A stretch of DNA of 64,000 nucleotides from Nitrospirota bacterium (GTDB lineage Bacteria > JACPQY01): contig JACPAV010000004.1 in the NCBI GenBank assembly GCA_016180645.1, forward strand, positions 157,544 through 221,543. The letters are read 5' to 3'. The position numbers and the translations under genes were made by a program. Under the pieces are notes generated by a model. The model made no database searches and was not told where the DNA came from. It was given only the letters and a program-made list of their open reading frames with translations. This document shows positions 1 through 64,000 of this stretch, piece after piece; positions within the stretch are counted from its first letter, which is position 1, and every line of letters starts with the position of its first letter.

Positions 1-95
1 CGCTTCTGCCCGAGAACCCGAAATACGCCCCCATCCCTCTTGGCGCCGACAGCGCCATCCTCGGCAAAGTCCTCGGCGTCGTCCGGCGATACTGA
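1..95 (+). CDS. lexA: LexA repressor, C-terminal end (partial)
   Basis: Only the last 30 codons are inside the window (frame starts at base 3, stop TGA at 93-95). They read LLPENPKYAPIPLG, then about seven residues, then ILGKVLGVVRRY. This matches the final beta strands of the LexA S24 self-cleavage domain, where ENPxYxPI and a LGKVxGVxRxY tail are characteristic. LexA represses SOS genes and cleaves itself when RecA filaments form. The DNA-binding domain and the Ser/Lys dyad lie upstream of the window, so function rests on the tail alone. Related S24 phage repressors share this fold, but the tail is closest to LexA. Confidence 0.8.
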   Translation, partial: LLPENPKYAPIPLGADSAILGKVLGVVRRY

Positions 96-147
96 ACTCT
101 CCGATGAGCCTCCGCCCGGGATTCAATAAATTCGCGTAACCACCCAG

Positions 148-179
148 TGCGCCTGGACTCCTTCCCGGGTCCAGGCGCA
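148..179. terminator. Strong hairpin after lexA
   Basis: An 11-bp perfect stem (TGCGCCTGGAC paired with GTCCAGGCGCA) encloses a 10-nt loop, 52 bases after the lexA stop. There is no clear T-run on either side, so it is a terminator candidate rather than a textbook intrinsic terminator. Confidence 0.4.
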
Positions 180-253
180 GCCTTCCTAGAGTGCCAAACT
201 GCCATCCGCCGCCTAATGCGGCAAGTCCTGCCGACGATAGAGCCTATTGTCTT

Positions 254-269
254 GGCATTCTGACATGCC
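254..269. promoter_or_regulatory. Inverted repeat upstream of vapB
   Basis: GGCAT and ATGCC arms are separated by 6 bases, 19 bases before the antitoxin start. RHH antitoxins often bind such short palindromes to autoregulate. The arms are only 5 bp, so this is a weak candidate. Confidence 0.2.
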
Positions 270-287
270 GATGATACGAATTGATAG

Positions 288-545
288 ATGCGCACGACGA
301 TCCGGCTCGACGACGACCTGCACTGCCAAGCCAAAGCATACGCCGCGAAGCACGGCCTCACGCTGACCTCACTTATCGCAAACGCCCTCCGCGAGATGAT
401 GGCCAATCGCGGGAATCCTGAGCCGCGGATGCGCACCCATCTGCCAGTTTTCCGGGGCGGCGGGCTCATGCCGGGTGTGGATTTGGACGACAATGCCGCT
501 CTTCTGGATCTTATGGAAGGCCGCGGTGCCCCGCTTCGACGCTGA
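288..545 (+). CDS. VapB-type ribbon-helix-helix antitoxin, orphan
   Basis: This 85-residue protein begins MRTTIRLDDDL, the beta strand of a ribbon-helix-helix DNA-binding domain, followed by two helices to about residue 40. It ends with the VapB tail LMPGVDLDDNAALLDLMEG, which normally wraps the VapC PIN toxin. In VapBC modules the vapC start overlaps or directly follows this tail. Here the next frame is a phosphoesterase lipoprotein and no PIN protein is visible, so the antitoxin appears orphaned. It may regulate itself, neutralise a VapC elsewhere, or be a remnant. The RHH and tail motifs make the family call firm. Confidence 0.8.
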   Translation: MRTTIRLDDDLHCQAKAYAAKHGLTLTSLIANALREMMANRGNPEPRMRTHLPVFRGGGLMPGVDLDDNAALLDLMEGRGAPLRR

Positions 546-1821
546 GGCCGCCGGCTCCCCCTTTCGCGCTGCACGAAGCGCAATCCCCGGGGCCGTAATC
601 GCTCTCCTGATCGCCTCCTGCGGAGGAACCTCGCGGCCCGCGGAGCTTAAGGCCGCCGAGTGCGGAGACAGTGCCGCACCCGGTTCAGTCGCCGCCCTGC
701 CTCGGTGGCCGTACGTGCAGTGGGTCACCGAGACGGGCGCCGTCGTCGCCTGGGGAACCGGAATAGATACGAAACAGGGGCAACTTCGCTACGGGCGGGA
801 TACGTCCTATGTATCGGCGGTCGACGCCGATGTTAAGCTGCTCTCCATCGGCGAGGGATCGACTCTCCACCTCTTCAGCGCGTCGCTCTCCGATCTCGAA
901 CCCAATACAGAATACTGCTATCAAGTGCGCGCGGCCGGCGCGGAACTCGCCGGGGGATTGAAGTTCCACACCGCGCCCAAGGAGATGAATGCAACCGTCC
1001 GCTTTCTTGTCATGGGCGACTACGGCAGCGGCTCCCTCCCGCAGGTCATGGTGCGCGATCAGATGCTGGACTACCTGGACCGCACCGACCTCATTCTTAC
1101 CACCGGAGACAACGCCTACTCCGCCGGAGCGTACGTGGAATTCCAAAAGAAAGTGTTCGAAATCTATCCCTCGCTCTTCGCGCGAATTCCCGTGTTCCCC
1201 TCCATCGGCAATCACGATTTCGCGTCGTCCGCCGCCCAGCCCTACCTGGATAATTTCTTTCTCCCTGAAAACGCGTGGCGCGAGACGGACCGGGAACGTT
1301 ACTACTCGTTTGACTGGGGGCCGCTCCACGTCACGGTCCTCGACAGCGAATACGCCCTCTATGGGATCCGGGACGAGGAGACCGACGACATGGTGGATTG
1401 GCTGGAGGCCGATCTCTCAACCACGAATCGGCCTTGGAAAATAGTCACGTTTCACCAGCCCGGCCATACGAACAACCCCAAGCGAAGCCCGAATCCCATC
1501 GTCGTCTTGAAGATTGTTCCCGTTCTGGAGAAGTTCCGCGTGCCGCTCGTGCTCTCGGGGCATGAGCACTTCTACGAGCGGTTCCATCCCATTCTGAAAG
1601 GGCAACGCGCCACAACCTCCGAGGGTGGCGTGACGTATCTGACCTCAGGTGGAGGCGGTGCGTCTCTCTACGACATCAATCTGGGAACAGATCCTCTCCA
1701 GGCCTTCGGAATGAAAATCCACCATTTTCTCGCCGGCGGAGCTGACGACTGCACCCTTTCCGCCCGCGCGATCGACTTCACCGGCCAGGAAATCGACCGC
1801 TTCTCGCTCACCCGTTGCTAG
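493..1821 (+). CDS. Purple acid phosphatase-like metallophosphoesterase lipoprotein
   Basis: The start chosen is ATG 493; GTG 475 and GTG 526 are also possible, and 475 or 493 overlap the antitoxin gene. A hydrophobic stretch ending ALLIASC gives a lipobox with Cys near residue 43, so the protein is probably an outer-membrane lipoprotein. A fibronectin-like N domain (about residues 60-165) is followed by the full purple-acid-phosphatase motif set: GDYG near 172, GDNAY near 205, GNHD near 239, VTFH near 318 and GHEH near 356. These residues bind a binuclear metal centre that hydrolyses phosphomonoesters. The GDxxY tyrosine, which gives PAPs their Fe(III) charge-transfer colour, is present. Substrate is unknown; phosphate scavenging at the cell surface is an inference. 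Confidence 0.88.
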   Translation: MPLFWILWKAAVPRFDAEAAGSPFRAARSAIPGAVIALLIASCGGTSRPAELKAAECGDSAAPGSVAALPRWPYVQWVTETGAVVAWGTGIDTKQGQLRYGRDTSYVSAVDADVKLLSIGEGSTLHLFSASLSDLEPNTEYCYQVRAAGAELAGGLKFHTAPKEMNATVRFLVMGDYGSGSLPQVMVRDQMLDYLDRTDLILTTGDNAYSAGAYVEFQKKVFEIYPSLFARIPVFPSIGNHDFASSAAQPYLDNFFLPENAWRETDRERYYSFDWGPLHVTVLDSEYALYGIRDEETDDMVDWLEADLSTTNRPWKIVTFHQPGHTNNPKRSPNPIVVLKIVPVLEKFRVPLVLSGHEHFYERFHPILKGQRATTSEGGVTYLTSGGGGASLYDINLGTDPLQAFGMKIHHFLAGGADDCTLSARAIDFTGQEIDRFSLTRC

Positions 1822-2120
1822 CCGTTGGCCAGAGGGTCGATGAAGCGGCGCTTGATCTCGGCGAGGTCATCTTTTGTGGCGCGGTGGTACCAGACGTTGT
1901 CCGGCATGATGGCGATATTCGGACCGAGGGCGCACTGGCCGAGGCACATGACGCGGGAGACGCGCAGCCGCCCTTTCAGGCCCTTCGATTTGGCGTAGGC
2001 TTTCAGCTCTTCCTGAAGCGGCTTCGAGCCGCGAGGGGCACAAGCATCCTCCCCCGCCGGGCGCTCGTTGACGCAGACGAAGATGACGCGATCGAAGGGA
2101 ATCTTCTCAGGCCGCGGCAC
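1818..2120 (-). CDS. Thioredoxin-like [2Fe-2S] ferredoxin
   Basis: This 100-residue protein has four cysteines at 16, 27, 59 and 63 in the arrangement C-x10-C-x31-C-x3-C. The last pair lies in VMCLGQCALGPN. This pattern is that of the thioredoxin-fold [2Fe-2S] ferredoxins (Clostridium pasteurianum/Azotobacter Shethna type), also found as NuoE-like domains. It carries single electrons in the cytoplasm. The start overlaps the end of nadA by 14 bases on the same strand, so the two are probably co-transcribed; a link to the NadA iron-sulfur cluster is only an inference. It converges on the phosphoesterase with a 4-base overlap of the ends. Confidence 0.85.
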   Translation of the reverse strand: MPRPEKIPFDRVIFVCVNERPAGEDACAPRGSKPLQEELKAYAKSKGLKGRLRVSRVMCLGQCALGPNIAIMPDNVWYHRATKDDLAEIKRRFIDPLANG

Positions 2121-3330
2121 GTAGAGGGGAAGAGGCTTCCGTGATTTCGATCATTCGATCCAGAGCGGTGCGCGCGCCCGGCGCGATCTCAGGCGCTACC
2201 TGAATGCGATTCACCACGCGTCCGCCTACCAACCCCTCCAAGACCCAGAGCAGATAGGACGGATGAATCCGGTACATCGTGGAGCAAGGACATACGATCG
2301 GGTCGAGGCAGTAGATCAATTTGTCCGGATGCTTCTGGGAGAGCCGGTGCACCAGGTTGACCTCGGTTCCCACCGCCCACTGAGATCCCGCGGGAGAGGC
2401 CTCGATGGCGTGCGCGATCTGCTCGGTGGAGCCGACGTCGTCCGATGCCTCCACCACATCCCACGTGCACTCCGGATGAACCATGACACGAATGCCGGCG
2501 TGCTCCTCGCGGGCTTTTCGGATCTGGTCCACGGTGAACCTCGTGTGGACGGAGCAATGACCCTTCCACAGGATCATCCGCGACCGACGAATGGCCTCCG
2601 GCGCATGCCCCCCATAGGGCTTCCGAGGATCCCACAGAATCATGCGGTCGAGAGGGATGCCCATCTTCAGCGCCGTGTTGCGGCCCAGATGCTGATCGGG
2701 AAAGAAGAAGACGCGCTCGGAGTGCTCGAACGCCCATCGAATGATCTTGGCCGCATTGGATGAGGTGCAGACCGCGCCGCCGTTATCGCCGGTGAGCGCC
2801 TTGAGCGATGCCGCGGAGTTCATGTATGTGACCGGCACCACCTCGCGGGTGACTTCCTGAAGCTCTGCCCAGGACTCGCGGACTTGATCCGGTGGGGCCA
2901 TGTCCGCCATGGAGCATCCGGCCGTGAGATTGGGGAGAATGACCGCCTGCCGATCCTGAGTAAGCACATCCGCCGTTTCGGCCATGAAGTGGACGCCGCA
3001 GAAGACGATAAAGTCGCTCCCCTGCGCAGCGGCAGATTTCGAAAGTTTGTAGGAGTCTCCCGTGAAGTCGGCAAACCGGATGATTTCGTCCCGCTGGTAG
3101 TGATGGCCCAGTATCACCAAGCGATCGCCCAGCTTGGACTTCGCCGCCGGGATGCGTTCGGACAGCTCCTTCGACGGGAGGTGGAGATAATTCTCCGGAA
3201 TCCGCTGCCATGTGTCGCGCGCTTCCGCCGGAACTTGGTCCAGCGGTTCGATCGCATACGACGTTTCGTGGTCGTCGAATTCACACAGGGCGTCGGGCGC
3301 AAGAGCCATTAGAGAAATGGTAGTCCTCAT
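2107..3330 (-). CDS. nadA: Quinolinate synthase NadA
   Basis: NadA condenses iminoaspartate with dihydroxyacetone phosphate to make quinolinate in de novo NAD synthesis, using a [4Fe-4S] cluster. The sequence shows LGHHYQRDE, FADFTGDS, FCGVHFMAET, AGCSMADMA, the HPEC motif and the C-terminal CPCSTMYRIHP. The cysteines in FCGV, HPEC and CPCS are the expected cluster ligands. The frame stays open far upstream, but homology begins near MALAPDA; the starts are ATG 3330 (407 aa) or ATG 3309 (400 aa). nadB and nadC are not in the window. The next gene downstream is the small ferredoxin, and a GC-rich hairpin repeat lies upstream. Confidence 0.95.
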   Translation of the reverse strand: MRTTISLMALAPDALCEFDDHETSYAIEPLDQVPAEARDTWQRIPENYLHLPSKELSERIPAAKSKLGDRLVILGHHYQRDEIIRFADFTGDSYKLSKSAAAQGSDFIVFCGVHFMAETADVLTQDRQAVILPNLTAGCSMADMAPPDQVRESWAELQEVTREVVPVTYMNSAASLKALTGDNGGAVCTSSNAAKIIRWAFEHSERVFFFPDQHLGRNTALKMGIPLDRMILWDPRKPYGGHAPEAIRRSRMILWKGHCSVHTRFTVDQIRKAREEHAGIRVMVHPECTWDVVEASDDVGSTEQIAHAIEASPAGSQWAVGTEVNLVHRLSQKHPDKLIYCLDPIVCPCSTMYRIHPSYLLWVLEGLVGGRVVNRIQVAPEIAPGARTALDRMIEITEASSPLRAAA

Positions 3331-3392
3331 CGGAGGGTGAAGCAAGGTCGTGGTTCGATCCGCCGTGGCGGACTCACCACGAGCGGCGTTCC

Positions 3393-3436
3393 GGGCGGTC
3401 TGCCTGCCCGCCAATCGGCAGGCGGGGAGGCCGCCC

Positions 3437-3440
<4 letters not shown>
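3393..3440. repeat. GTAGG-ended hairpin repeat
   Basis: Read on the minus strand this begins GTAGGGGCGG and contains CCCCGCCTGCC, a short spacer and GGCGGGCAGGC, ending in CCGCC. It is a GC-rich hairpin of the same type seen near 30.6, 47.4 and 48.1 kb. Its GTAG end supplies the TAG stop codon of the TPR lipoprotein gene. Confidence 0.55.
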
Positions 3441-7678
<4,238 letters not shown>

Positions 7679-7763
7679 GAAGAGATGAGACTCCTTTCTT
7701 GTGGAAGACGGCTGAAGAGTTCAAGAGATCGATCTTTTTCGTTTCGAAGGATCGTGGGAAGCC

Positions 7764-7829
7764 TGTGGATACAGATGTTGAAAACTGAGAGGGAAAAAGG
7801 AGGGGGAGTTTTCCACGGACTTATCCACG
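7764..7829. promoter_or_regulatory. DnaA-box cluster between dnaA and dnaN
   Basis: Three near-consensus DnaA boxes lie in the 165-base dnaA-dnaN gap: TGTGGATAC at 7764-7772 (one mismatch to TGTGGATAA), TTTTCCACG at 7809-7817 and TTATCCACG at 7821-7829. Together with the paired boxes upstream of dnaA they suggest a bipartite origin flanking dnaA, or DnaA control of dnaN. Confidence 0.6.
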
Positions 7830-7843
7830 GGGAATCCCATGGG

Positions 7844-9172
<1,329 letters not shown>

Positions 9173-9567
9173 AGAATAAAACTCCGTTTGATTATGAAAA
9201 TCCACGCTCAAAATTTATTTCTCACGAAGATTGAAAAAACGACGAACTTCGGAAGGATTAGGCCCAGTTACACACAGATTTATCCACAACTGTGGATAAG
9301 CGGAATTCTGGCGAAACCCAAAGGGGTTACGGGCAACTCCCCCCCCATCGAGACCTTCTTGCCTGTGTGTATCGGGCGAAAATGGGTGGTTCGATGGGCA
9401 ATGATGCATATGGTAGTTGTCCACAACCGAGCCACAAACCCTTGTATGCGATTCCTCCATTAGACGTGTATTCTAACATTGGTTGTCGGCATCAACAAGA
9501 CGCATCCGCGGCGAATGACGCGACGAGTCAAGATTTTTCGAAGTGGAGGTTCGGCTTGGAGCGGCGC
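9173..9567. other. Probable chromosomal origin (oriC) region
   Basis: This 395-base gap between dnaA and ribE has no supported gene. It holds an AT-rich stretch next to dnaA (about 9195-9240, with several A-runs), a perfect pair of opposed DnaA boxes at 9280-9299 and a one-mismatch box TTGTCCACA at 9417-9425. Position upstream of dnaA, DnaA boxes and AT-rich DNA together are the normal oriC signature. The dnaA promoter must also lie here. Confidence 0.75.
9280..9299. promoter_or_regulatory. Two opposed consensus DnaA boxes
   Basis: The 20-base sequence is TTATCCACA, two bases, then TGTGGATAA. Both halves are perfect 9-mer DnaA boxes facing each other with a 2-bp gap, so two DnaA monomers could bind head to head. 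It lies about 110 bases from the dnaA start. Confidence 0.85.
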
Positions 9568-10152
9568 TCAGTGCCGGCGAAGAAGTTTTTCGGCGTGGCG
9601 CGCCAGCAGATCCGTTTCGATATTGACAGTCTGTCCATTGGCCACCGACGCGAGCGATGTGTGGGTGAGCGTAAAGGGAATCAGGAAGACTGAAAAGGAG
9701 CGCCGGTCCACACGATTGACGGTCAGGCTCACTCCGTCAAGGCCGATGGAACCTTTTTCAACGACGTAGCGGCGGATGGAAGAGGACAGGGAGACCTCCA
9801 GGGCCATCCCCTTCGTGGTGCGCAGGGCTTTCAGGACGCGGCCCACAGCGTCCACATGCCCCTGGACGAAATGCCCGCCCAGTTCGGAGCCCACGCGCAA
9901 GGGGCGTTCAAGATTAAGAGTTCGTCCGACACTCCATTCCTTCAGCGTCGTGCGGGCGAGGGTTTCGCGCGCGGCGTCGACCGTGAACGACCCGGCCCGG
10001 ACTCGCACGATGGTGAGGCAAATCCCATTCACGGCGATGCTGCCGCTGATCTTCAGGCCGCGAAGGTGCGACGAAAGGGTGAGCGTGGCCAACTCACGCG
10101 ATCGGTCGATGCGCGTGAGGGTCCCGATGTCTTCAATGATTCCGGTGAACAT
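9568..10152 (-). CDS. ribE: Riboflavin synthase, alpha subunit
   Basis: This enzyme dismutates two 6,7-dimethyl-8-ribityllumazine molecules to riboflavin plus the pyrimidine substrate. The 194-residue protein starts MFTGIIEDIGTL, the invariant N-terminus, and contains two repeated lumazine-binding halves. The first has ISGSIAVNGICLTIV and the second EKGSIGLDGVSLTVN. GHFVQGHVDAVG lies at the junction. It starts 4 bases after ribD ends, on the same strand, so the two form an operon. ribBA and ribH are not in the window. oriC lies immediately downstream. Confidence 0.96.
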   Translation of the reverse strand: MFTGIIEDIGTLTRIDRSRELATLTLSSHLRGLKISGSIAVNGICLTIVRVRAGSFTVDAARETLARTTLKEWSVGRTLNLERPLRVGSELGGHFVQGHVDAVGRVLKALRTTKGMALEVSLSSSIRRYVVEKGSIGLDGVSLTVNRVDRRSFSVFLIPFTLTHTSLASVANGQTVNIETDLLARHAEKLLRRH

Positions 10153-10155
10153 GGA

Positions 10156-11253
10156 TCAGTGCTTGACGACACCTTCAACGAGAAGGTCGGTTCCGATCCG
10201 GCGGATACGGAGCGACGACACGCAAAGCGCCTCGGCGATCTTGTGGACGCCGCGGCCGGAGATCATGGGAATGGAGTTTCGACCGCCTATGATTTTCGGC
10301 GCGAAGAAGAAGCGAACTTCGTCGACGGCTCCGAGGTCCACCGCGGTTCCGGCGACCAAGCTTCCGCCTTCGATGAGGAGCCGGCCGACGCCCATCTTTG
10401 CAAGCTTTTGGAGCAGAACGTTCATGTCGACGAGATCGCCTCTCTTCGGGATAACGAGGACAACTACACCCCGCTCCAAATAGGGCTGGTGCCGATCCGG
10501 AGCGGTGACCGAAGTGGCCAGCAGCGTCGAGCCCGGAGGACCGGAGTTGAAAATCTTCGAAGTGAGCGGGGCTCGAAGATAGGTATCGATCACCACCCGG
10601 AGGGGAAGCCTCTTGACCGGCACCTCTCGCGGGAGGAGAAGGGGATTGTCCCGTTCGACGGTGCCGTGTCCGACCAGCACTGCGTCGCACTCGGCCCGAA
10701 GACGGTGCGCCCATCTCCGCGCGGCGGGGGAAGTAATCCACTTCGAGTCGCCCGTGTGGGTTGCGATCTTGCCGTCGAGAGTTGCCGCAAGCTTGAGAAT
10801 CACATACGGACGGTTTCGGCGCACGCGCATCGAAAAATCGGAGATCAAGTCTTCACATTCCTTGCGGAGCACGCCTGAGATCACGCGAACCTTGCGTCGA
10901 AGAGTTTCGACGCCGCGGCCTCGCGAATCCGGGTGGGGGTCCGTCGCCCCGATGCAAACTGTTCTAACGCCCGATTGGAGGATGGCTTCGGTACAGGCTT
11001 CGGTTCGTCCCCAGCGCGAGCACGGTTCCAGCGTCACGTAGAGCGTTGCGCCCTTGGCCCGCGGTCCGGCTTGGTGGAGCGCCATGCCCTCCGCGTGCGG
11101 CTCGCCGGGGCGACGATGATATCCCTCGCCGACGATGCGGCCTTGCTTGACCACCACCGCCCCCACCGGCGGATTCGGCGCCGCTGTTGGCCGGCCTCGC
11201 AGCGCCAGCGCGATCGCCCGCCGCATGAAAGTCTCGTGCTGCGATGAGGTCAT
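10156..11253 (-). CDS. ribD: Bifunctional riboflavin deaminase/reductase RibD
   Basis: RibD carries out the second and third committed steps of riboflavin synthesis: deamination of the diaminopyrimidine, then NADPH reduction of the ribose side chain. The N-terminal cytidine-deaminase-like domain (about 1-145) has the zinc motif HAE in GEPHAEGMAL and the PC-x-C pattern in LEPCSRWGRTEACTEAIL. The C-terminal reductase domain starts near RPYVILKLAATLDGKIAT, with ITSPAARRWAHRLRAECDAVLVG and LLIEGGSLVAGT following. At 365 residues it has the usual full length. It is followed by ribE; 118 bases upstream lies the unusual three-gene cassette. Confidence 0.96.
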   Translation of the reverse strand: MTSSQHETFMRRAIALALRGRPTAAPNPPVGAVVVKQGRIVGEGYHRRPGEPHAEGMALHQAGPRAKGATLYVTLEPCSRWGRTEACTEAILQSGVRTVCIGATDPHPDSRGRGVETLRRKVRVISGVLRKECEDLISDFSMRVRRNRPYVILKLAATLDGKIATHTGDSKWITSPAARRWAHRLRAECDAVLVGHGTVERDNPLLLPREVPVKRLPLRVVIDTYLRAPLTSKIFNSGPPGSTLLATSVTAPDRHQPYLERGVVVLVIPKRGDLVDMNVLLQKLAKMGVGRLLIEGGSLVAGTAVDLGAVDEVRFFFAPKIIGGRNSIPMISGRGVHKIAEALCVSSLRIRRIGTDLLVEGVVKH

Positions 11254-11371
11254 TGTGATCGTCTTGGCAAAGGCAGCGTTGCAGTTTCCTCCAGAGGGCT
11301 GCGGGTAGTATCTCCGCGGTCACCTTCCTGCTTCCACTCTCCCGGCGGAAGAGCCGAAGAGTGGGTCGCGC

Positions 11372-11800
11372 TCAATGGGGCCGTGTGTCCTTGGTCCCGG
11401 GGGGCTGAGGGCTAGGCTTCGAGGAAAGGACCGAGACTACGTGCTGCGCAACATGATTCCCATTGAGCAGCAGCTCGAAAACTAGGTCTCCGGCGCCGTT
11501 GATAGGGATTTGCTCCAACCGAACCGCAACTCGATGTCGTAGGTTTCCCTGACGAAACTTGAGATTGGCAGGAAATTCTTGCTTCTGGATACCCGGTCCC
11601 ATGACTCGTAGGATGACTTGCCAGTCCTCGTTCCAATCGGCTTGGCCAATACGCCAGAGTGAAAGAGCCGCACATTTTGGAACAATTGTCGGAAAGGCAT
11701 CTGCACCAAGTTCCTCGAGAATATTGAATACGCTTGCTTGATTTGTTGCCTGATCAATAGATACGCTTTCACACACCACAAAGAATTCCAGCTCAGGCAT
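11372..11800 (-). CDS. DUF6941-like hypothetical protein (cassette gene 3)
   Basis: This 142-residue protein starts MPELEFFVVCESVSIDQATN and has a compact all-beta look, with short hydrophobic strands separated by charged turns. The N-terminal pattern (ESVSIDQATNQASVFNILEEL) resembles proteins annotated DUF6941, which have no known function. ATG 11800 overlaps the preceding stop codon as TGATG; GTG 11803 is possible. It is the last of three translationally coupled genes (12836 to 11372). Base composition is more AT-rich than the flanking ribD and nrdR. The family match is from memory of the pattern. Confidence 0.6.
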   Translation of the reverse strand: MPELEFFVVCESVSIDQATNQASVFNILEELGADAFPTIVPKCAALSLWRIGQADWNEDWQVILRVMGPGIQKQEFPANLKFRQGNLRHRVAVRLEQIPINGAGDLVFELLLNGNHVAQHVVSVLSSKPSPQPPGTKDTRPH

Positions 11801-12300
11801 CACGCTGCCAACCTAAAGTGGGTGCTCGTGTACCCCACGCGTGGCACGGTGGTCGCACTCGCCTCGCGGGCTTTTCCTGGGTGCCGCGGCATGGGGGCAC
11901 GAAGGCAGTACCTCTTTGCAGTGGTTTCAGTCAGTAGCCTATTGCGCTCTCGCAACATCATTACCGCGACCCGTGGGCTCATGGGCAACTCGATGGTATG
12001 GGTAGAACCTAGTTCATTCAAGAAAGAGTAGATAAAATCGCCAGGAAGTGATGCGAGGGCAACCGCGAGCCCGCAAAGCGCCACGTCTCCTGGGAACCTC
12101 CGGCCCCGGATGAACGATGCTGACAACGTAGAGACGAAGTCCCGGACGTCGGCTTCTTGAAGCGAACCCGATTTCCAGGCAGAGCGAACCGATAGGACTT
12201 CAGCCCGACGCTTGAGAATGACGATCAAAGCGTCAGATGTGCCGACCGCAAGGCATGTTTCAGCGAGATCGTCGCTATTCAGCTCATCGAGCACGGTCAT
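11800..12300 (-). CDS. Unknown helical protein (cassette gene 2)
   Basis: This 166-residue protein is predicted mostly helical (MTVLDELNSDDLAETCLAVG, then VALCGLAVALASLPGDFIYS). I recognise no family. It has no signal peptide; a mildly hydrophobic segment near residues 85-105 is too polar at its edges to be a clear membrane span. It is locked between its neighbours by stop-start overlaps: ATGA with the upstream papain-like gene and TGATG with the downstream gene. It is therefore almost certainly translated and works with them. The C-terminus is basic and proline-containing. Confidence 0.6.
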   Translation of the reverse strand: MTVLDELNSDDLAETCLAVGTSDALIVILKRRAEVLSVRSAWKSGSLQEADVRDFVSTLSASFIRGRRFPGDVALCGLAVALASLPGDFIYSFLNELGSTHTIELPMSPRVAVMMLRERNRLLTETTAKRYCLRAPMPRHPGKAREASATTVPRVGYTSTHFRLAA

Positions 12301-12836
12301 GGTCTATCGGTCCAGAATGAGATGTCAGGATCGAATGTCCAAGGAACGTCTTTGAAATGGTGGAGTACTTCACCATACGAATCACTCCATTTGCTCAGGA
12401 TCCAGGGGATTGGTCCTGCCGCAGGACTCCCTGTAAGACTCAAGTGTTCTATATTGCTCACCATTCCTACATGGAGTGCCAGCCGGAATGCCGGGACATA
12501 GTATATGACCAGATCGCCCGATCTGGGTTCCTCATCGGCCTTGAGCATTCTGTAACCATCCTCCCTAAGGACGAGTTTCCACAACTCATCATCTCCCTCA
12601 TCATCTCCATAGATGGCGGTTCTTCGACTGGCCCAGACATGCCCTGCGCAATTGTATCCGCCGCATGCCGGTTTCCGCTCCCGCCATCTCGGATGATCCC
12701 GGAGAAGCTTGTTGAAGAGATTCAACGATCTTGAGTCTGGACCGGGCGCTTGGGAGTTTGGAATGTCGGAGCCCATGGTTGTTTGTAGCTCAATAGAAAC
12801 TCGCGGAGTCCCTAAGAGCCTCAGTTCCTCGAACAT
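12297..12836 (-). CDS. Papain-fold (DUF7689/NlpC-P60-like) protein (cassette gene 1)
   Basis: In this 179-residue protein the order of motifs fits a papain-like cysteine hydrolase: Cys63 in YNCAGHVW at the start of a helix, SGDLVIYYVP near 106-115, His122 in ALHVGMVSN, and SKWSDSYGEVLHHFKDVPW, which resembles the polar residue region after the catalytic His. This layout is shared by NlpC/P60, CHAP and DUF7689-type proteins that cut peptide or amide bonds. No signal peptide is seen, so the target is probably cytoplasmic or the protein is delivered in another way. First gene of the three-gene cassette. Activity is inferred from motif order only. Confidence 0.6.
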   Translation of the reverse strand: MFEELRLLGTPRVSIELQTTMGSDIPNSQAPGPDSRSLNLFNKLLRDHPRWRERKPACGGYNCAGHVWASRRTAIYGDDEGDDELWKLVLREDGYRMLKADEEPRSGDLVIYYVPAFRLALHVGMVSNIEHLSLTGSPAAGPIPWILSKWSDSYGEVLHHFKDVPWTFDPDISFWTDRP

Positions 12837-12959
12837 CTTGGCTGAATTCTACATCAAAGAGGTCGAGGTGTCACAGAAATTTCGAAGTCAACGTTGATTG
12901 TTGACAGACCTACCTCCGAGCCATTGAACACTCAACCTTGACCCCATCGGAGGGTGGGG

Positions 12960-13418
12960 TCAGTTGTGCCGTTCTCGCACCAAGCCGCGGACTTCGTCCA
13001 TGAACTGGGCGACGTCTTTGAACTCGCGGTAGACGGAGGCGAAGCGGACGTACGCCACCTGGTCCCAATCCTTGAGGGCGGCCATGACTTTTTCGCCGAT
13101 CACGGAGCTCGGGATCTCCTTGCCCATTTCCTGAAGCTGGGCCTCCAACCGTTCGATGAAATCCTCGATCTTCTGGAGCGGAACCGGGCGCTTCTGGACC
13201 GCCTTCCGAATGCTCTGCATGATCTTATCTCGCGAATACGTTTCCTGCCGGCCGTCTTTCTTCACGATCACCGGAAGGGAGTCCTCCACCTGCTCGTACG
13301 TGGTGAATCGCTTGCTGCACTGGATGCAGCTTCGCCGCCGCCGGATGGCCGCATTGTCCTGGCTGAGCCGGGAGTCGGTGACTTTATTCTTGATCGATCC
13401 GCAATAGGGACATTTCAT
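12960..13418 (-). CDS. nrdR: Transcriptional repressor NrdR
   Basis: NrdR senses ATP/dATP and represses ribonucleotide reductase genes. The 152-residue protein has the zinc ribbon (MKCPYCGSIKNKVTDSR and RRRSCIQCSKRFTTYE, four Cys) followed by an ATP-cone domain from about residue 50 (PVIVKKDGRQETYSRDKIMQ, with AYVRFASVYREFKDVAQF near the end). Length and motifs match the family throughout. It lies 15 bases after glyA on the same strand, a common arrangement. No ribonucleotide reductase gene is in the window. Confidence 0.96.
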   Translation of the reverse strand: MKCPYCGSIKNKVTDSRLSQDNAAIRRRRSCIQCSKRFTTYEQVEDSLPVIVKKDGRQETYSRDKIMQSIRKAVQKRPVPLQKIEDFIERLEAQLQEMGKEIPSSVIGEKVMAALKDWDQVAYVRFASVYREFKDVAQFMDEVRGLVRERHN

Positions 13419-13433
13419 ATCAAATAAGGTGGG

Positions 13434-14744
13434 TTAGAACGGGGACAGCTCGGCCAGCTTGGTGAGCTTGTCGGCCGGCGTGGCCATCGCGCGATATCTT
13501 TCGAGCCGGTGCGCGTAGAGGGGAAACTGGCCGCACAGGGCGTGGACGTCGTGGCGGATCCGCTTTAGGAGTTTTTCATCTTCGATGTGATCGAGCGCTT
13601 CCTTGATCCAGTCTGCGATCTTTTCCATCTGCGGCTCCTTCATTCCCCGCGTGGTGACGGCGGGCGTGCCGATCCGGATTCCGCTCGTGACCATCGGCGG
13701 CCGCGTTTCAAACGGCACGGTGTTCTTGTTGACCGTGATCCCGGCTTTGTCGAGCGCCGCCTCGGCATCTTTGCCCGTGATTGAGGTTTCACGAAGATCG
13801 ACCAGCATGACGTGGGTATCGGTCCCACCGGAAACCAGCTTGAAGCCGTGCATCATGAGGCGGGCCGCCATGGCCTGTGCGTTCTTGACGATCTGCTGCT
13901 GGTAGGCCCGGTAACTTTCGCCCATCGCTTCCTTCAGCGCCACCGCCTTGGCGGCGATCACGTGCATGAGCGGTCCGCCCTGCATCCCGGGGAAGACTTT
14001 GCTGTTCAGCGCCTTTGCGTATTTTTCCCAGCACATGCTCATTCCGCCGCGCGGGCCGCGGAGCGTCTTGTGCGTCGTCGTCGTCACGAATTCGCAGTGC
14101 GGGTTCGGGTTCGGGAAGATCCCGGCGATGACGAGCCCCGCATAATGGGCGATATCGGCCATGACGAGGCAGCCGACTTCATCCGCGATGGCGCGGAACT
14201 TCTCGAAATCGATTTTGCGGGGATAGGCGCTCGCGCCGACGACGATGAGTTTCGGCCGGTTCTTGAGCCCGAGGTCTCGGACTTCATCATAGTCGATCCG
14301 TTGATCGTCCTTCCGCACGCCGTAGGGGATGACTTTGTAGAGGATGCCGGAGAAGTTCACGGGCGAGCCATGAGTAAGGTGCCCTCCATGGCTCAGATTC
14401 ATCCCTAAAATTGTGTCGCCCGGCTGGAGAACGGTGAAATAAACGGCCATGTTGGCCTGCGCGCCGGAATGGGGCTGCACGTTCACGTGGTCCGCCTTGA
14501 AAAGTTTCTTCGCGCGCTCGATGGCCAGCGATTCGGCGACGTCCACGAATTCGCAGCCGCCGTAGTAGCGTTTTCCGGGGAGGCCCTCGGCGTATTTGTT
14601 CGTGAGCACGCTCCCGAGGGCTTCGAGGACGGCCTCGCTGACGAAGTTTTCGGAGGCGATCAGTTCGAGAGTATGGGATTCCCGCTCCGTCTCCTTATGG
14701 ATGGCGTCGAAGATTTCGGGGTCGGTTCGGTAAAGGTTTTCCAC
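13434..14744 (-). CDS. glyA: Serine hydroxymethyltransferase
   Basis: GlyA converts serine plus tetrahydrofolate to glycine plus methylene-THF with pyridoxal phosphate. The 436-residue protein has the PLP-lysine motif [14 protein letters not shown], the N-terminal [24 protein letters not shown] and [14 protein letters not shown]. Length is normal (about 415-430 in most bacteria). It sits between the sigma54-type regulator (26-base gap) and nrdR (15-base gap) on the same strand, so the three are probably co-transcribed. The neighbouring regulator could control it, but no direct evidence of that is visible. Confidence 0.97.
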
Positions 14745-14770
14745 CGAGGCGAATCCTTCATGAAGGACGC

Positions 14771-16138
14771 CTATTTGTCAATGCTCTTGGCGACGGTTTC
14801 GCCGAGGCCCCACTGCTTGATTTTCTTCCAGAGGGTGACGCGCGTGATGCCGAGGAGGGCGGCGGCTTTCATGCGGTTGCCTTTGGATTCTTGAAGCGCC
14901 TGCTCGATCACTTTTTTCTGCTTTTCGGGATCGAGGCCGCGGAGGAGGTTGACAGGCCGTGAGGGTTTGGCGGCGGGACCGGCCAAGATTTCGGGTGGCA
15001 GATCTTTTCGTTCGAGGGTGTCCGAGCCGCACCGGACGAAAGCGTACTCGACGGCGTGTTCGAGTTCGGTGACGTTTCCCGGCCAGGGATATCCCATGAG
15101 CTCGGCGAGCGCCTTTTCAGAAATGCCGGAGATGTCCTTCCCGTAGCGGCGCTTGCTTCGCTCCAGAAAGTGCTGAACGAGGAGGGGAATGTCCTCGCGT
15201 CGCTCCCGGAGGGGAGGGAGATGGATCGGGATGACTCGCAATCGGAAAAGGAGGTCTTCCCGGAAGTGCCCCTCGGCCACGAGGCGGCGGAGATCCAAGC
15301 TGGTGGAGGCGATGATTCTGGCCTCGGACCGGCGGGCGCGGGTCTCCCCCATCCGGCTGTACGACTGGTCCCGCAGAAGTTGAAGTGTTTTCTGTTGGAG
15401 GAGCGGCGGAAGTTCACTGACCTCTTCAAGATAGACGATTCCCGAACCGGCCAAATCGACGCGGCCTTGGCGTTCACCCAATGCAGCCGACTTTCCACCA
15501 CCGAACAGTTCCACTTCCAGCAGATCGGCCGGCATCCCTTTGCAAGCGAGGGCGGAGAATGGGTGTGTTGCCCGCGGGCCACGTAGATGGATGGCGCGGG
15601 CGACGGTTTCCTTGCCCGTGCCGGGCTCACCGGAGATCAGCACAGGGGCGGGGGAGTCGGCCGTCTGATCGATCAGCCGGAAGACCTCCAGCATCCGGGC
15701 GTCCCGGGTGGTCAGTCCGAAAAACGAAAACCGCTGGGTGGCGGCTTCGCGGAGCCGGACTTGGTCGGTGATGTCTTGGAAGGAGACCGCCAGCCAGGGT
15801 TCCGAGGATTGGGTGAGCCGCCGTGCGGAGAGGCTGAACACCCGGCTGCTGCCGTCCGATCGAACGGTTTCGATGACGCGGCTTTCCGATGGTGTGCCGG
15901 AGCAAAGCTCGTCGATGGGGTCGGTCCCAGGTGCCGCGCGGAGTCCCAGGACTGCATCGATACGCGCGCCGGGAAGCGCATCCACGGAGGTCTTCAGGAT
16001 AGTTCCCGCGGCCGCGTTTCCGAACCGGACGACGCGCTTGGAATCGGCGATCAGGATCCCTTCACGCAGCGTGGCGAGAAGGAATTCACTCGCCTTTGTG
16101 AGTCCTATCGATGCCTGAAAACGTCCAGCTTCATCCAC
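14771..16138 (-). CDS. Sigma54-activator-like regulator (PAS, AAA+, Fis HTH) lacking GAFTGA
   Basis: The 455-residue protein has a PAS domain (about 20-130, [15 protein letters not shown]), an AAA+ domain (about 145-375) with Walker [20 protein letters not shown] and the arginine-finger region [20 protein letters not shown], and a C-terminal Fis-type helix-turn-helix ([20 protein letters not shown]). Normal activators have ELFGHExGAFTGA, which touches sigma54; here the stretch reads [17 protein letters not shown]. Walker B is IVYLEEV where LFLDE is usual. It may therefore regulate sigma70 promoters, like TyrR, or act as a repressor. A 15-bp perfect palindrome lies just upstream. glyA follows after 26 bases. 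Confidence 0.88.
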
Positions 16139-16146
16139 CTCATATC

Positions 16147-16161
16147 ATGTTAACTTAACAT
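16147..16161. promoter_or_regulatory. Palindromic operator candidate
   Basis: ATGTTAA-C-TTAACAT is a perfect 15-bp palindrome 8 bases upstream of the regulator start, inside a short AT-rich stretch (16141-16230) that contrasts with the GC-rich surroundings. It is well placed for autoregulation by the Fis-type HTH or another repressor. Confidence 0.5.
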
Positions 16162-16228
16162 AATATCCGTGTCAAGTGATACGAATATTACTGATAACTT
16201 TACTGTGAAACGTGCTAGTATCTTGAAA

Positions 16229-16672
16229 TTACAATGGTTCGTAGTGAGAGTCTTTTGCGAATGCATCAGGCATCCCTTTCCAATCTGACTCGGGTCGGTC
16301 GACGGTGAATTCGACCGTGTGCCCATCGGGGTCCTGCACGTAGATCGAACGGGAGACGATGTGATCGGCGGTTCCGACCACGGAGATGCCCTTCGCCAAA
16401 CAATGTCTGTACAACCGCCCAAGTTCTTTTTCATCACTGACTGTCACGCAGAAATGGAAGAGGCCGGTGGCCCGATCGGGGGGCGCCGGCGCTTCTCTCC
16501 CGGCGTCGACCAAGGCCAAATCGTGGGAATGTCCTCCTCCTTCGAGGAACACCATGCCCGGTCGTTCGCCGACCCGCTCGAAACCAAGCTCGGTGTAGAA
16601 TTTTTCTGATCGGTCCAGGTCGCGCACTTTGATAACCACGTGGTTGATCCCTCCTAGGTTGAATTGGGCCAT
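16229..16672 (-). CDS. VOC-superfamily metalloprotein (glyoxalase/extradiol dioxygenase-like)
   Basis: The 147-residue protein has the paired beta-alpha-beta-beta-beta modules of the vicinal oxygen chelate fold. It begins with INHVVIKVRDLDRSEKFYTE, and the second module holds YVQDPDGHTVEF. His in INHVV, His in FHFCVTV and Glu in VEFTVD are the expected metal ligands. Members are glyoxalases, ring-cleaving dioxygenases or fosfomycin-resistance enzymes; the substrate cannot be told from the sequence. ATG 16672 is chosen over 16699 because GAGAGAGG lies just upstream and homology starts at once. It is transcribed toward the sigma54-type regulator gene, with the AT-rich operator region between. 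Confidence 0.85.
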   Translation of the reverse strand: MAQFNLGGINHVVIKVRDLDRSEKFYTELGFERVGERPGMVFLEGGGHSHDLALVDAGREAPAPPDRATGLFHFCVTVSDEKELGRLYRHCLAKGISVVGTADHIVSRSIYVQDPDGHTVEFTVDRPESDWKGMPDAFAKDSHYEPL

Positions 16673-16748
16673 GAGTACCTCTCTCACCGAGCGTATCAAA
16701 TTTTGAGGGTGTAGCGGGATTGTTCGGCGACCGAACGATCGCGGGAAA

Positions 16749-16916
16749 TCAGACGAGGAGATCGATGATCGTGCCCAGGTTGTCGATTTGGATCCCCGCC
16801 TCCACGGTTGCCTTCACGGCCTTCTGGGCGAAATCGAGCTGGGCATTGAGGGCTTGGATGAGCACATCGTTCAGCGGGGCGATCGAGACCGATCCGGCGG
16901 GGGAGACTCCGTCCAT
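16749..16916 (-). CDS. Possible small protein after the large lipoprotein gene
   Basis: This 55-codon frame (ATG 16916) reads MDGVSPAGSVSIAPL, then two amphipathic helices ending LGTIIDLLV. The helix composition (hydrophobic with spaced acidic and basic residues) looks coding rather than random, and it follows the large lipoprotein gene by about 70 bases on the same strand. No family is recognised. The pattern is faintly like small YjfB-type proteins, but that is not a firm match. The start may be further upstream at a non-ATG codon. Confidence 0.35.
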   Translation of the reverse strand: MDGVSPAGSVSIAPLNDVLIQALNAQLDFAQKAVKATVEAGIQIDNLGTIIDLLV

Positions 16917-16987
16917 TCGAGGTGGATCGGCGGCCTTGCGCGGAACTTGAGGCTCCGCCTCCGGTTTTGTTGCCGGTCCGCTTGAGG

Positions 16988-19900
16988 TTAGGGCGCCAAG
17001 GCGAACAGGGAGCCGGTCTGATCGAAATCGAGGAAGTTGCCAAACAGACCCTTCTTGCCGCAGATATCCACCTGCACGGTGAGCCAGTTCATGAGCGCGT
17101 TGAGGACGCGGTCGTCGGACGCCACGTAGCCCGCCGACGGCAACGTGCCGATCGACCGGCTGCACACGGCCCGGCTCGAATCGGTGAGCTCGCCGATCAG
17201 GCGATCGGAGACCTTTACCAGCCCCTTCAGGGCCGGATCCTTGAATTGGAGGTAGAGCAGGTAGCCTCCCCCTTGGGCGGCGCGATAGGGGCTGTCGGCC
17301 GCGGCTCCGACGGAATCGAGCAGGGCTTCATTGATGAGCAGGTTGTCCTTGGCCATCGCCCCCGCGAAGTGGGCGGCATCGCCGCGGGAGATGAGAGCGG
17401 ATTGGTCCTTGTCGCCTTTCTTGTTCTTGCAAATGAGGGCGCCATCTTTTGTCTTGCCGTCCGGGCACGCCGCGGCATCGGAGCTCACTTCGGCCTCGAT
17501 TTTCAGTTTGAGGAGGCTGCCGCTTCCGCTCGTGGCCGGTGTGAGCGCGCTCAAACCGGACTGGAAGAGAACGCCCGGATAGACTTGGAAGGCATCGCCC
17601 AGCACGGCGGTGAGGGTGGGCGAGCCGATGGCCAACTCGCGGCTGGAAACGCCCACGGAAGGATCGACGACGGCTTTGCCGAGCTTGGTGAGAAGCGCGG
17701 CCTGAGCGGGCCACAAGGCGCTGTAGTCGATGGCGAGTCCTCCCTCGGTTTTGGGGAGCCTGAAGGCCGCCGCGCTCGAAGGAGCGGGGCAACCTTCAGC
17801 CAGGATCGAGCCTGCCCCGGTGGCGGCGAACGCGCCGAAAGATTCTGGGAAGAAACGGATGACGATTTCGTCGCACGCGTTGAGCCGGTTGTCACCATTC
17901 GAATCCACAAAGCGGAGGACGGCCTCGGCGCTCGTGCTGTTTTCGAGCGCGGATACGACGGCGGGTTTCGAACCGGCATTGCCGTGGATCCACTCGATGG
18001 CCGCCTTGGCGGAGGCGCGCGAGGTTTCCAGTTTCGACGCGGCTCCCGTGTTCTTCACCGCGCCTTCCAGGATCTTGAGCATCATGCCGTCGAGCTGGTC
18101 GATCGTGGTGAGAATCTGGCCTGCGGTGTCGACGTCGAAGGAGAGGCTGCCGCTCAGGAGCGAGGTCGCTTCGGAGAGCAGCGAATTGATGTCCACGTGG
18201 GCCGCGGCGAAGTAAAGCCCCGCATGAACGCCTTGTCCGATCGCCGCCAGGAAGCGGAAGGCCGCCTCGTTGTAGACGCCGCCCAGATCATGCGTCGTTT
18301 TGCTGAAAACAACTTTCGTGGTCACGAGACGGTAGCCTGCGGGCGCGTTGATGTTCACGCCCATGGCGGCGATCGAATCGGCCAGATCCTTGCCGCATTG
18401 GGCGAGGCCGCGCTCCGCGCAGGGCGTATCGGGGGAGATGATGCCGATGAGCGGGCCCATCACGGAGTTGATGTCCAGGCTCGTGGCCGTTTGGGAGCCG
18501 AAGCTGAAGATTTGGGCGAGGTCGGCCATCGGTCCCAGGAACTGAGCCAGATCGTAAATGACCTGGAGGAAACGCGCGCGGTCCAGCGCATCCGGAGAAA
18601 TCGTGCCGAGTTTCTGGAGCAGGAGTTCCGTGTTGGAGCGTGTGCCCCCGGAGACGGGCCTGTCCTGGTATGCAGAAGCAACACGGGTCTCCAGATACCG
18701 AAGGAGGTCCTCAGCATCCGGCTTGCCATTCCCGTTCGCATCGGCCTTCAATTCTTCTTCGGTGGCTCCCGACAAGGTTTGCATGAGTTCTGAGTCCGCC
18801 GTGGAGGAGGTTTTGGTCGCCGCGGCTGAGTCCGGCAATGCGGCAACGGCCTCGCCGAAGGTCGGCTTGCAATGCTCAACAACGCATGTGCTCTGCGTTT
18901 CGCCTTTGAAGGTCACCGGGGAGCGACCGTCGCACTTTTCCGCTCCGTCGTACGCGATGGAAAGCGTTTCTTTTCCGCGGAGTTCGATTGTGCCGGAGAG
19001 CGGTTCCTGGTCGCAGGCCGTGCCTCGCACGACCTCTTTGAGGTGGGCTTCGACCCGGCCGACCGTCGGCTCGTCCTTGGGGGGCTTCGTCGGTTCCCCA
19101 CCTTTATAGGATCGCGCCACGACAAGCCCGCCGTTGTAGGTGATCGTGTCGGCTCCGCCTTCACGGATACGAAGATCGTCGTACGAGGCGGTCATCAGAC
19201 CGGCCCGCCATCCGGGGGCCCCGTACTCCGGGTTCTCACTTCGGTTCGGGTCCAGCCAGGTGTAGGACGCGGTGCCCTTCAGTGTCGTTTCCCCGGCCTT
19301 CGTCTCGATCTTGAGCGAGCCGACGGAGAGCGGCAGGCGTTCGCTGAAGCCGGTAATCTGCGCCCAGAGGTTCATCTCGGCTTCGATGAGGCGGATGGAG
19401 CTGTCCGCCGACCGTTGTCCGCGAATGAACGCGGAACCCTCGGCGCGGTAGGAGAGATTCGGGGACTTGACATCGAGCGGTTGGACGATCGTCATCGTGA
19501 GGTCCACGGCTTCCGCGCTGACTTTCCCTTTCAGGACGGCTTCGCCGTCAACCGAGATCTTTTCCGATTTTCCAAGTGACCGGGAGCACCCGCCTGTGAT
19601 CGTGATGTCCAGGAGGCCGGCCGCGGAATCGGATCGATCCGTCACCTTTGGGCACGACTCGGCAGCGGCGGTGGTCGTTCCTGTCTTGCCGCCGGTGGAG
19701 GCGCCGGAGGAAGAGCCGGTGGAACTGCCTGTCGATGCTCCGCCGGTGGAGCCGGTGGTCGTTCCGGTCGGTGGAGGTGGCGGCGGGGGAGGCGTCGTCG
19801 TGCCGCCAGGAGATGTCTGGAAGAAGGGGGAACGGCGCGGAGACTTGGATGGGGTGGTGGTACCGGTGATGATGGAGCAGAGCTGCGATCCGTACTCGGT

Positions 19901-20482
19901 CAGGATTCCCGAGCACGATTCTTCGTCGGACATCATGAGGGCTGCCTGATCGGAACACAGCATTCCTTTGTCGGCGTATTGACACGTGGAGGATAGGGAA
20001 GGGTTAGTGACGGACCCCGGACACGCGCACATCTTGGCGAACAACTCTCGGCACTTGGCACCGAGTTGAACGGCTTTCTGCCCCGAGGGACAGGTGCCCC
20101 CTGTGGTGGGTGTGCCGTCTTTCCCCGTCTGACTGTTGCCCGTGGCGCCTTTGGAGTCGAATTTGTTGATTGCTGTCTCGACTTCACCGAGGTCGATGCC
20201 CGGCAGGTTCAACATCATATTGGCCGCCTCGGCCTTGAAAGCCGAGTCCCATTCCTCCCTCGCTTCCGTGGCGTCGAACTTTCCCGCCAGATCCACGGGA
20301 AGCGGCTCCAGCCACCGGTAGGCATCCGATGCCTTCGTCAGCACCGCCGGCTGCACGCTTTGCTCGATGTTCTTGGCCTGCCCCTCCACACCCTTCGGCC
20401 CTTCATCCGTGGCGAGTGGAAGCTCGCAAGCGGCCAGGCCGAAGACGCATAAGGGTAGAACTAGGATTCGGAATGGGTTCAT
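16988..20482 (-). CDS. Very large secreted lipoprotein with Pro/Thr/Gly linker and EF-hand-like loops
   Basis: This protein of 1164 residues starts at ATG 20482, with AAGGGGG just upstream. The signal peptide ends LAAC, with the lipidated Cys at 19. A cysteine-containing region (about 130-220) leads to a low-complexity linker (about 225-275) with a run of eight prolines followed by Thr/Gly/Ser repeats. A long beta-rich and helical region follows. Two calcium-loop-like segments occur, DANGNGKPDAEDLL near 585 and DSNGDNRLNACDEI near 860; both resemble dockerin or EF-hand loops. No catalytic motif is recognised. It is probably anchored in the outer membrane with its bulk exposed, but the function is unknown. 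Confidence 0.8.
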   Translation of the reverse strand: MNPFRILVLPLCVFGLAACELPLATDEGPKGVEGQAKNIEQSVQPAVLTKASDAYRWLEPLPVDLAGKFDATEAREEWDSAFKAEAANMMLNLPGIDLGEVETAINKFDSKGATGNSQTGKDGTPTTGGTCPSGQKAVQLGAKCRELFAKMCACPGSVTNPSLSSTCQYADKGMLCSDQAALMMSDEESCSGILTEYGSQLCSIITGTTTPSKSPRRSPFFQTSPGGTTTPPPPPPPPTGTTTGSTGGASTGSSTGSSSGASTGGKTGTTTAAAESCPKVTDRSDSAAGLLDITITGGCSRSLGKSEKISVDGEAVLKGKVSAEAVDLTMTIVQPLDVKSPNLSYRAEGSAFIRGQRSADSSIRLIEAEMNLWAQITGFSERLPLSVGSLKIETKAGETTLKGTASYTWLDPNRSENPEYGAPGWRAGLMTASYDDLRIREGGADTITYNGGLVVARSYKGGEPTKPPKDEPTVGRVEAHLKEVVRGTACDQEPLSGTIELRGKETLSIAYDGAEKCDGRSPVTFKGETQSTCVVEHCKPTFGEAVAALPDSAAATKTSSTADSELMQTLSGATEEELKADANGNGKPDAEDLLRYLETRVASAYQDRPVSGGTRSNTELLLQKLGTISPDALDRARFLQVIYDLAQFLGPMADLAQIFSFGSQTATSLDINSVMGPLIGIISPDTPCAERGLAQCGKDLADSIAAMGVNINAPAGYRLVTTKVVFSKTTHDLGGVYNEAAFRFLAAIGQGVHAGLYFAAAHVDINSLLSEATSLLSGSLSFDVDTAGQILTTIDQLDGMMLKILEGAVKNTGAASKLETSRASAKAAIEWIHGNAGSKPAVVSALENSTSAEAVLRFVDSNGDNRLNACDEIVIRFFPESFGAFAATGAGSILAEGCPAPSSAAAFRLPKTEGGLAIDYSALWPAQAALLTKLGKAVVDPSVGVSSRELAIGSPTLTAVLGDAFQVYPGVLFQSGLSALTPATSGSGSLLKLKIEAEVSSDAAACPDGKTKDGALICKNKKGDKDQSALISRGDAAHFAGAMAKDNLLINEALLDSVGAAADSPYRAAQGGGYLLYLQFKDPALKGLVKVSDRLIGELTDSSRAVCSRSIGTLPSAGYVASDDRVLNALMNWLTVQVDICGKKGLFGNFLDFDQTGSLFALAP

Positions 20483-20612
20483 GACTTTCCCCCTTTCGGT
20501 TGCTCCCCTGCGGTTCCCATACGGGTTGGTGGAACAGATTACCTCTTCCACTCGGGGACATCAAGCGGTTGATATCGCGGTTCGGCCTCTATAGTCTTGC
20601 GGAGGAGTTCCT

Positions 20613-21419
20613 GTGGCAAAGGAGAACGCTTCCTATGAACGGCGCGGCGCGGCGGCGATCCTTCGTATTACCCGCCCGGAGCGGCGGAACGCGGTGGACA
20701 GCGCGACGGCGAAGGCCCTGTTGAGTCATTTCCGCGAATTTGAACGCGACGAATCCGCGCGCGTCCTGATCGTGACCGGAGACGACAAGGCGTTCTGCGC
20801 CGGATGGGACCTCAAGGCGGCGGATTCCGCAACCGATCCCGATGAAGGCCCGATGGGTTTCACACGGGTTTTCTCGACGAAACCGACGATCGCCGCGATC
20901 AACGGCTACTGCGTGGCGGGCGGGCTGGAAATCGCGCTCTGGTGCGATCTCCGCATCGCGGCAACCGATTCCGCCTTCGGCTGTTTCGAACGCCGTTGGG
21001 GCGTCCCGCTTTTGGATGGGGGCACTCAGCGGCTTGCTCGCGTGATCGGACTCAGCCGAGCACTGGAACTCATCCTTCTCGGGCGGGCCGTGGATGCGGA
21101 AGAAGCCCTTCGATTCGGACTGGCCAACGCGGTTGTTCCGCCGGCCCAGGTTTTGGAAAAGGCCGTCGAGTGGGCGGAACTCATCGCGTCGTTCCCGCAG
21201 GAAACGCTCCTCGCCGACCGCGAGGCCGCGATCAAAGGATTCGGGTTGCCGCTCGATCAGGGGCTCGCCCTTGAGCGCCGATTGGGGCTTCAAACCGTGG
21301 CGGTCGCCCTCAAGGGCGCGGCGCGATTCAGCGGTGGCGCGGGCCGGCATGGAGCAGGCGTGCCAGGAGGGCAGCGTCCCGACCCTCCAGCGGTGTCCAA
21401 GGATGGGCGCCGCAAGTAG
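20613..21419 (+). CDS. Enoyl-CoA hydratase/isomerase family protein
   Basis: This 268-residue crotonase-fold protein has the oxyanion-hole segments FCAGWDLK and INGYCVAGGLEIALW. The two catalytic glutamates fall at the expected 20-residue spacing: Glu in AGGLE and Glu in GCFERRWG, followed by GGTQRLARVIG. This points to hydratase activity on enoyl-CoA thioesters, though substrate range is unknown. The start is GTG 20613 behind GGAGG. The last 20 or so residues (after GGAGRHGA) look like an unrelated extension, possibly read-through past an ancestral stop. The gene stands alone; no other beta-oxidation gene is nearby. Confidence 0.9.
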   Translation: MAKENASYERRGAAAILRITRPERRNAVDSATAKALLSHFREFERDESARVLIVTGDDKAFCAGWDLKAADSATDPDEGPMGFTRVFSTKPTIAAINGYCVAGGLEIALWCDLRIAATDSAFGCFERRWGVPLLDGGTQRLARVIGLSRALELILLGRAVDAEEALRFGLANAVVPPAQVLEKAVEWAELIASFPQETLLADREAAIKGFGLPLDQGLALERRLGLQTVAVALKGAARFSGGAGRHGAGVPGGQRPDPPAVSKDGRRK

Positions 21420-21500
21420 GTCGGGGGAGTTCCGGATCTCAAGAAGTAAGCCGCGCTTTCCGTTTCCCACGAAGCGCGTGCTTTGCTACGCTTTCGCTCC

Positions 21501-22145
21501 ATGAACAGAGCCGTATTTCTGGATCGCGACGGAACCGTTTGCGAAGAGGTGGGTTACGCCAATCACCTTTCCCGGATTCGACTCCTTCGCCCGTCCGCCG
21601 GCGCCATCCGCCGGCTGAACAAGGCCGGCTTCAAAATTATCATCGTTACCAACCAGGGCGGCGTGGCCAAAGCCTACTTTCCCGAGAGCTTTCTCGCCCA
21701 GGCGCACGGCTACTTGCGGGCAGAGCTTCGCAAGCGCGGGGCAAAGATCGATGACGTGTACTACTGCCCCCATCACACGGACGGCGAGGTGAAAAAGTAC
21801 ACGCGCAAATGTGAATGCCGGAAGCCCAGGACCGGCATGCTTCTGGCGGCCTCTCGGAAACACGGGATCGATCTCCGGAGCAGTTTCATGGTGGGCGACA
21901 AAGGCGTGGACGTGGAACTGGGCAAGAACGTTGGGGCGAAGGCGATCCTCGTGAGGACCGGTTACGGAGCCGGCGAGGTGGCGTTCAGAAAGAAATATTG
22001 GAAGGCCCGTCCGGACTACATCGCCGATGACCTCGCCGACGCCGCGCGCTGGATCCTGCGGAAAGGCCGCATGATCGTTCCACTCGCCGTCCCCGGAGCG
22101 AAGAGAAGGGGGCCGCGGAACGGCTCGTCCCGGAACCGGCGCTGA
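21501..22145 (+). CDS. gmhB: D-glycero-beta-D-manno-heptose 1,7-bisphosphate 7-phosphatase
   Basis: GmhB removes the 7-phosphate from heptose bisphosphate on the route to ADP-heptose for lipopolysaccharide. The 214-residue HAD-family protein starts MNRAVFLDRDGTV (nucleophile Asp in DRDGT). It has VTNQGGVAKAYF, the zinc loop YYCPHH followed by CECRKP, and MVGDKGVDVELG. ATG 21501 starts the homology; the frame extends 18 bases upstream without similarity. The C-terminal 25 residues are basic and poorly conserved. The stop overlaps the rfaE1 start as TGATG. Confidence 0.93.
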   Translation: MNRAVFLDRDGTVCEEVGYANHLSRIRLLRPSAGAIRRLNKAGFKIIIVTNQGGVAKAYFPESFLAQAHGYLRAELRKRGAKIDDVYYCPHHTDGEVKKYTRKCECRKPRTGMLLAASRKHGIDLRSSFMVGDKGVDVELGKNVGAKAILVRTGYGAGEVAFRKKYWKARPDYIADDLADAARWILRKGRMIVPLAVPGAKRRGPRNGSSRNRR

Positions 22146-23164
22146 TGGCGAAGCGGCGATCCGCTCCCGTTCGAAAGTCCGAACTCAACCGAATTCTTCG
22201 GGCCCTTCCGAAGCTCAAGGCCGGCGTGATCGGCGATCTGCTCGTGGATGAATACGTCGTCGGGCGCACGTCCCGCGTCTCCCGTGAAGCCCCGGTCCTG
22301 ATCATCCGTTACCAGGAGTCACGGTCCGCCCTCGGCGGCGCGGCCAATACCGCGAACAACGTCGCCTCCCTCGGCGCCCGCGTGCGGCCGCTGGGCACGG
22401 TGGGGGAAGACGCCGCGGGGCGTTCCCTCACGGCGCAACTCCGGCAGGCGGGAATGGATACCTCCTGCGTGCTCGCCTCGGCGGAAACGCCCACAATCAC
22501 CAAGACGCGAATCCTCGCGGGCGGACTTCACACCGCCGTCCAGCAGGTCATCCGGATCGACCGGGAACCGGACCAGGGTCCTCCTGCCGCCGTGGAGCGC
22601 CGGATTCTCCGCGAAGTGGACCGCCTGGTGAGGACCGTGGACGTGATCATTCTCTCCGACTACGGTTACGGCGTCCTCGGCGAGGCGGTGGTCGCCAGGC
22701 TAAATCAACACGCGCGCGAAAAAAAGCCGCCGATTTTTGTTGATGCGCAGAAAGATCTCTTGCGCTTCCGGGGGATGAAGGCCATCACGCCAAACGAACC
22801 GGAGGTAGAGGAAGCCCTCAAAGTGAAACTCTCGACGGACGATGAAACGATCCTCGCCGGGCGGACACTTCTCGAAAGATCGGGTCACGCCTGCGTAGTC
22901 ATCACCCGCGGGCGGAAAGGGATGGCGGTGATCGAGCGCGGAGCCGAGCCGGTTCTGCTGGACGTTTTCGGGACGGATGAAGTGGCGGACGTAACCGGAG
23001 CCGGCGACACCGTGGTGGCGACGCTGGCCCTGGCCGTGGCGGCAGGCGCGGGCTGGCGGGAAGCAGCGGTCCTGGCGAATATGGCCGCGGGAATCGTCGT
23101 CACGAAATCGGGAACCGTCCCTATTACCCGCGCGGAGCTTTCAAAAGCCGTTTCGTCTCTGTAA
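22145..23164 (+). CDS. rfaE1: D-glycero-beta-D-manno-heptose-7-phosphate kinase (RfaE domain I)
   Basis: This PfkB-family sugar kinase of 339 residues has GDLLVDEYVVGRTSRVSREAP, ALGGAANTANNVASLGA and the catalytic DVTGAGDTVVATLALA. These match the kinase half of HldE/RfaE, which phosphorylates heptose-7-phosphate at C1. The adenylyltransferase half of E. coli HldE is missing, so that step must be done by a separate RfaE2 protein not seen in this window. It is coupled to gmhB by a 1-base overlap. Confidence 0.93.
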   Translation: MAKRRSAPVRKSELNRILRALPKLKAGVIGDLLVDEYVVGRTSRVSREAPVLIIRYQESRSALGGAANTANNVASLGARVRPLGTVGEDAAGRSLTAQLRQAGMDTSCVLASAETPTITKTRILAGGLHTAVQQVIRIDREPDQGPPAAVERRILREVDRLVRTVDVIILSDYGYGVLGEAVVARLNQHAREKKPPIFVDAQKDLLRFRGMKAITPNEPEVEEALKVKLSTDDETILAGRTLLERSGHACVVITRGRKGMAVIERGAEPVLLDVFGTDEVADVTGAGDTVVATLALAVAAGAGWREAAVLANMAAGIVVTKSGTVPITRAELSKAVSSL

Positions 23165-23201
23165 TATTCCCCCGATGCCCAGATTCTATGACCTTTCCAG
23201 T

Positions 23202-23235
23202 CATCGTCCCCTGAGCGAAGCGTAGGGGGGCGATG
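23202..23235. repeat. Imperfect hairpin repeat
   Basis: CATCGTCCCCT and AGGGGGGCGATG form an imperfect stem around GAGCGAAGCGT, about 40 bases after the rfaE1 stop. It may act as a terminator or be a dispersed repeat. Confidence 0.35.
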
Positions 23236-23271
23236 GTCCACAATAAGACGAGAGCTCAGAGGTAGGCCCGA

Positions 23272-23748
23272 ATGGCTGAAGCGGTTGCGCACCGACCCAA
23301 ACTTCGGTTCAAGCCGACGGACGAAACCCGCTTGAGTTCCGTCTCGGACCCGGCTAATGTGAGCAGCCACATGGCCAAGAAGCCATACACGGTAGTCGTA
23401 GCGGAGGACGATCCCGTTTCGGCCAAGATCCTCCTGAACGAGCTCCAGAAGGCTGGTTTCAAGGTCCAAGTATTCCCAAACGGGGGCGAGGCGATCCAGG
23501 CCATCAAGCAGAGCCCGCCCGACGTGGCCATTCTCGACCTGATGATGCCGAAGCTTCACGGATTCGAGGTCTGCCGCATGATCAAGACCGACGCGGCGCT
23601 GAAATCGGTGAAAGTGATGATCCTGACGGCGCGTGCCTACAAGCCGGACCAGGACAAGGCCATGGAGCTGGGCGCCGATGGATTCGTGCTCAAGCCCTTC
23701 GCGCCAAACGAAATTATTGAAAAAATCCGCAAGCTGGCGGGCGGATGA
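23272..23748 (+). CDS. Single-domain response regulator (CheY-like receiver)
   Basis: The receiver domain runs from about residue 38 (YTVVVAEDDPVSAKILL, acidic pair) through the phosphoacceptor Asp in VAILDLMMPKLHGFEV (about residue 89), the Thr in MILTARA and the Lys in FVLKPFAPNEI. No output domain follows, so it signals by protein contact. GTG/ATG choices: ATG 23272 has AGAGG upstream; ATG 23371 starts right at the receiver domain and would give 125 residues. The stop overlaps the MBL hydrolase start by 4 bases, so the two proteins very likely act together. No histidine kinase is adjacent. Confidence 0.88.
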   Translation: MAEAVAHRPKLRFKPTDETRLSSVSDPANVSSHMAKKPYTVVVAEDDPVSAKILLNELQKAGFKVQVFPNGGEAIQAIKQSPPDVAILDLMMPKLHGFEVCRMIKTDAALKSVKVMILTARAYKPDQDKAMELGADGFVLKPFAPNEIIEKIRKLAGG

Positions 23749-24689
23749 GCGCGGGTCACCACACTCCGGCTGAATCGACCCCGGGTTTTTTCCGCGTCAA
23801 GTTCTGGGGAACACGCGGATCGATCGCCACACCCGATCCGGCCTGTCTCGGATACGGCGGCAACACGGCCTGCACCGAAGTTCGCGTGGATGGCGAGGTG
23901 ATCGTGATCGACGTGGGCACGGGAGGTCGATTGCTTGGCTCCGCGTTGGCGAAAGAGTACGTGGGCAGGGAGTTCACCGTCCACCTTCTCATCACGCACA
24001 CGCATTGGGACCATATTCAGGGCTTCCCCTTCTTCCTGCCGGCGTATCTGCCCACGGTAAAGCTGAAGATCTACGGCCCGGCGGGAACCGACAAGCCCAT
24101 CGAGAAACTGTTCCGGGACCAGATGGACACTTCCTATTTCCCGGTGCCGCTGACCGACTTGTCATCATCCATTGAATTCAAGAACCTCCGCGGGGGGGAC
24201 GAATTCGATATCGGGCCGATGCGGGTGAAGGCCTTCTACCTGAACCACCCCTGCATGGCGCTCGGCTACCGGATCGAGGCGGGCAAGAAATCGATGGCCT
24301 ACATCACGGATCACGAGCCCTACCGCCATCTCCTGTTCCGCCAAAATCCGCTGGCGACACGGCTTGCGAATCGCGAGCAGATCGAGCGGCTCGATCACGG
24401 CTTGGTGGAGTTCGTTCAGGGCGTCGATCTCTACGTGTGCGAAGGCCAGTACACCAAAGAAGAGTATCCGCAGAAAATCGGATGGGGCCACACCTGCCTG
24501 GACGATTTGGTTCAGTACGGCATCGACGCGAAGGTGAAGAAGATGCTCCTCATCCACCATGATCCGATGCACGACGACGGATTTGTGGACAAAATGGTGG
24601 CCCACGCCCAGCAGCTCATCAAGAAATCCGGCCAGCCCATCGAATTCGCAGGCGCCCGCGAAGGCTTCGAAATCAACCTGATCGGCTGA
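23745..24689 (+). CDS. MBL-fold metallohydrolase (PdeA/RNase Z-like)
   Basis: This 314-residue protein carries the metallo-beta-lactamase signature ITHTHWDHIQGFPFF (HxHxDH). FWGTRGSIATP near the N-terminus is typical of a branch related to cyclic-nucleotide phosphodiesterases and RNase Z, and IGWGHTCLDDLVQY and LLIHHDPMHDD follow toward the C-terminus. The N-terminal part includes YGGNTACTEVRVDG. It is translationally coupled to the receiver protein by ATGA. A phosphorylation-controlled hydrolase of a nucleotide signal is an attractive inference, but the substrate is unknown. Its 3' end overlaps the convergent gene by 17 bases. Confidence 0.88.
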   Translation: MSAGHHTPAESTPGFFRVKFWGTRGSIATPDPACLGYGGNTACTEVRVDGEVIVIDVGTGGRLLGSALAKEYVGREFTVHLLITHTHWDHIQGFPFFLPAYLPTVKLKIYGPAGTDKPIEKLFRDQMDTSYFPVPLTDLSSSIEFKNLRGGDEFDIGPMRVKAFYLNHPCMALGYRIEAGKKSMAYITDHEPYRHLLFRQNPLATRLANREQIERLDHGLVEFVQGVDLYVCEGQYTKEEYPQKIGWGHTCLDDLVQYGIDAKVKKMLLIHHDPMHDDGFVDKMVAHAQQLIKKSGQPIEFAGAREGFEINLIG

Positions 24690-25104
24690 TCCGTTTCTCC
24701 TTTTCGGCGAGCCCGCATAACTTCCCTTCTATCTCCAGAGCGTAGACTCGCAGGAGGGCACGTTCCGGATCCAGTACCGCGTGGTAGCGGATATCTTCCG
24801 TTCCGGCGGTGCGGATGAAGAGTTCGGTCGAGTTCTTCTTGTCGATGAGTTCAATGCCTTGAATGGCGGCGATCGGGAATACACAGATCCGCTTCCGCGC
24901 GCTTCCGGCGGTGAGATCCACAATGGCCGACCCCACGATTCCGCCGAACTCCAAGACCGGCTTCCCCTCCCCGTGACTGACTTGGTAAAAATGGGCGGAG
25001 AGGTCCGTTTCCCATCGGGAAAGGGTCCGGACGAAATCTTCAACAACCTCCGAGGGAAAGTGCTCCGCCGCGACTTTCCTAATCCTCTTGCTCAGGAGTT
25101 CCAA
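24673..25104 (-). CDS. Hypothetical protein after lipoprotein hydrolase
   Basis: About 143 residues, with an amphipathic N-terminal helix (LLSKRIRKVAAEHFPSEVVE) and then alternating beta strands (KPVLEFGGIVGSAIVDL, KRICVFPIAAIQGIELID). No family is recognised and there is no signal peptide. The frame is open far upstream across the neighbouring gene, but the likely start is TTG 25104, 4 bases after that gene's stop, which makes them an operon. It ends inside the convergent MBL gene. Confidence 0.6.
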   Translation of the reverse strand: MELLSKRIRKVAAEHFPSEVVEDFVRTLSRWETDLSAHFYQVSHGEGKPVLEFGGIVGSAIVDLTAGSARKRICVFPIAAIQGIELIDKKNSTELFIRTAGTEDIRYHAVLDPERALLRVYALEIEGKLCGLAEKEKRISRSG

Positions 25105-25108
25105 CGAC

Positions 25109-27052
25109 CTACTTCTCTCCGCGGGGGATGATGACGGGTGATCCTGTCTCCACGTAAGTGCGGAAGAACTCCTGGACTTGGCGGGAGGCGCGGTCGTCCT
25201 CGAAGACGACCCAGTGGCGCCCCTGTTCGTATTGCTGGTCGCCGCCCGTGAGCTTGACACCGGTCGGAACGGATACATTCAAAGAAACCGGGGGCGTCAA
25301 CGGCTCCCTGCCCAACACTTGGAGGAACGGCACGTCCTTCATGAGAGGCGTGAGCATATCCACGCCGAGTGCTACGGCCAGAGCTTCGTTAGTGGAGGGA
25401 GGCAGATAGACGTCCTTGAAGCCCTCTGTCATGAAGACATGCTTGGGCGCGTCGGTATTGATCATCACGTAGGGAGCATAGTTCACTGGATCGACCGGCT
25501 CGGTGACGGATTGAAAGAGTGTGAGGAGAAAGTAGAATTCGTCCACCGGCTCGCCCGCCACGCCGAACCAGGATTTCAACGTCTCCCCCGCTTGTTCGGG
25601 GGTCACCCCGAGGAGGTCGGCGATTTCATCATCGCCCTTGAACAGCCGGTCCTTCACGAAATAGATCATGTTTCCACCCGAGCCGCTGAGCATCGCCGCC
25701 TTCACGTCCGGGTCGATCATGAGGTACGGCACGCCGGTCGTCGTCCCCTGCGAATGGCCCATGAAAAGGATCTTGTTGGCATCGAACGTGATGGGTAGTT
25801 TCTGGGTTGTGATCTCGGCGGGCACGACGAGCTTCCGGACGAGCAGCGATGTTTCAAGCGTATCGAAAGCGGCCTGACGGAGCAGATCGAGTGAGGAATT
25901 CACGTTGGTGAGATTCACCGTGAGCATGATGGCGGGGACATCGGAGGGATTTCGCGCGCCGTGGAGCGGTTGATCGATCGCGATGACCGCCGTATCGATC
26001 TGGGCGAAAAGGCACGGGAGGTCTTCATTCACGAAACTGAACCGGTCGCCTCCGGTTCCGTGCATGTAGATGACAACGGGGAAGCCGGTTGACGGCGGTG
26101 CGGATTTCGGGAGCGAGAGGCCGAACGAAAGAGTTTCTTGCGTTTGGGGCTGAGGGGTTCCGTCCGGTGCGAGGACAAAGATCCCGGTTCCGGGGTCGGC
26201 GTAAGGCGCAGGTCCTGAGAGGAAGTTCGGTTCCTGGAACTTCCCTTCGTAAAGGTCGAAACATTCACTCGCCTTCTTGAGTTTCTTGGTTTGGATACTC
26301 GTGGCAGTTGGGGAGGGCAACTGGCGCAGGTACTCGGCCCCCTTCAGGAGTGGACCCAGCACGTCCTGGGTGGTGAATACAGCCGCGGCAGCGATGTCGT
26401 CGCCCTTCGCCAGCACGCGGGACCGAACGAACTTGAGGTCGGTGGCAAGATGGCCCTGCTCGGCTTGGAGGAAGGTTTCCATCGAGCCCAGGCTGAGCCC
26501 GTCGGCGTCTTCGACAGTTCGCGTGAGAACGGCGGCGTATCGGGAGGCGGGGCGCATCGGGAACCCCGGGAACGGGAGCAGCACGAGCGTATTCGCGGGC
26601 GAGAACTTGGTGGACTCCTTCAGAAACTTGATTAGAAGGGGTACTCGTTCGCCGAGATACGGGGAAGTGGGATCGACATTGACCAAGAGCGCCGACGAAC
26701 CGGGGAGCAACGTATCGAGCGGCGTTTGCGGCAGTGTTGTTTCATCCAGCGGAGCGTTGAAATAGAAATAGACCGCCCCGCTCGTGCCGAATGCGCGGAA
26801 ACGCGTTTCCACCTGCGGTAGAAACAACCTCAGAAGCAGATTCTCGTTTCGGCCCGGCAGCCGCGAGAGATCGACAAGCCCTTGCGCGTTCAATCTGGTG
26901 TCGTCCGGAAACGGCGCCGCGAAAAAATCCTCGGCAAGTCGCACCGGCTCGTAGTTCGCCCTCGTCGGGTTCTTCGCCGGATTATTTTCAGCCCCGCATG
27001 AGATTGCCACAACAGACGCGAATAGGCTGGCTGAGAAACGAAGGCATTTCAT
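25109..27052 (-). CDS. Secreted lipoprotein alpha/beta hydrolase
   Basis: The 647-residue lipoprotein (signal ending VAISC, Cys19) has an N-terminal Ig-like/beta region with PFPDDTRLNAQGLVDLSRLP and repeated Ig-like strands. An alpha/beta hydrolase domain follows, with oxyanion motif YMHGTGGDRF near 330 and nucleophile elbow LFMGHSQGTTTG near 433. A His in GRHWVVFE near the C-terminus is a candidate catalytic residue. This layout resembles large bacterial lipases and the protein at 56316-58214, which is a likely distant paralogue. Probable surface esterase or lipase; substrate unknown. Confidence 0.82.
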   Translation of the reverse strand: MKCLRFSASLFASVVAISCGAENNPAKNPTRANYEPVRLAEDFFAAPFPDDTRLNAQGLVDLSRLPGRNENLLLRLFLPQVETRFRAFGTSGAVYFYFNAPLDETTLPQTPLDTLLPGSSALLVNVDPTSPYLGERVPLLIKFLKESTKFSPANTLVLLPFPGFPMRPASRYAAVLTRTVEDADGLSLGSMETFLQAEQGHLATDLKFVRSRVLAKGDDIAAAAVFTTQDVLGPLLKGAEYLRQLPSPTATSIQTKKLKKASECFDLYEGKFQEPNFLSGPAPYADPGTGIFVLAPDGTPQPQTQETLSFGLSLPKSAPPSTGFPVVIYMHGTGGDRFSFVNEDLPCLFAQIDTAVIAIDQPLHGARNPSDVPAIMLTVNLTNVNSSLDLLRQAAFDTLETSLLVRKLVVPAEITTQKLPITFDANKILFMGHSQGTTTGVPYLMIDPDVKAAMLSGSGGNMIYFVKDRLFKGDDEIADLLGVTPEQAGETLKSWFGVAGEPVDEFYFLLTLFQSVTEPVDPVNYAPYVMINTDAPKHVFMTEGFKDVYLPPSTNEALAVALGVDMLTPLMKDVPFLQVLGREPLTPPVSLNVSVPTGVKLTGGDQQYEQGRHWVVFEDDRASRQVQEFFRTYVETGSPVIIPRGEK

Positions 27053-27181
27053 GAGGCCATTCTACGGTCTGGGGCCTTCCTTGCAAGAGTGGAGAAGATA
27101 ATCGATCATGGGGAAGAAGATGCCCGAACCTCCCGCTGAACGGAATCGGGAATGCGAGAGTGGGCCGAAAGGAGGCGAAAC

Positions 27182-27412
27182 ATGGAACAACCAAATCAGC
27201 TCGGCAACACGGGCGCATATGCCCCCTGCCCTTGCGGGAGCGGCAAGAAGGTCAAGTTCTGCTGCGGATTGAAGGAAGACGTCGATCCGGAGAAGCCCGC
27301 TTCAGCTTCTGCGCAAGTCGAGAGCAAACGACCTCCAGCTTCACCGACACGGGGAAAGTCGGGCCCCTCCGACGCCTTCATCGGCTACCGACACGGGAGA
27401 CGCAAAGTCTGA
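27182..27412 (+). CDS. SEC-C metal-binding motif protein
   Basis: This 76-residue protein is built around YAPCPCGSGKKVKFCCGLKE (residues about 13-32). That is the SEC-C zinc motif found at the SecA C-terminus, where it binds SecB and the ribosome, and in many small proteins. The rest is Pro/Ser/Lys-rich and probably disordered. ATG 27182 is chosen because AGGAGG sits 8 bases upstream; the frame extends to 27152. The role is unknown; a ribosome or SecB adaptor is possible by analogy. Confidence 0.8.
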   Translation: MEQPNQLGNTGAYAPCPCGSGKKVKFCCGLKEDVDPEKPASASAQVESKRPPASPTRGKSGPSDAFIGYRHGRRKV

Positions 27413-27480
27413 GAGGAGGTCGTCCGCTCCCGCCTGTAACGCCGCTTGCCTTGCAAGGGTGAAGCGATGAGAATGCGGCG

Positions 27481-28245
27481 ATGTCGAAAGCCGGGGCGCT
27501 CCTCAAACAGGTCCGGTTCGTGCTCGTCCGGCCTCAAACGCCGGGGAATATCGGTTCGACGGCGCGAGTCCTGACGAACTTCGGCTTCACCCATCTCTCC
27601 CTCGTCGAACCGGCCGCGGCGCTCGATCATGAAGCGGTGAAGTTCGCCGTCCACGGAAAATCTCTTCTGATGAAGGCGCGCCGCTGTGCGTCGCTGGAAG
27701 ACGCGGTGGGCGGTGATCACGTGGTGATGGGCATGACCCGCAGGCTCGGCCATCGGCGGAGACATCACTACCTCACTCCGGAGCAGGCCTGCGCGATGGT
27801 GCGGGACGTCGTCGCCTCTTCCCGCGTTTCGATCCTCTTCGGGCCGGAGGATGACGGACTGTCCAACGACGATCTCCGGTTCTGCCATTGGCTGGTCACG
27901 ATCCCGTCTCCCTCGACGCACAATTCGATGAATCTCTCGCATGCCGTGGCGGTGATGGCCTACGAACTGGCGCACCAGATCTCCGAAGGACGCGTCTATT
28001 CCCGCGCCACCGCCTCGGAAATGGAATCATTCTTTCAACACCTGCTTACCGTCCTCCACCAGATCCGCTTTCTGAAAGCCCACGATCGTCACCGGATGAT
28101 GATGAAGTTCCGGCATATCTTTCACCGCGCCGGACTGGACCAGAAGGAAGTGAAGACGCTCCACGGCGTGCTGAGTCAGATTCAGTACACGCTCGGCGTG
28201 CGCAAGGGGATCGACTTGAAGAGTTCGGCAGAAGCTGATACCTGA
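27481..28245 (+). CDS. trmJ: tRNA/rRNA 2'-O-methyltransferase, TrmJ-like (SPOUT)
   Basis: This 254-residue SPOUT protein contains FVLVRPQTPGNIGSTARVL, ILFGPEDDGLSNDDL and NSMNLSHAVAVMAYEL, the three conserved motifs of the TrmH/TrmJ group that form the knotted SAM-binding site. TrmJ methylates ribose 32 of several tRNAs; the N-terminal RPQTPGNIG and the C-terminal helical extension (to LGVRKGIDL) fit TrmJ better than TrmL. It is followed 23 bases later by ugd. Confidence 0.9.
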   Translation: MSKAGALLKQVRFVLVRPQTPGNIGSTARVLTNFGFTHLSLVEPAAALDHEAVKFAVHGKSLLMKARRCASLEDAVGGDHVVMGMTRRLGHRRRHHYLTPEQACAMVRDVVASSRVSILFGPEDDGLSNDDLRFCHWLVTIPSPSTHNSMNLSHAVAVMAYELAHQISEGRVYSRATASEMESFFQHLLTVLHQIRFLKAHDRHRMMMKFRHIFHRAGLDQKEVKTLHGVLSQIQYTLGVRKGIDLKSSAEADT

Positions 28246-28268
28246 GAGCGTACCGCACAGGGCTCATC

Positions 28269-29597
28269 GTGGATATTTGCGTTATTGGAACCGGATACGT
28301 CGGTCTCGTCACGGGCACATGCCTGGCCGAGACGGGCAACCGCGTCGTCTGCATGGACATCGACGAAAAGCGGATCCGCTCGCTGGAACACGGCCAAATC
28401 CCCATCTTCGAACCCGGCCTCAAGGAGCTGGTAACGCGGAACGTGAAGGAAGGGCGGCTCCGATTCACCACGGATCTTCGCAAGTCGCTCGATGGCGCGC
28501 TCCTCTGTTTCATCGCGGTGGGGACACCGCCCCTCAAGAGCGGCAAGTCGGATTTGTCGGCGATGTTCCGCCTGGCGCGGGACATCGGGAAATATCTGAC
28601 TCAATACACGATCGTCATCGTGAAGAGCACCGTTCCCGTGGGCACTACGATGAAGGTGAAGCAGATCATTCAGAAATCGGCCCGATCCGATTTCGCCGTC
28701 GCCATGAACCCCGAATTTCTCAAAGAGGGCAGCGCCGTCGATGATTTCATGCGGCCGGATCGGGTGGTCGTCGGCGTGGAGCGCGATGACGTGGCCGGCA
28801 TTCTGAAACGGCTCTACGCGCCTCTGGTCAGAACCGAACATCCCATCATCGTGATGGACATTGCCAGCGCCGAGCTGACGAAGTATGCGGCCAACGCCTA
28901 CCTGGCCACCCGCATCTCCTACATCAACGAAGTCGCCAACATATGCGAACGCGTGGGGGCGGACATCGAGATGGTACGCAAGGGGATGGGCGGCGATGCC
29001 CGCATCGGTTACCAGTTTCTTTTTCCCGGCGTCGGATACGGCGGCTCCTGTTTCCCGAAAGACGTCGATTCGCTCGCGCACTTCGCCAAGGCGGCCGGCT
29101 ACCGTCCCGACCTTGTGGGTGCTGTCAATTCGGTCAACCGGAGACAGAGACAAATTCTCTTTCAGAAGGTCGTGAGACATTTCAAGGGCTCCGTGGCGGG
29201 GAAGACATTCGCCGTGTGGGGTCTCTCCTTCAAACCCAAGACGGACGACGTGCGGGAGGCGCCCTCCATCGACATCATCCGCTTGCTCCTCCAGGCCCGG
29301 GCGAAAGTCCGTGTATACGATCCCGTCGCCATGCCGAACACGCAGAAAATATTCGGCCACCGACTGCAATACACGAAGAAGCCCCTTGAAGCCGCCCGAG
29401 GAGCGCATGCGCTTCTCATCCTCACCGAATGGCAGGAGTTCCGATCGCCCGATTTCGCCCAGCTCCGCGAGACGATGAAGTCCTGGGCGATTTTCGACGG
29501 GCGGAATCTTTTCGACCCGGCCGTGATCCGCAACGAAAAATTCTTCTACTACGCCTTCGGACGTCCGCCGGTGACCGGTTCGCGGGCTTCGAGCTGA
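28269..29597 (+). CDS. ugd: UDP-glucose 6-dehydrogenase
   Basis: The enzyme oxidises UDP-glucose to UDP-glucuronate with NAD. The 442-residue protein has the Rossmann start MDICVIGTGYVGLVTGTCLA, the segment TVPVGTTMKVK, the helix ISYINEVANICERVGAD and the catalytic cysteine in GYGGSCFPKDVDSLAHFA. WGLSFKPKTDDVREAPS opens the C-terminal UDP-binding domain. The start is GTG 28269. The next gene, 6 bases later, is a UDP-glucuronate decarboxylase, so the pair would make UDP-glucuronate and UDP-xylose for surface polysaccharide. Confidence 0.95.
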   Translation: MDICVIGTGYVGLVTGTCLAETGNRVVCMDIDEKRIRSLEHGQIPIFEPGLKELVTRNVKEGRLRFTTDLRKSLDGALLCFIAVGTPPLKSGKSDLSAMFRLARDIGKYLTQYTIVIVKSTVPVGTTMKVKQIIQKSARSDFAVAMNPEFLKEGSAVDDFMRPDRVVVGVERDDVAGILKRLYAPLVRTEHPIIVMDIASAELTKYAANAYLATRISYINEVANICERVGADIEMVRKGMGGDARIGYQFLFPGVGYGGSCFPKDVDSLAHFAKAAGYRPDLVGAVNSVNRRQRQILFQKVVRHFKGSVAGKTFAVWGLSFKPKTDDVREAPSIDIIRLLLQARAKVRVYDPVAMPNTQKIFGHRLQYTKKPLEAARGAHALLILTEWQEFRSPDFAQLRETMKSWAIFDGRNLFDPAVIRNEKFFYYAFGRPPVTGSRASS

Positions 29598-29603
29598 GGC
29601 CCC

Positions 29604-30566
29604 ATGGCGAAGGGTCGGGTCGTCATCACCGGAGGGGCCGGTTTTATTGGCTCCCATCTGTGTGAGGAACTGATCCGGCGCGACTACGACGTCACGTGCA
29701 TCGACAATCTCCTCACCGGCGATCTGGCCAACATCCAGCCCCTCTTTGGAAATCCGAAGTTCATGTTCATGAAAATGGACGTGACGAACTTCATTCACGT
29801 GCCGGGGGAGGTGAACTACATCCTCCATTTTGCCTCGCCGGCTTCGCCGGTCGACTATCTCCGGCACCCCATTCCAACGCTCAAGGTCGGCGCGCTGGGT
29901 ACGCACAAGGCCCTGGGCCTCGCGAAAGAAAAGAGAGCTACGTTTTTTCTTGCCTCCACCTCCGAGATTTACGGCGATCCGCTCGTGCATCCTCAACCCG
30001 AGTCATACTGGGGGAACGTGAACCCGATCGGACCTCGCGGCGTGTACGATGAGGCGAAGCGCTTTGCCGAGGCCCTATCGATGGCCTATCACCGGAACCA
30101 CAAGATCGACGTCAAGATCGTCCGCATCTTCAATACTTACGGCCCGCGGATGAGGCGGGAGGACGGCCGCGCCGTGCCCACGTTCATCAACGAAGCTCTG
30201 GCGGGCCAACCGATGACGATCTTCGGCGACGGAAAGCAGACGCGAAGCTTTTGCTTTGTGACGGACCTGGTGGATGGAATCCTCCGGCTTCTCTTCTCCG
30301 ATTTCAACGGCCCCATGAACCTCGGCAACCCGGCGGAGTACAGCATTATGGATCTGGCCCGCATGATCGCCAAGCTCGCGGGCGTCCCGGAGAAATTCCG
30401 AAACCAGCCGCTGCCGGTGGATGACCCGAAGGTTCGACGCCCGGACATTTCCCTGGCGACGCAGAAGCTGGGGTGGTCCCCCCGCGTGCCCGTCGAGGAG
30501 GGCCTGAAGGTCACGATCGACTACTTCCGCAAGAGCGCTTCGCCCTCGGGGCGCCCGATTGAATGA
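29604..30566 (+). CDS. UDP-glucuronate decarboxylase (UDP-xylose synthase), SDR family
   Basis: This 320-residue extended SDR protein has the NAD-binding [18 protein letters not shown], the catalytic [14 protein letters not shown], then [11 protein letters not shown] (YxxxK) and [21 protein letters not shown] with the downstream [14 protein letters not shown] is the hallmark of UXS/ArnA-type decarboxylases that turn UDP-glucuronate into UDP-xylose. The upstream ugd supplies the substrate. Simple UDP-sugar epimerases lack this signature, so decarboxylase is preferred. Confidence 0.92.
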
Positions 30567-30582
30567 AGCCTCGGCGCAAATC

Positions 30583-30650
30583 GTACGCAGGCTCAAGCCT
30601 GCGCCTACCTAGGACTCACCTCTTGGGTAGCCGCGGGCTTCAGCCCGCGT
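30583..30650. repeat. Two-hairpin GTAGG/CCTAC repeat
   Basis: Two small hairpins lie in the gap between the decarboxylase gene and lepA. The first runs GTAC, GCAGGC, TCAA, GCCTGC, then GCCTAC (30583-30608). The second runs GTAGCC, GCGGGC, TTCA, GCCCGC (30627-30650). The stems differ but loop size and flanks recur in the other repeats of this family in the window. Confidence 0.65.
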
Positions 30651-30670
30651 CATTGCGTTGGGGGCTTTAG

Positions 30671-32488
30671 ATGATCCCTCCCGAGCGGATACGCAACTTC
30701 TCCATCATCGCCCACATCGATCACGGGAAGTCCACCTTGGCGGATCGCATCCTGGAACTGACCGGGGCCGTGTCCAAACGCGAAATGCGGGCGCAATACT
30801 TGGACAGCATGGACCTCGAGCGCGAACGCGGAATCACGATCAAAGCTACGCCGGTTCGGCTCGAATACAAGGCAAAGGACGGTCAAATCTATCGCATGAA
30901 TTTGATCGACACGCCCGGCCACGTCGATTTTTCCTACGAAGTGTCCCGCTCGCTTGCCTGCTGCGAAGGGGCGGTGCTCGTGGTGGACGTCTCCCAGGGC
31001 GTGGAAGCCCAAACCCTGGCCCACGCGAACATCGCGATGGAGTTGGGCCTGGGTCTGCTCCCGGTTCTGAACAAGATCGATTTGAAAAACGCGGATCCCG
31101 AACGGGCGTGCCGCGAGATCGAAGAACTCCTGGGGCTCGACACGGCGGACCACGTGCGTTGCAGCGCAAAAGAGGGGGTGGGCATTCAGGACGTTCTCGA
31201 AAGCGTCATCCGGCTGATCCCTCCCCCCAAAGGAGACCGATCCGTTCCGCTCCGCGCGCTCCTGTTCGACAGTTGGTTTGACGATTTCCGCGGCGTGATC
31301 GTCGTGGTGCGCGTATTCGAGGGGCACATCACCCCCGGGAAAACGATTCTCTTCATGTCCAATCAGAAAACCTACTTGGTCGAGGAGGTGGGCATCTTCG
31401 CTCCAAAGCCGGTAAAGGCCGACCGGCTTGACGCCGGAGATGTGGGCTACATCATCGCCGGGATTCGGGAGGTGCGCGACACGAGAGTGGGCGACACGGT
31501 GACCGAGAAGGAACGCCCGGCCTCGGTGCCTTTCCCGGGATTCAAAGCCCTGAAACCGATGGTGTACGCAGGCTTGTACCCCGTGGACTCGAACGACTAT
31601 GAAGACCTGCGCGATGCCGTGGAGAAACTGCGGCTGAACGATTCCTCGTTCACCTACGAGCCGGAAAATTCGGTGGCGCTCGGATTCGGCTTCCGCTGCG
31701 GATTCCTCGGGCTGCTCCACATGGACGTGGTTCGGGAGCGGCTTGAACGCGAGTTTGGACTCTCCGCCGAAGGATCGCTCATCTGCACCGCGCCGACGCC
31801 CCTCTTTGAAGTGATGAAGACCGATGGGGAGATCCTCCGCGTGGACAATCCGAAGAAGATGCCGGACGAGAGCCAGATCGAGCTCGTTCAGGAGCCGATC
31901 GTGCTGGCCACGATTCACGTGCCGACGCCGTACGTGGGTGCCGTACTTCAGCTCTGCGAATCGGTGCGCGGCGTTCAGAAAGAGCTCAAGTATCCCACAC
32001 CCGACCGCGCCATGGTCCTCTACGACTTGCCTTTGAATGAAATCATGGCAGACTTCTTCGACCGGCTGAAGTCGGTGTCGAAGGGATACGCTTCGCTGGA
32101 CTATGAATTCAAGGAATTTCAGGAAGCGGAGATGGTGAAAGTGGACATGCTGCTGAACGGCGAGCCCGTCGATGCCCTTTCGTTCATCGTGCACAAGCGG
32201 CGGGCCTACGATGAGGGGCGGGACATCGCGGAGCGCCTGCGAAAGCTGATTCCTCGCCAGCAATACGAGGTGGCAATTCAGGCGGCGATCGGCGGCAAGA
32301 TCATCGCCCGGGAGAACGTGAAGCCGTTCCGGAAGGACGTGACGGCGAAATTGTACGGCGGCGATATAACGAGAAAAATGAAAGTCTTGAAGAAACAGAA
32401 GGAAGGCAAGAAACGGATGAAGATGGTCGGCCGCGTCGAGGTTCCCCAGGAGGCCTTTCTGGCGCTGCTGAGGAAAGGTCAGGCGTAA
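30671..32488 (+). CDS. lepA: Elongation factor 4 (LepA)
   Basis: LepA is a ribosome-associated GTPase that resembles EF-G without domain IV and affects translation under ionic stress. The 605-residue protein has the G1 motif [35 protein letters not shown] (G3) and the NKID motif (G4). The C-terminal LepA-specific domain has [19 protein letters not shown], typical of the family. Length is as expected (about 600). The stop overlaps the lepB start as TAATG, a pairing (lepA-lepB) seen in many bacteria. Confidence 0.97.
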
Positions 32489-33237
32489 TGCGGAAGAAAT
32501 CGGTCTTTCGGGAGTACTTGGAGTCGTTCGCTTTTGCGGTGGTGGTGGCCCTGCTCATCCGCACATTCATCGTCCAGCCTTTCAAGATCCCGTCTTCCTC
32601 CATGGTCCCGACACTCCTCGTTGGAGACCACATTCTCGTGAACAAATTCCTCTATGGAACGAAACTTCCATTCAGCCCGGCGCGCTTCCTCCGGTGGAGG
32701 GAACCCTCGCGCGGCGACGTGGTCGTGTTCAAGTACCCCAAGGACCACAGTGTCGATTTCATCAAGCGATTGGTGGGCCTCCCGGGCGAGCGATTGGATA
32801 TCTGCCCCAAGAGAATTCTGTTGGATGGCACTCCGCTGAATGATGGCTGGGGGCACTACGAACTGGATGAAGGCGGATTTCTCCTGGAAGGGACCTTTGC
32901 GGCGGCCGACTGCGTGCCCCTTGTGGTTCCATCGAAGGGCATGGGTGTCGAGTACACCGCCTCGCAGGTGCGCGTCAATCAAGAGGCCCTTAGCGACCAG
33001 GGGAGCCGTTTCGTGCGAGAGGCGATCGCGGTGGAGGAAACGGATGCGGGAACGGCGGTCGTGACGGAAGATCATTACTTCATGATGGGAGACAACCGAA
33101 ACAACTCGCGCGACAGCCGCGCGTGGGGCTTCGTGAAAAACCGGGAAGTCGAGGGAAAGGCTTTTCTCATTTACTGGTCCTGGGACAAGGAGAAAAAACG
33201 CGTCCGCTGGGACCGTATCGGCAACCGGATCCGGTAG
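32488..33237 (+). CDS. lepB: Signal peptidase I
   Basis: LepB cuts signal peptides from exported proteins at the outer face of the inner membrane. The 249-residue protein has one N-terminal membrane segment (about 12-30), then the Ser nucleophile motif KIPSSSMVPTLLVGD (about 34-48), the general-base Lys in FIKRLVGLPGERLD (about 92-105) and the box E motif MMGDNRNNSRDSR. The insertion between the Lys and box E is about 85 residues long, like Gram-negative enzymes. Coupled to lepA by a 1-base overlap. Confidence 0.96.
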   Translation: MRKKSVFREYLESFAFAVVVALLIRTFIVQPFKIPSSSMVPTLLVGDHILVNKFLYGTKLPFSPARFLRWREPSRGDVVVFKYPKDHSVDFIKRLVGLPGERLDICPKRILLDGTPLNDGWGHYELDEGGFLLEGTFAAADCVPLVVPSKGMGVEYTASQVRVNQEALSDQGSRFVREAIAVEETDAGTAVVTEDHYFMMGDNRNNSRDSRAWGFVKNREVEGKAFLIYWSWDKEKKRVRWDRIGNRIR

Positions 33238-33246
33238 ACGATTTCC

Positions 33247-33822
33247 GTGGGCCCGGCCCTGGCCCTCCTGCCGATTCTTTTCCTTGGCGGTCCACGTTCC
33301 ACCCTGTCCTTCTGCGAACCGACTCGTCTGACCGCTGATCTCGAATCCGGCGCGCGCGAGGCCGCTGAAAACCTGCGTCGGGAGGAGAAGCCCTACAGCA
33401 GCCTGGAGGACCGTGCGCGGTGGAGGAGCGTCTTGCCGGCGGTAACCTTTCGGTCGAGTTTCTCGGAACGGACGGCCACCGCCACCGGATCGGGGACACG
33501 CTTCTACTCCGAAATCGATTCGGAAACCGTCCTCACATCATCCAGCGAGAGCGGCCTCGTGAATCAGCGGACCTCTCCGACGGGCGTCACCGTAACCGCG
33601 ACGTGGAATCTCATGCCTTTGTTGTTCTCTTCCGGTGAGAACGCCGCGCGCGTATTCCGCAGGGAATCCTACATGCGATCCCGAAGGCGTAGCCGGGAAC
33701 TGCTGGAAGCCGTCGAAACGGCGCGGGGCGCGATCCGCCGTGTCGAAATGGGCGCGGGTTCCCCGGTGTTGGAGTGTATTGAAGCTCAGGCGGCTGTGGA
33801 AAAGATCAGGCACCGAAATTGA
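33247..33822 (+). CDS. Secreted protein, paralogue of the next gene
   Basis: This 191-residue protein starts at GTG 33247, 9 bases after lepB. A hydrophobic N-terminus (ALALLPILFLGG) is a signal peptide. The segment SVLPAVTFRSSFSERTATAT, the beta-rich middle and the charged helical C-terminus parallel the protein at 33907, which has AVLPVFEVSVSRNVGDGT and a similar C-terminal helix. Both resemble the beta-barrel half plus coiled-coil pattern of truncated TolC-like outer-membrane proteins, but the match is loose. No family name can be given with confidence. Confidence 0.65.
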   Translation: MGPALALLPILFLGGPRSTLSFCEPTRLTADLESGAREAAENLRREEKPYSSLEDRARWRSVLPAVTFRSSFSERTATATGSGTRFYSEIDSETVLTSSSESGLVNQRTSPTGVTVTATWNLMPLLFSSGENAARVFRRESYMRSRRRSRELLEAVETARGAIRRVEMGAGSPVLECIEAQAAVEKIRHRN

Positions 33823-33842
33823 AAGCCGATGGCTGAAAGCTG

Positions 33843-33859
33843 GTCCGCCTCAGGCGGAC
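33843..33859. repeat. Small perfect hairpin
   Basis: GTCCGCC-TCA-GGCGGAC lies in a short gap flanked by GCTGAAAGCTG and GCTGAATGCTG imperfect repeats. No function is assigned; a terminator is possible though no T-run follows. Confidence 0.35.
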
Positions 33860-33906
33860 TGAGCGCTGAATGCTGACGGCTGTTTACCTCACGAAAGGAG
33901 GATCCG

Positions 33907-34575
33907 ATGAACCACTACCTGTGGGTTGCCGCGATGGCGGCGTGGTTGATGTCGGTCCGGGGGACTTTCGCGCAGGAGTCGAATCCTGTTGATTCGCTCC
34001 TCGCAGAAACACCGCCGGTATCCGACGTAGTCGAGGCGGCGCTCCGCCATGCGGACGTGTTCCGGGGCGGGGTCAACCGATGGCAAACCCGATCCCGGGC
34101 CAAGGCCGTCCTGCCCGTGTTCGAGGTCTCCGTATCGAGAAACGTGGGCGACGGCACTTCGGTTGATACCTCGCGGACGATCTTCGGATCGGCGTCCACC
34201 GAGACCAGCCCGGGCCAGTTCGGGAACATCATCGAAGGTCCGGATGACCGCACGCTTCGCCAGTCGAAAGACGAGGGAAAGACACTGCGGTTCGCCGCGC
34301 GATGGTCGTTGGATGAGATGATCTTCAATCCCGACGAACTTCGCGCCGCACGGGAGGCGCAGAATCTCGTCGATCTCCGCGGCGGATTGTCGCGTCAGGT
34401 GGTGGACCTCTACTACACCCGCCTCAAACTGCTCGCCCTGCTTCGACTCCCGAGCGGACTGGGCCTCGTGGAGAGAACGGACAAGCAGCTCCAAGCCGAC
34501 CGCGCCTCCGCCGAGCTCGACGCCCTCACCGGCGGCTTCTTCGCCCAGGAACTGAAGCGGTTGAAAAAGAAGTAG
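33907..34575 (+). CDS. Secreted protein, paralogue of the previous gene
   Basis: This 222-residue protein starts at ATG 33907 behind a strong AAGGAGG. The signal peptide ends near TFAQES. A region VSDVVEAALRHADVFRG precedes AVLPVFEVSVSRNVGDGT; a beta-rich part and a long helix (DLRGGLSRQVVDLYYTRLK) follow, ending with the basic tail RLKKK. The order of features mirrors the upstream gene. Repeat-region architecture resembles one half of a TolC/OEP monomer (helix, barrel strands, helix). Function unknown; outer-membrane location is an inference. Confidence 0.7.
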   Translation: MNHYLWVAAMAAWLMSVRGTFAQESNPVDSLLAETPPVSDVVEAALRHADVFRGGVNRWQTRSRAKAVLPVFEVSVSRNVGDGTSVDTSRTIFGSASTETSPGQFGNIIEGPDDRTLRQSKDEGKTLRFAARWSLDEMIFNPDELRAAREAQNLVDLRGGLSRQVVDLYYTRLKLLALLRLPSGLGLVERTDKQLQADRASAELDALTGGFFAQELKRLKKK

Positions 34576-34884
34576 CGTAAAGCGTTCAATCCCCCGCGCG
34601 CTTCCCCCTCATGGGGAGTGAAAGAACCTTCCCCTCTCCCCGAGCGGGAGAGGGGGAGGGGGCTGATCGCCGTCGAGGCTGACACAAGGGAACTCCAGCA
34701 GATTTCAGAAGTTCTCGATTTGATTCTCGTCGGCTGGCAGGCCGAGCAGTGTGGTGATAGGATGCGCATCGATACATGACCCAGGGGGACGAAAAGAGTT
34801 AGACGGTTGAACAAAAGACCGTACCCTATTGGCGCTACAATATCAGGGCACAATGGCAAGTTAATCAATGGTTAGGCAGCTTCA
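34576..34884. other. Gap with GC hairpin, no gene
   Basis: A perfect 9-bp stem (CCCTCTCCC, CGAGC loop, GGGAGAGGG) lies at 34632-34654 in an otherwise gene-free 309 bases. The right part (34700-34884) turns AT-richer as the accessory patch begins. No ORF of merit is seen. Confidence 0.5.
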
Positions 34885-35271
34885 ATGAGCGGCAAGAAAT
34901 TGACTCAGCACCGCGGAGAACTCTCCCTTGCGATGATCGCGGAGGGAATAAACGCAGCTCGCGCAAATGCAAGGCGCCTGCTTGATGATGCGAAGACTCT
35001 GCAAGATGCGGGTCGAACGCACAGCGCTGTGGCACTCGCCATCCTTAGCATAGAAGAGTCAGGGAAGATCTCGATCCTCCGGCAGATGGTGTTATGCGAG
35101 AGCGAAACAGAATGGCGGCACGCGTGGAAGGACTATCGTAGCCACACAAGTAAGAACACGGCGTGGATCCTCGGCGAGCTTGCCGCAAAGGGATATTGGG
35201 GTCAAGGCTTTACTTGCCACATAGTGGCCGTTGGAACCGCTTGGAACGGGCGCATGGGCACCGGCGCATAA
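34885..35271 (+). pseudogene. AbiV-family abortive-infection protein, C-terminally truncated
   Basis: The first 110 or so residues match the AbiV family pattern: NARRLLDDAKTLQDAGRTH, SAVALAILSIEESGKISIL and WRHAWKDYRSHTSKNTAWIL. AbiV proteins stop phage growth by blocking phage translation and are normally about 200 residues. Here the frame changes character after residue 112 (GYWGQGFTCHIVAVG) and ends at residue 128, so the C-terminal half is missing. It is probably a decayed defence gene, although a short functional form cannot be excluded. Composition is more AT-rich than flanking genes. Confidence 0.65.
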
Positions 35272-35416
35272 CTCGAGCGGTCGGGGCTAGACACGGGGCG
35301 TGACACATCTGGACGAGGATTGCGCGGAGTTTTGAGGTTGAGGGTGGAGCCGGAGGCAGTGGGAATCGGACGAATAAACGCGGCCAGCGGGCGGACGTGC
35401 GGAAGTTCGTTGGCGG

Positions 35417-35926
35417 TCAGCGGGTCCCAACTTGCTCGGTTCGGATAAGCAGTTCGGCGGGGGTAACGATCTCGATCCCTTCGTGCGTCCCCAGGACAAG
35501 CAGATCCTTGTCGCCCGTCACCAGTATATCCACCCTCGCCTTAACAGCGGCGGCCAGGATCGCATCGTCGTCCGGATCACGACAAACCCGCGGGGGGTCG
35601 CCCTCAGCGTCAACGACCTCACAAAATCTGCGGATGTTCGCGATGCGCGCGTCGGCCTCCGGCCCCGCGTGCCCGACCTTGGGCAGATGCTCCTTGAGTT
35701 CATCGAGCACCTGCGGGCTCACCACACTTTGGAACGTTCGCAAGGCCGCATGCGCCAGCAGACGGTGGCAGACCCCCAGTGTCGCAAAGGCTGAAAAGAG
35801 CACATTGGTATCGAGGAAAACCCGGCTGCGTGTGGCCGGTGAGCGCCCCGGTGCTCGACCTTGCCCGGCCAAGCGGGGCGGCGCCAAGATGGCAAAGCGG
35901 TTCCGCGACTGGCCGGATGCCACCAA
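35417..35926 (-). CDS. PIN-domain toxin (VapC-like)
   Basis: The PIN domain starts at about residue 36 with RVFLDTNVLFSAFATLG. It shows DELKEHLPK, CRDPDDDAILAAAVKA and ILVTGDKDLLVL, giving the acidic residues that bind the catalytic metal in this ribonuclease fold. It belongs to the COG1569-type toxins. The first 35 residues read through to GTG 35926 without similarity, and no internal ATG precedes the domain, so the true start may be a non-ATG codon nearer RVFLDTN. It follows an RHH antitoxin gene 12 bases upstream, which is the normal order. Confidence 0.82.
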   Translation of the reverse strand: MVASGQSRNRFAILAPPRLAGQGRAPGRSPATRSRVFLDTNVLFSAFATLGVCHRLLAHAALRTFQSVVSPQVLDELKEHLPKVGHAGPEADARIANIRRFCEVVDAEGDPPRVCRDPDDDAILAAAVKARVDILVTGDKDLLVLGTHEGIEIVTPAELLIRTEQVGTR

Positions 35927-35938
35927 GCGGGGAGACCC

Positions 35939-36157
35939 TCAGGAAACCATGTCGAAGATCTGCTCTTCCGAGACGATCCCGCGGGCCGCGGCCCTCTTGC
36001 GCGTTTCAGCAGCCAGCTCCTCGAACTCCTGGAGAGCCAGCTGTCGTTGGAGAGCTTCCCGGACAATGGCGCTCCGTGGGAGCCTCCGCTTCCTGGCGAC
36101 GGCGGAGAGTTGTCGGACAAGGTCTTTGGGGAGGCGAACGGTAATCGCGGCTTCCAT
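35939..36157 (-). CDS. Ribbon-helix-helix antitoxin for PIN toxin
   Basis: This protein of 72 residues from ATG 36157 (84 from GTG/ATG 36193) begins MEAAITVRLPKDLVRQL, an RHH strand-helix start. The second helix is RSAIVREALQRQLAL, followed by an acidic tail (ARGIVSEEQIFDMVS) that would block the toxin active site. It is immediately upstream of the PIN gene on the same strand. RHH proteins bind their own promoter; TGACAATGTAATAC upstream could hold the operator. Confidence 0.85.
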   Translation of the reverse strand: MEAAITVRLPKDLVRQLSAVARKRRLPRSAIVREALQRQLALQEFEELAAETRKRAAARGIVSEEQIFDMVS

Positions 36158-36227
36158 GTCTGACAATGTAATACAACCCGGGTGCGGTGTCAATGCCGTC
36201 GGGTCCGAACGGGATCTGCACGGCTGG

Positions 36228-36372
36228 GGTCAGGCGTGGGGGTTGATACTTTGGGTCCAGCGTGTTTCGACAACCCTTGGGGCAGCACGGACTATCCTGA
36301 TCCTGAAATCGTGATTGCGAGCATTCTCTCGATGCCTCGATACTGTGAAAGTATCAGGTCCCATGCCTGACC
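36228..36372. mobile_element. MITE-like element with 25-bp inverted ends
   Basis: The left end begins GGTCAGGCGTGGGGGTTGAT and ends ACTTT; the inverted right end begins GGTCAGGCATGGGACCTGAT and also ends ACTTT (21 of 25 bases match). They bound 145 bases with no ORF. Ends of this type are known on non-autonomous elements mobilised by Y1/REP-type transposases. It sits between two toxin-antitoxin modules, and a small inner hairpin GATACT...AGTATC adjoins the right end. Confidence 0.6.
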
Positions 36373-36478
36373 GCATGACCCCCTGACCCATGACTTGGAG
36401 TGTCCCGAGCGCGGAAATCCAGAAACCTGATCGGGGGGATTGCTTGCCATTACCCCGGTAATGTGAGATAAGAGGCTC

Positions 36479-36742
36479 ATGCCCATCGCGCAATCCAGGC
36501 TGACCGCCCAGGGGCAGATCTCGGTGCCCGCGGAGGTGAGGCGGAAACTCGGGGTCGGACCCGGCTCGATCCTGGAATGGGACGAAGCGGGCGAGAAAAT
36601 CCTGGTCCGGCGGTCGGGGCGGTACACCTCGGAAGACATCCATCGGCAGATTTTCGCCGGGAGCGCGCCGCGGCGTCGGAGCACCGCAGAGATCAAGGAA
36701 GGCATCCGCCGGCACATTCGGAAGAGACATGCGGGCGGTTGA
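36479..36742 (+). CDS. AbrB/MazE-type antitoxin
   Basis: This 87-residue protein has an N-terminal swapped-hairpin AbrB DNA-binding domain. The segment MPIAQSRLTAQGQISVPAEV is followed by RRKLGVGPGSILEWD, a classic match, and the C-terminal tail binds the toxin. The stop codon lies 14 bases inside the following PIN gene, the normal coupling of antitoxin and toxin. The tail is rich in Arg, typical of the toxin-embracing segment. Confidence 0.9.
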   Translation: MPIAQSRLTAQGQISVPAEVRRKLGVGPGSILEWDEAGEKILVRRSGRYTSEDIHRQIFAGSAPRRRSTAEIKEGIRRHIRKRHAGG

Positions 36743-37112
36743 CACGAATGTTCTCGTCCGACTGGTGACCCGGGACGATCCGGAGCAAGTGGCCGCCGCG
36801 GAGTCGTTCGTGGAGCGCGGCGCTTGGGTCTCCCATCTTGTCTTGGTGGAGCTGTTGTGGGTGCTGGAATCTGTGTATGGGATTGGGCCGCGTGAACGCG
36901 CTATGACCGTGGAAATGCTACTCCATCACGACCGGTTGACGATCGAGGGTCCGAACGTGGTTTCCGCGGCGCTTGCGGTCTTTCGACGCAAGCCATCCCT
37001 GGGCTTTTCGGACTGCCTGGTGCTGGAGACCGCCCGAACAGCCGGGCACCTGCCCCTGGGAACCTTCGATCGCGCGCTCGGGAGAATGGACGGGGCTCAG
37101 CGACTGGCGTAA
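36729..37112 (+). CDS. vapC: PIN-domain ribonuclease toxin VapC
   Basis: This 127-residue PIN toxin shows MRAVDTNVLVRLVTRDDP, VLVELLWVLESVYG, LGFSDCLVLETARTAG and GTFDRALGRM, giving the four acidic residues of the metal site. VapC toxins cut specific tRNAs or rRNA. The start lies inside the upstream AbrB antitoxin gene (14-base overlap). Full length for the family. Confidence 0.92.
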   Translation: MRAVDTNVLVRLVTRDDPEQVAAAESFVERGAWVSHLVLVELLWVLESVYGIGPRERAMTVEMLLHHDRLTIEGPNVVSAALAVFRRKPSLGFSDCLVLETARTAGHLPLGTFDRALGRMDGAQRLA

Positions 37113-37215
37113 CGCGGCCCAGCGATGTCCACCGCCTCCGGCGAAGACCCTCAAACGCGAAGATTCCTCTCAAACGGTGTTTGACGCACCCCCGGTGGGC
37201 CGGTAGAATCCGCCT

Positions 37216-37488
37216 GTGGGGAACAGGGTTGTTGTCTACACAGCGAGCCTCTGACCGTATTGCATCAAGGCAAAGGCTTTGCTGAAAAAAAGGAATGTCC
37301 CGTTCACGGAGATCAATATGGGTTGGGACGGACCCCTCTGGGATGAATTGGAGAAAAAATCCGGCATGACCACCGTGCCTCAAATCTATCTCGACGATAC
37401 CTGCATCGGGGGCCATGATGAACTCAAGGCCCTCATCGATTCCGGTCGCTTCGAAAAGGTGTTCGCCTCCGTTCTGAGATCGTCATGA
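37216..37488 (+). CDS. Selenocysteine glutaredoxin (in-frame TGA as Sec in UPYC)
   Basis: Read from GTG 37216 with TGA 37252-37254 as selenocysteine, the 90-residue product starts VGNRVVVYTASL, then U-P-Y-C, then IKAKALLKKRNVPFTEIN, and continues with TTVPQIYLDDTCIGGHDEL. That is a complete class I glutaredoxin: VVVYT strand, the active site (CPYC with Sec for the first Cys), TVP cis-proline loop and the GG-glutathione motif. An in-frame TAG at 37204 limits the N-terminus. Standard gene calling would start at TTG 37279 and lose the active site. A short hairpin after the TGA could be the SECIS. The stop overlaps the HD-GYP gene by 4 bases. Sec would speed reduction of glutathione-mixed disulfides. 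Confidence 0.85.
37252..37284 (+). promoter_or_regulatory. Candidate bacterial SECIS hairpin
   Basis: After TGA 37252-37254, bases 37269-37283 can fold as G-GCAAA, loop GGC, TTTGC-T (six pairs including one G-U). The apical loop starts 20 bases after the TGA, inside the 16-37 base range usual for bacterial SECIS, and has Gs at its first positions as SelB binding requires. The stem is short, so this needs testing. Confidence 0.6.
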
Positions 37489-38648
37489 GCGCCCGACCGA
37501 TTGGCCGCATGGAAGCCGCCGGAGCCGGCCGGGTTTCTCCGGGTAAGATCCTCGTCGTCGATGACGATGCCGCCCTTTGCGACACACTGAAGGATGTCTT
37601 CACGGGCGATGGTCATCACGTGGGGATAGCCCGGGACGGGAAGGCGGGGCTCCGCGAGCTTGCGAACGATCATTACGACGTCGTCATCACCGATCTCAAC
37701 ATGCCCGAGATGGAAGGATTGGAACTGCTCTCCCACATCCGTAAGAGTCAGTTCGACGTCTGTCCCATCGTACTCACCGGCTTCGGAACCATCGAGGCCG
37801 CGGTGGAATCGATGAAGCTGGGGGCCTACGACTACGTGCTGAAGCCGTTCAACGTAAACGAATTCCGCGAGGTCGTCTGGAAATGTCTGGCGCGGGTTCG
37901 CGAGGAACGGGAGCACCCGATTCGCGTCGACCGGCTCAAAGCGGAGACGGCGGAGGGCCTCCTTGAAGCCTTGGAAGCCAAGGATCGATACACGCGCGGC
38001 CATTCGGAGCGCGTGGGCCGATACGCCCGGATTCTGGCCGAGGGGCTCAATTTGGGTGACGGAGACGTGCGCCTGATCGAACAGGCGGGGCGGCTCCATG
38101 ACATCGGCAAGATCGGAGTGCGCCTTGAACACCTCAACAAGAGGGGCCCCCTCACGGTCGACGAACACGAGCTCTACAAGCTGCATGTCTCCTATGGAAA
38201 GACAATTCTGGACGTCATCACGCCGTTTCGGAACCTGTCGGAAATGGCCTATCACCACCATGAACGATTCGATGGCAATGGGTATCTTGCGGGTGTTCAG
38301 GGCGCCGACATTCCGCTCGGTGGACGCATCCTCGTCATCTGCGACGGGTTCGACGCCATGACCTCCGACCGACCCTACCGCTCGCGTCTGCCTCTGGGTG
38401 TGGCGGTGCAGGAGCTTCTGCGCTGCTCAGGAACGCAGTTCGATCCTGACCTGGTTCAGGTGTTCGTGCGAAGACTCAAAGAGCTTCACCGTCCGGAAGA
38501 ACTCGAACCGGAAGAGATCGTCATCGCCCGGGAAAGCTCGAAGGGCGGCCTCGGACCGCTGATCTTCACCAAGCGCGCGGTGGATGAGGGTGAAATCCCT
38601 GAGTGGGAATCCGACGGCCGGAAGACCGTGCCGTTCGAACGATACTAA
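37485..38648 (+). CDS. HD-GYP response regulator (c-di-GMP phosphodiesterase)
   Basis: The 387-residue protein has a receiver domain (about 20-140: ILVVDDDAALCDTL, phospho-Asp in VVITDLNMPEMEG, Lys in YVLKPFNVNE) and an HD-GYP domain from about 155 (RYTRGHSERVGRYARILAEG, GRLHDIGKIGVRLEHLNK, MAYHHHERFDGNGYLAG). HD-GYP enzymes break down cyclic di-GMP with a metal site formed by these His/Asp residues. The HD motif is intact; the GYP loop reads GNGYLAGVQG. The start overlaps the selenoglutaredoxin stop (ATGA), hinting at a redox link, which is an inference. Confidence 0.93.
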   Translation: MSARPIGRMEAAGAGRVSPGKILVVDDDAALCDTLKDVFTGDGHHVGIARDGKAGLRELANDHYDVVITDLNMPEMEGLELLSHIRKSQFDVCPIVLTGFGTIEAAVESMKLGAYDYVLKPFNVNEFREVVWKCLARVREEREHPIRVDRLKAETAEGLLEALEAKDRYTRGHSERVGRYARILAEGLNLGDGDVRLIEQAGRLHDIGKIGVRLEHLNKRGPLTVDEHELYKLHVSYGKTILDVITPFRNLSEMAYHHHERFDGNGYLAGVQGADIPLGGRILVICDGFDAMTSDRPYRSRLPLGVAVQELLRCSGTQFDPDLVQVFVRRLKELHRPEELEPEEIVIARESSKGGLGPLIFTKRAVDEGEIPEWESDGRKTVPFERY

Positions 38649-38661
38649 AAGGAGTCACCAC

Positions 38662-38889
38662 GTGCCGATCTATGAATATGTCTGCAAGAAATGCGATCAG
38701 GAATTTGAGGAGTTGCTTCGATCAAGGGATGAAGTGGTCAAGTGTCCCGGCTGCGGAACGAAGAAGGTGTCCCGCCGGCTCTCGATCGTCGGTTTCAAGA
38801 GCGGAAGCACGTTCGTGTCGGCGAGCGGCGGCGGCGGCTGCGGCAGTGGGAGTTGCGGCGGCGGTTCCTGCGGATCCTGCTCGCACTAG
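38662..38889 (+). CDS. FmdB-family zinc-ribbon protein
   Basis: The 75-residue product starts at GTG 38662 behind AAGGAG. It begins VPIYEYVCKKCDQEFEEL and has VKCPGCGTKKVSRRLS, four Cys of a zinc ribbon typical of the FmdB/CxxC_CxxC family. The C-terminus is a Gly/Ser/Cys-rich tail ending GSCGSCSH. The role is unknown, though FmdB-type proteins are linked to regulation and ribosome-associated stress. Its stop overlaps the convergent FAD oxidoreductase end by 4 bases. Confidence 0.9.
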   Translation: MPIYEYVCKKCDQEFEELLRSRDEVVKCPGCGTKKVSRRLSIVGFKSGSTFVSASGGGGCGSGSCGGGSCGSCSH

Positions 38890-40346
38890 GCCGCAAGTAC
38901 CCTGAGACACGCCCGCGCGGCGAGTCGGCCGGCGAGCGCTTCCCCATCCAGACCCCAATAAGGAAATATCTCCGGAGCGGCAAAGAAAAGATTCGACCAG
39001 TGGCTCCTGAGGGTCAATCCCACCGGCGAGTCTTCATGCTTCGGATCCATCCGGTAAACGACATTCGTGTTCCCCAGGAAATTCCGGGCAAACGTGAGGG
39101 AGTCGTGCCACCCCACGCACCTGATTTTCCCCTCGGCGAAAGGCATCAGATCGTGAAGGCGGCGCAACACCTGATCCCGAGCGTGGGCGGCGGCGGTCTC
39201 AAACTTTTCCATGTCCTCCGCCGGGAGGAAGACCGTGGCGGTAACCGGAACTTCGTTCATTTCGGAAGTGGGATGGACAGCGAGCAAGAAACACTCGGTC
39301 CAATCCTTCAAGTCGGGCGACGCAATGGAGCTTTTGGCGCCGGGAGGTTCCTCGCCCAGATGGCAGGCCAGATACGGACCGATGCCCACGGGCACTACGT
39401 CCATAAGGACCCGGAAATGTATCGACAGACGGACGTATTTCGGCGCGAGAAAGAATGAAGCGATCCGGCTTCGGACGGGATCCTCGCCGGCAACCCGCGC
39501 AAACTGGAGATAGCCGGCGGCCCAAACGTAGGATCGTGCCTGGATGGGCCCATTCCCCTCGTGCAGATCGACGGCCTTGACCCGATTCCCCTCGGCGAAA
39601 ACGTACTTCACTTCTGCACCCGCCACGTCCCCACCCATCTCCTTGACCATCTCGGCAAGATCGGTGAGGAATCCGCTCCTTCGCCCCTCGAAATAAAACG
39701 TGTCGAGTTGGGGATGAGCCAGCACCCCGATGGCAGCGTGAAAGTCGCCTTGGGGGTGGTAGAGCTGGCTGAAGGGAAGCAGAAGCAGGTTCAGATCGTG
39801 GATGAGCGAAGGGGGAAGTCCCGCGGATTCGGCTGCTTTCGTGAGCGTTGGCATCCGATCCTCCATGGCGGTTTTGACTTTCCGCTTGGTCCGATCCCAC
39901 AGACCCTTCGGTTCGGCATCCGGGGCGAGATTCAGGCGCTCCATGGCCGTCTTCCGGACCTGGGAGAGGGCTTCAAGGAGTGCGCGCAGCCCCTCCTCGC
40001 CTACGGAGTGGTAGCGTCCCAGCGCTTCGAGAATCTGCTCCTGCTTCGGCGGGAAACTGATCCGGTGATCGGGCAGGAGAAGCTGCATCGCGGGCTCGAC
40101 CGGCATGATGCCCCGCATTTTGTAGACGGGGACGTTCATCTCGCGCAGACCTTTTTCGAGATTGCGCCCCGCGGATAGGCCCCATAGAACGGGAGGGCCG
40201 TGCTCCAGGACCACTCCATCGGCCTGCGACTCCCAGGGAATGGTCTTCAGGAGGAGAACGCGCTTCTTCTTTCGGAGCAGAATCCCCGCGGTGATGAGTC
40301 CACCGATAGTGTTGCCAATAACAACGCAGTCGTAGGACGACTTCAC
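38886..40346 (-). CDS. FAD-dependent oxidoreductase (phytoene desaturase/amine oxidase-like)
   Basis: The 486-residue protein begins YDCVVIGNTIGGLITAGILL, a Rossmann FAD site where GAGxxG is replaced by GNTIGG, then has a conserved Leu/Lys-rich strand. A second site near the C-terminus (FFAAPEIFPYWGLDGEALAG) resembles the flavin-contacting motif of carotenoid desaturases and monoamine oxidases. It is the last gene of the operon amrB-coaE-purM-purN; the purN stop overlaps its GTG start (GTGA). Substrate is unknown; the fold assignment is fairly firm. Confidence 0.75.
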   Translation of the reverse strand: MKSSYDCVVIGNTIGGLITAGILLRKKKRVLLLKTIPWESQADGVVLEHGPPVLWGLSAGRNLEKGLREMNVPVYKMRGIMPVEPAMQLLLPDHRISFPPKQEQILEALGRYHSVGEEGLRALLEALSQVRKTAMERLNLAPDAEPKGLWDRTKRKVKTAMEDRMPTLTKAAESAGLPPSLIHDLNLLLLPFSQLYHPQGDFHAAIGVLAHPQLDTFYFEGRRSGFLTDLAEMVKEMGGDVAGAEVKYVFAEGNRVKAVDLHEGNGPIQARSYVWAAGYLQFARVAGEDPVRSRIASFFLAPKYVRLSIHFRVLMDVVPVGIGPYLACHLGEEPPGAKSSIASPDLKDWTECFLLAVHPTSEMNEVPVTATVFLPAEDMEKFETAAAHARDQVLRRLHDLMPFAEGKIRCVGWHDSLTFARNFLGNTNVVYRMDPKHEDSPVGLTLRSHWSNLFFAAPEIFPYWGLDGEALAGRLAARACLRVLAA

Positions 40347-41020
40347 GGTTTCTTCTCGAAATTGCGACGAACCGCGGGCTGGATCAGATTGGGAGCGGGA
40401 CTCACAGTCGATTCGGATATCGTCACCTTGCGTCCTTCGATGCGCAGCCGTCCCTCGGCGTAGAGCTGTATCGCTTCGGGATAGATCTGATGCTCGAGAG
40501 CGTGAATCCGCGCCTCCAGCGTCTCTTCGGAGTCGGTTTCAAGAATCGGGCATTCCGCCTGGATAATGATAGGGCCGGCATCTACCTGCTCTTCGACGAA
40601 ATGGACCGTGCAACCGGTGACCTTGACCCGGTGCTGAAACGCCTGCGAAATGCCATGGAGTCCGGGGAAGGACGGTAACAGCGAGGGATGAATGTTCATG
40701 ATGCGCTGCGGGAAGGCACGGATGAAAACGGGGGAAAGGACCCGCATGAAGCCGGCGAGGATCACGAGCTCCACCTGGCGTTCTCGAAGCACGCCGACGA
40801 TCTTCTCCTCGAATTGCGTCCTCGTACTGAACGCCTCTCGCGGGACGTGCTCGTGGAACAGTCCGTGCTTTTTCGCCCGCCCCAATGCACCGGATTCCGC
40901 ATGGTCCGATATGATCGCGGCGACCCGGGCGGACAGGCTGCCGGCTTCTACTCGATCGATGATGGCCTGAAGATTGGTGCCTGTTCCGGAAGCAAGAACG
41001 CCGAGGGCGACCGTTCGCAT
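40343..41020 (-). CDS. purN: Phosphoribosylglycinamide formyltransferase
   Basis: PurN transfers formyl from 10-formyl-THF to GAR in purine synthesis. The 225-residue protein has GVLASGTGTNLQAIIDRV, VILAGFMRVLSPVFI, RIMNIHPSLLPSFPGLH (catalytic Asn and His) and HFVEEQVDAGPIIIQ (catalytic Asp), all intact. ATG 41020 shares a base with the purM stop (TAATG). The frame is open upstream but homology begins at MRTVALGVLAS. About 20 residues longer at the C-terminus than E. coli PurN (212). Confidence 0.96.
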   Translation of the reverse strand: MRTVALGVLASGTGTNLQAIIDRVEAGSLSARVAAIISDHAESGALGRAKKHGLFHEHVPREAFSTRTQFEEKIVGVLRERQVELVILAGFMRVLSPVFIRAFPQRIMNIHPSLLPSFPGLHGISQAFQHRVKVTGCTVHFVEEQVDAGPIIIQAECPILETDSEETLEARIHALEHQIYPEAIQLYAEGRLRIEGRKVTISESTVSPAPNLIQPAVRRNFEKKP

Positions 41021-42099
41021 TATTCGAACACGACCGGCGGGCCGCTCTTCCGCGTCTCCACCCGCCCGATCTCGTACGCCTTGATGCCCACGCCCTCGAA
41101 ATGTCGAAACGTACCCCGGGCCTCGCGTTGGGGAAGGGCCAAAACCAGTCCGATGCCCATGTTGAAGGTGCGGAGCATCTCCTTGTCTGACACGCCTCCC
41201 GACGCTCGAACCCATCGAAAAATGGGCGGCACGGGCCAGCTCTCCGGCCGAACCCGGCAGGAGAGACCTCGGGGAAGGATCCGCGCGAGGTTGCGAACCA
41301 TCCCCCCCCCCGTGATGTGCGCAATCGCGTGAACTTCCGACTTGTCCAACAAGGCAAGCACGGGCTTCACGTAAATTCGCGTCGGCTCCAGGAGCTCATC
41401 GCCGAGCGTTCTCCCTCCTGGAATTTGAAATCTCAAATCTGAAATCTGAGATTTCTTTGGGGAGAAGCCGGCGGCTCGAAGGGCCAGGGAGTAGCCGTTG
41501 CTGTGGAGGCCGGATGAGGCCAGGCCGATGAGGAGGTCACCCGGTCGAACGCGACTCCTCCACAGGAGTCGCTTTCGATCGACGATGCCCACGGCGAATC
41601 CCGCCAGATCGAACTTCTCGGGAGTGTAGACGAGCGGCATTTCCGCCGTTTCCCCGCCCAGCAAGGTACACTCGGCCTCCTTGCACGCGTCGGCGATTCC
41701 TTTGACGAGGCTCACGGATCGCTTCAGCCGGAGCTCACCCACGGCCAGATAGTCGAGAAAGAACAAGGGACGAGCACCGGTTGTAAGCAGATCGTTCACG
41801 TTCATGGCCACGAGATCGAATCCCAGCGTGTCGAACTTGCCGAGCGCCTCGGCGACGAGGATCTTCGATCCCACGCCGTCGGCGGACGCGACGAGGATCG
41901 GGTCTTTGAGGTGTCGAGAATCGGGCTGGAACAGTCCGGCCGAAGCGCCAAGATGTCCGATCACCGATGGCGAGTAGGTTCGCTTGGCGAGGGGCGCGAT
42001 CCGGCGGACGAATTCGTCGGCCACATAAATGTTGACGCCGCTCGACTTATAGGTGAGGGGCTTCGGTGATTTTCTTCCAGACTTCACGGGTTTGGGCAT
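41020..42099 (-). CDS. purM: Phosphoribosylformylglycinamidine cyclo-ligase
   Basis: PurM closes FGAM to AIR with ATP. The 359-residue protein has LTYKSSGVNIYVADEFVRRI, VASADGVGSKILVAEALG, VAMNVNDLLTTGARPLFFLD, AECTLLGGETAEMP and the C-terminal GGVSDKEMLRTFNMGIGL. The start is ATG 42099, which overlaps the end of coaE by 53 bases; homology starts about 17 residues in. The N-terminal 15 residues are basic and variable. Second-to-last biosynthetic gene of the operon before purN. Confidence 0.95.
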   Translation of the reverse strand: MPKPVKSGRKSPKPLTYKSSGVNIYVADEFVRRIAPLAKRTYSPSVIGHLGASAGLFQPDSRHLKDPILVASADGVGSKILVAEALGKFDTLGFDLVAMNVNDLLTTGARPLFFLDYLAVGELRLKRSVSLVKGIADACKEAECTLLGGETAEMPLVYTPEKFDLAGFAVGIVDRKRLLWRSRVRPGDLLIGLASSGLHSNGYSLALRAAGFSPKKSQISDLRFQIPGGRTLGDELLEPTRIYVKPVLALLDKSEVHAIAHITGGGMVRNLARILPRGLSCRVRPESWPVPPIFRWVRASGGVSDKEMLRTFNMGIGLVLALPQREARGTFRHFEGVGIKAYEIGRVETRKSGPPVVFE

Positions 42100-42652
42100 A
42101 GGTAGACTCCAACGGCCCCGAATTGTCAACGACAAAATCGGCTTTTTTGGCCTTCTCGGCCACCGGCATCTGGCTTTCGATCTTCGCGAGGGCCTCCACG
42201 CGGGCAATCCGGTCCCTCACCATTAGTCGGTGGATTTGAGTCTCCAAGTCTGTCGACACCACGATCATCGGCCGGAGGAGATCGGCCCGTCCATTTTCGA
42301 TGAGAAGGGCGGCCTCCACCACGCAGATCGTGCATCCCGACTGAGCCTTGCTTTGGAGGCCGAGAGCGATGGATTCCCCGATGCGTGGATGGGTGATGCC
42401 GTTCAGAAGGCGGCGTTTTTGCGGATCGGTGAAGACGATTTGTCCAAGCGCGATGCGATCGATGGCCCGGTCCGCGGCGAGGACGACTGAGCCGAAGGCG
42501 CGAACGATCTCGTCGTACGCCGGCCGGCCGGGGAGAATGATTTCGTGAGCGACCTCATCCGCGTCGATGAGCGAGGCCCCAAACTGGACGAGGTAGCGTG
42601 CGACGGTGCTTTTCCCCGTTGCGATTCCTCCAGTCAGGCCGATCGTCTGCAT
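42047..42652 (-). CDS. coaE: Dephospho-CoA kinase
   Basis: CoaE adds the 3'-phosphate in the last step of CoA synthesis. The 201-residue protein begins MQTIGLTGGIATGKSTVARY (Walker A) and contains LIDADEVAHEIILPGRPAYD, ITHPRIGESI and VEAALLIENGRADLL, all typical of the family. Length is normal. It lies 19 bases after amrB and overlaps purM. Confidence 0.95.
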   Translation of the reverse strand: MQTIGLTGGIATGKSTVARYLVQFGASLIDADEVAHEIILPGRPAYDEIVRAFGSVVLAADRAIDRIALGQIVFTDPQKRRLLNGITHPRIGESIALGLQSKAQSGCTICVVEAALLIENGRADLLRPMIVVSTDLETQIHRLMVRDRIARVEALAKIESQMPVAEKAKKADFVVDNSGPLESTYAQTREVWKKITEAPHL

Positions 42653-42671
42653 CAGAGAGGTTTCCGCTTGA

Positions 42672-43484
42672 TCAGTTGATGATCACGCTCGCGTATCCGA
42701 CCACGGCGTCGTAATCGCCGCTCACATCCCCCGAATTGGCGTACCGGACGAGAGTGGCCTGTTTGCCTCCAAGGGCCGTGGCCGCGAAAAGCGCAGCGGT
42801 CACGGGCAGGACTCCACACATGCTGATGTTCTTCTTCTGAACAACGTCATACAGCCCCTCGGGATCCATTCCAAGGATGCGGTCCAGCGCGAGTTCATCT
42901 TTCACCTTCGAAACATTCGACGGTTCGTAGTGATTCATGTCCGAACTGGCGACGATGAGGATCGGGCCCGACGAGATCAATTCCTGAATGATGCCCGCCA
43001 GCGCTTCGCCGACGTCCCGGCAATCTTCGACCGATAGATCCCCGAGTGTGATCGGGAGGAGTTTCACGTGCGGCTTCAGCCTTTGCAGGAACGGAATTTG
43101 GACCTCGCCCGCGTGTTCCCGCAAGTGTGCATCCTGATCCAACTCGGCCGAGGGGCATTTCTTCAGTAACGCAGTTCTAAGTTCAACATCGACGCATGCA
43201 ATTCCCAGTGGCGTTTCCCACTCATCGAATTCCGAAACGGACACTCGCGCCCCGATCCCGGTGTGGTTGGGATTGAGGATAATAACGCGGGGTGGGACCG
43301 TGATCCGCGCATACGCCTCACCCGCCACGGCGCCCGAATACATGTACCCGGCGTGGGGAACCATGATCGCGATCGGGGTGGTCTTCGCTCCATGGGATTT
43401 CGGAAGAAAGGAATCGAGTTCCTTCAGGAGGGTCCTACGATCCGCGGGGTAGAACCGCCCCGCAACGGCCGGCGCCCGCATCAT
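42672..43484 (-). CDS. amrB: AmmeMemoRadiSam system protein B (MEMO1 family)
   Basis: This 270-residue protein of the MEMO family shows MMRAPAVAGRFYPADRRTLL at the start, VPHAGYMYSGAVAGEAY (His ligand), ILNPNHTGIGARV (His), SSDMNHYEPS (His) and ISMCGVLPVTAAL (Cys). These match the metal-binding His/Cys set of human MEMO1, related to extradiol dioxygenases. In many bacteria it is encoded with an AMMECR1 domain and a radical SAM protein, neither of which is adjacent here. First gene of the coaE-purM-purN operon. The cell role is unknown. Confidence 0.93.
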   Translation of the reverse strand: MMRAPAVAGRFYPADRRTLLKELDSFLPKSHGAKTTPIAIMVPHAGYMYSGAVAGEAYARITVPPRVIILNPNHTGIGARVSVSEFDEWETPLGIACVDVELRTALLKKCPSAELDQDAHLREHAGEVQIPFLQRLKPHVKLLPITLGDLSVEDCRDVGEALAGIIQELISSGPILIVASSDMNHYEPSNVSKVKDELALDRILGMDPEGLYDVVQKKNISMCGVLPVTAALFAATALGGKQATLVRYANSGDVSGDYDAVVGYASVIIN

Positions 43485-43538
43485 TCCCTCTCAATATCGG
43501 AGTTTCTGGCCCCGCGCAAGGTGTGATAGATTGCCCGC

Positions 43539-44651
43539 GTGCGATTTGAGACCATCGTGTGGAGAAACCTGCTCCGTCGGCGCGTGCGATCGATCCTCAC
43601 CGTGCTGGGGATCGGAATTGCCATCGGCGCGATGATCGCCCAGGTGTCCATCACGCGCGGCTTCATCAAGAGCATCAGCCGCCTCATGGAAACGCGGAAT
43701 GTCCAAATGGTGGTGAGCAAGAAAGAATCGCCGGACCCCATCTTCAGCTCCCTTCCGGAGGATTTGGCCAAGGGTCTGCTGGAGGTTCCACACGTGGACG
43801 GCCTGATCGGCGTGCTCGTGGACATGGTGACGATCGGCAACCAGCCCGGTGTGGCCGTGTTCGGATTCCGGTTTCACGGCGAGGCGCGTTCGCACCTCAA
43901 GATCATCCATGGGCGGGACATCGCGGGTCCCGGCCGGCACGAAATCGTCATCGGCTGGAGCCTGGCCAATCGAATGAAAAAGAAAGTGGGGGACAAATTG
44001 AACATCGAGGTGGACTTGTATGAATTGGTGGGTATATATGAAACGGGAAACATGATTGAGGACAACAGCGCGGCGATGGCATTGGAGGACGTGCAGGACC
44101 TCATGAGCCGGCCTTCGCAGGTGACCTTCTACAACGTGCTTCTGGACGACGTGAAAAACATGGACGTCGCCAAGAAGGAAATCGAGACTCGATTCCCGCA
44201 CGTCTTGGCCATGGGCGCGGGGGAACTGGCGGACACGCTGGACGCCATCCAGATGGCCAAGGTGATGGCCTGGATTCTGTCGGTCGTCTCCATCGTAATC
44301 GGCGCGGTGGCGACGATGAACACCATGCTCATGAGTGTGTTCGAACGGACGCGGGAGATCGGCATCTTGCGCGCACTCGGCTGGAAGCGGAGGAAGATCT
44401 TTCGCTTGATACTGTCGGAAAGCGTTCTGCTTTCGGTCTTCGGCTGGGTCGTGGGAATCGGAGTGGGCATCTTTGGAGTGTGGGTCATCAATGAAATCCC
44501 GCGGGTCTCAGGGACGCTCCCGGGAAAGTTCGACGCCGTCCTGCTGGGCCAAGCCTTCGGGATCGCCGTCGGATTGGGGGCAATCGGCGCCTTTTATCCC
44601 GCCTATCGGGCGACCAATGTTTCACCGAGCGAGGCGCTGCGTTATGAGTAA
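43539..44651 (+). CDS. ABC transporter permease (MacB/FtsX family)
   Basis: The 370-residue protein has a first membrane segment (about 18-40, SILTVLGIGIAIGAMIAQVS), a large periplasmic domain (about 45-240) and three further membrane segments near 250-275, 300-325 and 345-362. ERTREIGILRALGWKRRKIF is the conserved cytoplasmic motif of MacB/LolC-type permeases. The ATP-binding partner is not adjacent; it may be encoded elsewhere. The start is GTG 43539. The stop lies 8 bases inside the UPF0182 gene, so the two may be co-expressed. Confidence 0.9.
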   Translation: MRFETIVWRNLLRRRVRSILTVLGIGIAIGAMIAQVSITRGFIKSISRLMETRNVQMVVSKKESPDPIFSSLPEDLAKGLLEVPHVDGLIGVLVDMVTIGNQPGVAVFGFRFHGEARSHLKIIHGRDIAGPGRHEIVIGWSLANRMKKKVGDKLNIEVDLYELVGIYETGNMIEDNSAAMALEDVQDLMSRPSQVTFYNVLLDDVKNMDVAKKEIETRFPHVLAMGAGELADTLDAIQMAKVMAWILSVVSIVIGAVATMNTMLMSVFERTREIGILRALGWKRRKIFRLILSESVLLSVFGWVVGIGVGIFGVWVINEIPRVSGTLPGKFDAVLLGQAFGIAVGLGAIGAFYPAYRATNVSPSEALRYE

Positions 44652-47379
44652 AGGGAACGGCGCTTTCAAAGGAGCACCCCGGTTGAGGGGCGGGCCGATC
44701 GCGGCCCTCGCCATCCTGTTCTTCTTGCTGAGCGCGAGCGGGCGCGTGGTCCAGGTGGTGACGGACTACTGGTGGTTCCAGGAAATCGCCATGACTCCGG
44801 CCTTCTGGGTGATGCTGGGGTCGAAGATCAAGCTCGGCCTCCTCGCGGGCGCGGCGGCCGGTGCGGTGATCTATGTGAGCGTTTGGCTGTCGCTGCGGGG
44901 CGGGCGTGAAATGGTTGTGCGGGAGGAGCGGGACGTGATCGAATTCCCCGCTGCGCGCATGAAGCTCGGCGCGATGAAGATCACGGGCGCCCTCGTCTCC
45001 CTCCTGCTCGCGTACTGGATCGGCATGTGGGCCTCCAACCGCTGGAGCGTCGTTCTCGAATTCTACAACGGCGTGGCTTTCGGCGAGGTCGATCCGCTGT
45101 TTGGGAAGGACATCCGATTCTACGTCTATTCGCTCCCCTTCTACCGATTTATTGGCGGTTGGGCCACCGCGGTCATCGTCCTTTCGCTCCTGGCCACGGG
45201 CCTTATCCGCGCGATGCTGGGTCAACTCGAATGGGGCACGAGCGGAGCGAAAGTGTCGTCTTCGGCCCGATCGCATCTCTTGATTCTTGCGGGATTGTTT
45301 TGCGTGATTCTGGCGTATCGATTCCATCTCTCGATGTACGATCTCGCGTCGGCCCAGAGAGCCATCGCGCCGGGTGCGGGGTACGCGGACATCCATGCCT
45401 ATCTGCCGGCGCTCAAGGTCCTACGCCTCGTCGCGTTGCTCTCCGCCCTCCTTTCCTGGGCGGCAATCTGGATTCCCGGCGTCCGGCTTCCCGCCGTGGC
45501 GGCCGGTCTCATCGCCGTCGGTTTCTTTGGGGCGCGGGGGTATCGGGAATTTGTACAGCGTTTCGATGTGGCTCCCAACGAGGTGGTCCGCGAAACGCCA
45601 TACATCCAATGGGGCATCCGGAACACGCGCGCGGCGTTCGGATTGGAGGGGGTGCAGGAACTTGAGTTCGATCCCTCCGAGTCGCTCACGGCGAATGATC
45701 TCCGTCGGAACGAAGGGACGCTCAAGAACGTCCGCCTGTGGGACCACGCACCGCTCCTTACCACCTACAGCCAGCTCCAGGAAATCCGGACCTACTACGA
45801 TTTTATGGACGTGGACAACGACCGCTATTGGGTGGAAGGCGAGTATCGACAGGTCATGCTCTCACCGAGAGAACTAAACCCGGCCAGCCTGCCGAGCCGC
45901 ATCTGGATCAACGAGCACCTCACGTACACTCACGGTTACGGGGTGTGCATGGGTCCGGTCAACCGGATCACTCCGGAAGGGCTTCCCGAGTTCTTCGTGA
46001 AGGATATTCCGCCGGTATCGAGGGCCGGATTGAAGGTGACTCGCCCCGAGATCTATTTCGGAGAAGCCCGCGGCGTGTATTCGATTGTGAACACCCAGGC
46101 GAAGGAGTTCGATTATCCCGCCGGGGAAGAAAATGTCTACTCGCAATACAGCGGCCGCGGCGGGATCCCCTTTACCGGTTCCCTGCGGAAACTCCTTTTC
46201 TCGACGCGGCTGAAGGAACTCAAGCTCCTGCTTTCACGGGATATCACAGCCGAGAGCCGGATCATGATCTATCGGAACATCCAGGAGCGCGTCACAAAGG
46301 CGGCGCCGTTCCTGCTCTACGACCGCGATCCCTACCTCATTCTCACGGACGAAGGTCGGCTCGTGTGGATGGTGGACGCCTATACCACCACGTCCCGCTA
46401 CCCCTATGCCGAAGTCGTTCGCGGCATCGGGAACTACATGCGCAATTCCGTGAAAGTGACGGTGGACGCCTATGACGGTACCGTGACCTTTTACGCGGCG
46501 GACGAACGGGATCCGTTGATCCGGACCTACCAACGGATATTCCCGGAGGTGTTCAAGCCCCTGGCACAGATGCCGAAGGATGTGCGCTCGCATGTTCGGT
46601 ATCCGCAAACCCTGCTGATGGTGCAGGCCATGGTGTACGGGACCTATCACATGACCGATCCGCAGGTGTTCTACAACAAAGAGGATTTGTGGAGGATTGC
46701 CCAACGCTCCGGAGGCGACGCCATGGAGCCGTATTACACGATTATGAAGTTGGCGGGCGTGGGGCAGTCGGAGGAATTCATCCTCATGGTGCCGTTCACG
46801 CCCTCCAAGAAGGAGAACATGATTGCCTGGATGGCCGCGCGGTGCGACGATCCCAACTACGGCGGGTTGCTCGTCTACAATTTCCCGAAACAGAAACTGG
46901 TGTACGGCCCCGGACAGATCAGCTCCCGGATCGATCAGGATCCCGAGATTTCAAAACAACTGACCCTGTGGGGTCAGGGCGGATCGAGAGTCATCCGGGG
47001 TAGTCTTCTGGTCATTCCGGTCGATCGATCCTTACTGTATGTCCAGCCGCTCTACTTGGAATCGGAGGGAGGAGGGTTGCCGGAGGCGAAGCGGGTGATC
47101 GTCGCGTTCGGAAATTCAATTGCCATGGAGGCGACGCTGGAGGAATCGTTGGAACGCATTTTCGGGCGCGGATCGAAGGTCTCCGGCAGTGCAGCGACCG
47201 CTCCGGGAGCGCCGGCGCCGAATCTTCGGACCGATGCGGGCGTCTCCGAACTGACCCGTCAGGCGCGTGAGCACTACGATCGGGCGCAGGAACGGCTGAA
47301 AGCGGGCGACTGGGCGGCCTTCGGGTACGAACTTCAAAAGTTGGGGGAGATCCTCAAGCGATTGCAGGAGAAGCGCTGA
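44644..47379 (+). CDS. UPF0182 family membrane protein
   Basis: A 911-residue protein. About seven membrane helices lie in the first 320 residues (APIAALAILFFLLSASGR onward, including DYWWFQEIAMTPAFW). A large extracytoplasmic domain follows with LRLWDHAPLLTTYSQLQEIR-like stretches (NVRLWDHAPLLTTYSQLQEI), and MDVDNDRYWVEGEYRQVMLS, DPQVFYNKEDLW and SSRIDQDPEISKQLTLWGQG match the UPF0182 family throughout. Function is unknown in all members. ATG 44644 is chosen since the membrane segment follows at once. Confidence 0.93.
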   Translation: MSKGNGAFKGAPRLRGGPIAALAILFFLLSASGRVVQVVTDYWWFQEIAMTPAFWVMLGSKIKLGLLAGAAAGAVIYVSVWLSLRGGREMVVREERDVIEFPAARMKLGAMKITGALVSLLLAYWIGMWASNRWSVVLEFYNGVAFGEVDPLFGKDIRFYVYSLPFYRFIGGWATAVIVLSLLATGLIRAMLGQLEWGTSGAKVSSSARSHLLILAGLFCVILAYRFHLSMYDLASAQRAIAPGAGYADIHAYLPALKVLRLVALLSALLSWAAIWIPGVRLPAVAAGLIAVGFFGARGYREFVQRFDVAPNEVVRETPYIQWGIRNTRAAFGLEGVQELEFDPSESLTANDLRRNEGTLKNVRLWDHAPLLTTYSQLQEIRTYYDFMDVDNDRYWVEGEYRQVMLSPRELNPASLPSRIWINEHLTYTHGYGVCMGPVNRITPEGLPEFFVKDIPPVSRAGLKVTRPEIYFGEARGVYSIVNTQAKEFDYPAGEENVYSQYSGRGGIPFTGSLRKLLFSTRLKELKLLLSRDITAESRIMIYRNIQERVTKAAPFLLYDRDPYLILTDEGRLVWMVDAYTTTSRYPYAEVVRGIGNYMRNSVKVTVDAYDGTVTFYAADERDPLIRTYQRIFPEVFKPLAQMPKDVRSHVRYPQTLLMVQAMVYGTYHMTDPQVFYNKEDLWRIAQRSGGDAMEPYYTIMKLAGVGQSEEFILMVPFTPSKKENMIAWMAARCDDPNYGGLLVYNFPKQKLVYGPGQISSRIDQDPEISKQLTLWGQGGSRVIRGSLLVIPVDRSLLYVQPLYLESEGGGLPEAKRVIVAFGNSIAMEATLEESLERIFGRGSKVSGSAATAPGAPAPNLRTDAGVSELTRQAREHYDRAQERLKAGDWAAFGYELQKLGEILKRLQEKR

Positions 47380-47442
47380 GCGCTTCATTCTGCTCTACTC
47401 GATCATGTCTGCAGGACCACCATCTGAGCCTTCTTCATCGCG

Positions 47443-47498
47443 GTAGGCGCACCCTTCACGGGTGCGTCTTCGGACGCGGGCGTGAAGCCCGCGCCTAC
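47443..47498. repeat. Two-hairpin GTAGG/CCTAC repeat
   Basis: The ends GTAGGCGC and GCGCCTAC are inverted copies. Between them lie hairpin ACCC-TTCAC-GGGT, a central stem GCGTC-TTCG-GACGC and hairpin GGGC-GTGAA-GCCC. The whole is a 56-bp nested cruciform-like element between the UPF0182 gene and lspA. Confidence 0.7.
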
Positions 47499-47515
47499 AG
47501 GAGGCACGGAGCACG

Positions 47516-48079
47516 GTGCGCAAGCGAGGAGCACCAAAAAGGTTTAGAGCACCATCAGCGGTGATATACAATCAGCCCACGCGAAAGCTCGCAGTAGTTC
47601 TTCTCATATCGCTGGGCGTCTTCGCCTGTGATCAGGTCACCAAGGACCTCGTGAAAACAGGCCTCCGTCACGGGGAGGTCAAGACCGTGGCGCAGTGCTG
47701 TTTCAATCTCGTCCACGTACACAACACCGGCGCCGCATTCAGCCTGTTTTCGGACGTGCGTTCGTACTGGGGACGAATGGCCTTTACACTCTTCTCGCTC
47801 TTAGCCGTGGGAGTGGTCTTCTACTACCTCTTCGCCACACCGGCCGGTGCCACTCTTCAGGTTATTGCTCTAGCCGCGATCCTGGGCGGCGCGGTCGGCA
47901 ATCTACTGGACCGTTTCCGCTACGGCTACGTCGTCGATTTCATCCATCTCCACTATACCCGGTTCCACTGGCACATCTTCAACGTCGCCGACATCGCCAT
48001 CACCGTGGGCGTTGCCCTCCTGATCCTGCGGATGATCACGCCCCGTCTCGCCCGCCTTCAACCCCCTGTTCCCCTCTGA
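47516..48079 (+). CDS. lspA: Lipoprotein signal peptidase
   Basis: LspA cleaves lipoprotein signal peptides after diacylglyceryl transfer. The 187-residue protein has four membrane segments (AVVLLISLGVFACDQVTK first) and the two catalytic aspartates in AVGNLLDRFRYGYVVDF and HIFNVADIAITVG. Family motifs NLVHVHNTGAAFSLF are present. The start at GTG 47516 gives about 22 extra N-terminal residues; VIYNQPTRKLAV lies just before the first helix. It fits the several lipoproteins in this window. Confidence 0.95.
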   Translation: MRKRGAPKRFRAPSAVIYNQPTRKLAVVLLISLGVFACDQVTKDLVKTGLRHGEVKTVAQCCFNLVHVHNTGAAFSLFSDVRSYWGRMAFTLFSLLAVGVVFYYLFATPAGATLQVIALAAILGGAVGNLLDRFRYGYVVDFIHLHYTRFHWHIFNVADIAITVGVALLILRMITPRLARLQPPVPL

Positions 48080-48117
48080 GTCGGCAGTCGTTCGGGGCGC
48101 CTTCACATTTAGAGCCT

Positions 48118-48206
48118 CTAACAGAATGCCGATTCGTAGGGGAGCATCTTCAGATGCTCCCTCTTGTCGGGAGGGTCTGAAGACCCTCCCCTACGGATTC
48201 TGTTAG
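48118..48206. repeat. Large two-hairpin GTAGG/CCTAC repeat
   Basis: An outer inverted repeat CTAACAGAAT...ATTCTGTTAG (10 bp, perfect) bounds GTAGGGGAGCATC-TTCA-GATGCTCCC, a short spacer, then GGGAGGGTC-TGAA-GACCCTCCCCTAC. Both hairpins have perfect stems with TTCA or its complement TGAA in the loop. This is the best-formed member of the repeat family. Confidence 0.75.
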
Positions 48207-48590
48207 ACGCACTTGGAAGCACGACTTCTGTTTTTCAAGGTCAACTCCTCCACTTCCGCGCGGGTCCGCGGGACATCGCAGCGCCTCCGGTGGCCCTCGG
48301 GGAGAGCGCCGCTACCCGGCGGCGAAGGGCATCGAATGCCTCGGCGCTCGGGAATTGCTCCAATCCGCAAAGATTTGAAATATCCCGCGATTCGCCTATG
48401 AGGCGGTGTCCTAAACTGAGTGGCTCTCCCTCGAACTCGCTCCAGGCGACCGTCTCCCTAAACCGGCAAGGTGATGAAACGCACGAGGCATGGAGTTTGC
48501 CCCGACGTCGGCACCAAGGCCAGCAACGCGTCTGGGGTGTGTGTTCATTGTCAGCTTTGCCGGATCCTGCTATTCTTCCAGCCGGGATAC
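48207..48590. other. Gap with no supported gene
   Basis: This stretch between the repeat and the lipoprotein gene has open frames but none with convincing coding character. A minus-strand frame ending near 48243 reads LSLGHRLIGESRDISNL and then LRRRVAALSP; it might be a decayed small gene but I cannot support it. Confidence 0.3.
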
Positions 48591-49274
48591 ATGAAGCGAG
48601 ATTCCCTGTTCCTTGCTGCGGTACTCTGCTTCTTCTCGATCGGCTGCCCCACTCCCTACGAAGAAGCGGGCCTACGGGGTGGCTACCGAGACCTCCAAAT
48701 CAAGCCGGGGGTGTTTTACGTCCAGGTGAATGGTAACGGTTTCACCCCGGAGATCACGCTAGTTGGCTATTTCCACCAAAGGGCAGGTGAATTGTGCAGA
48801 AGAGCAGGATTTTCCGACTACTCCGTGCTGTCGGAGGCCCATTCCTCGGAAAGCCAGAACATTGAGTTGGGGAAGAGCTACACCGGAACGACCAGTGGTC
48901 AGCTTTACGGCAACACCTACACGGGCCAGACGACCGTGCAAGAGCACGGCGGTGGAACCATTTCAGTTACGCGTTACCAAGTAAGCGGCTACGTCGGATG
49001 CCTCACCGCGAACACCGGGCGCGTGAGTGATACGCCGGCAGCCGTCCCCAGGAAGAACGATTCCATGGACGTACCTACCAAGGCTGCGCCTCAGATTCCC
49101 CCGGTATCGCCAGTGCGCAAGCAAAGCGGATACTGCGTGACCGTTGCCCTCAAAGAACAACCCCGTGTGTATTGCTATCCGACTCTGGAAGAATGCCAGG
49201 GGTCTGCGGGCCGAATCTGTAAGAATGACCAGCAATGCGGCGTTTTGAGCAGCTGTGATCCAGGGGGAGATTGA
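48591..49274 (+). CDS. Lipoprotein, CC0125/CC1285-like
   Basis: The 227-residue protein starts at ATG 48591. The signal peptide ends FFSIGC (Cys19 region). After it, GGYRDLQIKPGVFYVQVNGN and the helix YFHQRAGELCRRAGFSDYSV match the pattern of small CC0125/CC1285-type lipoproteins, which have a two-layer alpha/beta fold of unknown function. The C-terminal part has about eight cysteines (CVTVAL, CYPTLEECQ, CKNDQQCGVLSSC) that could form disulfides. It stands alone. Confidence 0.72.
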   Translation: MKRDSLFLAAVLCFFSIGCPTPYEEAGLRGGYRDLQIKPGVFYVQVNGNGFTPEITLVGYFHQRAGELCRRAGFSDYSVLSEAHSSESQNIELGKSYTGTTSGQLYGNTYTGQTTVQEHGGGTISVTRYQVSGYVGCLTANTGRVSDTPAAVPRKNDSMDVPTKAAPQIPPVSPVRKQSGYCVTVALKEQPRVYCYPTLEECQGSAGRICKNDQQCGVLSSCDPGGD

Positions 49275-49352
49275 GACTCCAACTCATGGGGTAAGAAAAG
49301 GAAAACAGCGCTGCCTGTTCCGGGATTTCGAGGTTGCGCCTGGCGTCGACCG

Positions 49353-49481
49353 TCAGCCTGAATAGAAATGGGGGTCGAGTGCGCCAAGGAATTCTTTCCC
49401 CAGCCCCCGAGCTTGCTCGTCGTACCAAGCGACCGCTCCGTCAAGCTCCAGTTGGGCCAGCTCTAGAAAACGGACCTTCAA
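49353..49481 (-). pseudogene. RelE/ParE toxin, truncated
   Basis: The frame from TTG 49481 overlaps the antitoxin stop. It reads LKVRFLELAQLELDGAVAWY, then DEQARGLGKEFLGALD, the N-terminal helix-strand pattern of ParE/RelE toxins, but ends at codon 43 (TGA). Such toxins are about 95 residues. Sequence after the stop does not resume the fold. This is probably an inactivated toxin next to a still-intact antitoxin. Confidence 0.6.
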
Positions 49482-49699
49482 GAGGGGCGATGCCTGGCCA
49501 TGACCGATTCATACGATACCGTTCTGGCGCGGCCGGATTTGTAGGCCGCCCACCTCTTCCGGGCCTCTTTCGCCCAAACGCGATCGACCTCGGGGTCCGG
49601 TTTATCCAAACCCGCTAGAATGGCATCTACGAGTCGCAATTTGTCGGTGTCGGGCAGCGCCTCAATCTCCTTCTCCAACTTCTTGGCCGCCTTCGTCAT
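49478..49699 (-). CDS. Addiction-module antitoxin (PF09720-type)
   Basis: This 73-residue helical protein reads MTKAAKKLEKEIEALPDTDK and DAILAGLDKPDPEVDRVWAK, the pattern of the small antitoxins of the TIGR02574/Unstab_antitox family that pair with RelE/ParE toxins. AAGGAGG lies upstream of the start. The gene that follows looks like a truncated RelE/ParE, so the antitoxin may now be an orphan. Confidence 0.8.
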   Translation of the reverse strand: MTKAAKKLEKEIEALPDTDKLRLVDAILAGLDKPDPEVDRVWAKEARKRWAAYKSGRARTVSYESVMARHRPS

Positions 49700-49895
49700 C
49701 TGGATCCTCCTTTTCAGGTTTGCTCGGTTGGGAAAAGACTACCGTATTCCTTCTGACCTTGGAAGCTGACTCGCTGCGGCATCGTGGTCCTGACGCCGCC
49801 ACGGGGACCAAGGGTCAGACATGCCATTCTGTACGTCCTTGGAGTATCACGCGGGTTACCCGCGAACCCGCATGACAAGAAATGGCCGGGAAGTC

Positions 49896-50243
49896 CTACC
49901 GGCCGAGGACGATATCGACGCCTTGAAGAATCTGCGCGAGGAAGCGCGGGGAAAGTTTACCGGCACGCTCGGAAAGGAACACCCGATCGATGGCCACGAT
50001 TTGCGAGGCGTTGGCTACGGAGTCCTTCGGCAGGCCGGTCGCTTCTGCACGAAGAAGAGTATTGCCAGGGGCCTCCGCCCAATTCAGATTGCTCGTGAGC
50101 AGCACGCAGACCAACGTGGCAATCCGACTCCTGTTCAGGGGGTCTCCTTGGACAACGATCACCGGTCTTCGGAATCCGGGCGCAGATTTTGTAGGTGTGG
50201 GCAAATCCGCCCACCAGATTTCTCCCTGGGCGGCTTCTACCAC
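49896..50243 (-). CDS. mazF: MazF/PemK-type endoribonuclease toxin
   Basis: This 115-residue protein starts GTG 50243 and has GEIWWADLP, KSAPGFRRPVIVVQGDPLN, VCVLLTSN, SVANASQIVAIDRVFL and GKLSPRFL, the MazF/PemK fold pattern with the conserved Arg and Ser/Thr positions that cut mRNA. It overlaps the upstream RHH antitoxin gene by 7 bases, the normal arrangement of a mazEF-like pair. Confidence 0.92.
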   Translation of the reverse strand: MVEAAQGEIWWADLPTPTKSAPGFRRPVIVVQGDPLNRSRIATLVCVLLTSNLNWAEAPGNTLLRAEATGLPKDSVANASQIVAIDRVFLSERAGKLSPRFLAQILQGVDIVLGR

Positions 50244-50473
50244 TCGTTGCGCTCCAAAGCGCGTCGGGCGGCGGCGGAAACGAATGAATCCTTGGGTGCG
50301 TCGATCCGTGAAAGGGCTTGGTTCATCCGGTCGGTAACCTCATCGGGTGCGTGGCGAGACAAGTACTCCGAGAGCGCCTCGGAGTAGAGCCGACTGCGGG
50401 ACTTGCGCGTGCGCCTCGCCTGGCGCTCGGCGGCCCGAAAAACCGTCTCGGGAACGGAGACCGCTGTGTTCAT
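50237..50473 (-). CDS. RHH antitoxin partner of MazF
   Basis: This 78-residue protein begins MNTAVSVPETVFRAAERQAR, an RHH strand and helix, with SRSRLYSEALSEYLSRHA as the second helix and a charged tail. RHH-type antitoxins pair with MazF in many bacteria (MazE-like). Adjacent to the MazF gene with a 7-base overlap. Confidence 0.85.
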   Translation of the reverse strand: MNTAVSVPETVFRAAERQARRTRKSRSRLYSEALSEYLSRHAPDEVTDRMNQALSRIDAPKDSFVSAAARRALERNEW

Positions 50474-50535
50474 ACCTCTAGTATAACCGTCGCGTCCGAG
50501 GCCCGCAACCGTCGAGGCATCCCGGTTGTGGAAAC

Positions 50536-51579
50536 CTATTTGAAAGAGCAGGAATCAGCCTTGGAAAGATCGCGAGGGATGTTGAGCGTGGCCAGGCCGA
50601 TGCGTTCGGTGCCCTCTCTCCAGCCGTCGCGGGCGTTGTAGTACATCCAGAGTTGGTTGCCGACGCGCCTCACGTCGAATGCGTACACGAAGGCCGATTT
50701 CCAGCCGTCGCCCTCCGGACCCACAACGGGGCGGTCGCAGACCTTCCCCCATGCGAGTCCGTCATCCGATGAAAGGATTCCGATCGCGGAGCGGGAGTGC
50801 CCTTCTGCGTCGTGAAAAATCCCGTTGCTGAAGGCTAGCCATCGGCCCCGCCACTTCTCGTCGAATACTTTGATGGATCCTGCCGCTTGATTTCGGTACG
50901 GATCGTCCGATCGCGGTTCCAAGATCGGCGCCGGATGTTTTTCAAAAGGTCCCTCCGGGCTTGAGGCCATCGCCCGCCCGATGTACTTCGGCTCCGAGAA
51001 TCCCGTGTCGCTTTGGAGCACGCCGTTGGCGCTGTAGTAGAGCCAGTACTCAGTTCCTGTTTTCATGATGAAGGGATTCCCATTCGTGGACTGGAAACCG
51101 ATTTCCCAATTGAGCGAGGGCTCCAGCACAGTGGTCGGAGTGGACCAATCCGTCAGATTGCTCGAAGTACGGATCTGCAAGGAAGACCGATCGAGTGTCA
51201 GGCTCTGAAAGGATTCGTAGAACAGGTAGAACATGCCACCTTCCGGATAGAGATACGGACGGGCGCCGGCGAAGAGGGGCGGACCGGCCGTCACGCGGTC
51301 CCAGTGAACGCCGTCGATGGACTGATAGTGATGGATCCCCAGCAGGCTGTGGGCGAACAGGTGCCACTTTCGATCCGGCGCCTTTTCCGGCAAGAGCACG
51401 GTGGGGTCGGCGATGATCGATTCCGGCTTGGGCGGCTCAATGAGCGGATTTTCCGGATGGTCCTTCCACCCGGTGCATAGACAGCCGGAGGGCTCAGGGC
51501 CATCCTCGATTTTCGCATCGCATCCCGCACCGGCCAGGGCGAGCAGAACAAGACAACCCGTTTGCATGCCGAACTTCAT
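50536..51579 (-). CDS. Secreted beta-propeller lipoprotein (GH43/GH32-like)
   Basis: The 347-residue lipoprotein (signal ending LAGAGC, Cys20) has repeats of YxxxGxFYLFYxS-like blades (PEGGMFYLFYESFQSLT, GTEYWLYYSANGVLQS and RRVGNQLWMYYNARDGWREG). They resemble the five-bladed propellers of GH43/GH130-type carbohydrate enzymes. DPTVLLPEKAPDRKWHLFAH may be the first blade. The catalytic acid residues are not clear, so it may bind rather than cut sugars. Confidence 0.7.
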   Translation of the reverse strand: MKFGMQTGCLVLLALAGAGCDAKIEDGPEPSGCLCTGWKDHPENPLIEPPKPESIIADPTVLLPEKAPDRKWHLFAHSLLGIHHYQSIDGVHWDRVTAGPPLFAGARPYLYPEGGMFYLFYESFQSLTLDRSSLQIRTSSNLTDWSTPTTVLEPSLNWEIGFQSTNGNPFIMKTGTEYWLYYSANGVLQSDTGFSEPKYIGRAMASSPEGPFEKHPAPILEPRSDDPYRNQAAGSIKVFDEKWRGRWLAFSNGIFHDAEGHSRSAIGILSSDDGLAWGKVCDRPVVGPEGDGWKSAFVYAFDVRRVGNQLWMYYNARDGWREGTERIGLATLNIPRDLSKADSCSFK

Positions 51580-51673
51580 GATTCGTCAGTCTGACGCACC
51601 CGCCACCGCCACGCAACGGATTCCCGCAACGGACGGCGCCCTTCGCGCGCATGGTACCTGGCCTAGGACGGCT

Positions 51674-51790
51674 TGGTACCACGCTATGTCGCCCCGCTAG
51701 GCCATGGTCCATGCCGCGCCATCCGTGGCGCGGCGACATCGCATGGCCCCGTACCTTCCTTGGCACGGGGAAGGCGGGGCAATGCCCCGT
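51674..51790. repeat. Complex GC-rich nested inverted repeats
   Basis: Nested palindromes include CCGCGCCA-TCCG-TGGCGCGG (51713-51732), flanking GGCCATG/CATGGCC arms, and CACGGGG...CCCCGTG around GGGGC-AAT-GCCCC nearer the next gene. The set fills most of the gap upstream of the radical SAM gene. It is different in sequence from the GTAGG family but similar in density. Confidence 0.45.
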
Positions 51791-51804
51791 GGTATACTGA
51801 CCGC

Positions 51805-53592
51805 GTGATCGATTTCCGTCTGGAAAAGAAGCGCCGGAAACTTCTGGCGGATGAAACGGGCACGATCCACAAACAGGGAGCCGGCTACTCCGTGGCCCTT
51901 GTCTACCCGAACGTCTACTCCGTCGGCATGGGGAATCTCGGGTTCCAGGCCGTCTACGGCTACCTCAACGGCCTCGACGGTGTTTCTTGTGAGCGAGCGT
52001 TTCTCCCGGACCACGAGGATCTTCCGCTCTACGAGAAACATGATACCCATCTTTTCACGCTTGAGTCCGGACGGCCCATCACCGCATTTGACCTGCTCGC
52101 CTTTTCCATTTCATTCGAGGATGATCTCCTGAATCTCCCGCGGCTCTTCCGGCTCTCTCGCCTGCCGCTTCTTGCCCGGGCGAGGAGCGATCGACATCCT
52201 CTCGTGCTCGGGGGCGGCATGTGCGCGTTCATGAATCCCGAACCGATGGCGCCGATGATGGATTTCCTTTTCCTTGGAGAGGCCGAGGCGGGGATTTCGG
52301 AAGTGCTTGAAGCCCTGCTGTCCGTCGAACGAGGGAGTGGAAACCGCGAAGAGGCCCTGACCGCACTGCTTCGTGTTCCGGGAGTCTATGTGCCCCGCTC
52401 CTACGAGGTTGTTTACGATGAGCGAGCCTGGGTCTCGGAGCGCCGGCCGCTCAAGGGCGCGCCGACGATCATTTCCAAGCTCCGGGCTGAAATGCTCAAG
52501 GGATTTGTCACCAAGAGCGTCGTCTACACGCCGAACAGCGATTTCGGCGCGATGCATCTTGTCGAAGTCACCCGAGGCTGCGGCTGGCGTTGCCGATTCT
52601 GCGCCGAAGGCTACACGTACCTCCCGCCGCGGACGTACGATGCAGACGCTATTTTGCGGACGCTCCCCCAGGGTGAGGGTATTCGCAAGGTGGGGCTCGT
52701 AGGCACCTCCCTTCCCGAGCATCCACACCTCCTCGAACTGCTCCGGGGGGCGGCGCTGGATCAGCGCACGGTGTGTACGGCAAGTTTGAGGATGGACGGC
52801 GCGAATCGCGAGGTGTTGACTCGGATGTCCGAGGGCGCTCAAAAGACGCTGACCATCGCCCCGGAGGCCGGGAACGAACGCATGCGGCGCGTCATCAACA
52901 AGCCGATCTCGGACGCCGCCCTCTTTCGTTCGGTCGAAACGGCGATGGACTGTGGGATCAAACACATCAAGCTCTATTTCATCGTCGGCCTGCCGTTCGA
53001 GGAAGATGAGGACGTGAAAGATGTAGCCCGCCTCGGTGAACACATCTGGGGTCTGATCCAATCGAAGAGCCGTCACGCGGACTCCAAACTGACCCTGAGC
53101 GTCAATCCGTTCATCCCGAAGCCGTCGACGCCCTTCCAATGGTGTGGACTGAAACCCGAGCCTGAGCTGAAGAGAAAGGTCGCGTCGATTAAGAACGGCT
53201 TGGCCCACATCGAGCGGGTGCATGTGAGTGGATACTCGCCCAGGCAGGCCGTCCTTCAAAGTCTTCTGTCGATCGGCGATCGGCGTGTGGGGGAAGCCAT
53301 GGCCAACGCTGCGGGCGACCAGGGTTCGGCACGGGGACACTGGGCCGCGGAGTTTCCGCCGAAAGACTGGATCGTCCATCGGGCAAAGGATGTTGGGGAA
53401 ACGCTCCCGTGGGATTTCATCGATCACGGAGTACGCAAATCGTTTCTGGTTGATGAATACCGGCGCGCCGAGGCGGAGGTTCGCACGCGCGCGTGCCACG
53501 TCCCCACGTGCCGCATCTGTGGGGTCTGCACAGATGAGTCTGCATCGGCCGTTGCCCCTGGACATGAACACCGGGCCGGGGGGTCCATGTGA
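51805..53592 (+). CDS. Radical SAM protein (TIGR03960-like)
   Basis: The 595-residue protein starts at GTG 51805. The N-terminal part (about 20-160, YSVALVYPNVYSVGMGNLGF) resembles a B12-binding-like domain. The radical SAM core has VTRGCGWRCRFCAEGYTYLP (CxxxCxxC cluster, about residue 255) and IKHIKLYFIVGLPFEEDEDV. The C-terminal CRICGVC adds extra cysteines. This combination fits the TIGR03960 family of uncharacterised radical SAM proteins. The stop overlaps the GT9 start (GTGA). Substrate unknown. Confidence 0.85.
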   Translation: MIDFRLEKKRRKLLADETGTIHKQGAGYSVALVYPNVYSVGMGNLGFQAVYGYLNGLDGVSCERAFLPDHEDLPLYEKHDTHLFTLESGRPITAFDLLAFSISFEDDLLNLPRLFRLSRLPLLARARSDRHPLVLGGGMCAFMNPEPMAPMMDFLFLGEAEAGISEVLEALLSVERGSGNREEALTALLRVPGVYVPRSYEVVYDERAWVSERRPLKGAPTIISKLRAEMLKGFVTKSVVYTPNSDFGAMHLVEVTRGCGWRCRFCAEGYTYLPPRTYDADAILRTLPQGEGIRKVGLVGTSLPEHPHLLELLRGAALDQRTVCTASLRMDGANREVLTRMSEGAQKTLTIAPEAGNERMRRVINKPISDAALFRSVETAMDCGIKHIKLYFIVGLPFEEDEDVKDVARLGEHIWGLIQSKSRHADSKLTLSVNPFIPKPSTPFQWCGLKPEPELKRKVASIKNGLAHIERVHVSGYSPRQAVLQSLLSIGDRRVGEAMANAAGDQGSARGHWAAEFPPKDWIVHRAKDVGETLPWDFIDHGVRKSFLVDEYRRAEAEVRTRACHVPTCRICGVCTDESASAVAPGHEHRAGGSM

Positions 53593-54605
53593 ACGCCGAG
53601 CGCGTGCTTTTCATCCGGCTCAGTTCGCTCGGCGATGTGCTACGGACGCTTCCGACGATGGCCGCGTTCAAGTCGGCCTTCCCCCAAACGACGGTCGGCT
53701 TCCTCACATCGGAGTCGTACGCGTTTCTGAGGGGCGGCCTGACGTTTGTCGACAAATTTCATTTCTGGTACTCGGGCCGTCGCTCCGAAGTCATCCGCGA
53801 AATCCGGAGGGAGCGATACGAACGCAGTTACAATCTCCATCCCATCCTAAGGGCGGGGCTGATCTCAGCCATGCTGGGCATTCGGGAACGCTACGGTTTC
53901 GGGCCGGCTCTCGATCGGGAGGGCGGATTCCTCTTTTCCAACCACAGGGTGAATGTCCTGCCCTGCACTCATCGCCTCGACCAGACCGTTGAGTTGGTCA
54001 AGGCCTCCGGGGCAAGCTTGGAGCCTGTGCTGCGACCATTTGCCCTTGCGCCGAATCAGACACCCGAAGCCGTTACGCGACTGTTGGATCGGGAGAAGTT
54101 GGGACCCCAGCCGTTCGCCGTGTTCATTCCGGGCTCAAGCCCAGGGGCGACGGAAAAGAGATGGCCGCATCCATCGTACGCGGAGTTGGGTCGGCGGCTC
54201 GCATCGAGATTCAAGCTGTCCGTGTTCGTCCTGCCCGGATTGGGTGAGACGGCTCTTGCCGCGGAGGTGATGCGGGGGACGGACTCAGCCGGGCGGGTGG
54301 TTCCAGAATTGCGATTGGAGGAGATCGCCTCCCTTCTGTCCCGGGCTCGGATGGTTGTGGGGGGTGACACGGGACTGACCCATCTGGCGAACACGATGGG
54401 GGTGCCCTCGCTGATGATCTTCGGACCGACCGACCCTGCGGTCTACTCCCCCCGAATCGGAAAGTTCGAATGCTTGGGTGGTCGACCGGGAGCAGGACGG
54501 CCCCATCGTGGGGCCAGCCGTCGCGCCGCGCCGCCGACGTCCAGCATCAGCGTCAATCAAGCCTTCGATGCCTGCGCGCGGTTGCTTGACCGGACGCGAG
54601 TCTGA
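53589..54605 (+). CDS. Glycosyltransferase family 9 (heptosyltransferase-like)
   Basis: The 338-residue protein has RVLFIRLSSLGDVLRTLPTM, the GT9 N-terminus, FAVFIPGSSPGATEKRWPH and VVGGDTGLTHLANTMGVPSL followed by IFGPTDPAVYSP, the donor-binding motif. WaaC/WaaF enzymes transfer heptose from ADP-heptose to lipid A-Kdo or to the growing inner core. The gmhB-rfaE1 genes in this window fit that donor. The start is GTG 53589, overlapping the radical SAM stop. Confidence 0.9.
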   Translation: MNAERVLFIRLSSLGDVLRTLPTMAAFKSAFPQTTVGFLTSESYAFLRGGLTFVDKFHFWYSGRRSEVIREIRRERYERSYNLHPILRAGLISAMLGIRERYGFGPALDREGGFLFSNHRVNVLPCTHRLDQTVELVKASGASLEPVLRPFALAPNQTPEAVTRLLDREKLGPQPFAVFIPGSSPGATEKRWPHPSYAELGRRLASRFKLSVFVLPGLGETALAAEVMRGTDSAGRVVPELRLEEIASLLSRARMVVGGDTGLTHLANTMGVPSLMIFGPTDPAVYSPRIGKFECLGGRPGAGRPHRGASRRAAPPTSSISVNQAFDACARLLDRTRV

Positions 54606-54618
54606 CAACCTAAAATCG

Positions 54619-56223
54619 CTATAAAGGGAACAGCGTTGTAGCTTGGGTGATGGCTGGGGAGTGAGGAAGATCCGGCAAACCGGTCCTTCCGGAGAACACC
54701 CTCCCCCGTAAATCGTCGGCTAGGGAAGCAAGCCGGCGGCTCAGGTCGGGATGGTTGAACTGAGTGCAGTAGGAGAAGAGCTCCGTGGCCGCCAGTCGAT
54801 GAATCCAAGTTTCTGATTCTCCTGATCTTCCGGCCAATTCCAAGCATCGACGGAGAAATCGGCGTGAAAAATCAGACTGGCGAGTGAGGAGGGCCCATTT
54901 TAGAAGCTCGAACCACGCCGCCGGCATGTCCCCACTCTGGAGGGCGGCGTGGAGGGAGACGATGCGCTCGCGAGCGAAAGCCGAATCCTCCAGACTCATC
55001 ATGGCCTTGGGGTGCTGTTGGACCTGGAGATCGATCCAGGTGATGAGATCGGCGGCCGGCAGCGGCAGCGCCCCCTGGGCCAAACATCTCTCCACGCCAT
55101 CGAAAAAATCGCTCCAACGTCCACGGGTAAGAAATTCAAAAGTGTCATGCCACGGCCCCTCTGCCGGATCGACCTGGAGCGGCCGACGTTCGCGGATCTT
55201 CCCTTTCTCATCCCACAACTTCAAGAATAGGGCCTCGTGCTTTGCCGCGGTGACCGGTGCATCGAAATCGCGCGCGCGGCGTCGCGCTGCCTCAATGAAC
55301 CGGGGTACGATCGGGCCGTCTGATGCGACGTCTCTCCAAAGTGCGGCGACGACCGAACCTGCTTCTTCCAGGTTCCCTCGGGTGTAGTGAAACCCGCTCG
55401 TCCCGTTCTGAACGATTTCTCCCGGTCCCTCCAGGTTTGCGACAATGGGAATCAGGCCGCAGGCCATGGCTTCGACGACCATGTAGCCGAACGCCTCATC
55501 TCGCGGAGCCAGGTGAATAAACAGATCGGCCTGATTCAAGATTTCGGGAACGTCGTTCCGCCAGCCCCAATAGCGATGGAGTTCGGTCGATGGCCCATCG
55601 GTGCCCACCGTCCAGCCGACCGCAGGGACCCCTGCGCCTCGGAGGAGGCCCACCAGGCGCTCCATTCCCGCCGGATCCACGTCATACGGATAACCGACCT
55701 GAACGAGGATCAGCCGGTCCTTCTTTGCAATCTTCACCCGGTCGGTCCGGAATCGCCCGAGATCGATCCCGCTGTAGATGACGCTCGTCCGGGAGGAATC
55801 CGGTTGGAGACGGGCCACGCTCTGGGAGACGCAGATGGTCCAATCGACAAAATCATACTGTTGGCAGGGATTCGGATTTTCCACCCGCTCTACGATGAGC
55901 GGCACGCCGGCTTTGTGCGCCGCCATGAATCCCGTGTGATGAAACCCGCCGTGACTGATCACGGCGACGTCGACGTTTCGTAGCGAATCCACGAAGTCCT
56001 CGAACCGGGCGAGACCGTCAAGAATCCTGGCCCCGGTGGCGGCTTCGATTTGCGCCTTCATGTCGGCCGGCGCCTTCAACGCCGTGTGGCCGGACTGGGA
56101 GAAATTCTCTTTGGACGAATGGCAGAGCAGCGTGTATTCGCTCCAGTTGATTCCGGTGATCCGGCTGTAGTCCTGCTGCCAGCTCATGTGGGCCAGACGG
56201 AGGGGCAATGCAGACCGCATCAC
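54619..56223 (-). CDS. Glycosyltransferase family 4-like protein with helical extension
   Basis: The 534-residue protein has a GT-B fold with ICVSQSVARLQPDSSRTSVIYSG-like acceptor side (residues about 130-150) and GYMVVEAMACGLIPIVANLEG, then EIVQNGTSGFHYTRGN on the donor side, a good GT4 pattern. The C-terminal 190 residues are helical with no known domain. No neighbour on the same strand. It is convergent with the GT9 gene (14-base gap). Confidence 0.78.
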   Translation of the reverse strand: MMRSALPLRLAHMSWQQDYSRITGINWSEYTLLCHSSKENFSQSGHTALKAPADMKAQIEAATGARILDGLARFEDFVDSLRNVDVAVISHGGFHHTGFMAAHKAGVPLIVERVENPNPCQQYDFVDWTICVSQSVARLQPDSSRTSVIYSGIDLGRFRTDRVKIAKKDRLILVQVGYPYDVDPAGMERLVGLLRGAGVPAVGWTVGTDGPSTELHRYWGWRNDVPEILNQADLFIHLAPRDEAFGYMVVEAMACGLIPIVANLEGPGEIVQNGTSGFHYTRGNLEEAGSVVAALWRDVASDGPIVPRFIEAARRRARDFDAPVTAAKHEALFLKLWDEKGKIRERRPLQVDPAEGPWHDTFEFLTRGRWSDFFDGVERCLAQGALPLPAADLITWIDLQVQQHPKAMMSLEDSAFARERIVSLHAALQSGDMPAAWFELLKWALLTRQSDFSRRFLRRCLELAGRSGESETWIHRLAATELFSYCTQFNHPDLSRRLASLADDLRGRVFSGRTGLPDLPHSPAITQATTLFPL

Positions 56224-56315
56224 ATAGGTTATCGGCGGCGCCGGACAGGAACTTGATTCGAGACCTCCTCCCGCGGGATGGCCGACCGAGGCCGATTTTG
56301 GTACCGTGCTCCCTC

Positions 56316-58214
56316 ATGAAACACATCGGTTCGTTCCTCGTTTGGGTATTGCTGGCGTTCGCCGCGCAAGCCGCCGAGCCGATCGTCGTCCTCCAGGCGG
56401 GGACGTCGTCTGCGAACCCCTTGAATTGGGGGGGCGACGGGTTTCTCCCGTTCCCAACGGACTTTTACACGGTGGTGGATCCGTCAACGCCTACCGGTCT
56501 GAGGATGCAACTACCGGAAGATCCGATAGAGAATAAGCTCCTCTCGCGACTGCCGATGGACACGACCGGCCTGAGAGAAAAACTGAGGGAGCATGACGGA
56601 TTTTCGCCGAACTTTCCCATCGTGATTTCCGTTCCTGCCGTCCTGAAGGAGTTCGATCTCCCGAAGCCCGAGGACACTGTCAAGTCCGATTCTCCGATCC
56701 AATTCTTTCGCGCATCCGATGCCGTTCCCCTGCCCTTCCGCACTTTTCTGGATGTCATCCTGAACGTAGGGGGGCCGAACGTGACGGTTGTTCGGATCCA
56801 TCCACTCGTGGCGCTCCGGAAGAGCGAGCGGTACGTCGTCGTCGTACGATCCTCCTTCGGCGCAAGGGCTGATCGAACCATTCCCCCCAGCGGCGGTTTC
56901 CGCGCCCTGATGCAGGAGAAAAGTCCCGCCGACGGGGACCTCGCTGTCGCATGGCCGCGATACGCGGGGCTCCGGTCGTTTCTGAAAGATCACCAGCTCG
57001 ACCCCTCCACCCTCTCTCTGGCCTTCGATTTCACGGTGGAGTCGGACGGGAGCTACACGCGCGGGGCGCGCCGGCTGCGGGAGGCCGTGGAGAATCACGC
57101 GGCGGAGCATCCCCTCCGGATCAAAGAGATGCAGGCGGACGAAGAGCGCACGTGGTGGGACTCGGCTGAGGCCGTCGGAGTACACGGCGCGTTCGAAGCG
57201 CTCGACTTCATCGACTCGGAAGGCCGGGCCCGCCCGGCACCCGTGCCCAAGAACGTGAAGTTCAAGCTTCTTCTCCCCCGGAAGCCCCGCGAGGGCGGCA
57301 TTCCGCTGGCCGTGTTTGGGCATGGACTGGCTGTCAATAAGGACACCATGTTCCAGGTGGCGGGAAGGCTCGTGCGTGAGGGCATCGGCGTCATCGGCAT
57401 CGACGCCCCGTATCACCAACACCTGTGGTCCCCTCTCAAGCCGATCCTGGGATCGCGCAGCAACATGGATCTCCTCGCCGGCATGTTCCGGCAATACCTT
57501 GCTCAGCAGCTCATGCTCCTTCAATTTATCCGGCAGGGGCTGGCGGAACTGGACGTGCTGCCGATGGGTGAAGGGGAGTCGAAGGGGGACGGACGTCCCG
57601 ACTTGGACGTGACGCGCACGGCCTACATCGGCCAGTCGATGGGAGGGATCGTGGGGACTTCCGTTCTTGCCCTCGATGATCGTCTCACAGGAGGAGTGCT
57701 CAATGTTGCCGGAGGAACACTCGGCGATGTCTTTGAAGAAGCGTTTCTCATCGAGGAAATGGGCCTGCCCGTCTTTTCCGTGAAAGGCTTGTCTAAGATG
57801 GAGTCCTACGTTGCGGCGGGTCTTCTGGGGTATCTGACGGATGATGTGGATCCCGTGGGGATGGCGCCATACATCACGAGGGAGCGGTACTTGAACACCC
57901 ATCCAAAACTGGTACTCGTCCAGGGCGGGCTGAACGACGGGCTGGTCCCCAACGCGGCGTCGGACCGCCTTGCGCGTGCGCTGGGCGTTCCACTGATGGA
58001 GCCGTCCGCGCGTGAGGTCTCTTTCATCGAGAAGGTGCAGCGACCCTATGTTGGCCCCGGTCTAGCCTTCTACCGCTTCGGTCAAGGGCGATTCTTCCCT
58101 CACCTCTGTCTTATGGGTGATGAGGCGGCCTCCGATGCCGTCGCCTTCCTGTCCTCTTTGCTGAGGCCAACCGGCGACCACGCCTTCTCCGCGACATCCG
58201 GCGACCCGAAATAG
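56316..58214 (+). CDS. Secreted alpha/beta hydrolase with N-terminal Ig-like region
   Basis: The 632-residue protein starts at ATG 56316 with a signal peptide ending AAQAAEP. Like the lipoprotein at 25109-27052 it has an N-terminal beta region with PFPTDFYTVVDPSTPTGLRM and SRLPMDTTG, then AVFGHGLAVNKDTMFQVAG and the nucleophile elbow YIGQSMGGIVGTS. The catalytic His lies near the C-terminus. The shared order suggests a paralogous pair of large esterases. Substrate unknown. Confidence 0.82.
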   Translation: MKHIGSFLVWVLLAFAAQAAEPIVVLQAGTSSANPLNWGGDGFLPFPTDFYTVVDPSTPTGLRMQLPEDPIENKLLSRLPMDTTGLREKLREHDGFSPNFPIVISVPAVLKEFDLPKPEDTVKSDSPIQFFRASDAVPLPFRTFLDVILNVGGPNVTVVRIHPLVALRKSERYVVVVRSSFGARADRTIPPSGGFRALMQEKSPADGDLAVAWPRYAGLRSFLKDHQLDPSTLSLAFDFTVESDGSYTRGARRLREAVENHAAEHPLRIKEMQADEERTWWDSAEAVGVHGAFEALDFIDSEGRARPAPVPKNVKFKLLLPRKPREGGIPLAVFGHGLAVNKDTMFQVAGRLVREGIGVIGIDAPYHQHLWSPLKPILGSRSNMDLLAGMFRQYLAQQLMLLQFIRQGLAELDVLPMGEGESKGDGRPDLDVTRTAYIGQSMGGIVGTSVLALDDRLTGGVLNVAGGTLGDVFEEAFLIEEMGLPVFSVKGLSKMESYVAAGLLGYLTDDVDPVGMAPYITRERYLNTHPKLVLVQGGLNDGLVPNAASDRLARALGVPLMEPSAREVSFIEKVQRPYVGPGLAFYRFGQGRFFPHLCLMGDEAASDAVAFLSSLLRPTGDHAFSATSGDPK

Positions 58215-58226
58215 GCGCCCTGCCCC

Positions 58227-59510
58227 ATGTCGGCGGATCGACCAAGCCAGCCGGCGGTGATTCGAGGAGGGAATCCGATCCTCGCGGCACTCGCCCGAAT
58301 CGTGCGGATCGGAATCGATGACACGGTCCAACCGTACGAGGGAAAGTACATCGTTTTGACGAACACGCTCACCCTTATCGCGCTCGTCATCGCCATCGCC
58401 TATTTGCCGCTCACCATCGCCCAGGGTTCGCGACTGCCGATCCTTCTGCACGTCCTGTTGATTCCCATCTACCCGATGGCCTTCGTGTTCAATCGGTTCC
58501 GGAAACATTGGTTGGCCACCACGTGGATAGGGCTGAGCTCGATGGCCGCGTTGGCCGGACTGGGTCTCATGATGGGAGTGAGCAGCGGCATCCACTATTT
58601 TATTCTCACCCACGCCGTTGGAAGTTTCATTCTGTACTCCCCTCGCCATGAGAAAGCCATGTGGGCTCTCGCCCTGGTCGGACTGTGCGTTTTCGCCGCC
58701 TTCCTGTCCGTGGATGTGCCCGCGCAGGTCGGCGAAGGCGCCGCGGCGGTCTCCACCATGCCCAGATGGTCCCGGCCGGCCAATCTGATCGGTGTCTACA
58801 TCGCGGTGGCCGCGGTGGCGTACTATTCCCGGCGCGGCATGATCAGGGCGGAGCGTGCCGTGCTTCGGGAAAAAGCCCGCGCGGAAGACCTGCTGCTGAA
58901 CATTCTTCCCAAGCCGATTGCGGATCGGCTTCAGCAGTCGCCGACCACCATTGCCGATGGATATCCCGCGGCAAGCGTTCTCTTTTCCGACTTGGTGGGA
59001 TTCACCACGCTCAGCCAGGAGATGCCGCCGGAAGATTTGGTCCGCCTTCTGAACCGTATCTTCATCTCGTTTGATGAGCTGACGGACAAATTCGGATTGG
59101 AAAAAATCAAGACGATCGGAGATGCGTACATGCTCGCTTCCGGCCTCCCCACCGCGCGGGAGGATCATGCCGAGGCTGCCGCGGAGATGGCCATGGCGAT
59201 GCTTGAAACGGTCGCTCTCTTGGGCGCTGAACTCCGCCGCTCCCTTCACATCCGGATCGGCATCAACTCCGGGCCGGTTGTCGCCGGCGTGATTGGGAAG
59301 AAGCGATTTATCTACGATCTGTGGGGCGACGCCGTGAACGTGGCCGCCCGGATGGAATCCCACGGCGTCCCCGGCGAGATCCACGTCTCCCACTCAACCT
59401 ATGAGCTCCTCAAGGCAAAGTTCATCCTGGAGTCCCGTGGGCGCATCGAAGTGAAAGGCAAAGGCGCCATGGAAACGTACCTGCTGAAGGGAAGAAAGGA
59501 GGGGAATTGA
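58227..59510 (+). CDS. Class III adenylate/guanylate cyclase with membrane N-terminus
   Basis: The 427-residue protein has six hydrophobic segments in residues about 45-215 and a catalytic domain from about 240. LLLNILPKPIADRLQQSP is the linker helix. The catalytic domain shows VLFSDLVGFTTLSQEMPPED (metal Asp), EKIKTIGDAYMLASGLP and IYDLWGDAVNVAARMESHG (second Asp, Asn and Arg). It would make a cyclic nucleotide from ATP or GTP. It follows the hydrolase gene by 12 bases. Confidence 0.92.
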   Translation: MSADRPSQPAVIRGGNPILAALARIVRIGIDDTVQPYEGKYIVLTNTLTLIALVIAIAYLPLTIAQGSRLPILLHVLLIPIYPMAFVFNRFRKHWLATTWIGLSSMAALAGLGLMMGVSSGIHYFILTHAVGSFILYSPRHEKAMWALALVGLCVFAAFLSVDVPAQVGEGAAAVSTMPRWSRPANLIGVYIAVAAVAYYSRRGMIRAERAVLREKARAEDLLLNILPKPIADRLQQSPTTIADGYPAASVLFSDLVGFTTLSQEMPPEDLVRLLNRIFISFDELTDKFGLEKIKTIGDAYMLASGLPTAREDHAEAAAEMAMAMLETVALLGAELRRSLHIRIGINSGPVVAGVIGKKRFIYDLWGDAVNVAARMESHGVPGEIHVSHSTYELLKAKFILESRGRIEVKGKGAMETYLLKGRKEGN

Positions 59511-59524
59511 AGGAGATCGGCGTA

Positions 59525-59547
59525 GGCGCGCCGGACTACGGCGCGCC
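59525..59547. terminator. Bidirectional hairpin between convergent genes
   Basis: GGCGCGCCG-GACTA-CGGCGCGCC is a perfect 9-bp stem at the convergent ends of the cyclase gene and the next minus-strand gene, whose stop codon falls in the loop region. It probably terminates transcription from both sides, although no clear T-run is present. Confidence 0.5.
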
Positions 59548-60180
59548 CTTGGCCCAACGGATGCGGTCCAGGCCCGGGAAGTTCGGGCCGTAGTACATCA
59601 TGCGGTAGAGGCGGACCACCTGGCCGGTGGCGGGTTCTTTCACCTCCGCGAGAAGAAGTTCGACAATCGTATCCTCCGCTCCGCTCGGTTTGAGCCAGAC
59701 CGCGGTATTGGGTTTGGCGATGGAGGCGGCGCCGTATCGCTTCACGGCATCACCATAGAGGGATTTGATGGGCGGATCATCGAGCGTGGCGGCCTGTCCC
59801 GCGTCGTACGCCTTGGAGTAGAGAGCAAGCTTGCCGTCCACAAAGTAGAAACCGTGCGAAATGCTGCGCCCATCCTCCAATCGCGTATCCCAGTAGGCAT
59901 ATTTTGTCTGTACTCCGAGGATCTCGGTTTCGCCCCCATCGGTGAGCGGAGGGAGCTTCGCCTCCGCGGCCGGGGCGAGCATCCCCCAGGGAATCTGATA
60001 GAGGTTCCAACCTTTGAAAGCCGGCTCTTTCTTCGCGGCGGTCGCCGCCTGCGCGGACGCCGTGAACCGTGAATCGTGAATCGTGAATTGAAGGAGGAAC
60101 AGAAAGCCGAGCGTTTGGGCCGCCCGGATTGCAACACGAAGGGGTGGGTTCCCTCTCGGTCTCACGGGTTCACGATTCAC
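59536..60180 (-). CDS. Hypothetical secreted protein with repeat-derived signal region
   Basis: The 214-residue protein starts at GTG 60180. The N-terminal hydrophobic region (TLGFLFLLQF) runs into TIHDSRFTASA, which is encoded by tandem copies of the DNA motif GAATCGTGAATC (read on the plus strand), a known type of dispersed repeat. The mature part (KGWNLYQIPWGMLAPAAEA, then KYAYWDTRLEDGRSISHGF) has no recognised domain. It follows the MEMO-like gene, 4 bases after its stop. Confidence 0.55.
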   Translation of the reverse strand: MNREPVRPRGNPPLRVAIRAAQTLGFLFLLQFTIHDSRFTASAQAATAAKKEPAFKGWNLYQIPWGMLAPAAEAKLPPLTDGGETEILGVQTKYAYWDTRLEDGRSISHGFYFVDGKLALYSKAYDAGQAATLDDPPIKSLYGDAVKRYGAASIAKPNTAVWLKPSGAEDTIVELLLAEVKEPATGQVVRLYRMMYYGPNFPGLDRIRWAKGAP

Positions 60181-60184
60181 GGGG

Positions 60185-61486
60185 TCACGACTCCTGATAG
60201 ATCGCCAGGCTTGCGAAGCTCACCACGGATCCGGTGGCCTCTTCCGCAGCCTGGTCGTATTTCAGGAGATGCCCTTTGAGTGCGGGCGAACCCGACACGG
60301 TGGAGGTCACCGCCTTGAGAAGCGTGTAGATGGGTGAGAGACCGCAGATGCGCCGCTTGTCCTTCTCGCCCTGGATATTGCGAAAGAAAGCATCGCCGTC
60401 CACACGCTCGGCGTGCGTCAACATCTCTCGGTCGAGGATATCGAGCTCGCGCCGAATGCTCTCGTTCACCTTGAACGGATCGCCGAATTTCACTCCCATG
60501 TGGGCGAGATCCGCGCCGGCGATGTACACCGTCGGTCCGAATTGACGGTCGGCCTCCTGAAGCGCGGCAATGAACCGGCCGATCCGCTCGCTCTCGCCGG
60601 GCAAGTGGCCGTTCAGCACCCATTCGTGCATGGAGGAGCAAAGAATCGGCACGATCTTCAGCCCCGGCTCCAGCGGAAACAGGTATTTGAGAAACACCGC
60701 CTGAAACTCGACGGAATGCTCCGTCCGGTGGACCCATTCGTCGGCGTAGATCTCCGGCCCCAGCTCGGTTTCAAGAAACTGCACATAGTCCTGATCCGTG
60801 GGCACGGGGCCCAGGGGCGTGTCGTAGGCCTTCCGGGTGACCACGAACGTATTCGGCGGAGACTGGTGAGCGGTGCCCAGGATGACGAACCGCCGCGGCA
60901 GGGGCCCGCGGGCCAGGGAGGCGTACGCGAAAGCGTACGCTTGTCCCGCGAAACGGATATCGATATGCGGGACCACGACGCCTCGCAGGACCCCGGAATT
61001 GTCCTGCGGTCGAACCGCCGCGAAGTACTCCTGGAACTGCTTGCGCAGTTCTTTCGGCTCCGCGGGGTACACGAGGCCGGCGTGGCAGTAGGGGCGAACC
61101 GGCTGCGAGTGGAACGCGTCGTCGGTCTCCTTCTGGAGACGGCGGAAGCCTTCGCTATCGAGGTAACCGGACTGGTCGAGTTGGGTCATGAAGCCCAGGA
61201 CCTGTTCCGTGAGGAGGAGCTGACCGAGACGGCGCTGAATCTCCTCCTGGAGCTGGCGGATGGTGTGCTTGCCGTCGAAGAACGCGAGGAGGAGGGCCGC
61301 GGCCTGGGGAATCAGGACCGGATCTTTGGCGTATCCCATCGGGTCGCGCAGCGCGATGAACTTTTGCGACCCCTGAACGATGGGGTAGACCTCGACGGCG
61401 CGGATGGAGGGCAGGAGCGTGTCCGGATCGGCTGCAACCGATGCGGTCGAAGCGGGCGGCGCGTCAGACGGAGGCGACTTTGACAC
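60185..61486 (-). CDS. MEMO-family protein with N-terminal extension
   Basis: The 433-residue protein has a C-terminal MEMO domain (about 160-433): VVVPHIDIRFAGQAYAFAYA (His), VILGTAHQSPPNTFVVT (His), IAGADLAHMGVKFGDPF (His) and RRICGLSPIYTLLKAV (Cys). The first 150 residues include LLLAFFDGKHTIRQLQEEI and a winged-helix-like pattern ending MTQLDQSGYLDSEGFRRL, an extension like that in two-domain MEMO proteins. The start GTG 61486 overlaps the GGDEF gene by 23 bases. A second, separate copy (amrB) is at 42672-43484. Confidence 0.85.
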   Translation of the reverse strand: MSKSPPSDAPPASTASVAADPDTLLPSIRAVEVYPIVQGSQKFIALRDPMGYAKDPVLIPQAAALLLAFFDGKHTIRQLQEEIQRRLGQLLLTEQVLGFMTQLDQSGYLDSEGFRRLQKETDDAFHSQPVRPYCHAGLVYPAEPKELRKQFQEYFAAVRPQDNSGVLRGVVVPHIDIRFAGQAYAFAYASLARGPLPRRFVILGTAHQSPPNTFVVTRKAYDTPLGPVPTDQDYVQFLETELGPEIYADEWVHRTEHSVEFQAVFLKYLFPLEPGLKIVPILCSSMHEWVLNGHLPGESERIGRFIAALQEADRQFGPTVYIAGADLAHMGVKFGDPFKVNESIRRELDILDREMLTHAERVDGDAFFRNIQGEKDKRRICGLSPIYTLLKAVTSTVSGSPALKGHLLKYDQAAEEATGSVVSFASLAIYQES

Positions 61487-62852
61487 AGTTCTTTCCAGAG
61501 CGTTTGGCTTGATAGAGCGCGGCGTCGGCCCGGTCGAACAGATCCGTTTCGTTGTCCGCCGACTCCGGGTACATCGAGAGTCCGACGCTCACGGTCACGC
61601 CCATTTTTTTCCCATCCCGAGCGATGTTGTATGCCTCGATTTGTTCTCGGAGCCGGTTCGAGACGAGCAGGGATTGCGACGCGTTCAGCTCCGTGAGGAT
61701 CACGGCGATCTCTTCCCCGCCGTAGCGCGCGATCACGTCCGTGTCGCGCAAGCTTTTTCGCAAGATGTTCGAAACGCCGCGGAGGACCTCGTCGCCCACG
61801 GAGTGGCCGTAGGTATCGTTGAAGGACTTGAAGTTGTCGATGTCCATGAGCACCACGGCCAGGGGACGGCGGAGACGTTTCGCTTTATGGAGTTCGAGCC
61901 GGAGGTAATCCTTGAAATAGCGGTGCGAGTAGAGGCCGGTCAGCTCATCGGTGATGGCCAGTTTGAACAGCCGCGCATTCTCGATCGCGAGGGCGGCCTG
62001 ATTGGCGAAGGCTTCGAGGATCTCCAGGTCGTCGTCCGAGAACGTGGGACCGTCCTTCCGATTGAGGACTTCGATGGCGCCGATGATGCGGGCCTTCACC
62101 TTCATGGGGGCGCAGGCGATGTTGCGGCTGGTGAAGTTCACCGATGAGGCGACGCGCGGGGAGAAGCGCGGGTCTTTGTCGACATCCGGGGAAAGCACGG
62201 GGACGCCGTGTTGAACGACCCAGCCGGCAATCCCTTCACCGATTTGCAGTTTGATGTCTTTTACTTCGTCCGCTTTCTCGCCGGTAGCAGCGAGAAAATA
62301 GAGGCTGTGGCCGTCCTCGCCCTTGAGGATGATGGAGCTGGCCTCGGCGTGGGTCACCTGCGTGGCGTGTTCGAGAATGGAGTTGAGCACGTGCCGTTCG
62401 TCGAGGGAGGAGTTGACGAGCGCGGTGACCTTGATGAGAGATGACAGTCTGTCAATGCGATCCTGTTCGGAGCGGAAGGCTTTGGAGAGCTCCTCGGGAA
62501 GGTGGGCATCGTCCACGTTGGAGTGGGCGCGGAGACTCTGCGTGAGCGTGTTCATGACGGATTGGAGGGCTTCGCCGTATCGGAAGCGCGTGCCCGGCGC
62601 CGTGGCAGGAGCGGGCGTGGTCGGCGGAACGGAAGGGGGGGGGCTGACGAGGCGGGCGGCGCGGCTTGGGGAAGGGGAGTGCCGGGGCGTGGAGCGGGTG
62701 GATCGCCGGACGGCGGGATGGGGCCTCGTGGACGACGCTTTGGATACAGAGCGTTTTGCTATGGAATCCTCCTGTAGTGTTCGAGGTCGCTCCCGGAGGT
62801 TCGCTCGGATTCCGGGAGAGGGGGATTGTAGCGGAATGGCGAGTTTTTTCAA
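61464..62852 (-). CDS. GAF-GGDEF diguanylate cyclase
   Basis: The 462-residue protein has a disordered Pro/Ser/Arg-rich N-terminus (about 20-90), a GAF domain (about 135-285, ILEHATQVTHAEASSIILKG, CAPMKVKARIIGAIEVL) and a C-terminal GGDEF domain. That domain has DELTGLYSHRYFKDYL, VVLMDIDNFKSFNDTYGH and RYGGEEIAVIL (active-site GGEEI), with an RDTD I-site five residues upstream for product inhibition. It would make cyclic di-GMP. The start is TTG 62852. Confidence 0.92.
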   Translation of the reverse strand: MKKLAIPLQSPSPGIRANLRERPRTLQEDSIAKRSVSKASSTRPHPAVRRSTRSTPRHSPSPSRAARLVSPPPSVPPTTPAPATAPGTRFRYGEALQSVMNTLTQSLRAHSNVDDAHLPEELSKAFRSEQDRIDRLSSLIKVTALVNSSLDERHVLNSILEHATQVTHAEASSIILKGEDGHSLYFLAATGEKADEVKDIKLQIGEGIAGWVVQHGVPVLSPDVDKDPRFSPRVASSVNFTSRNIACAPMKVKARIIGAIEVLNRKDGPTFSDDDLEILEAFANQAALAIENARLFKLAITDELTGLYSHRYFKDYLRLELHKAKRLRRPLAVVLMDIDNFKSFNDTYGHSVGDEVLRGVSNILRKSLRDTDVIARYGGEEIAVILTELNASQSLLVSNRLREQIEAYNIARDGKKMGVTVSVGLSMYPESADNETDLFDRADAALYQAKRSGKNCVKVASV

Positions 62853-63323
62853 AGGCGGGGGGGTGCTGAGTAACGCCCGGCGAAGCTCGGGGGGAATCGG
62901 TGAGTGACTGTGTGATAGTGTGATGGTGAGTCATCTAGGGTCTGCTGCGGGGTGGGGGAGGGGGCAGGCATTGGAGGCGTGAGGGGGAAAATAGGAGGAT
63001 TGCCGCCGTTCAGCGGGTTCGAGGCCCCGTGACTTGCCGCGGAGCGTGGTTTCTTCAGCGCGAGCACGGGGTCCGGCCCGTCCTCCGCAGTGCCTACTCC
63101 GTCGAAGCAGCTTCGGCTGCGAAGGCTGGAAGCTGCTACGGAGGGGGAAGCCCCGTGCGGGGCTTTTGCGGGGTAGGCTAAGACCTTCCTGGATGGCGGT
63201 GGGTAGTTTGCATTGCAAGTTGGTTGTGGGCCGCATGATTAGTGGTTCAGAAATAGTAAAGAAAAGAATATAGTAGATGAAGATATCAGATAAGTCATTG
63301 GCTTGGTGCTTGGAAGTGGCATG
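62853..63323. other. Gene-free stretch with terminator-like hairpins
   Basis: No ORF with coding character is seen. It contains GCAGC-TTCG-GCTGC (about 63117), an AGCAGCTT/AAGCTGCT inverted repeat around it, and an intrinsic-terminator-like hairpin listed separately. Bases 63232-63300 are AT-rich and precede the parS-like site. Confidence 0.4.
63148..63167 (+). terminator. Intrinsic terminator-like hairpin
   Basis: AAGCCCC-GTGC-GGGGCTTTT is a perfect 7-bp stem followed on the plus strand by TTTT. No plus-strand gene ends just upstream in this window, so its partner transcript is unclear. Confidence 0.5.
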
Positions 63324-63339
63324 TGTTCCACGTGGAACT
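63324..63339. promoter_or_regulatory. parS-like centromere site
   Basis: TGTTCCACGTGGAACT matches the bacterial parS consensus TGTTCCACGTGGAACA at 15 of 16 positions, with a perfect 14-bp palindromic core. ParB binds parS and spreads from it to organise and segregate the origin region. parA and parB are not in the window, but parS sites normally cluster within a few hundred kb of oriC, as here (54 kb from dnaA). Confidence 0.75.
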
Positions 63340-63389
63340 TCGGATCGGAAACGGGGTTCACCAAGGTGGTATCGGCGTTGATGAATCAG

Positions 63390-63960
63390 TGGAGTTGCAA
63401 CGTGGTCCGAGACTCATGGCCGACCTGCCAGGATGGACGCATGTAGAGGCTCGCCGAGGAAAGGTCTTGCGGTGACAACCTGGTTATCTCCCTCGGATCG
63501 GATGAAGGATATCTTGTTGGCAGGAGTGCATGTTCGCCCTGACCGATGCAGGGCCCTGGGAAGCACCATGAGCCGGATTCCAGGACAAGGCAGTTCTTGC
63601 GTTCCTGGGAAAGGTCTGGATTGACCAAGCGGCTGGAAGCGGGGCCGACCTGCAAGCAAGGCTGGAGTGGGAAACTGGATGGCGAACCAGGGCCACTCAC
63701 TTGAACATGCGCGAGGCGAGCTTTGGAGGATTGGCTGAGCCTCGGCCGTCCCTCCTCGCAGTCGGAGAATCCTTAGAGAAGCTTGATTCCGGGAACCGCA
63801 AAGCCGGATCCTGTGCTCAGATCGCCAAGGCGAAGCACGCGACTATTTGCAGGAGTGCGCAGCATGTAGCGGCACCACCAAAGATTGGAGGTCCAAGACG
63901 GGCAAAGGCCCCTGAGAGCCGCAGAATGCGTAACCCCCCAGGATTGGCCTCTCAAAACAT
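63390..63960. ncRNA. Hairpin-rich stretch, candidate structured RNA
   Basis: No protein gene is supported in 63340-64000. On the plus strand at least five well-formed consecutive hairpins are visible: 63578-63610 (CCAGGA stem, CAAG/CTTG inner stem), 63665-63698 (GAGTGG/CCACTC with inner CTGG/CCAG), 63725-63755 (GGAGG/CCTCC), 63785-63810 (GATCCGG-type with one bulge) and 63813-63838 (GTGCT/AGCAC). Such regular nesting suggests a structured RNA, possibly a large non-coding RNA or an intron. It is not recognised as RNase P, tmRNA or SRP RNA. Strand is assumed. Confidence 0.35.
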
Positions 63961-64000
63961 GCCGAGTCCTCGCGAATGCGCTACTGAAGATCGCCGTGGA

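What the first reader, a model, noticed from the sequence alone, without database searches (positions are those of the whole stretch)
11372..12836. Three-gene unknown cassette inserted between nrdR and ribD
glyA, nrdR, ribD, ribE are often neighbours in bacteria; here a papain-like protein, an unknown helical protein and a DUF6941-like protein interrupt the run. The three genes are joined by 4-base and 1-base overlaps and are AT-richer than their surroundings. A hydrolase plus two unknown partners with tight coupling is the layout of a self-contained system (defence, toxin-immunity or stress).
Basis: partly seen in the sequence, partly recalled or inferred. Interest (0 to 1): 0.65.

Follow-up and report, generated by a model that had tools for sequence, protein, structure and literature searches.

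The report
Mobile three-gene hydrolase cassette, function unknown
Three small genes wedged between two ordinary vitamin and DNA-metabolism genes turn out to be a travelling unit that recurs, in the same order, in very different bacteria and in a virus contig, which suggests a small self-contained weapon or defence that nobody seems to have named yet.

Summary
On the minus strand, hydrolase-like (12836-12297), all-helical (12300-11800) and DUF6941 (11800-11372) genes overlap by 4 and 1 bases and separate nrdR from ribD. In the only held genome of the same family (another genus), nrdR and ribD lie 35 bases apart without the cassette, and cassette GC and GC3 are low: an insertion in this lineage, or a loss there. 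The key test came out positive: the same gene order recurs in 15 other loci (L084, L085, L087-L098, L118) from eight named phyla and a virus contig, plus two two-gene versions without DUF6941 (L086, L120). Homologues sit behind a phage integrase, among phage replication genes, in an integrative conjugative element beside a candidate defence gene, and in a cyanobacterial defence island; many others lie near housekeeping genes. The first protein is a divergent NlpC/P60-CHAP cysteine hydrolase (Cys63, His122 invariant in 18 of 18) without signal peptide; the second is a confidently modelled helical protein without a significant fold match. No held family library names these two, and my paper searches found no description. 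Best reading: a laterally moving conflict module, probably anti-phage, with the hydrolase as effector. Function is inferred, not shown.

The parts
12297..12836 (-). Gene 1: divergent NlpC/P60-CHAP-type cysteine hydrolase, 179 aa, predicted nucleophile Cys63 and His122, no signal peptide or TM segment
11800..12300 (-). Gene 2: all-helical partner protein, 166 aa, residues 1-128 confidently modelled as eight helices, low-confidence C-terminal tail
11372..11800 (-). Gene 3: DUF6941 protein (PF22091), 142 aa from ATG 11800; absent from two of the 18 loci compared
12837..12959 (-). 123-base spacer between nrdR and the cassette; holds one promoter-like match (GTGACA-17-TAGAAT, 12874-12846), no more than chance gives (1 found in the scanned region, 1.0 expected)
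11254..11371 (-). 118-base spacer between the cassette and ribD; hairpin not more stable than shuffles
12960..13418 (-). nrdR, upstream flank (35 bases from ribD in the sister genus)
10156..11253 (-). ribD, downstream flank

Best explanation
A laterally moving, translationally coupled conflict module, most likely directed against phages or other mobile DNA. Shown: a conserved operon of (1) a cytosolic-looking cysteine hydrolase of the NlpC/P60-CHAP superfamily, (2) an all-helical partner found beside it in every one of the 18 loci compared, (3) usually a DUF6941 protein. Inferred: the hydrolase is the effector, cutting or transacylating an intracellular target (not peptidoglycan, as it carries no export signal); the helical protein, in general shape like a VHS/ENTH or HEAT-type solenoid, binds it and keeps it off or leads it to its target; DUF6941, missing in two loci, is a sensor or accessory. 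On infection or invasion the brake would be released and the hydrolase would halt the cell or the invader.
For: Same order in 15 further loci from eight named phyla plus a virus contig, junctions -44 to +24 bases with starts chosen by me. Every gene is recovered in its own locus by leave-one-out profiles (16 of 16, 16 of 16, 15 of 15). All three gene trees show the same two-type split (100% in genes 2 and 3, 94% in gene 1) and pairwise distances correlate (Mantel r 0.65-0.82, at most 1 of 9999 permutations as high, partly due to the two deep types). One planctomycete genome carries both types (L086 and L118). Patchy: in 386 diverse genomes only G000 itself has the cassette type, besides one longer relative; 1 of 195 in another phylum; 3 of 376 in the order of L085. 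Mobile or defence contexts: integrase directly before it (L084), phage replication genes (L089), TraG/integrase ICE with PADLOC PDC-S11 beside it (L097), island with HsdS, PtuA-like ATPase, two Panacea and a GmrSD_N gene (L093). Y61 N62 C63 G65 A69 R71 R72 D93 D108 Y112 H122 S148 G155 E156 H159 V164 in 18 of 18. Sister genus lacks it.
Against: No direct evidence of function. Many loci sit beside housekeeping or unknown genes, and no matched control for defence-gene neighbourhood was run. PADLOC, NCBIfam, Pfam and PHROGs name neither gene 1 nor gene 2 of the window. DUF6941 outside the cassette (44 of 386 genomes including G000) has no recurring neighbour family (68 neighbours scanned) and no conflict signature. 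No NTPase, nuclease or classical sensor is part of the unit. The trees do not prove transfer (8 label changes, minimum 7).
Confidence: 0.45

Rival explanations
1. Toxin-antitoxin (addiction) module: the hydrolase is an intracellular toxin, the helical protein its antidote, kept because it stabilises the element carrying it; defence only as a side effect.
For: Small, overlapping, enzyme plus partner in 18 of 18 loci; found in an ICE, behind an integrase and near phage genes; one copy in 10 of 11 genomes, two in one.
Against: The third gene in 16 of 18 loci is unusual for two-gene TA; many copies sit alone between chromosomal genes; gene 1 was not found in 72,556 plasmids at the sensitivity of tblastn.
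Confidence: 0.22
2. A non-conflict enzyme unit: a cytosolic amidase, deamidase or acyltransferase that modifies a cell component, with adaptor and DUF6941 helper, spread because it is useful in some habitats.
For: Structural neighbours include a cytosolic metabolic amidase (glutathionylspermidine amidase rows; cytosolic place recalled); several copies sit near housekeeping genes (L085 tRNA-synt_2 and 3-dehydroquinate synthase; L098 aldehyde dehydrogenase and L094 histidyl-tRNA synthetase).
Against: Very patchy, no consistent metabolic neighbour, found in phage, ICE and defence-island settings.
Confidence: 0.22
3. A secreted toxin with immunity proteins (interbacterial weapon, as T6SS NlpC/P60 effectors).
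For: Tae3 and a papain-like toxin/immunity pair are among the structural neighbours.
Against: No signal peptide-like, TM-like stretch in 16 of 16 hydrolases and no room for a delivery domain in 150-190 aa; no secretion genes recognised among the flank genes scanned.
Confidence: 0.06
4. A neutral passenger left by a mobile element, without present function here.
For: No mobility gene, repeat or target duplication found around it in the window.
Against: All three frames intact with every invariant residue kept, at 25-50% identity of gene 1 to its homologues.
Confidence: 0.05

Closest known systems
NlpC/P60 and CHAP hydrolases (PF00877, PF05257)
   Same: C-x-G and H-x-G motifs line up (hhalign 90.6%); structural rows nearly all of this superfamily, best Z 6.4
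   Different: NC instead of DC motif, extra invariant RR, S148 and GE..H; no export signal; below Pfam cut-offs; beside a helical partner in 18 of 18 loci
DUF7689 (PF24738) and the longer planctomycete NCHG-type proteins (L121-L133)
   Same: NC-x-G ... H-x-G ... SKWG ... H layout (for DUF7689 only a weak match in 2 of 16 members)
   Different: the planctomycete ones are 264-422 aa open frames with hydrophobic N-terminal stretches by eye, no gene 2 or DUF6941 within the 1.5 kb seen
DUF6941 (PF22091)
   Same: gene 3 is a member by Pfam cut-off
   Different: in 40 other DUF6941 neighbourhoods no gene 1 or gene 2 homologue is present
EAD-coupled NTP-dependent conflict systems (Kaur et al. 2020, PMC7159879, passages read)
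   Same: peptidase-type effectors joined to small non-catalytic adaptors, many lineages
   Different: no NTPase, vWA or MoxR part, no adaptor shared by two proteins of the unit
T6SS NlpC/P60 effector-immunity pairs (Tae3-Tai3)
   Same: small enzyme of the same superfamily with a partner gene (structural row)
   Different: no evidence of export; third gene; immunity proteins not compared with gene 2

Membership tests
NlpC/P60-CHAP superfamily | nucleophile Cys in a (D/N)C-x-G motif at a helix start | tested here: met
   C63 and G65 in 18 of 18; C63 aligns with the DCSG cysteine of an NlpC/P60 protein; helix 63-68 in the model
NlpC/P60-CHAP superfamily | catalytic His in H-x-G on a following strand | tested here: met
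   H122 in 18 of 18, aligned with the NlpC His, strand 119-130 in the model
NlpC/P60-CHAP superfamily | third polar residue of the triad | tested here: inconclusive
   S148, E156 and H159 are invariant; which one serves was not resolved
NlpC/P60-CHAP superfamily | passes a curated family cut-off | tested here: not met
   no Pfam match for the window protein; of 16 members, weak CHAP matches in 8 (best E 3.4e-4) and NLPC_P60 in 5 (best 1e-3)
NlpC/P60-CHAP superfamily | fold | tested here: inconclusive
   list dominated by this superfamily, Z up to 6.4, rmsd 3.5, 104 aligned, below the Z 8 mark; Foldseek E at best 0.06
exported peptidoglycan hydrolase | signal peptide or TM anchor | tested here: not met
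   hydropathy of 16 of 16
DUF6941 (PF22091) | score over the gathering cut-off | tested here: met
   38.5 bits, cut-off 27
known anti-phage system (PADLOC 2.0.0) | match to a PADLOC model | tested here: not met
   0 families for each of the three proteins
anti-phage system | protects against phage | not testable with these tools
   needs a plaque assay
toxin-antitoxin module | small overlapping gene pair found together | tested here: met
   gene 1 and gene 2 adjacent in 18 of 18 loci, all reached through gene 1; gene 2 alone was not searched for
toxin-antitoxin module | toxic enzyme neutralised by partner | not testable with these tools
   needs expression
EAD/NTPase conflict systems | NTPase core in the operon | tested here: not met
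   no such gene is part of the conserved unit
VHS/ENTH or HEAT-like solenoid (gene 2) | fold | tested here: inconclusive
   best Z 7.1 (rmsd 3.1, 104 aligned), many helical folds tied; Foldseek E at best 0.98

The most novel reading that the evidence does not exclude
An unnamed bacterial immune system, spread over at least nine lineages and carried by phage-like and conjugative elements, in which an intracellular NlpC/P60-CHAP hydrolase, a fold best known for cell-wall lysis, is held by a helical solenoid and released by infection to act on a cytosolic host or phage target, with DUF6941 gaining a first role.
Probability: 0.35. Interest if true: 0.78.

Novelty: new variant of a known kind. Interest (0 to 1): 0.6.

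Why it matters
It gives a defined, small and testable unit: three genes, a short list of invariant active-site residues, two types, and named hosts to clone from. If it protects against phage it would add an enzyme class to the list of intracellular immune effectors and give DUF6941, found in 44 of 386 diverse genomes, a first functional handle.

Tried and rejected
Single-sequence searches with gene 1: the two weak hits in 60 genomes besides G000 were chance; the first genome-contig scan and a viral scan found nothing; plasmids and phages by tblastn gave none. Genes 2 and 3 in plasmids gave one weak, unconvincing hit each. L075 is antisense to a reverse transcriptase-like gene; L076 of the same call was fetched as L079 but not examined, and its genome gave no match to the two-row profile. 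L080-L082 were read: L080 is an ordinary NlpC/P60 protein, L081 a 643-aa wider relative, L082 looks like chance.

DUF6941 as a guide: 44 of 386 genomes, 40 neighbourhoods fetched, no gene 1 or gene 2 homologue, no recurring neighbour family (68 of 74 listed neighbour ORFs scanned, six short ones left out).

Promoter and hairpins at the cassette ends: not above chance. Direct repeats at the ends that would mark a target duplication: none convincing. Rfam: nothing. Fold search of gene 2 among viral proteins: nothing. Sequence search of solved structures: the gene 1 profile touches MepS at E 0.66, genes 2 and 3 nothing convincing. A third viral scan found only L084 again. Pfam on the 16 gene 2 members: nothing convincing. 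Papers: searches listed no paper whose title or abstract start describes this trio; passages of PMC7159879 and PMC8195603 were read; DUF6941 and DUF7689 are in no held paper.

Full report
WHAT IS THERE. Between nrdR (12960-13418) and ribD (10156-11253), all on the minus strand, lie three open frames: 12836-12297 (179 aa), 12300-11800 (166 aa) and 11800-11372 (142 aa). The junctions overlap by 4 and by 1 base. Pfam confirms glyA, nrdR, ribD, ribE and DUF6941 (38.5 bits, cut-off 27), and names nothing for the first two proteins; PADLOC and NCBIfam name none of the three, and PHROGs gives only a meaningless E 0.42 for gene 1.

IS IT AN INSERTION. G001, the only other genome of the family that is held, has glyA-nrdR-ribD-ribE with 35 bases between the nrdR stop and the ribD ATG. 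NrdR is 80% and RibD 59% identical between the two. The cassette has GC 54.1% in a 60.3% window and lower third-position GC than its neighbours. So it was either inserted in this lineage or lost in G001; with one relative I cannot choose by parsimony alone, but the compact order in the relative, the composition and the mobile homologues favour insertion. I found no mobility gene next to it and no target duplication.

DOES IT RECUR. Simple searches failed, but one genome of another phylum held a 29% identical hydrolase, followed by an unrelated-looking second gene and a DUF6941 gene, again with 4-base overlaps. A growing profile then found a virus contig (L084) and 14 genome loci (L085-L098; 18 stretches matched the pattern, 14 confirmed). 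Of these 14, 13 have all three genes in the order hydrolase - helical - DUF6941, and L086 has the first two only. Two more came from whole-genome searches: L118, a second locus in the L086 genome, with all three, and L120, with two. Counting the window there are 18 distinct loci: gene 1 and gene 2 in 18, DUF6941 in 16. L119 is L087 again, L107-L117 repeat loci, and L095 is the locus first seen as L074. Leave-one-out profiles recover every gene in its own locus (16 of 16, 16 of 16, 15 of 15; the weakest is E 3.8e-7). The loci were reached through gene 1, so how often gene 2 occurs alone is untested, and the scan pattern (YNC.G..) limits what could be found.

HOW IT IS SPREAD. The titles name Planctomycetota, Nitrospirota, Myxococcota, Bacteroidota, Chloroflexota, Cyanobacteriota, Rokuibacteriota and Pseudomonadota. 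It is rare and patchy: of 386 diverse genomes only G000 itself has the cassette type (the other hit there, G180, is the 643-aa relative), 1 of 195 in the phylum of G029, and 3 of 376 in the order of L085; the other 10 of the 13 matching genomes of that order carry longer relatives without gene 2 or gene 3 nearby. All three gene trees show the same two types, A (with the window) and B. Myxococcota occur in both, and one planctomycete genome holds one of each (L086, L118). Pairwise distances of the three proteins correlate over 14 loci, partly through the two types. The genes thus travel together. The trees do not by themselves prove transfer.

WHERE IT SITS. L084: six bases behind a tyrosine integrase. 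L089: within a contig stretch with phage replication protein O, RusA, a Sak4-like protein, an exonuclease and HNH. L097: beside TraG_N and an integrase, with the PADLOC candidate PDC-S11 about 600 bases downstream. L093: among HsdS, a PtuA-like AAA_15 ATPase, two Panacea genes, GmrSD_N and an LmuA-like protein. L090: next to a Schlafen AlbA_2 protein. L088: next to a maturase fragment. L091: a PIN_10 gene and a sub-threshold DUF433 gene about 4 kb away. L085, L094 and L098 lie near housekeeping genes; for L086, L092, L095 and L096 the one flank gene of each that was scanned shows nothing telling; L087, L118 and L120 were only read by eye. So mobile or defence context is clear in 4 of 17 loci and suggestive in 3 more; no matched control was run.

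WHAT THE PROTEINS ARE. Gene 1: modelled with pLDDT 88. Its structural list is filled by NlpC/P60, CHAP and related amidases (best Z 6.4, rmsd 3.5, 104 aligned), below the level at which fold identity is safe, but sequence profiles agree: hhalign to an NlpC/P60 protein gives 90.6% with Cys63 on its DCSG cysteine and His122 on its HxG histidine, and 8 of 16 members weakly match CHAP, 5 NLPC_P60, 2 DUF7689. Sixteen residues are invariant in 18 of 18, including C63, H122, S148, E156 and H159. None of the 16 aligned hydrolases has a signal peptide-like or TM-like stretch by hydropathy, so peptidoglycan is an unlikely target. Gene 2: eight helices, pLDDT about 96 over residues 1-120, low in the tail; its closest solved shapes are VHS/ENTH and HEAT-like solenoids, Z up to 7.1, not significant.

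HOW IT MAY WORK. I read it as an effector (hydrolase), a binding partner that restrains or aims it (gene 2) and a dispensable accessory (DUF6941). That enzyme and partner stay together while DUF6941 is missing in two planctomycete loci supports this division. The step from 'mobile three-gene unit with an intracellular hydrolase' to 'defence' is inference from context, at about 0.45; a toxin-antitoxin role and a non-conflict enzyme role are each about 0.2.

WHAT IS KNOWN. No held library contains the unit, and none of my paper searches (listings only) showed a paper about it. Peptidase effectors and small adaptors in prokaryotic conflict systems are described in PMC7159879 and PMC8195603 (passages), but the systems in those passages are built on NTPases or other core parts that are absent here.

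Noticed in passing
L085:1909-3090, L087:2559-3638, L094:1538-2959, L120:2051-3397: Four cassettes lie next to aminoacyl-tRNA synthetase-like genes (L085 and L094 by Pfam; L087 and L120 by eye). L085 and L087 may share one ancestral site; otherwise unexplained.
   Followed up: partly
L121-L133 (genomes of the order of L085): Longer relatives of gene 1 (264-422 aa open frames, NCHGWVF motif, hydrophobic N-terminal stretches by eye), sometimes in tandem pairs (L132, L133), without gene 2 or gene 3 nearby.
   Followed up: partly
L081:454-2382 (-): A 643-aa open frame with an internal gene 1-like domain (YNCWGLTFFPRR), in no cassette.
   Followed up: no
G047, G079, G221, G322, G350: Open frames of 286-294 aa that match DUF6941 twice, i.e. 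tandem-domain DUF6941 proteins.
   Followed up: no
L087:3767-4313: Gene 1 is split by a frameshift (two overlapping frames), so this copy is either decayed or carries a sequencing error.
   Followed up: no
L093:1-10731: A cyanobacterial (CCP3) island with HsdS, PtuA-like ATPase, two Panacea antitoxin-like genes, GmrSD_N and an LmuA-like protein around the cassette.
   Followed up: partly

What the first reader, a model, noticed from the sequence alone, without database searches (positions are those of the whole stretch)
37216..37488. Selenocysteine-containing glutaredoxin with UPYC active site
The glutaredoxin fold is complete only if TGA at 37252-37254 is read through. Upstream of it the frame gives VVVYTASL, the start of the Grx fold; downstream it gives PYC and the rest of a normal Grx with TVP and GG motifs. 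The TGA falls exactly at the catalytic Cys of CPYC. An in-frame TAG 12 bases before the GTG start bounds the frame. Sec-for-Cys replacement in glutaredoxins is known as a rare selenoprotein class, but this case is invisible to ordinary gene callers, which would annotate a 69-residue fragment without active site.
Basis: partly seen in the sequence, partly recalled or inferred. Interest (0 to 1): 0.92.

Follow-up and report, generated by a model that had tools for sequence, protein, structure and literature searches.

The report
Selenocysteine glutaredoxin with UPYC site
A small bacterial redox protein (glutaredoxin) most probably carries selenocysteine, encoded by an in-frame UGA "stop" codon, at its catalytic site; the genome has all the machinery to read it that way, and the class is rare but already known.

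Summary
Window 37216-37485 (+) is one open frame of 90 codons if TGA 37252-37254 is read through. The TGA sits exactly at the N-terminal catalytic Cys of a CPYC glutaredoxin (PF00462, E=2e-16 with U read as C; AlphaFold model pLDDT 86; best PDB fold matches are glutaredoxins). The same 97%-complete genome encodes tRNA-Sec(UCA), SelA, SelB with winged-helix domains, and a SelD that has its own Sec-UGA, so this organism very probably inserts Sec at UGA. The only other glutaredoxin found is a Cys-type monothiol Grx4. A sigma-70-like promoter (TTGACG-17-TAGAAT) puts the transcription start at about the GTG start codon; the gene overlaps (ATGA) a response-regulator/HD-domain gene.

One weak point: the hairpin after the UGA is poor by the bacterial SECIS model, whereas that of SelD is good. 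A fresh nonsense mutation or a base-call error is therefore not fully excluded.

Sec-glutaredoxins (UxxC) are an experimentally verified selenoprotein family. A scan of 84,980 genomes for a UP[YF]C pattern found 14 further cases, all betaproteobacterial MAGs, all with tRNA-Sec. This is a new member of a known kind, in a phylum with two genomes held here.

The parts
37181..37209 (+). sigma-70-like promoter TTGACG-17 nt-TAGAAT; predicted +1 falls at or next to the GTG start codon (leaderless mRNA). The TAG of the -10 box is the in-frame stop that bounds the frame
   Evidence: scan, 10 of 12 matches; 1 found in the region against mean 0.1 in shuffles
37216..37488 (+). selenoprotein glutaredoxin, 90 codons plus TGA stop; GTG start
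   Evidence: translation with TGA=U; PF00462 E=2e-16; Grx fold model pLDDT 86, PDB matches
37252..37254 (+). in-frame UGA read as selenocysteine, U13 of the U-P-Y-C16 motif
   Evidence: aligned with the catalytic Cys of 29 cellular Cys-glutaredoxins and with the UGA of 14 betaproteobacterial Sec-glutaredoxins
37269..37283 (+). candidate SECIS hairpin GGCAAA-GGC-UUUGCU, loop 20 nt after the UGA (same spacing and GG loop start as in SelD of this genome); weak, and competing with a CAAGGC-AAAG-GCUUUG register
   Evidence: below the energy limit of the bacterial SECIS model when G in the loop is enforced
37485..38648 (+). downstream gene, response regulator receiver plus HD domain, overlapping the Grx stop by ATGA; probably co-transcribed and translationally coupled
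   Evidence: ORF list, Pfam PF00072 and PF13487; coupling is inference

Best explanation
The gene encodes a dithiol-type glutaredoxin in which the N-terminal, nucleophilic Cys of CPYC is selenocysteine. Transcription starts at about the GTG. At codon 13 the ribosome meets UGA, and SelB delivers Sec-tRNA-Sec(UCA), made by SelA from selenophosphate supplied by SelD. The 90-residue protein then uses Sec13 as the attacking selenolate and Cys16 as the resolving thiol, to reduce disulfides or glutathione mixed disulfides. Shown by sequence: the frame, the motif, the Grx family, the Sec machinery, a second Sec-UGA gene (selD) in the same genome, and the Cys homologues. Inferred: actual Sec insertion, promoter use, redox activity and the GSH dependence.
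For: Frame and motif. Grx family and predicted fold. Full Sec machinery in the same genome: tRNA-Sec UCA 73.3 bits, SelA 556 bits, SelB 370 bits with SelB-wing_2 and wing_3, SelD 357 bits with CAGUAGK and a good SECIS. Window and machinery loci all have about 60% GC, so mis-binning is unlikely. All 29 cellular homologues read have Cys at the site. 14 betaproteobacterial genomes have the same UPYC arrangement and all 14 have tRNA-Sec. Own promoter and intact frame otherwise. Sec-Grx is a verified family (PMC13188914).
Against: The SECIS hairpin is weak: best constrained energy -4.4 kcal/mol against the model's limit of -7.5, and 44-48% of TGAs in the window do as well; SelD of the same genome reaches -12.3. 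No close relative exists in the collections to show that the TGA is conserved; the sister genome G001 (84% complete) has neither tRNA-Sec nor this gene. It scores 84.8 bits against the Grx3 equivalog model, cut-off 90, and sits on a long tree branch. No reads were available.
Confidence: 0.84

Rival explanations
1. A recent nonsense mutation (TGC or TGT to TGA) has killed an ordinary Cys-glutaredoxin; the gene is a young pseudogene.
For: The SECIS-like hairpin is weak; all cellular homologues outside the betaproteobacterial set have Cys; no relative with a conserved TGA was found in the phylum.
Against: The stop hits precisely the one catalytic codon that Sec replaces, 1 of 34 possible nonsense changes; the other 89 codons and the promoter are intact; the genome has the full Sec machinery and a second Sec-UGA gene.
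Confidence: 0.08
2. Base-call or assembly error in a Cys codon.
For: Draft assembly of 65 contigs, no reads at hand.
Against: As for the pseudogene: exact position, and an organism with the Sec trait.
Confidence: 0.05
3. UGA is read as another amino acid (Cys by a tRNA-Cys with UCA anticodon, or Trp by a changed code).
For: The genome holds a second, Sec-like tRNA-Cys with a long variable arm.
Against: That tRNA has a GCA anticodon, so it reads UGC/UGU; the UCA tRNA is a canonical tRNA-Sec; this gene itself ends at a TGA.
Confidence: 0.02

Closest known systems
Sec-containing glutaredoxin family (UxxC, PF00462; e.g. Geobacter sulfurreducens WP_010943784.1 listed in PMC13188914; Clostridium oremlandii Grx1, U13/C16)
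   Same: Sec at the N-terminal catalytic position of a Grx-fold protein, Cys three residues later, even the same numbering (U13, C16) as C. oremlandii Grx1 (PMC4479559); family listed as experimentally verified (PMC13188914)
   Different: Different phylum; no Sec-MsrA partner here (both MsrA genes lack an in-frame TGA); weak SECIS
UPYC Sec-glutaredoxins of betaproteobacterial MAGs (L029-L031, L033-L036, L038-L043, L045)
   Same: Same UPYC motif, tRNA-Sec in every one of the genomes
   Different: About 35-40% identical; stronger SECIS with loop GGA 17 nt after the UGA; separate, fully supported clade that does not include the window gene
Cys-type glutaredoxin 3 (E. coli GrxC, PDB 1fov) and C. 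oremlandii cGrx2 (PDB 4tr0, 4tr1)
   Same: Fold (TM about 0.8), CPYC position, TVP and GG motifs
   Different: Cys in place of Sec

Membership tests
Selenoprotein glutaredoxin (UxxC, PF00462) | Glutaredoxin domain and fold | tested here: met
   PF00462 60.4 bits, cut-off 22.9; AlphaFold model and Foldseek
Selenoprotein glutaredoxin (UxxC, PF00462) | In-frame UGA at the N-terminal catalytic Cys, Cys homologues at that site | tested here: met
   U13; Cys in all 29 cellular homologues read
Selenoprotein glutaredoxin (UxxC, PF00462) | Sec machinery (selA, selB, selC, selD) in the genome | tested here: met
Selenoprotein glutaredoxin (UxxC, PF00462) | bSECIS hairpin: stem 4-16 bp, loop 3-9 nt with G in first two positions, spacing 16-37 nt, MFE at most -7.5 (PMC13188914) | tested here: inconclusive
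   Geometry met by GGCAAA-GGC-UUUGCU at spacing 20, energy not met; unconstrained MFE -7.5 has loop AAAG
Selenoprotein glutaredoxin (UxxC, PF00462) | Selenium in the protein | not testable with these tools
   Needs 75Se labelling or mass spectrometry
Glutaredoxin 3 equivalog (TIGR02181) | Score above the curated cut-off of 90 bits | tested here: not met
   84.8 bits with U read as C
UXX-star selenoproteins (NF041212 and relatives) | Score above the curated cut-off | tested here: not met
   41.4 bits against cut-off 66

The most novel reading that the evidence does not exclude
Because the Grx stop overlaps the start of the response-regulator/HD gene (ATGA) and no clear ribosome-binding site stands before that gene, the UGA could act as a selenium-dependent gate: when Sec is scarce, ribosomes stop at codon 13 and translation of the downstream signalling gene falls as well.
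Probability: 0.05. Interest if true: 0.6.

Novelty: new member of a known kind. Interest (0 to 1): 0.35.

Why it matters
It adds a case to a sparsely sampled verified selenoprotein family, from a phylum with two genomes held here, and shows that such genes are lost to ordinary gene calling, which would give a 69-residue fragment without active site. Its weak SECIS beside the strong SECIS of SelD in one genome offers a natural test of how little structure SelB needs.

Tried and rejected
Sec-MsrA partner as in C. oremlandii ('tandem use of selenocysteine'): two MsrA genes found, neither with an in-frame TGA. Sec-formate dehydrogenase: best hit has no TGA. Glutathione synthesis: the only PF02955 hit is a 300-aa ATP-grasp protein that looks RimK-like to me, and the family also rings in B. 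subtilis among the controls, so this is unresolved. Close relatives: family, order and phylum hold only one other genome, without the gene. UPYC pattern in viral contigs: none. TGA/TAG/TAA flags in other relatives: where a flagged locus was read (L061, L071, L078, L083) the stop was not at the catalytic site but at or after the end of the gene; flagged rows without a locus were not read. In the tree I labelled PDB 4tr0 as Sec-native; its entry title says cGrx2 (C15S variant 4tr1), while the Sec protein is Grx1 (PMC4479559), so that label is probably wrong and the count of label changes there should not be used. The SECIS argument was dropped as support, since random TGAs do as well.

Full report
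What is there. Reading window 37216-37488 with TGA as U gives a 90-residue protein with U-P-Y-C at residues 13-16, TVP at 53-55 and GG at 65-66. With U as C it matches PF00462 at 60.4 bits over the whole family and glutaredoxin 3 at 84.8 bits, five bits under the curated cut-off. The 69-residue fragment that an ORF finder gives scores only 28.4 bits. An AlphaFold model from an eight-row alignment has mean pLDDT 86 with helix 1 starting right after the Sec; the best PDB matches include Clostridium oremlandii cGrx2 (4tr1, 4tr0) and E. coli Grx3 (1fov), TM about 0.8.

Does the organism decode UGA as Sec? The window lies in a 4.7 Mb, 65-contig genome, 97% complete. It holds tRNA-Sec with anticodon TCA (73.3 bits), SelA (556 bits), SelB (370 bits, with GTPase, SelB-wing_2 and SelB-wing_3 domains) and SelD (357 bits). 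SelD itself carries an in-frame TGA in the known place, CAGUAGK, so at least one further gene needs Sec decoding. GC is 60-62% in the window and in all these loci, which argues against a mis-binned contig. The Grx gene itself is 52% GC, perhaps a sign of transfer.

SECIS. The published bacterial model asks for a loop of 3-9 nt with G in the first two places, a stem of 4-16 bp, 16-37 nt from UGA to loop, and at most -7.5 kcal/mol (PMC13188914). SelD fits well: GUCCAGG-GGA-CCUGGAC, loop 20 nt after the UGA, -12.3 kcal/mol. The Sec-Grx of betaproteobacteria that I tested fit well, -9 to -19. The window gene has GGCAAA-GGC-UUUGCU, also with its loop 20 nt after the UGA (it contains a perfect 6-nt inverted repeat in another register). 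Only 1.4% of TGAs in the window have a hairpin that stable at that exact spacing, but 17% do at spacings 14-30. A competing register with loop AAAG is more stable, and with G in the loop enforced the best energy is only -4.4, which 44-48% of TGAs reach. I count this as neutral, slightly negative. The same review notes that some known selenoprotein genes fail the model.

Homologues. All 29 cellular relatives read (L060-L088) carry Cys at the U13 position. A scan of 84,980 species genomes for TGA-encoded UP[YF]C followed by [ST]VPQ and a hydrophobic-aromatic pair gave 17 stretches. Three are chance (L032, L037, L044) and 14 are complete Sec-glutaredoxin frames, all from betaproteobacterial MAGs; every one of these 14 genomes has tRNA-Sec above the Rfam cut-off. 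They form their own clade and the window gene sits apart on a long branch, which fits an independent Cys-to-Sec change but does not prove it. The pattern was narrow, so other Sec-Grx exist that it cannot see.

Context. A sigma-70-like promoter at 37181-37209 (10 of 12 matches; expected 0.1) ends 6 nt before the GTG. Downstream, ATGA joins the Grx stop to a response-regulator plus HD-domain gene. Upstream is a MazE-like/PIN toxin-antitoxin pair. The only other glutaredoxin that the search found in the genome is a Cys-type monothiol Grx4.

How it probably works. Sec13 would be the attacking residue and Cys16 the resolving one, by analogy with C. oremlandii Grx1 (U13, C16; PMC4479559); the review states that Sec raises the catalytic efficiency of these enzymes (PMC13188914). 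The substrate is unknown; the C. oremlandii partner, Sec-MsrA, was not found. Whether this organism makes glutathione is unresolved.

Known or new. Sec-Grx is a verified family (PMC13188914), with ten sequences already in the Sargasso Sea set (PMC1088965) and cases in Geobacter, Alkaliphilus and Moorella (PMC1794560). This is a new member, in a phylum of which only two genomes are held here; the sister genome lacks both the gene and tRNA-Sec, though it is only 84% complete.

Noticed in passing
L002 1501-1592 (G000:C22:24197-24287): A 92-nt tRNA-Cys(GCA) with long variable arm, Sec-like D-arm and U discriminator that scores above the Rfam tRNA-Sec cut-off (47.2 bits against 47), beside an ordinary tRNA-Cys in L003; resembles the selC* tRNA-Cys group reported in anaerobes (PMC7609411). 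It lies on the selA contig; the next-best SelB-like hit (L011) is EF-Tu, so no second selB was seen.
   Followed up: partly
L029-L031, L033-L036, L038-L043, L045: A clade of 14 UPYC Sec-glutaredoxins in betaproteobacterial MAGs with a conserved CCGC-GGA-GCGG SECIS core, some stems of 8 bp; several of these MAGs are titled 'Bordetella parapertussis' in the records, an unlikely name.
   Followed up: partly
L016 1495-2430 (G000:C5): SelD of this genome is itself a selenoprotein (CAGUAGK) with a strong SECIS; ordinary gene callers would truncate it.
   Followed up: yes
window 35417-36193 (-) and 36479-37112 (+): Two toxin-antitoxin-like pairs next to the gene: PIN_3 with ribbon-helix-helix, and MazE-like with PIN.
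   Followed up: partly
window 37485-38648: Response regulator with HD domain whose motif reads DGNGYL rather than the usual DGxGYP of HD-GYP proteins.
   Followed up: no
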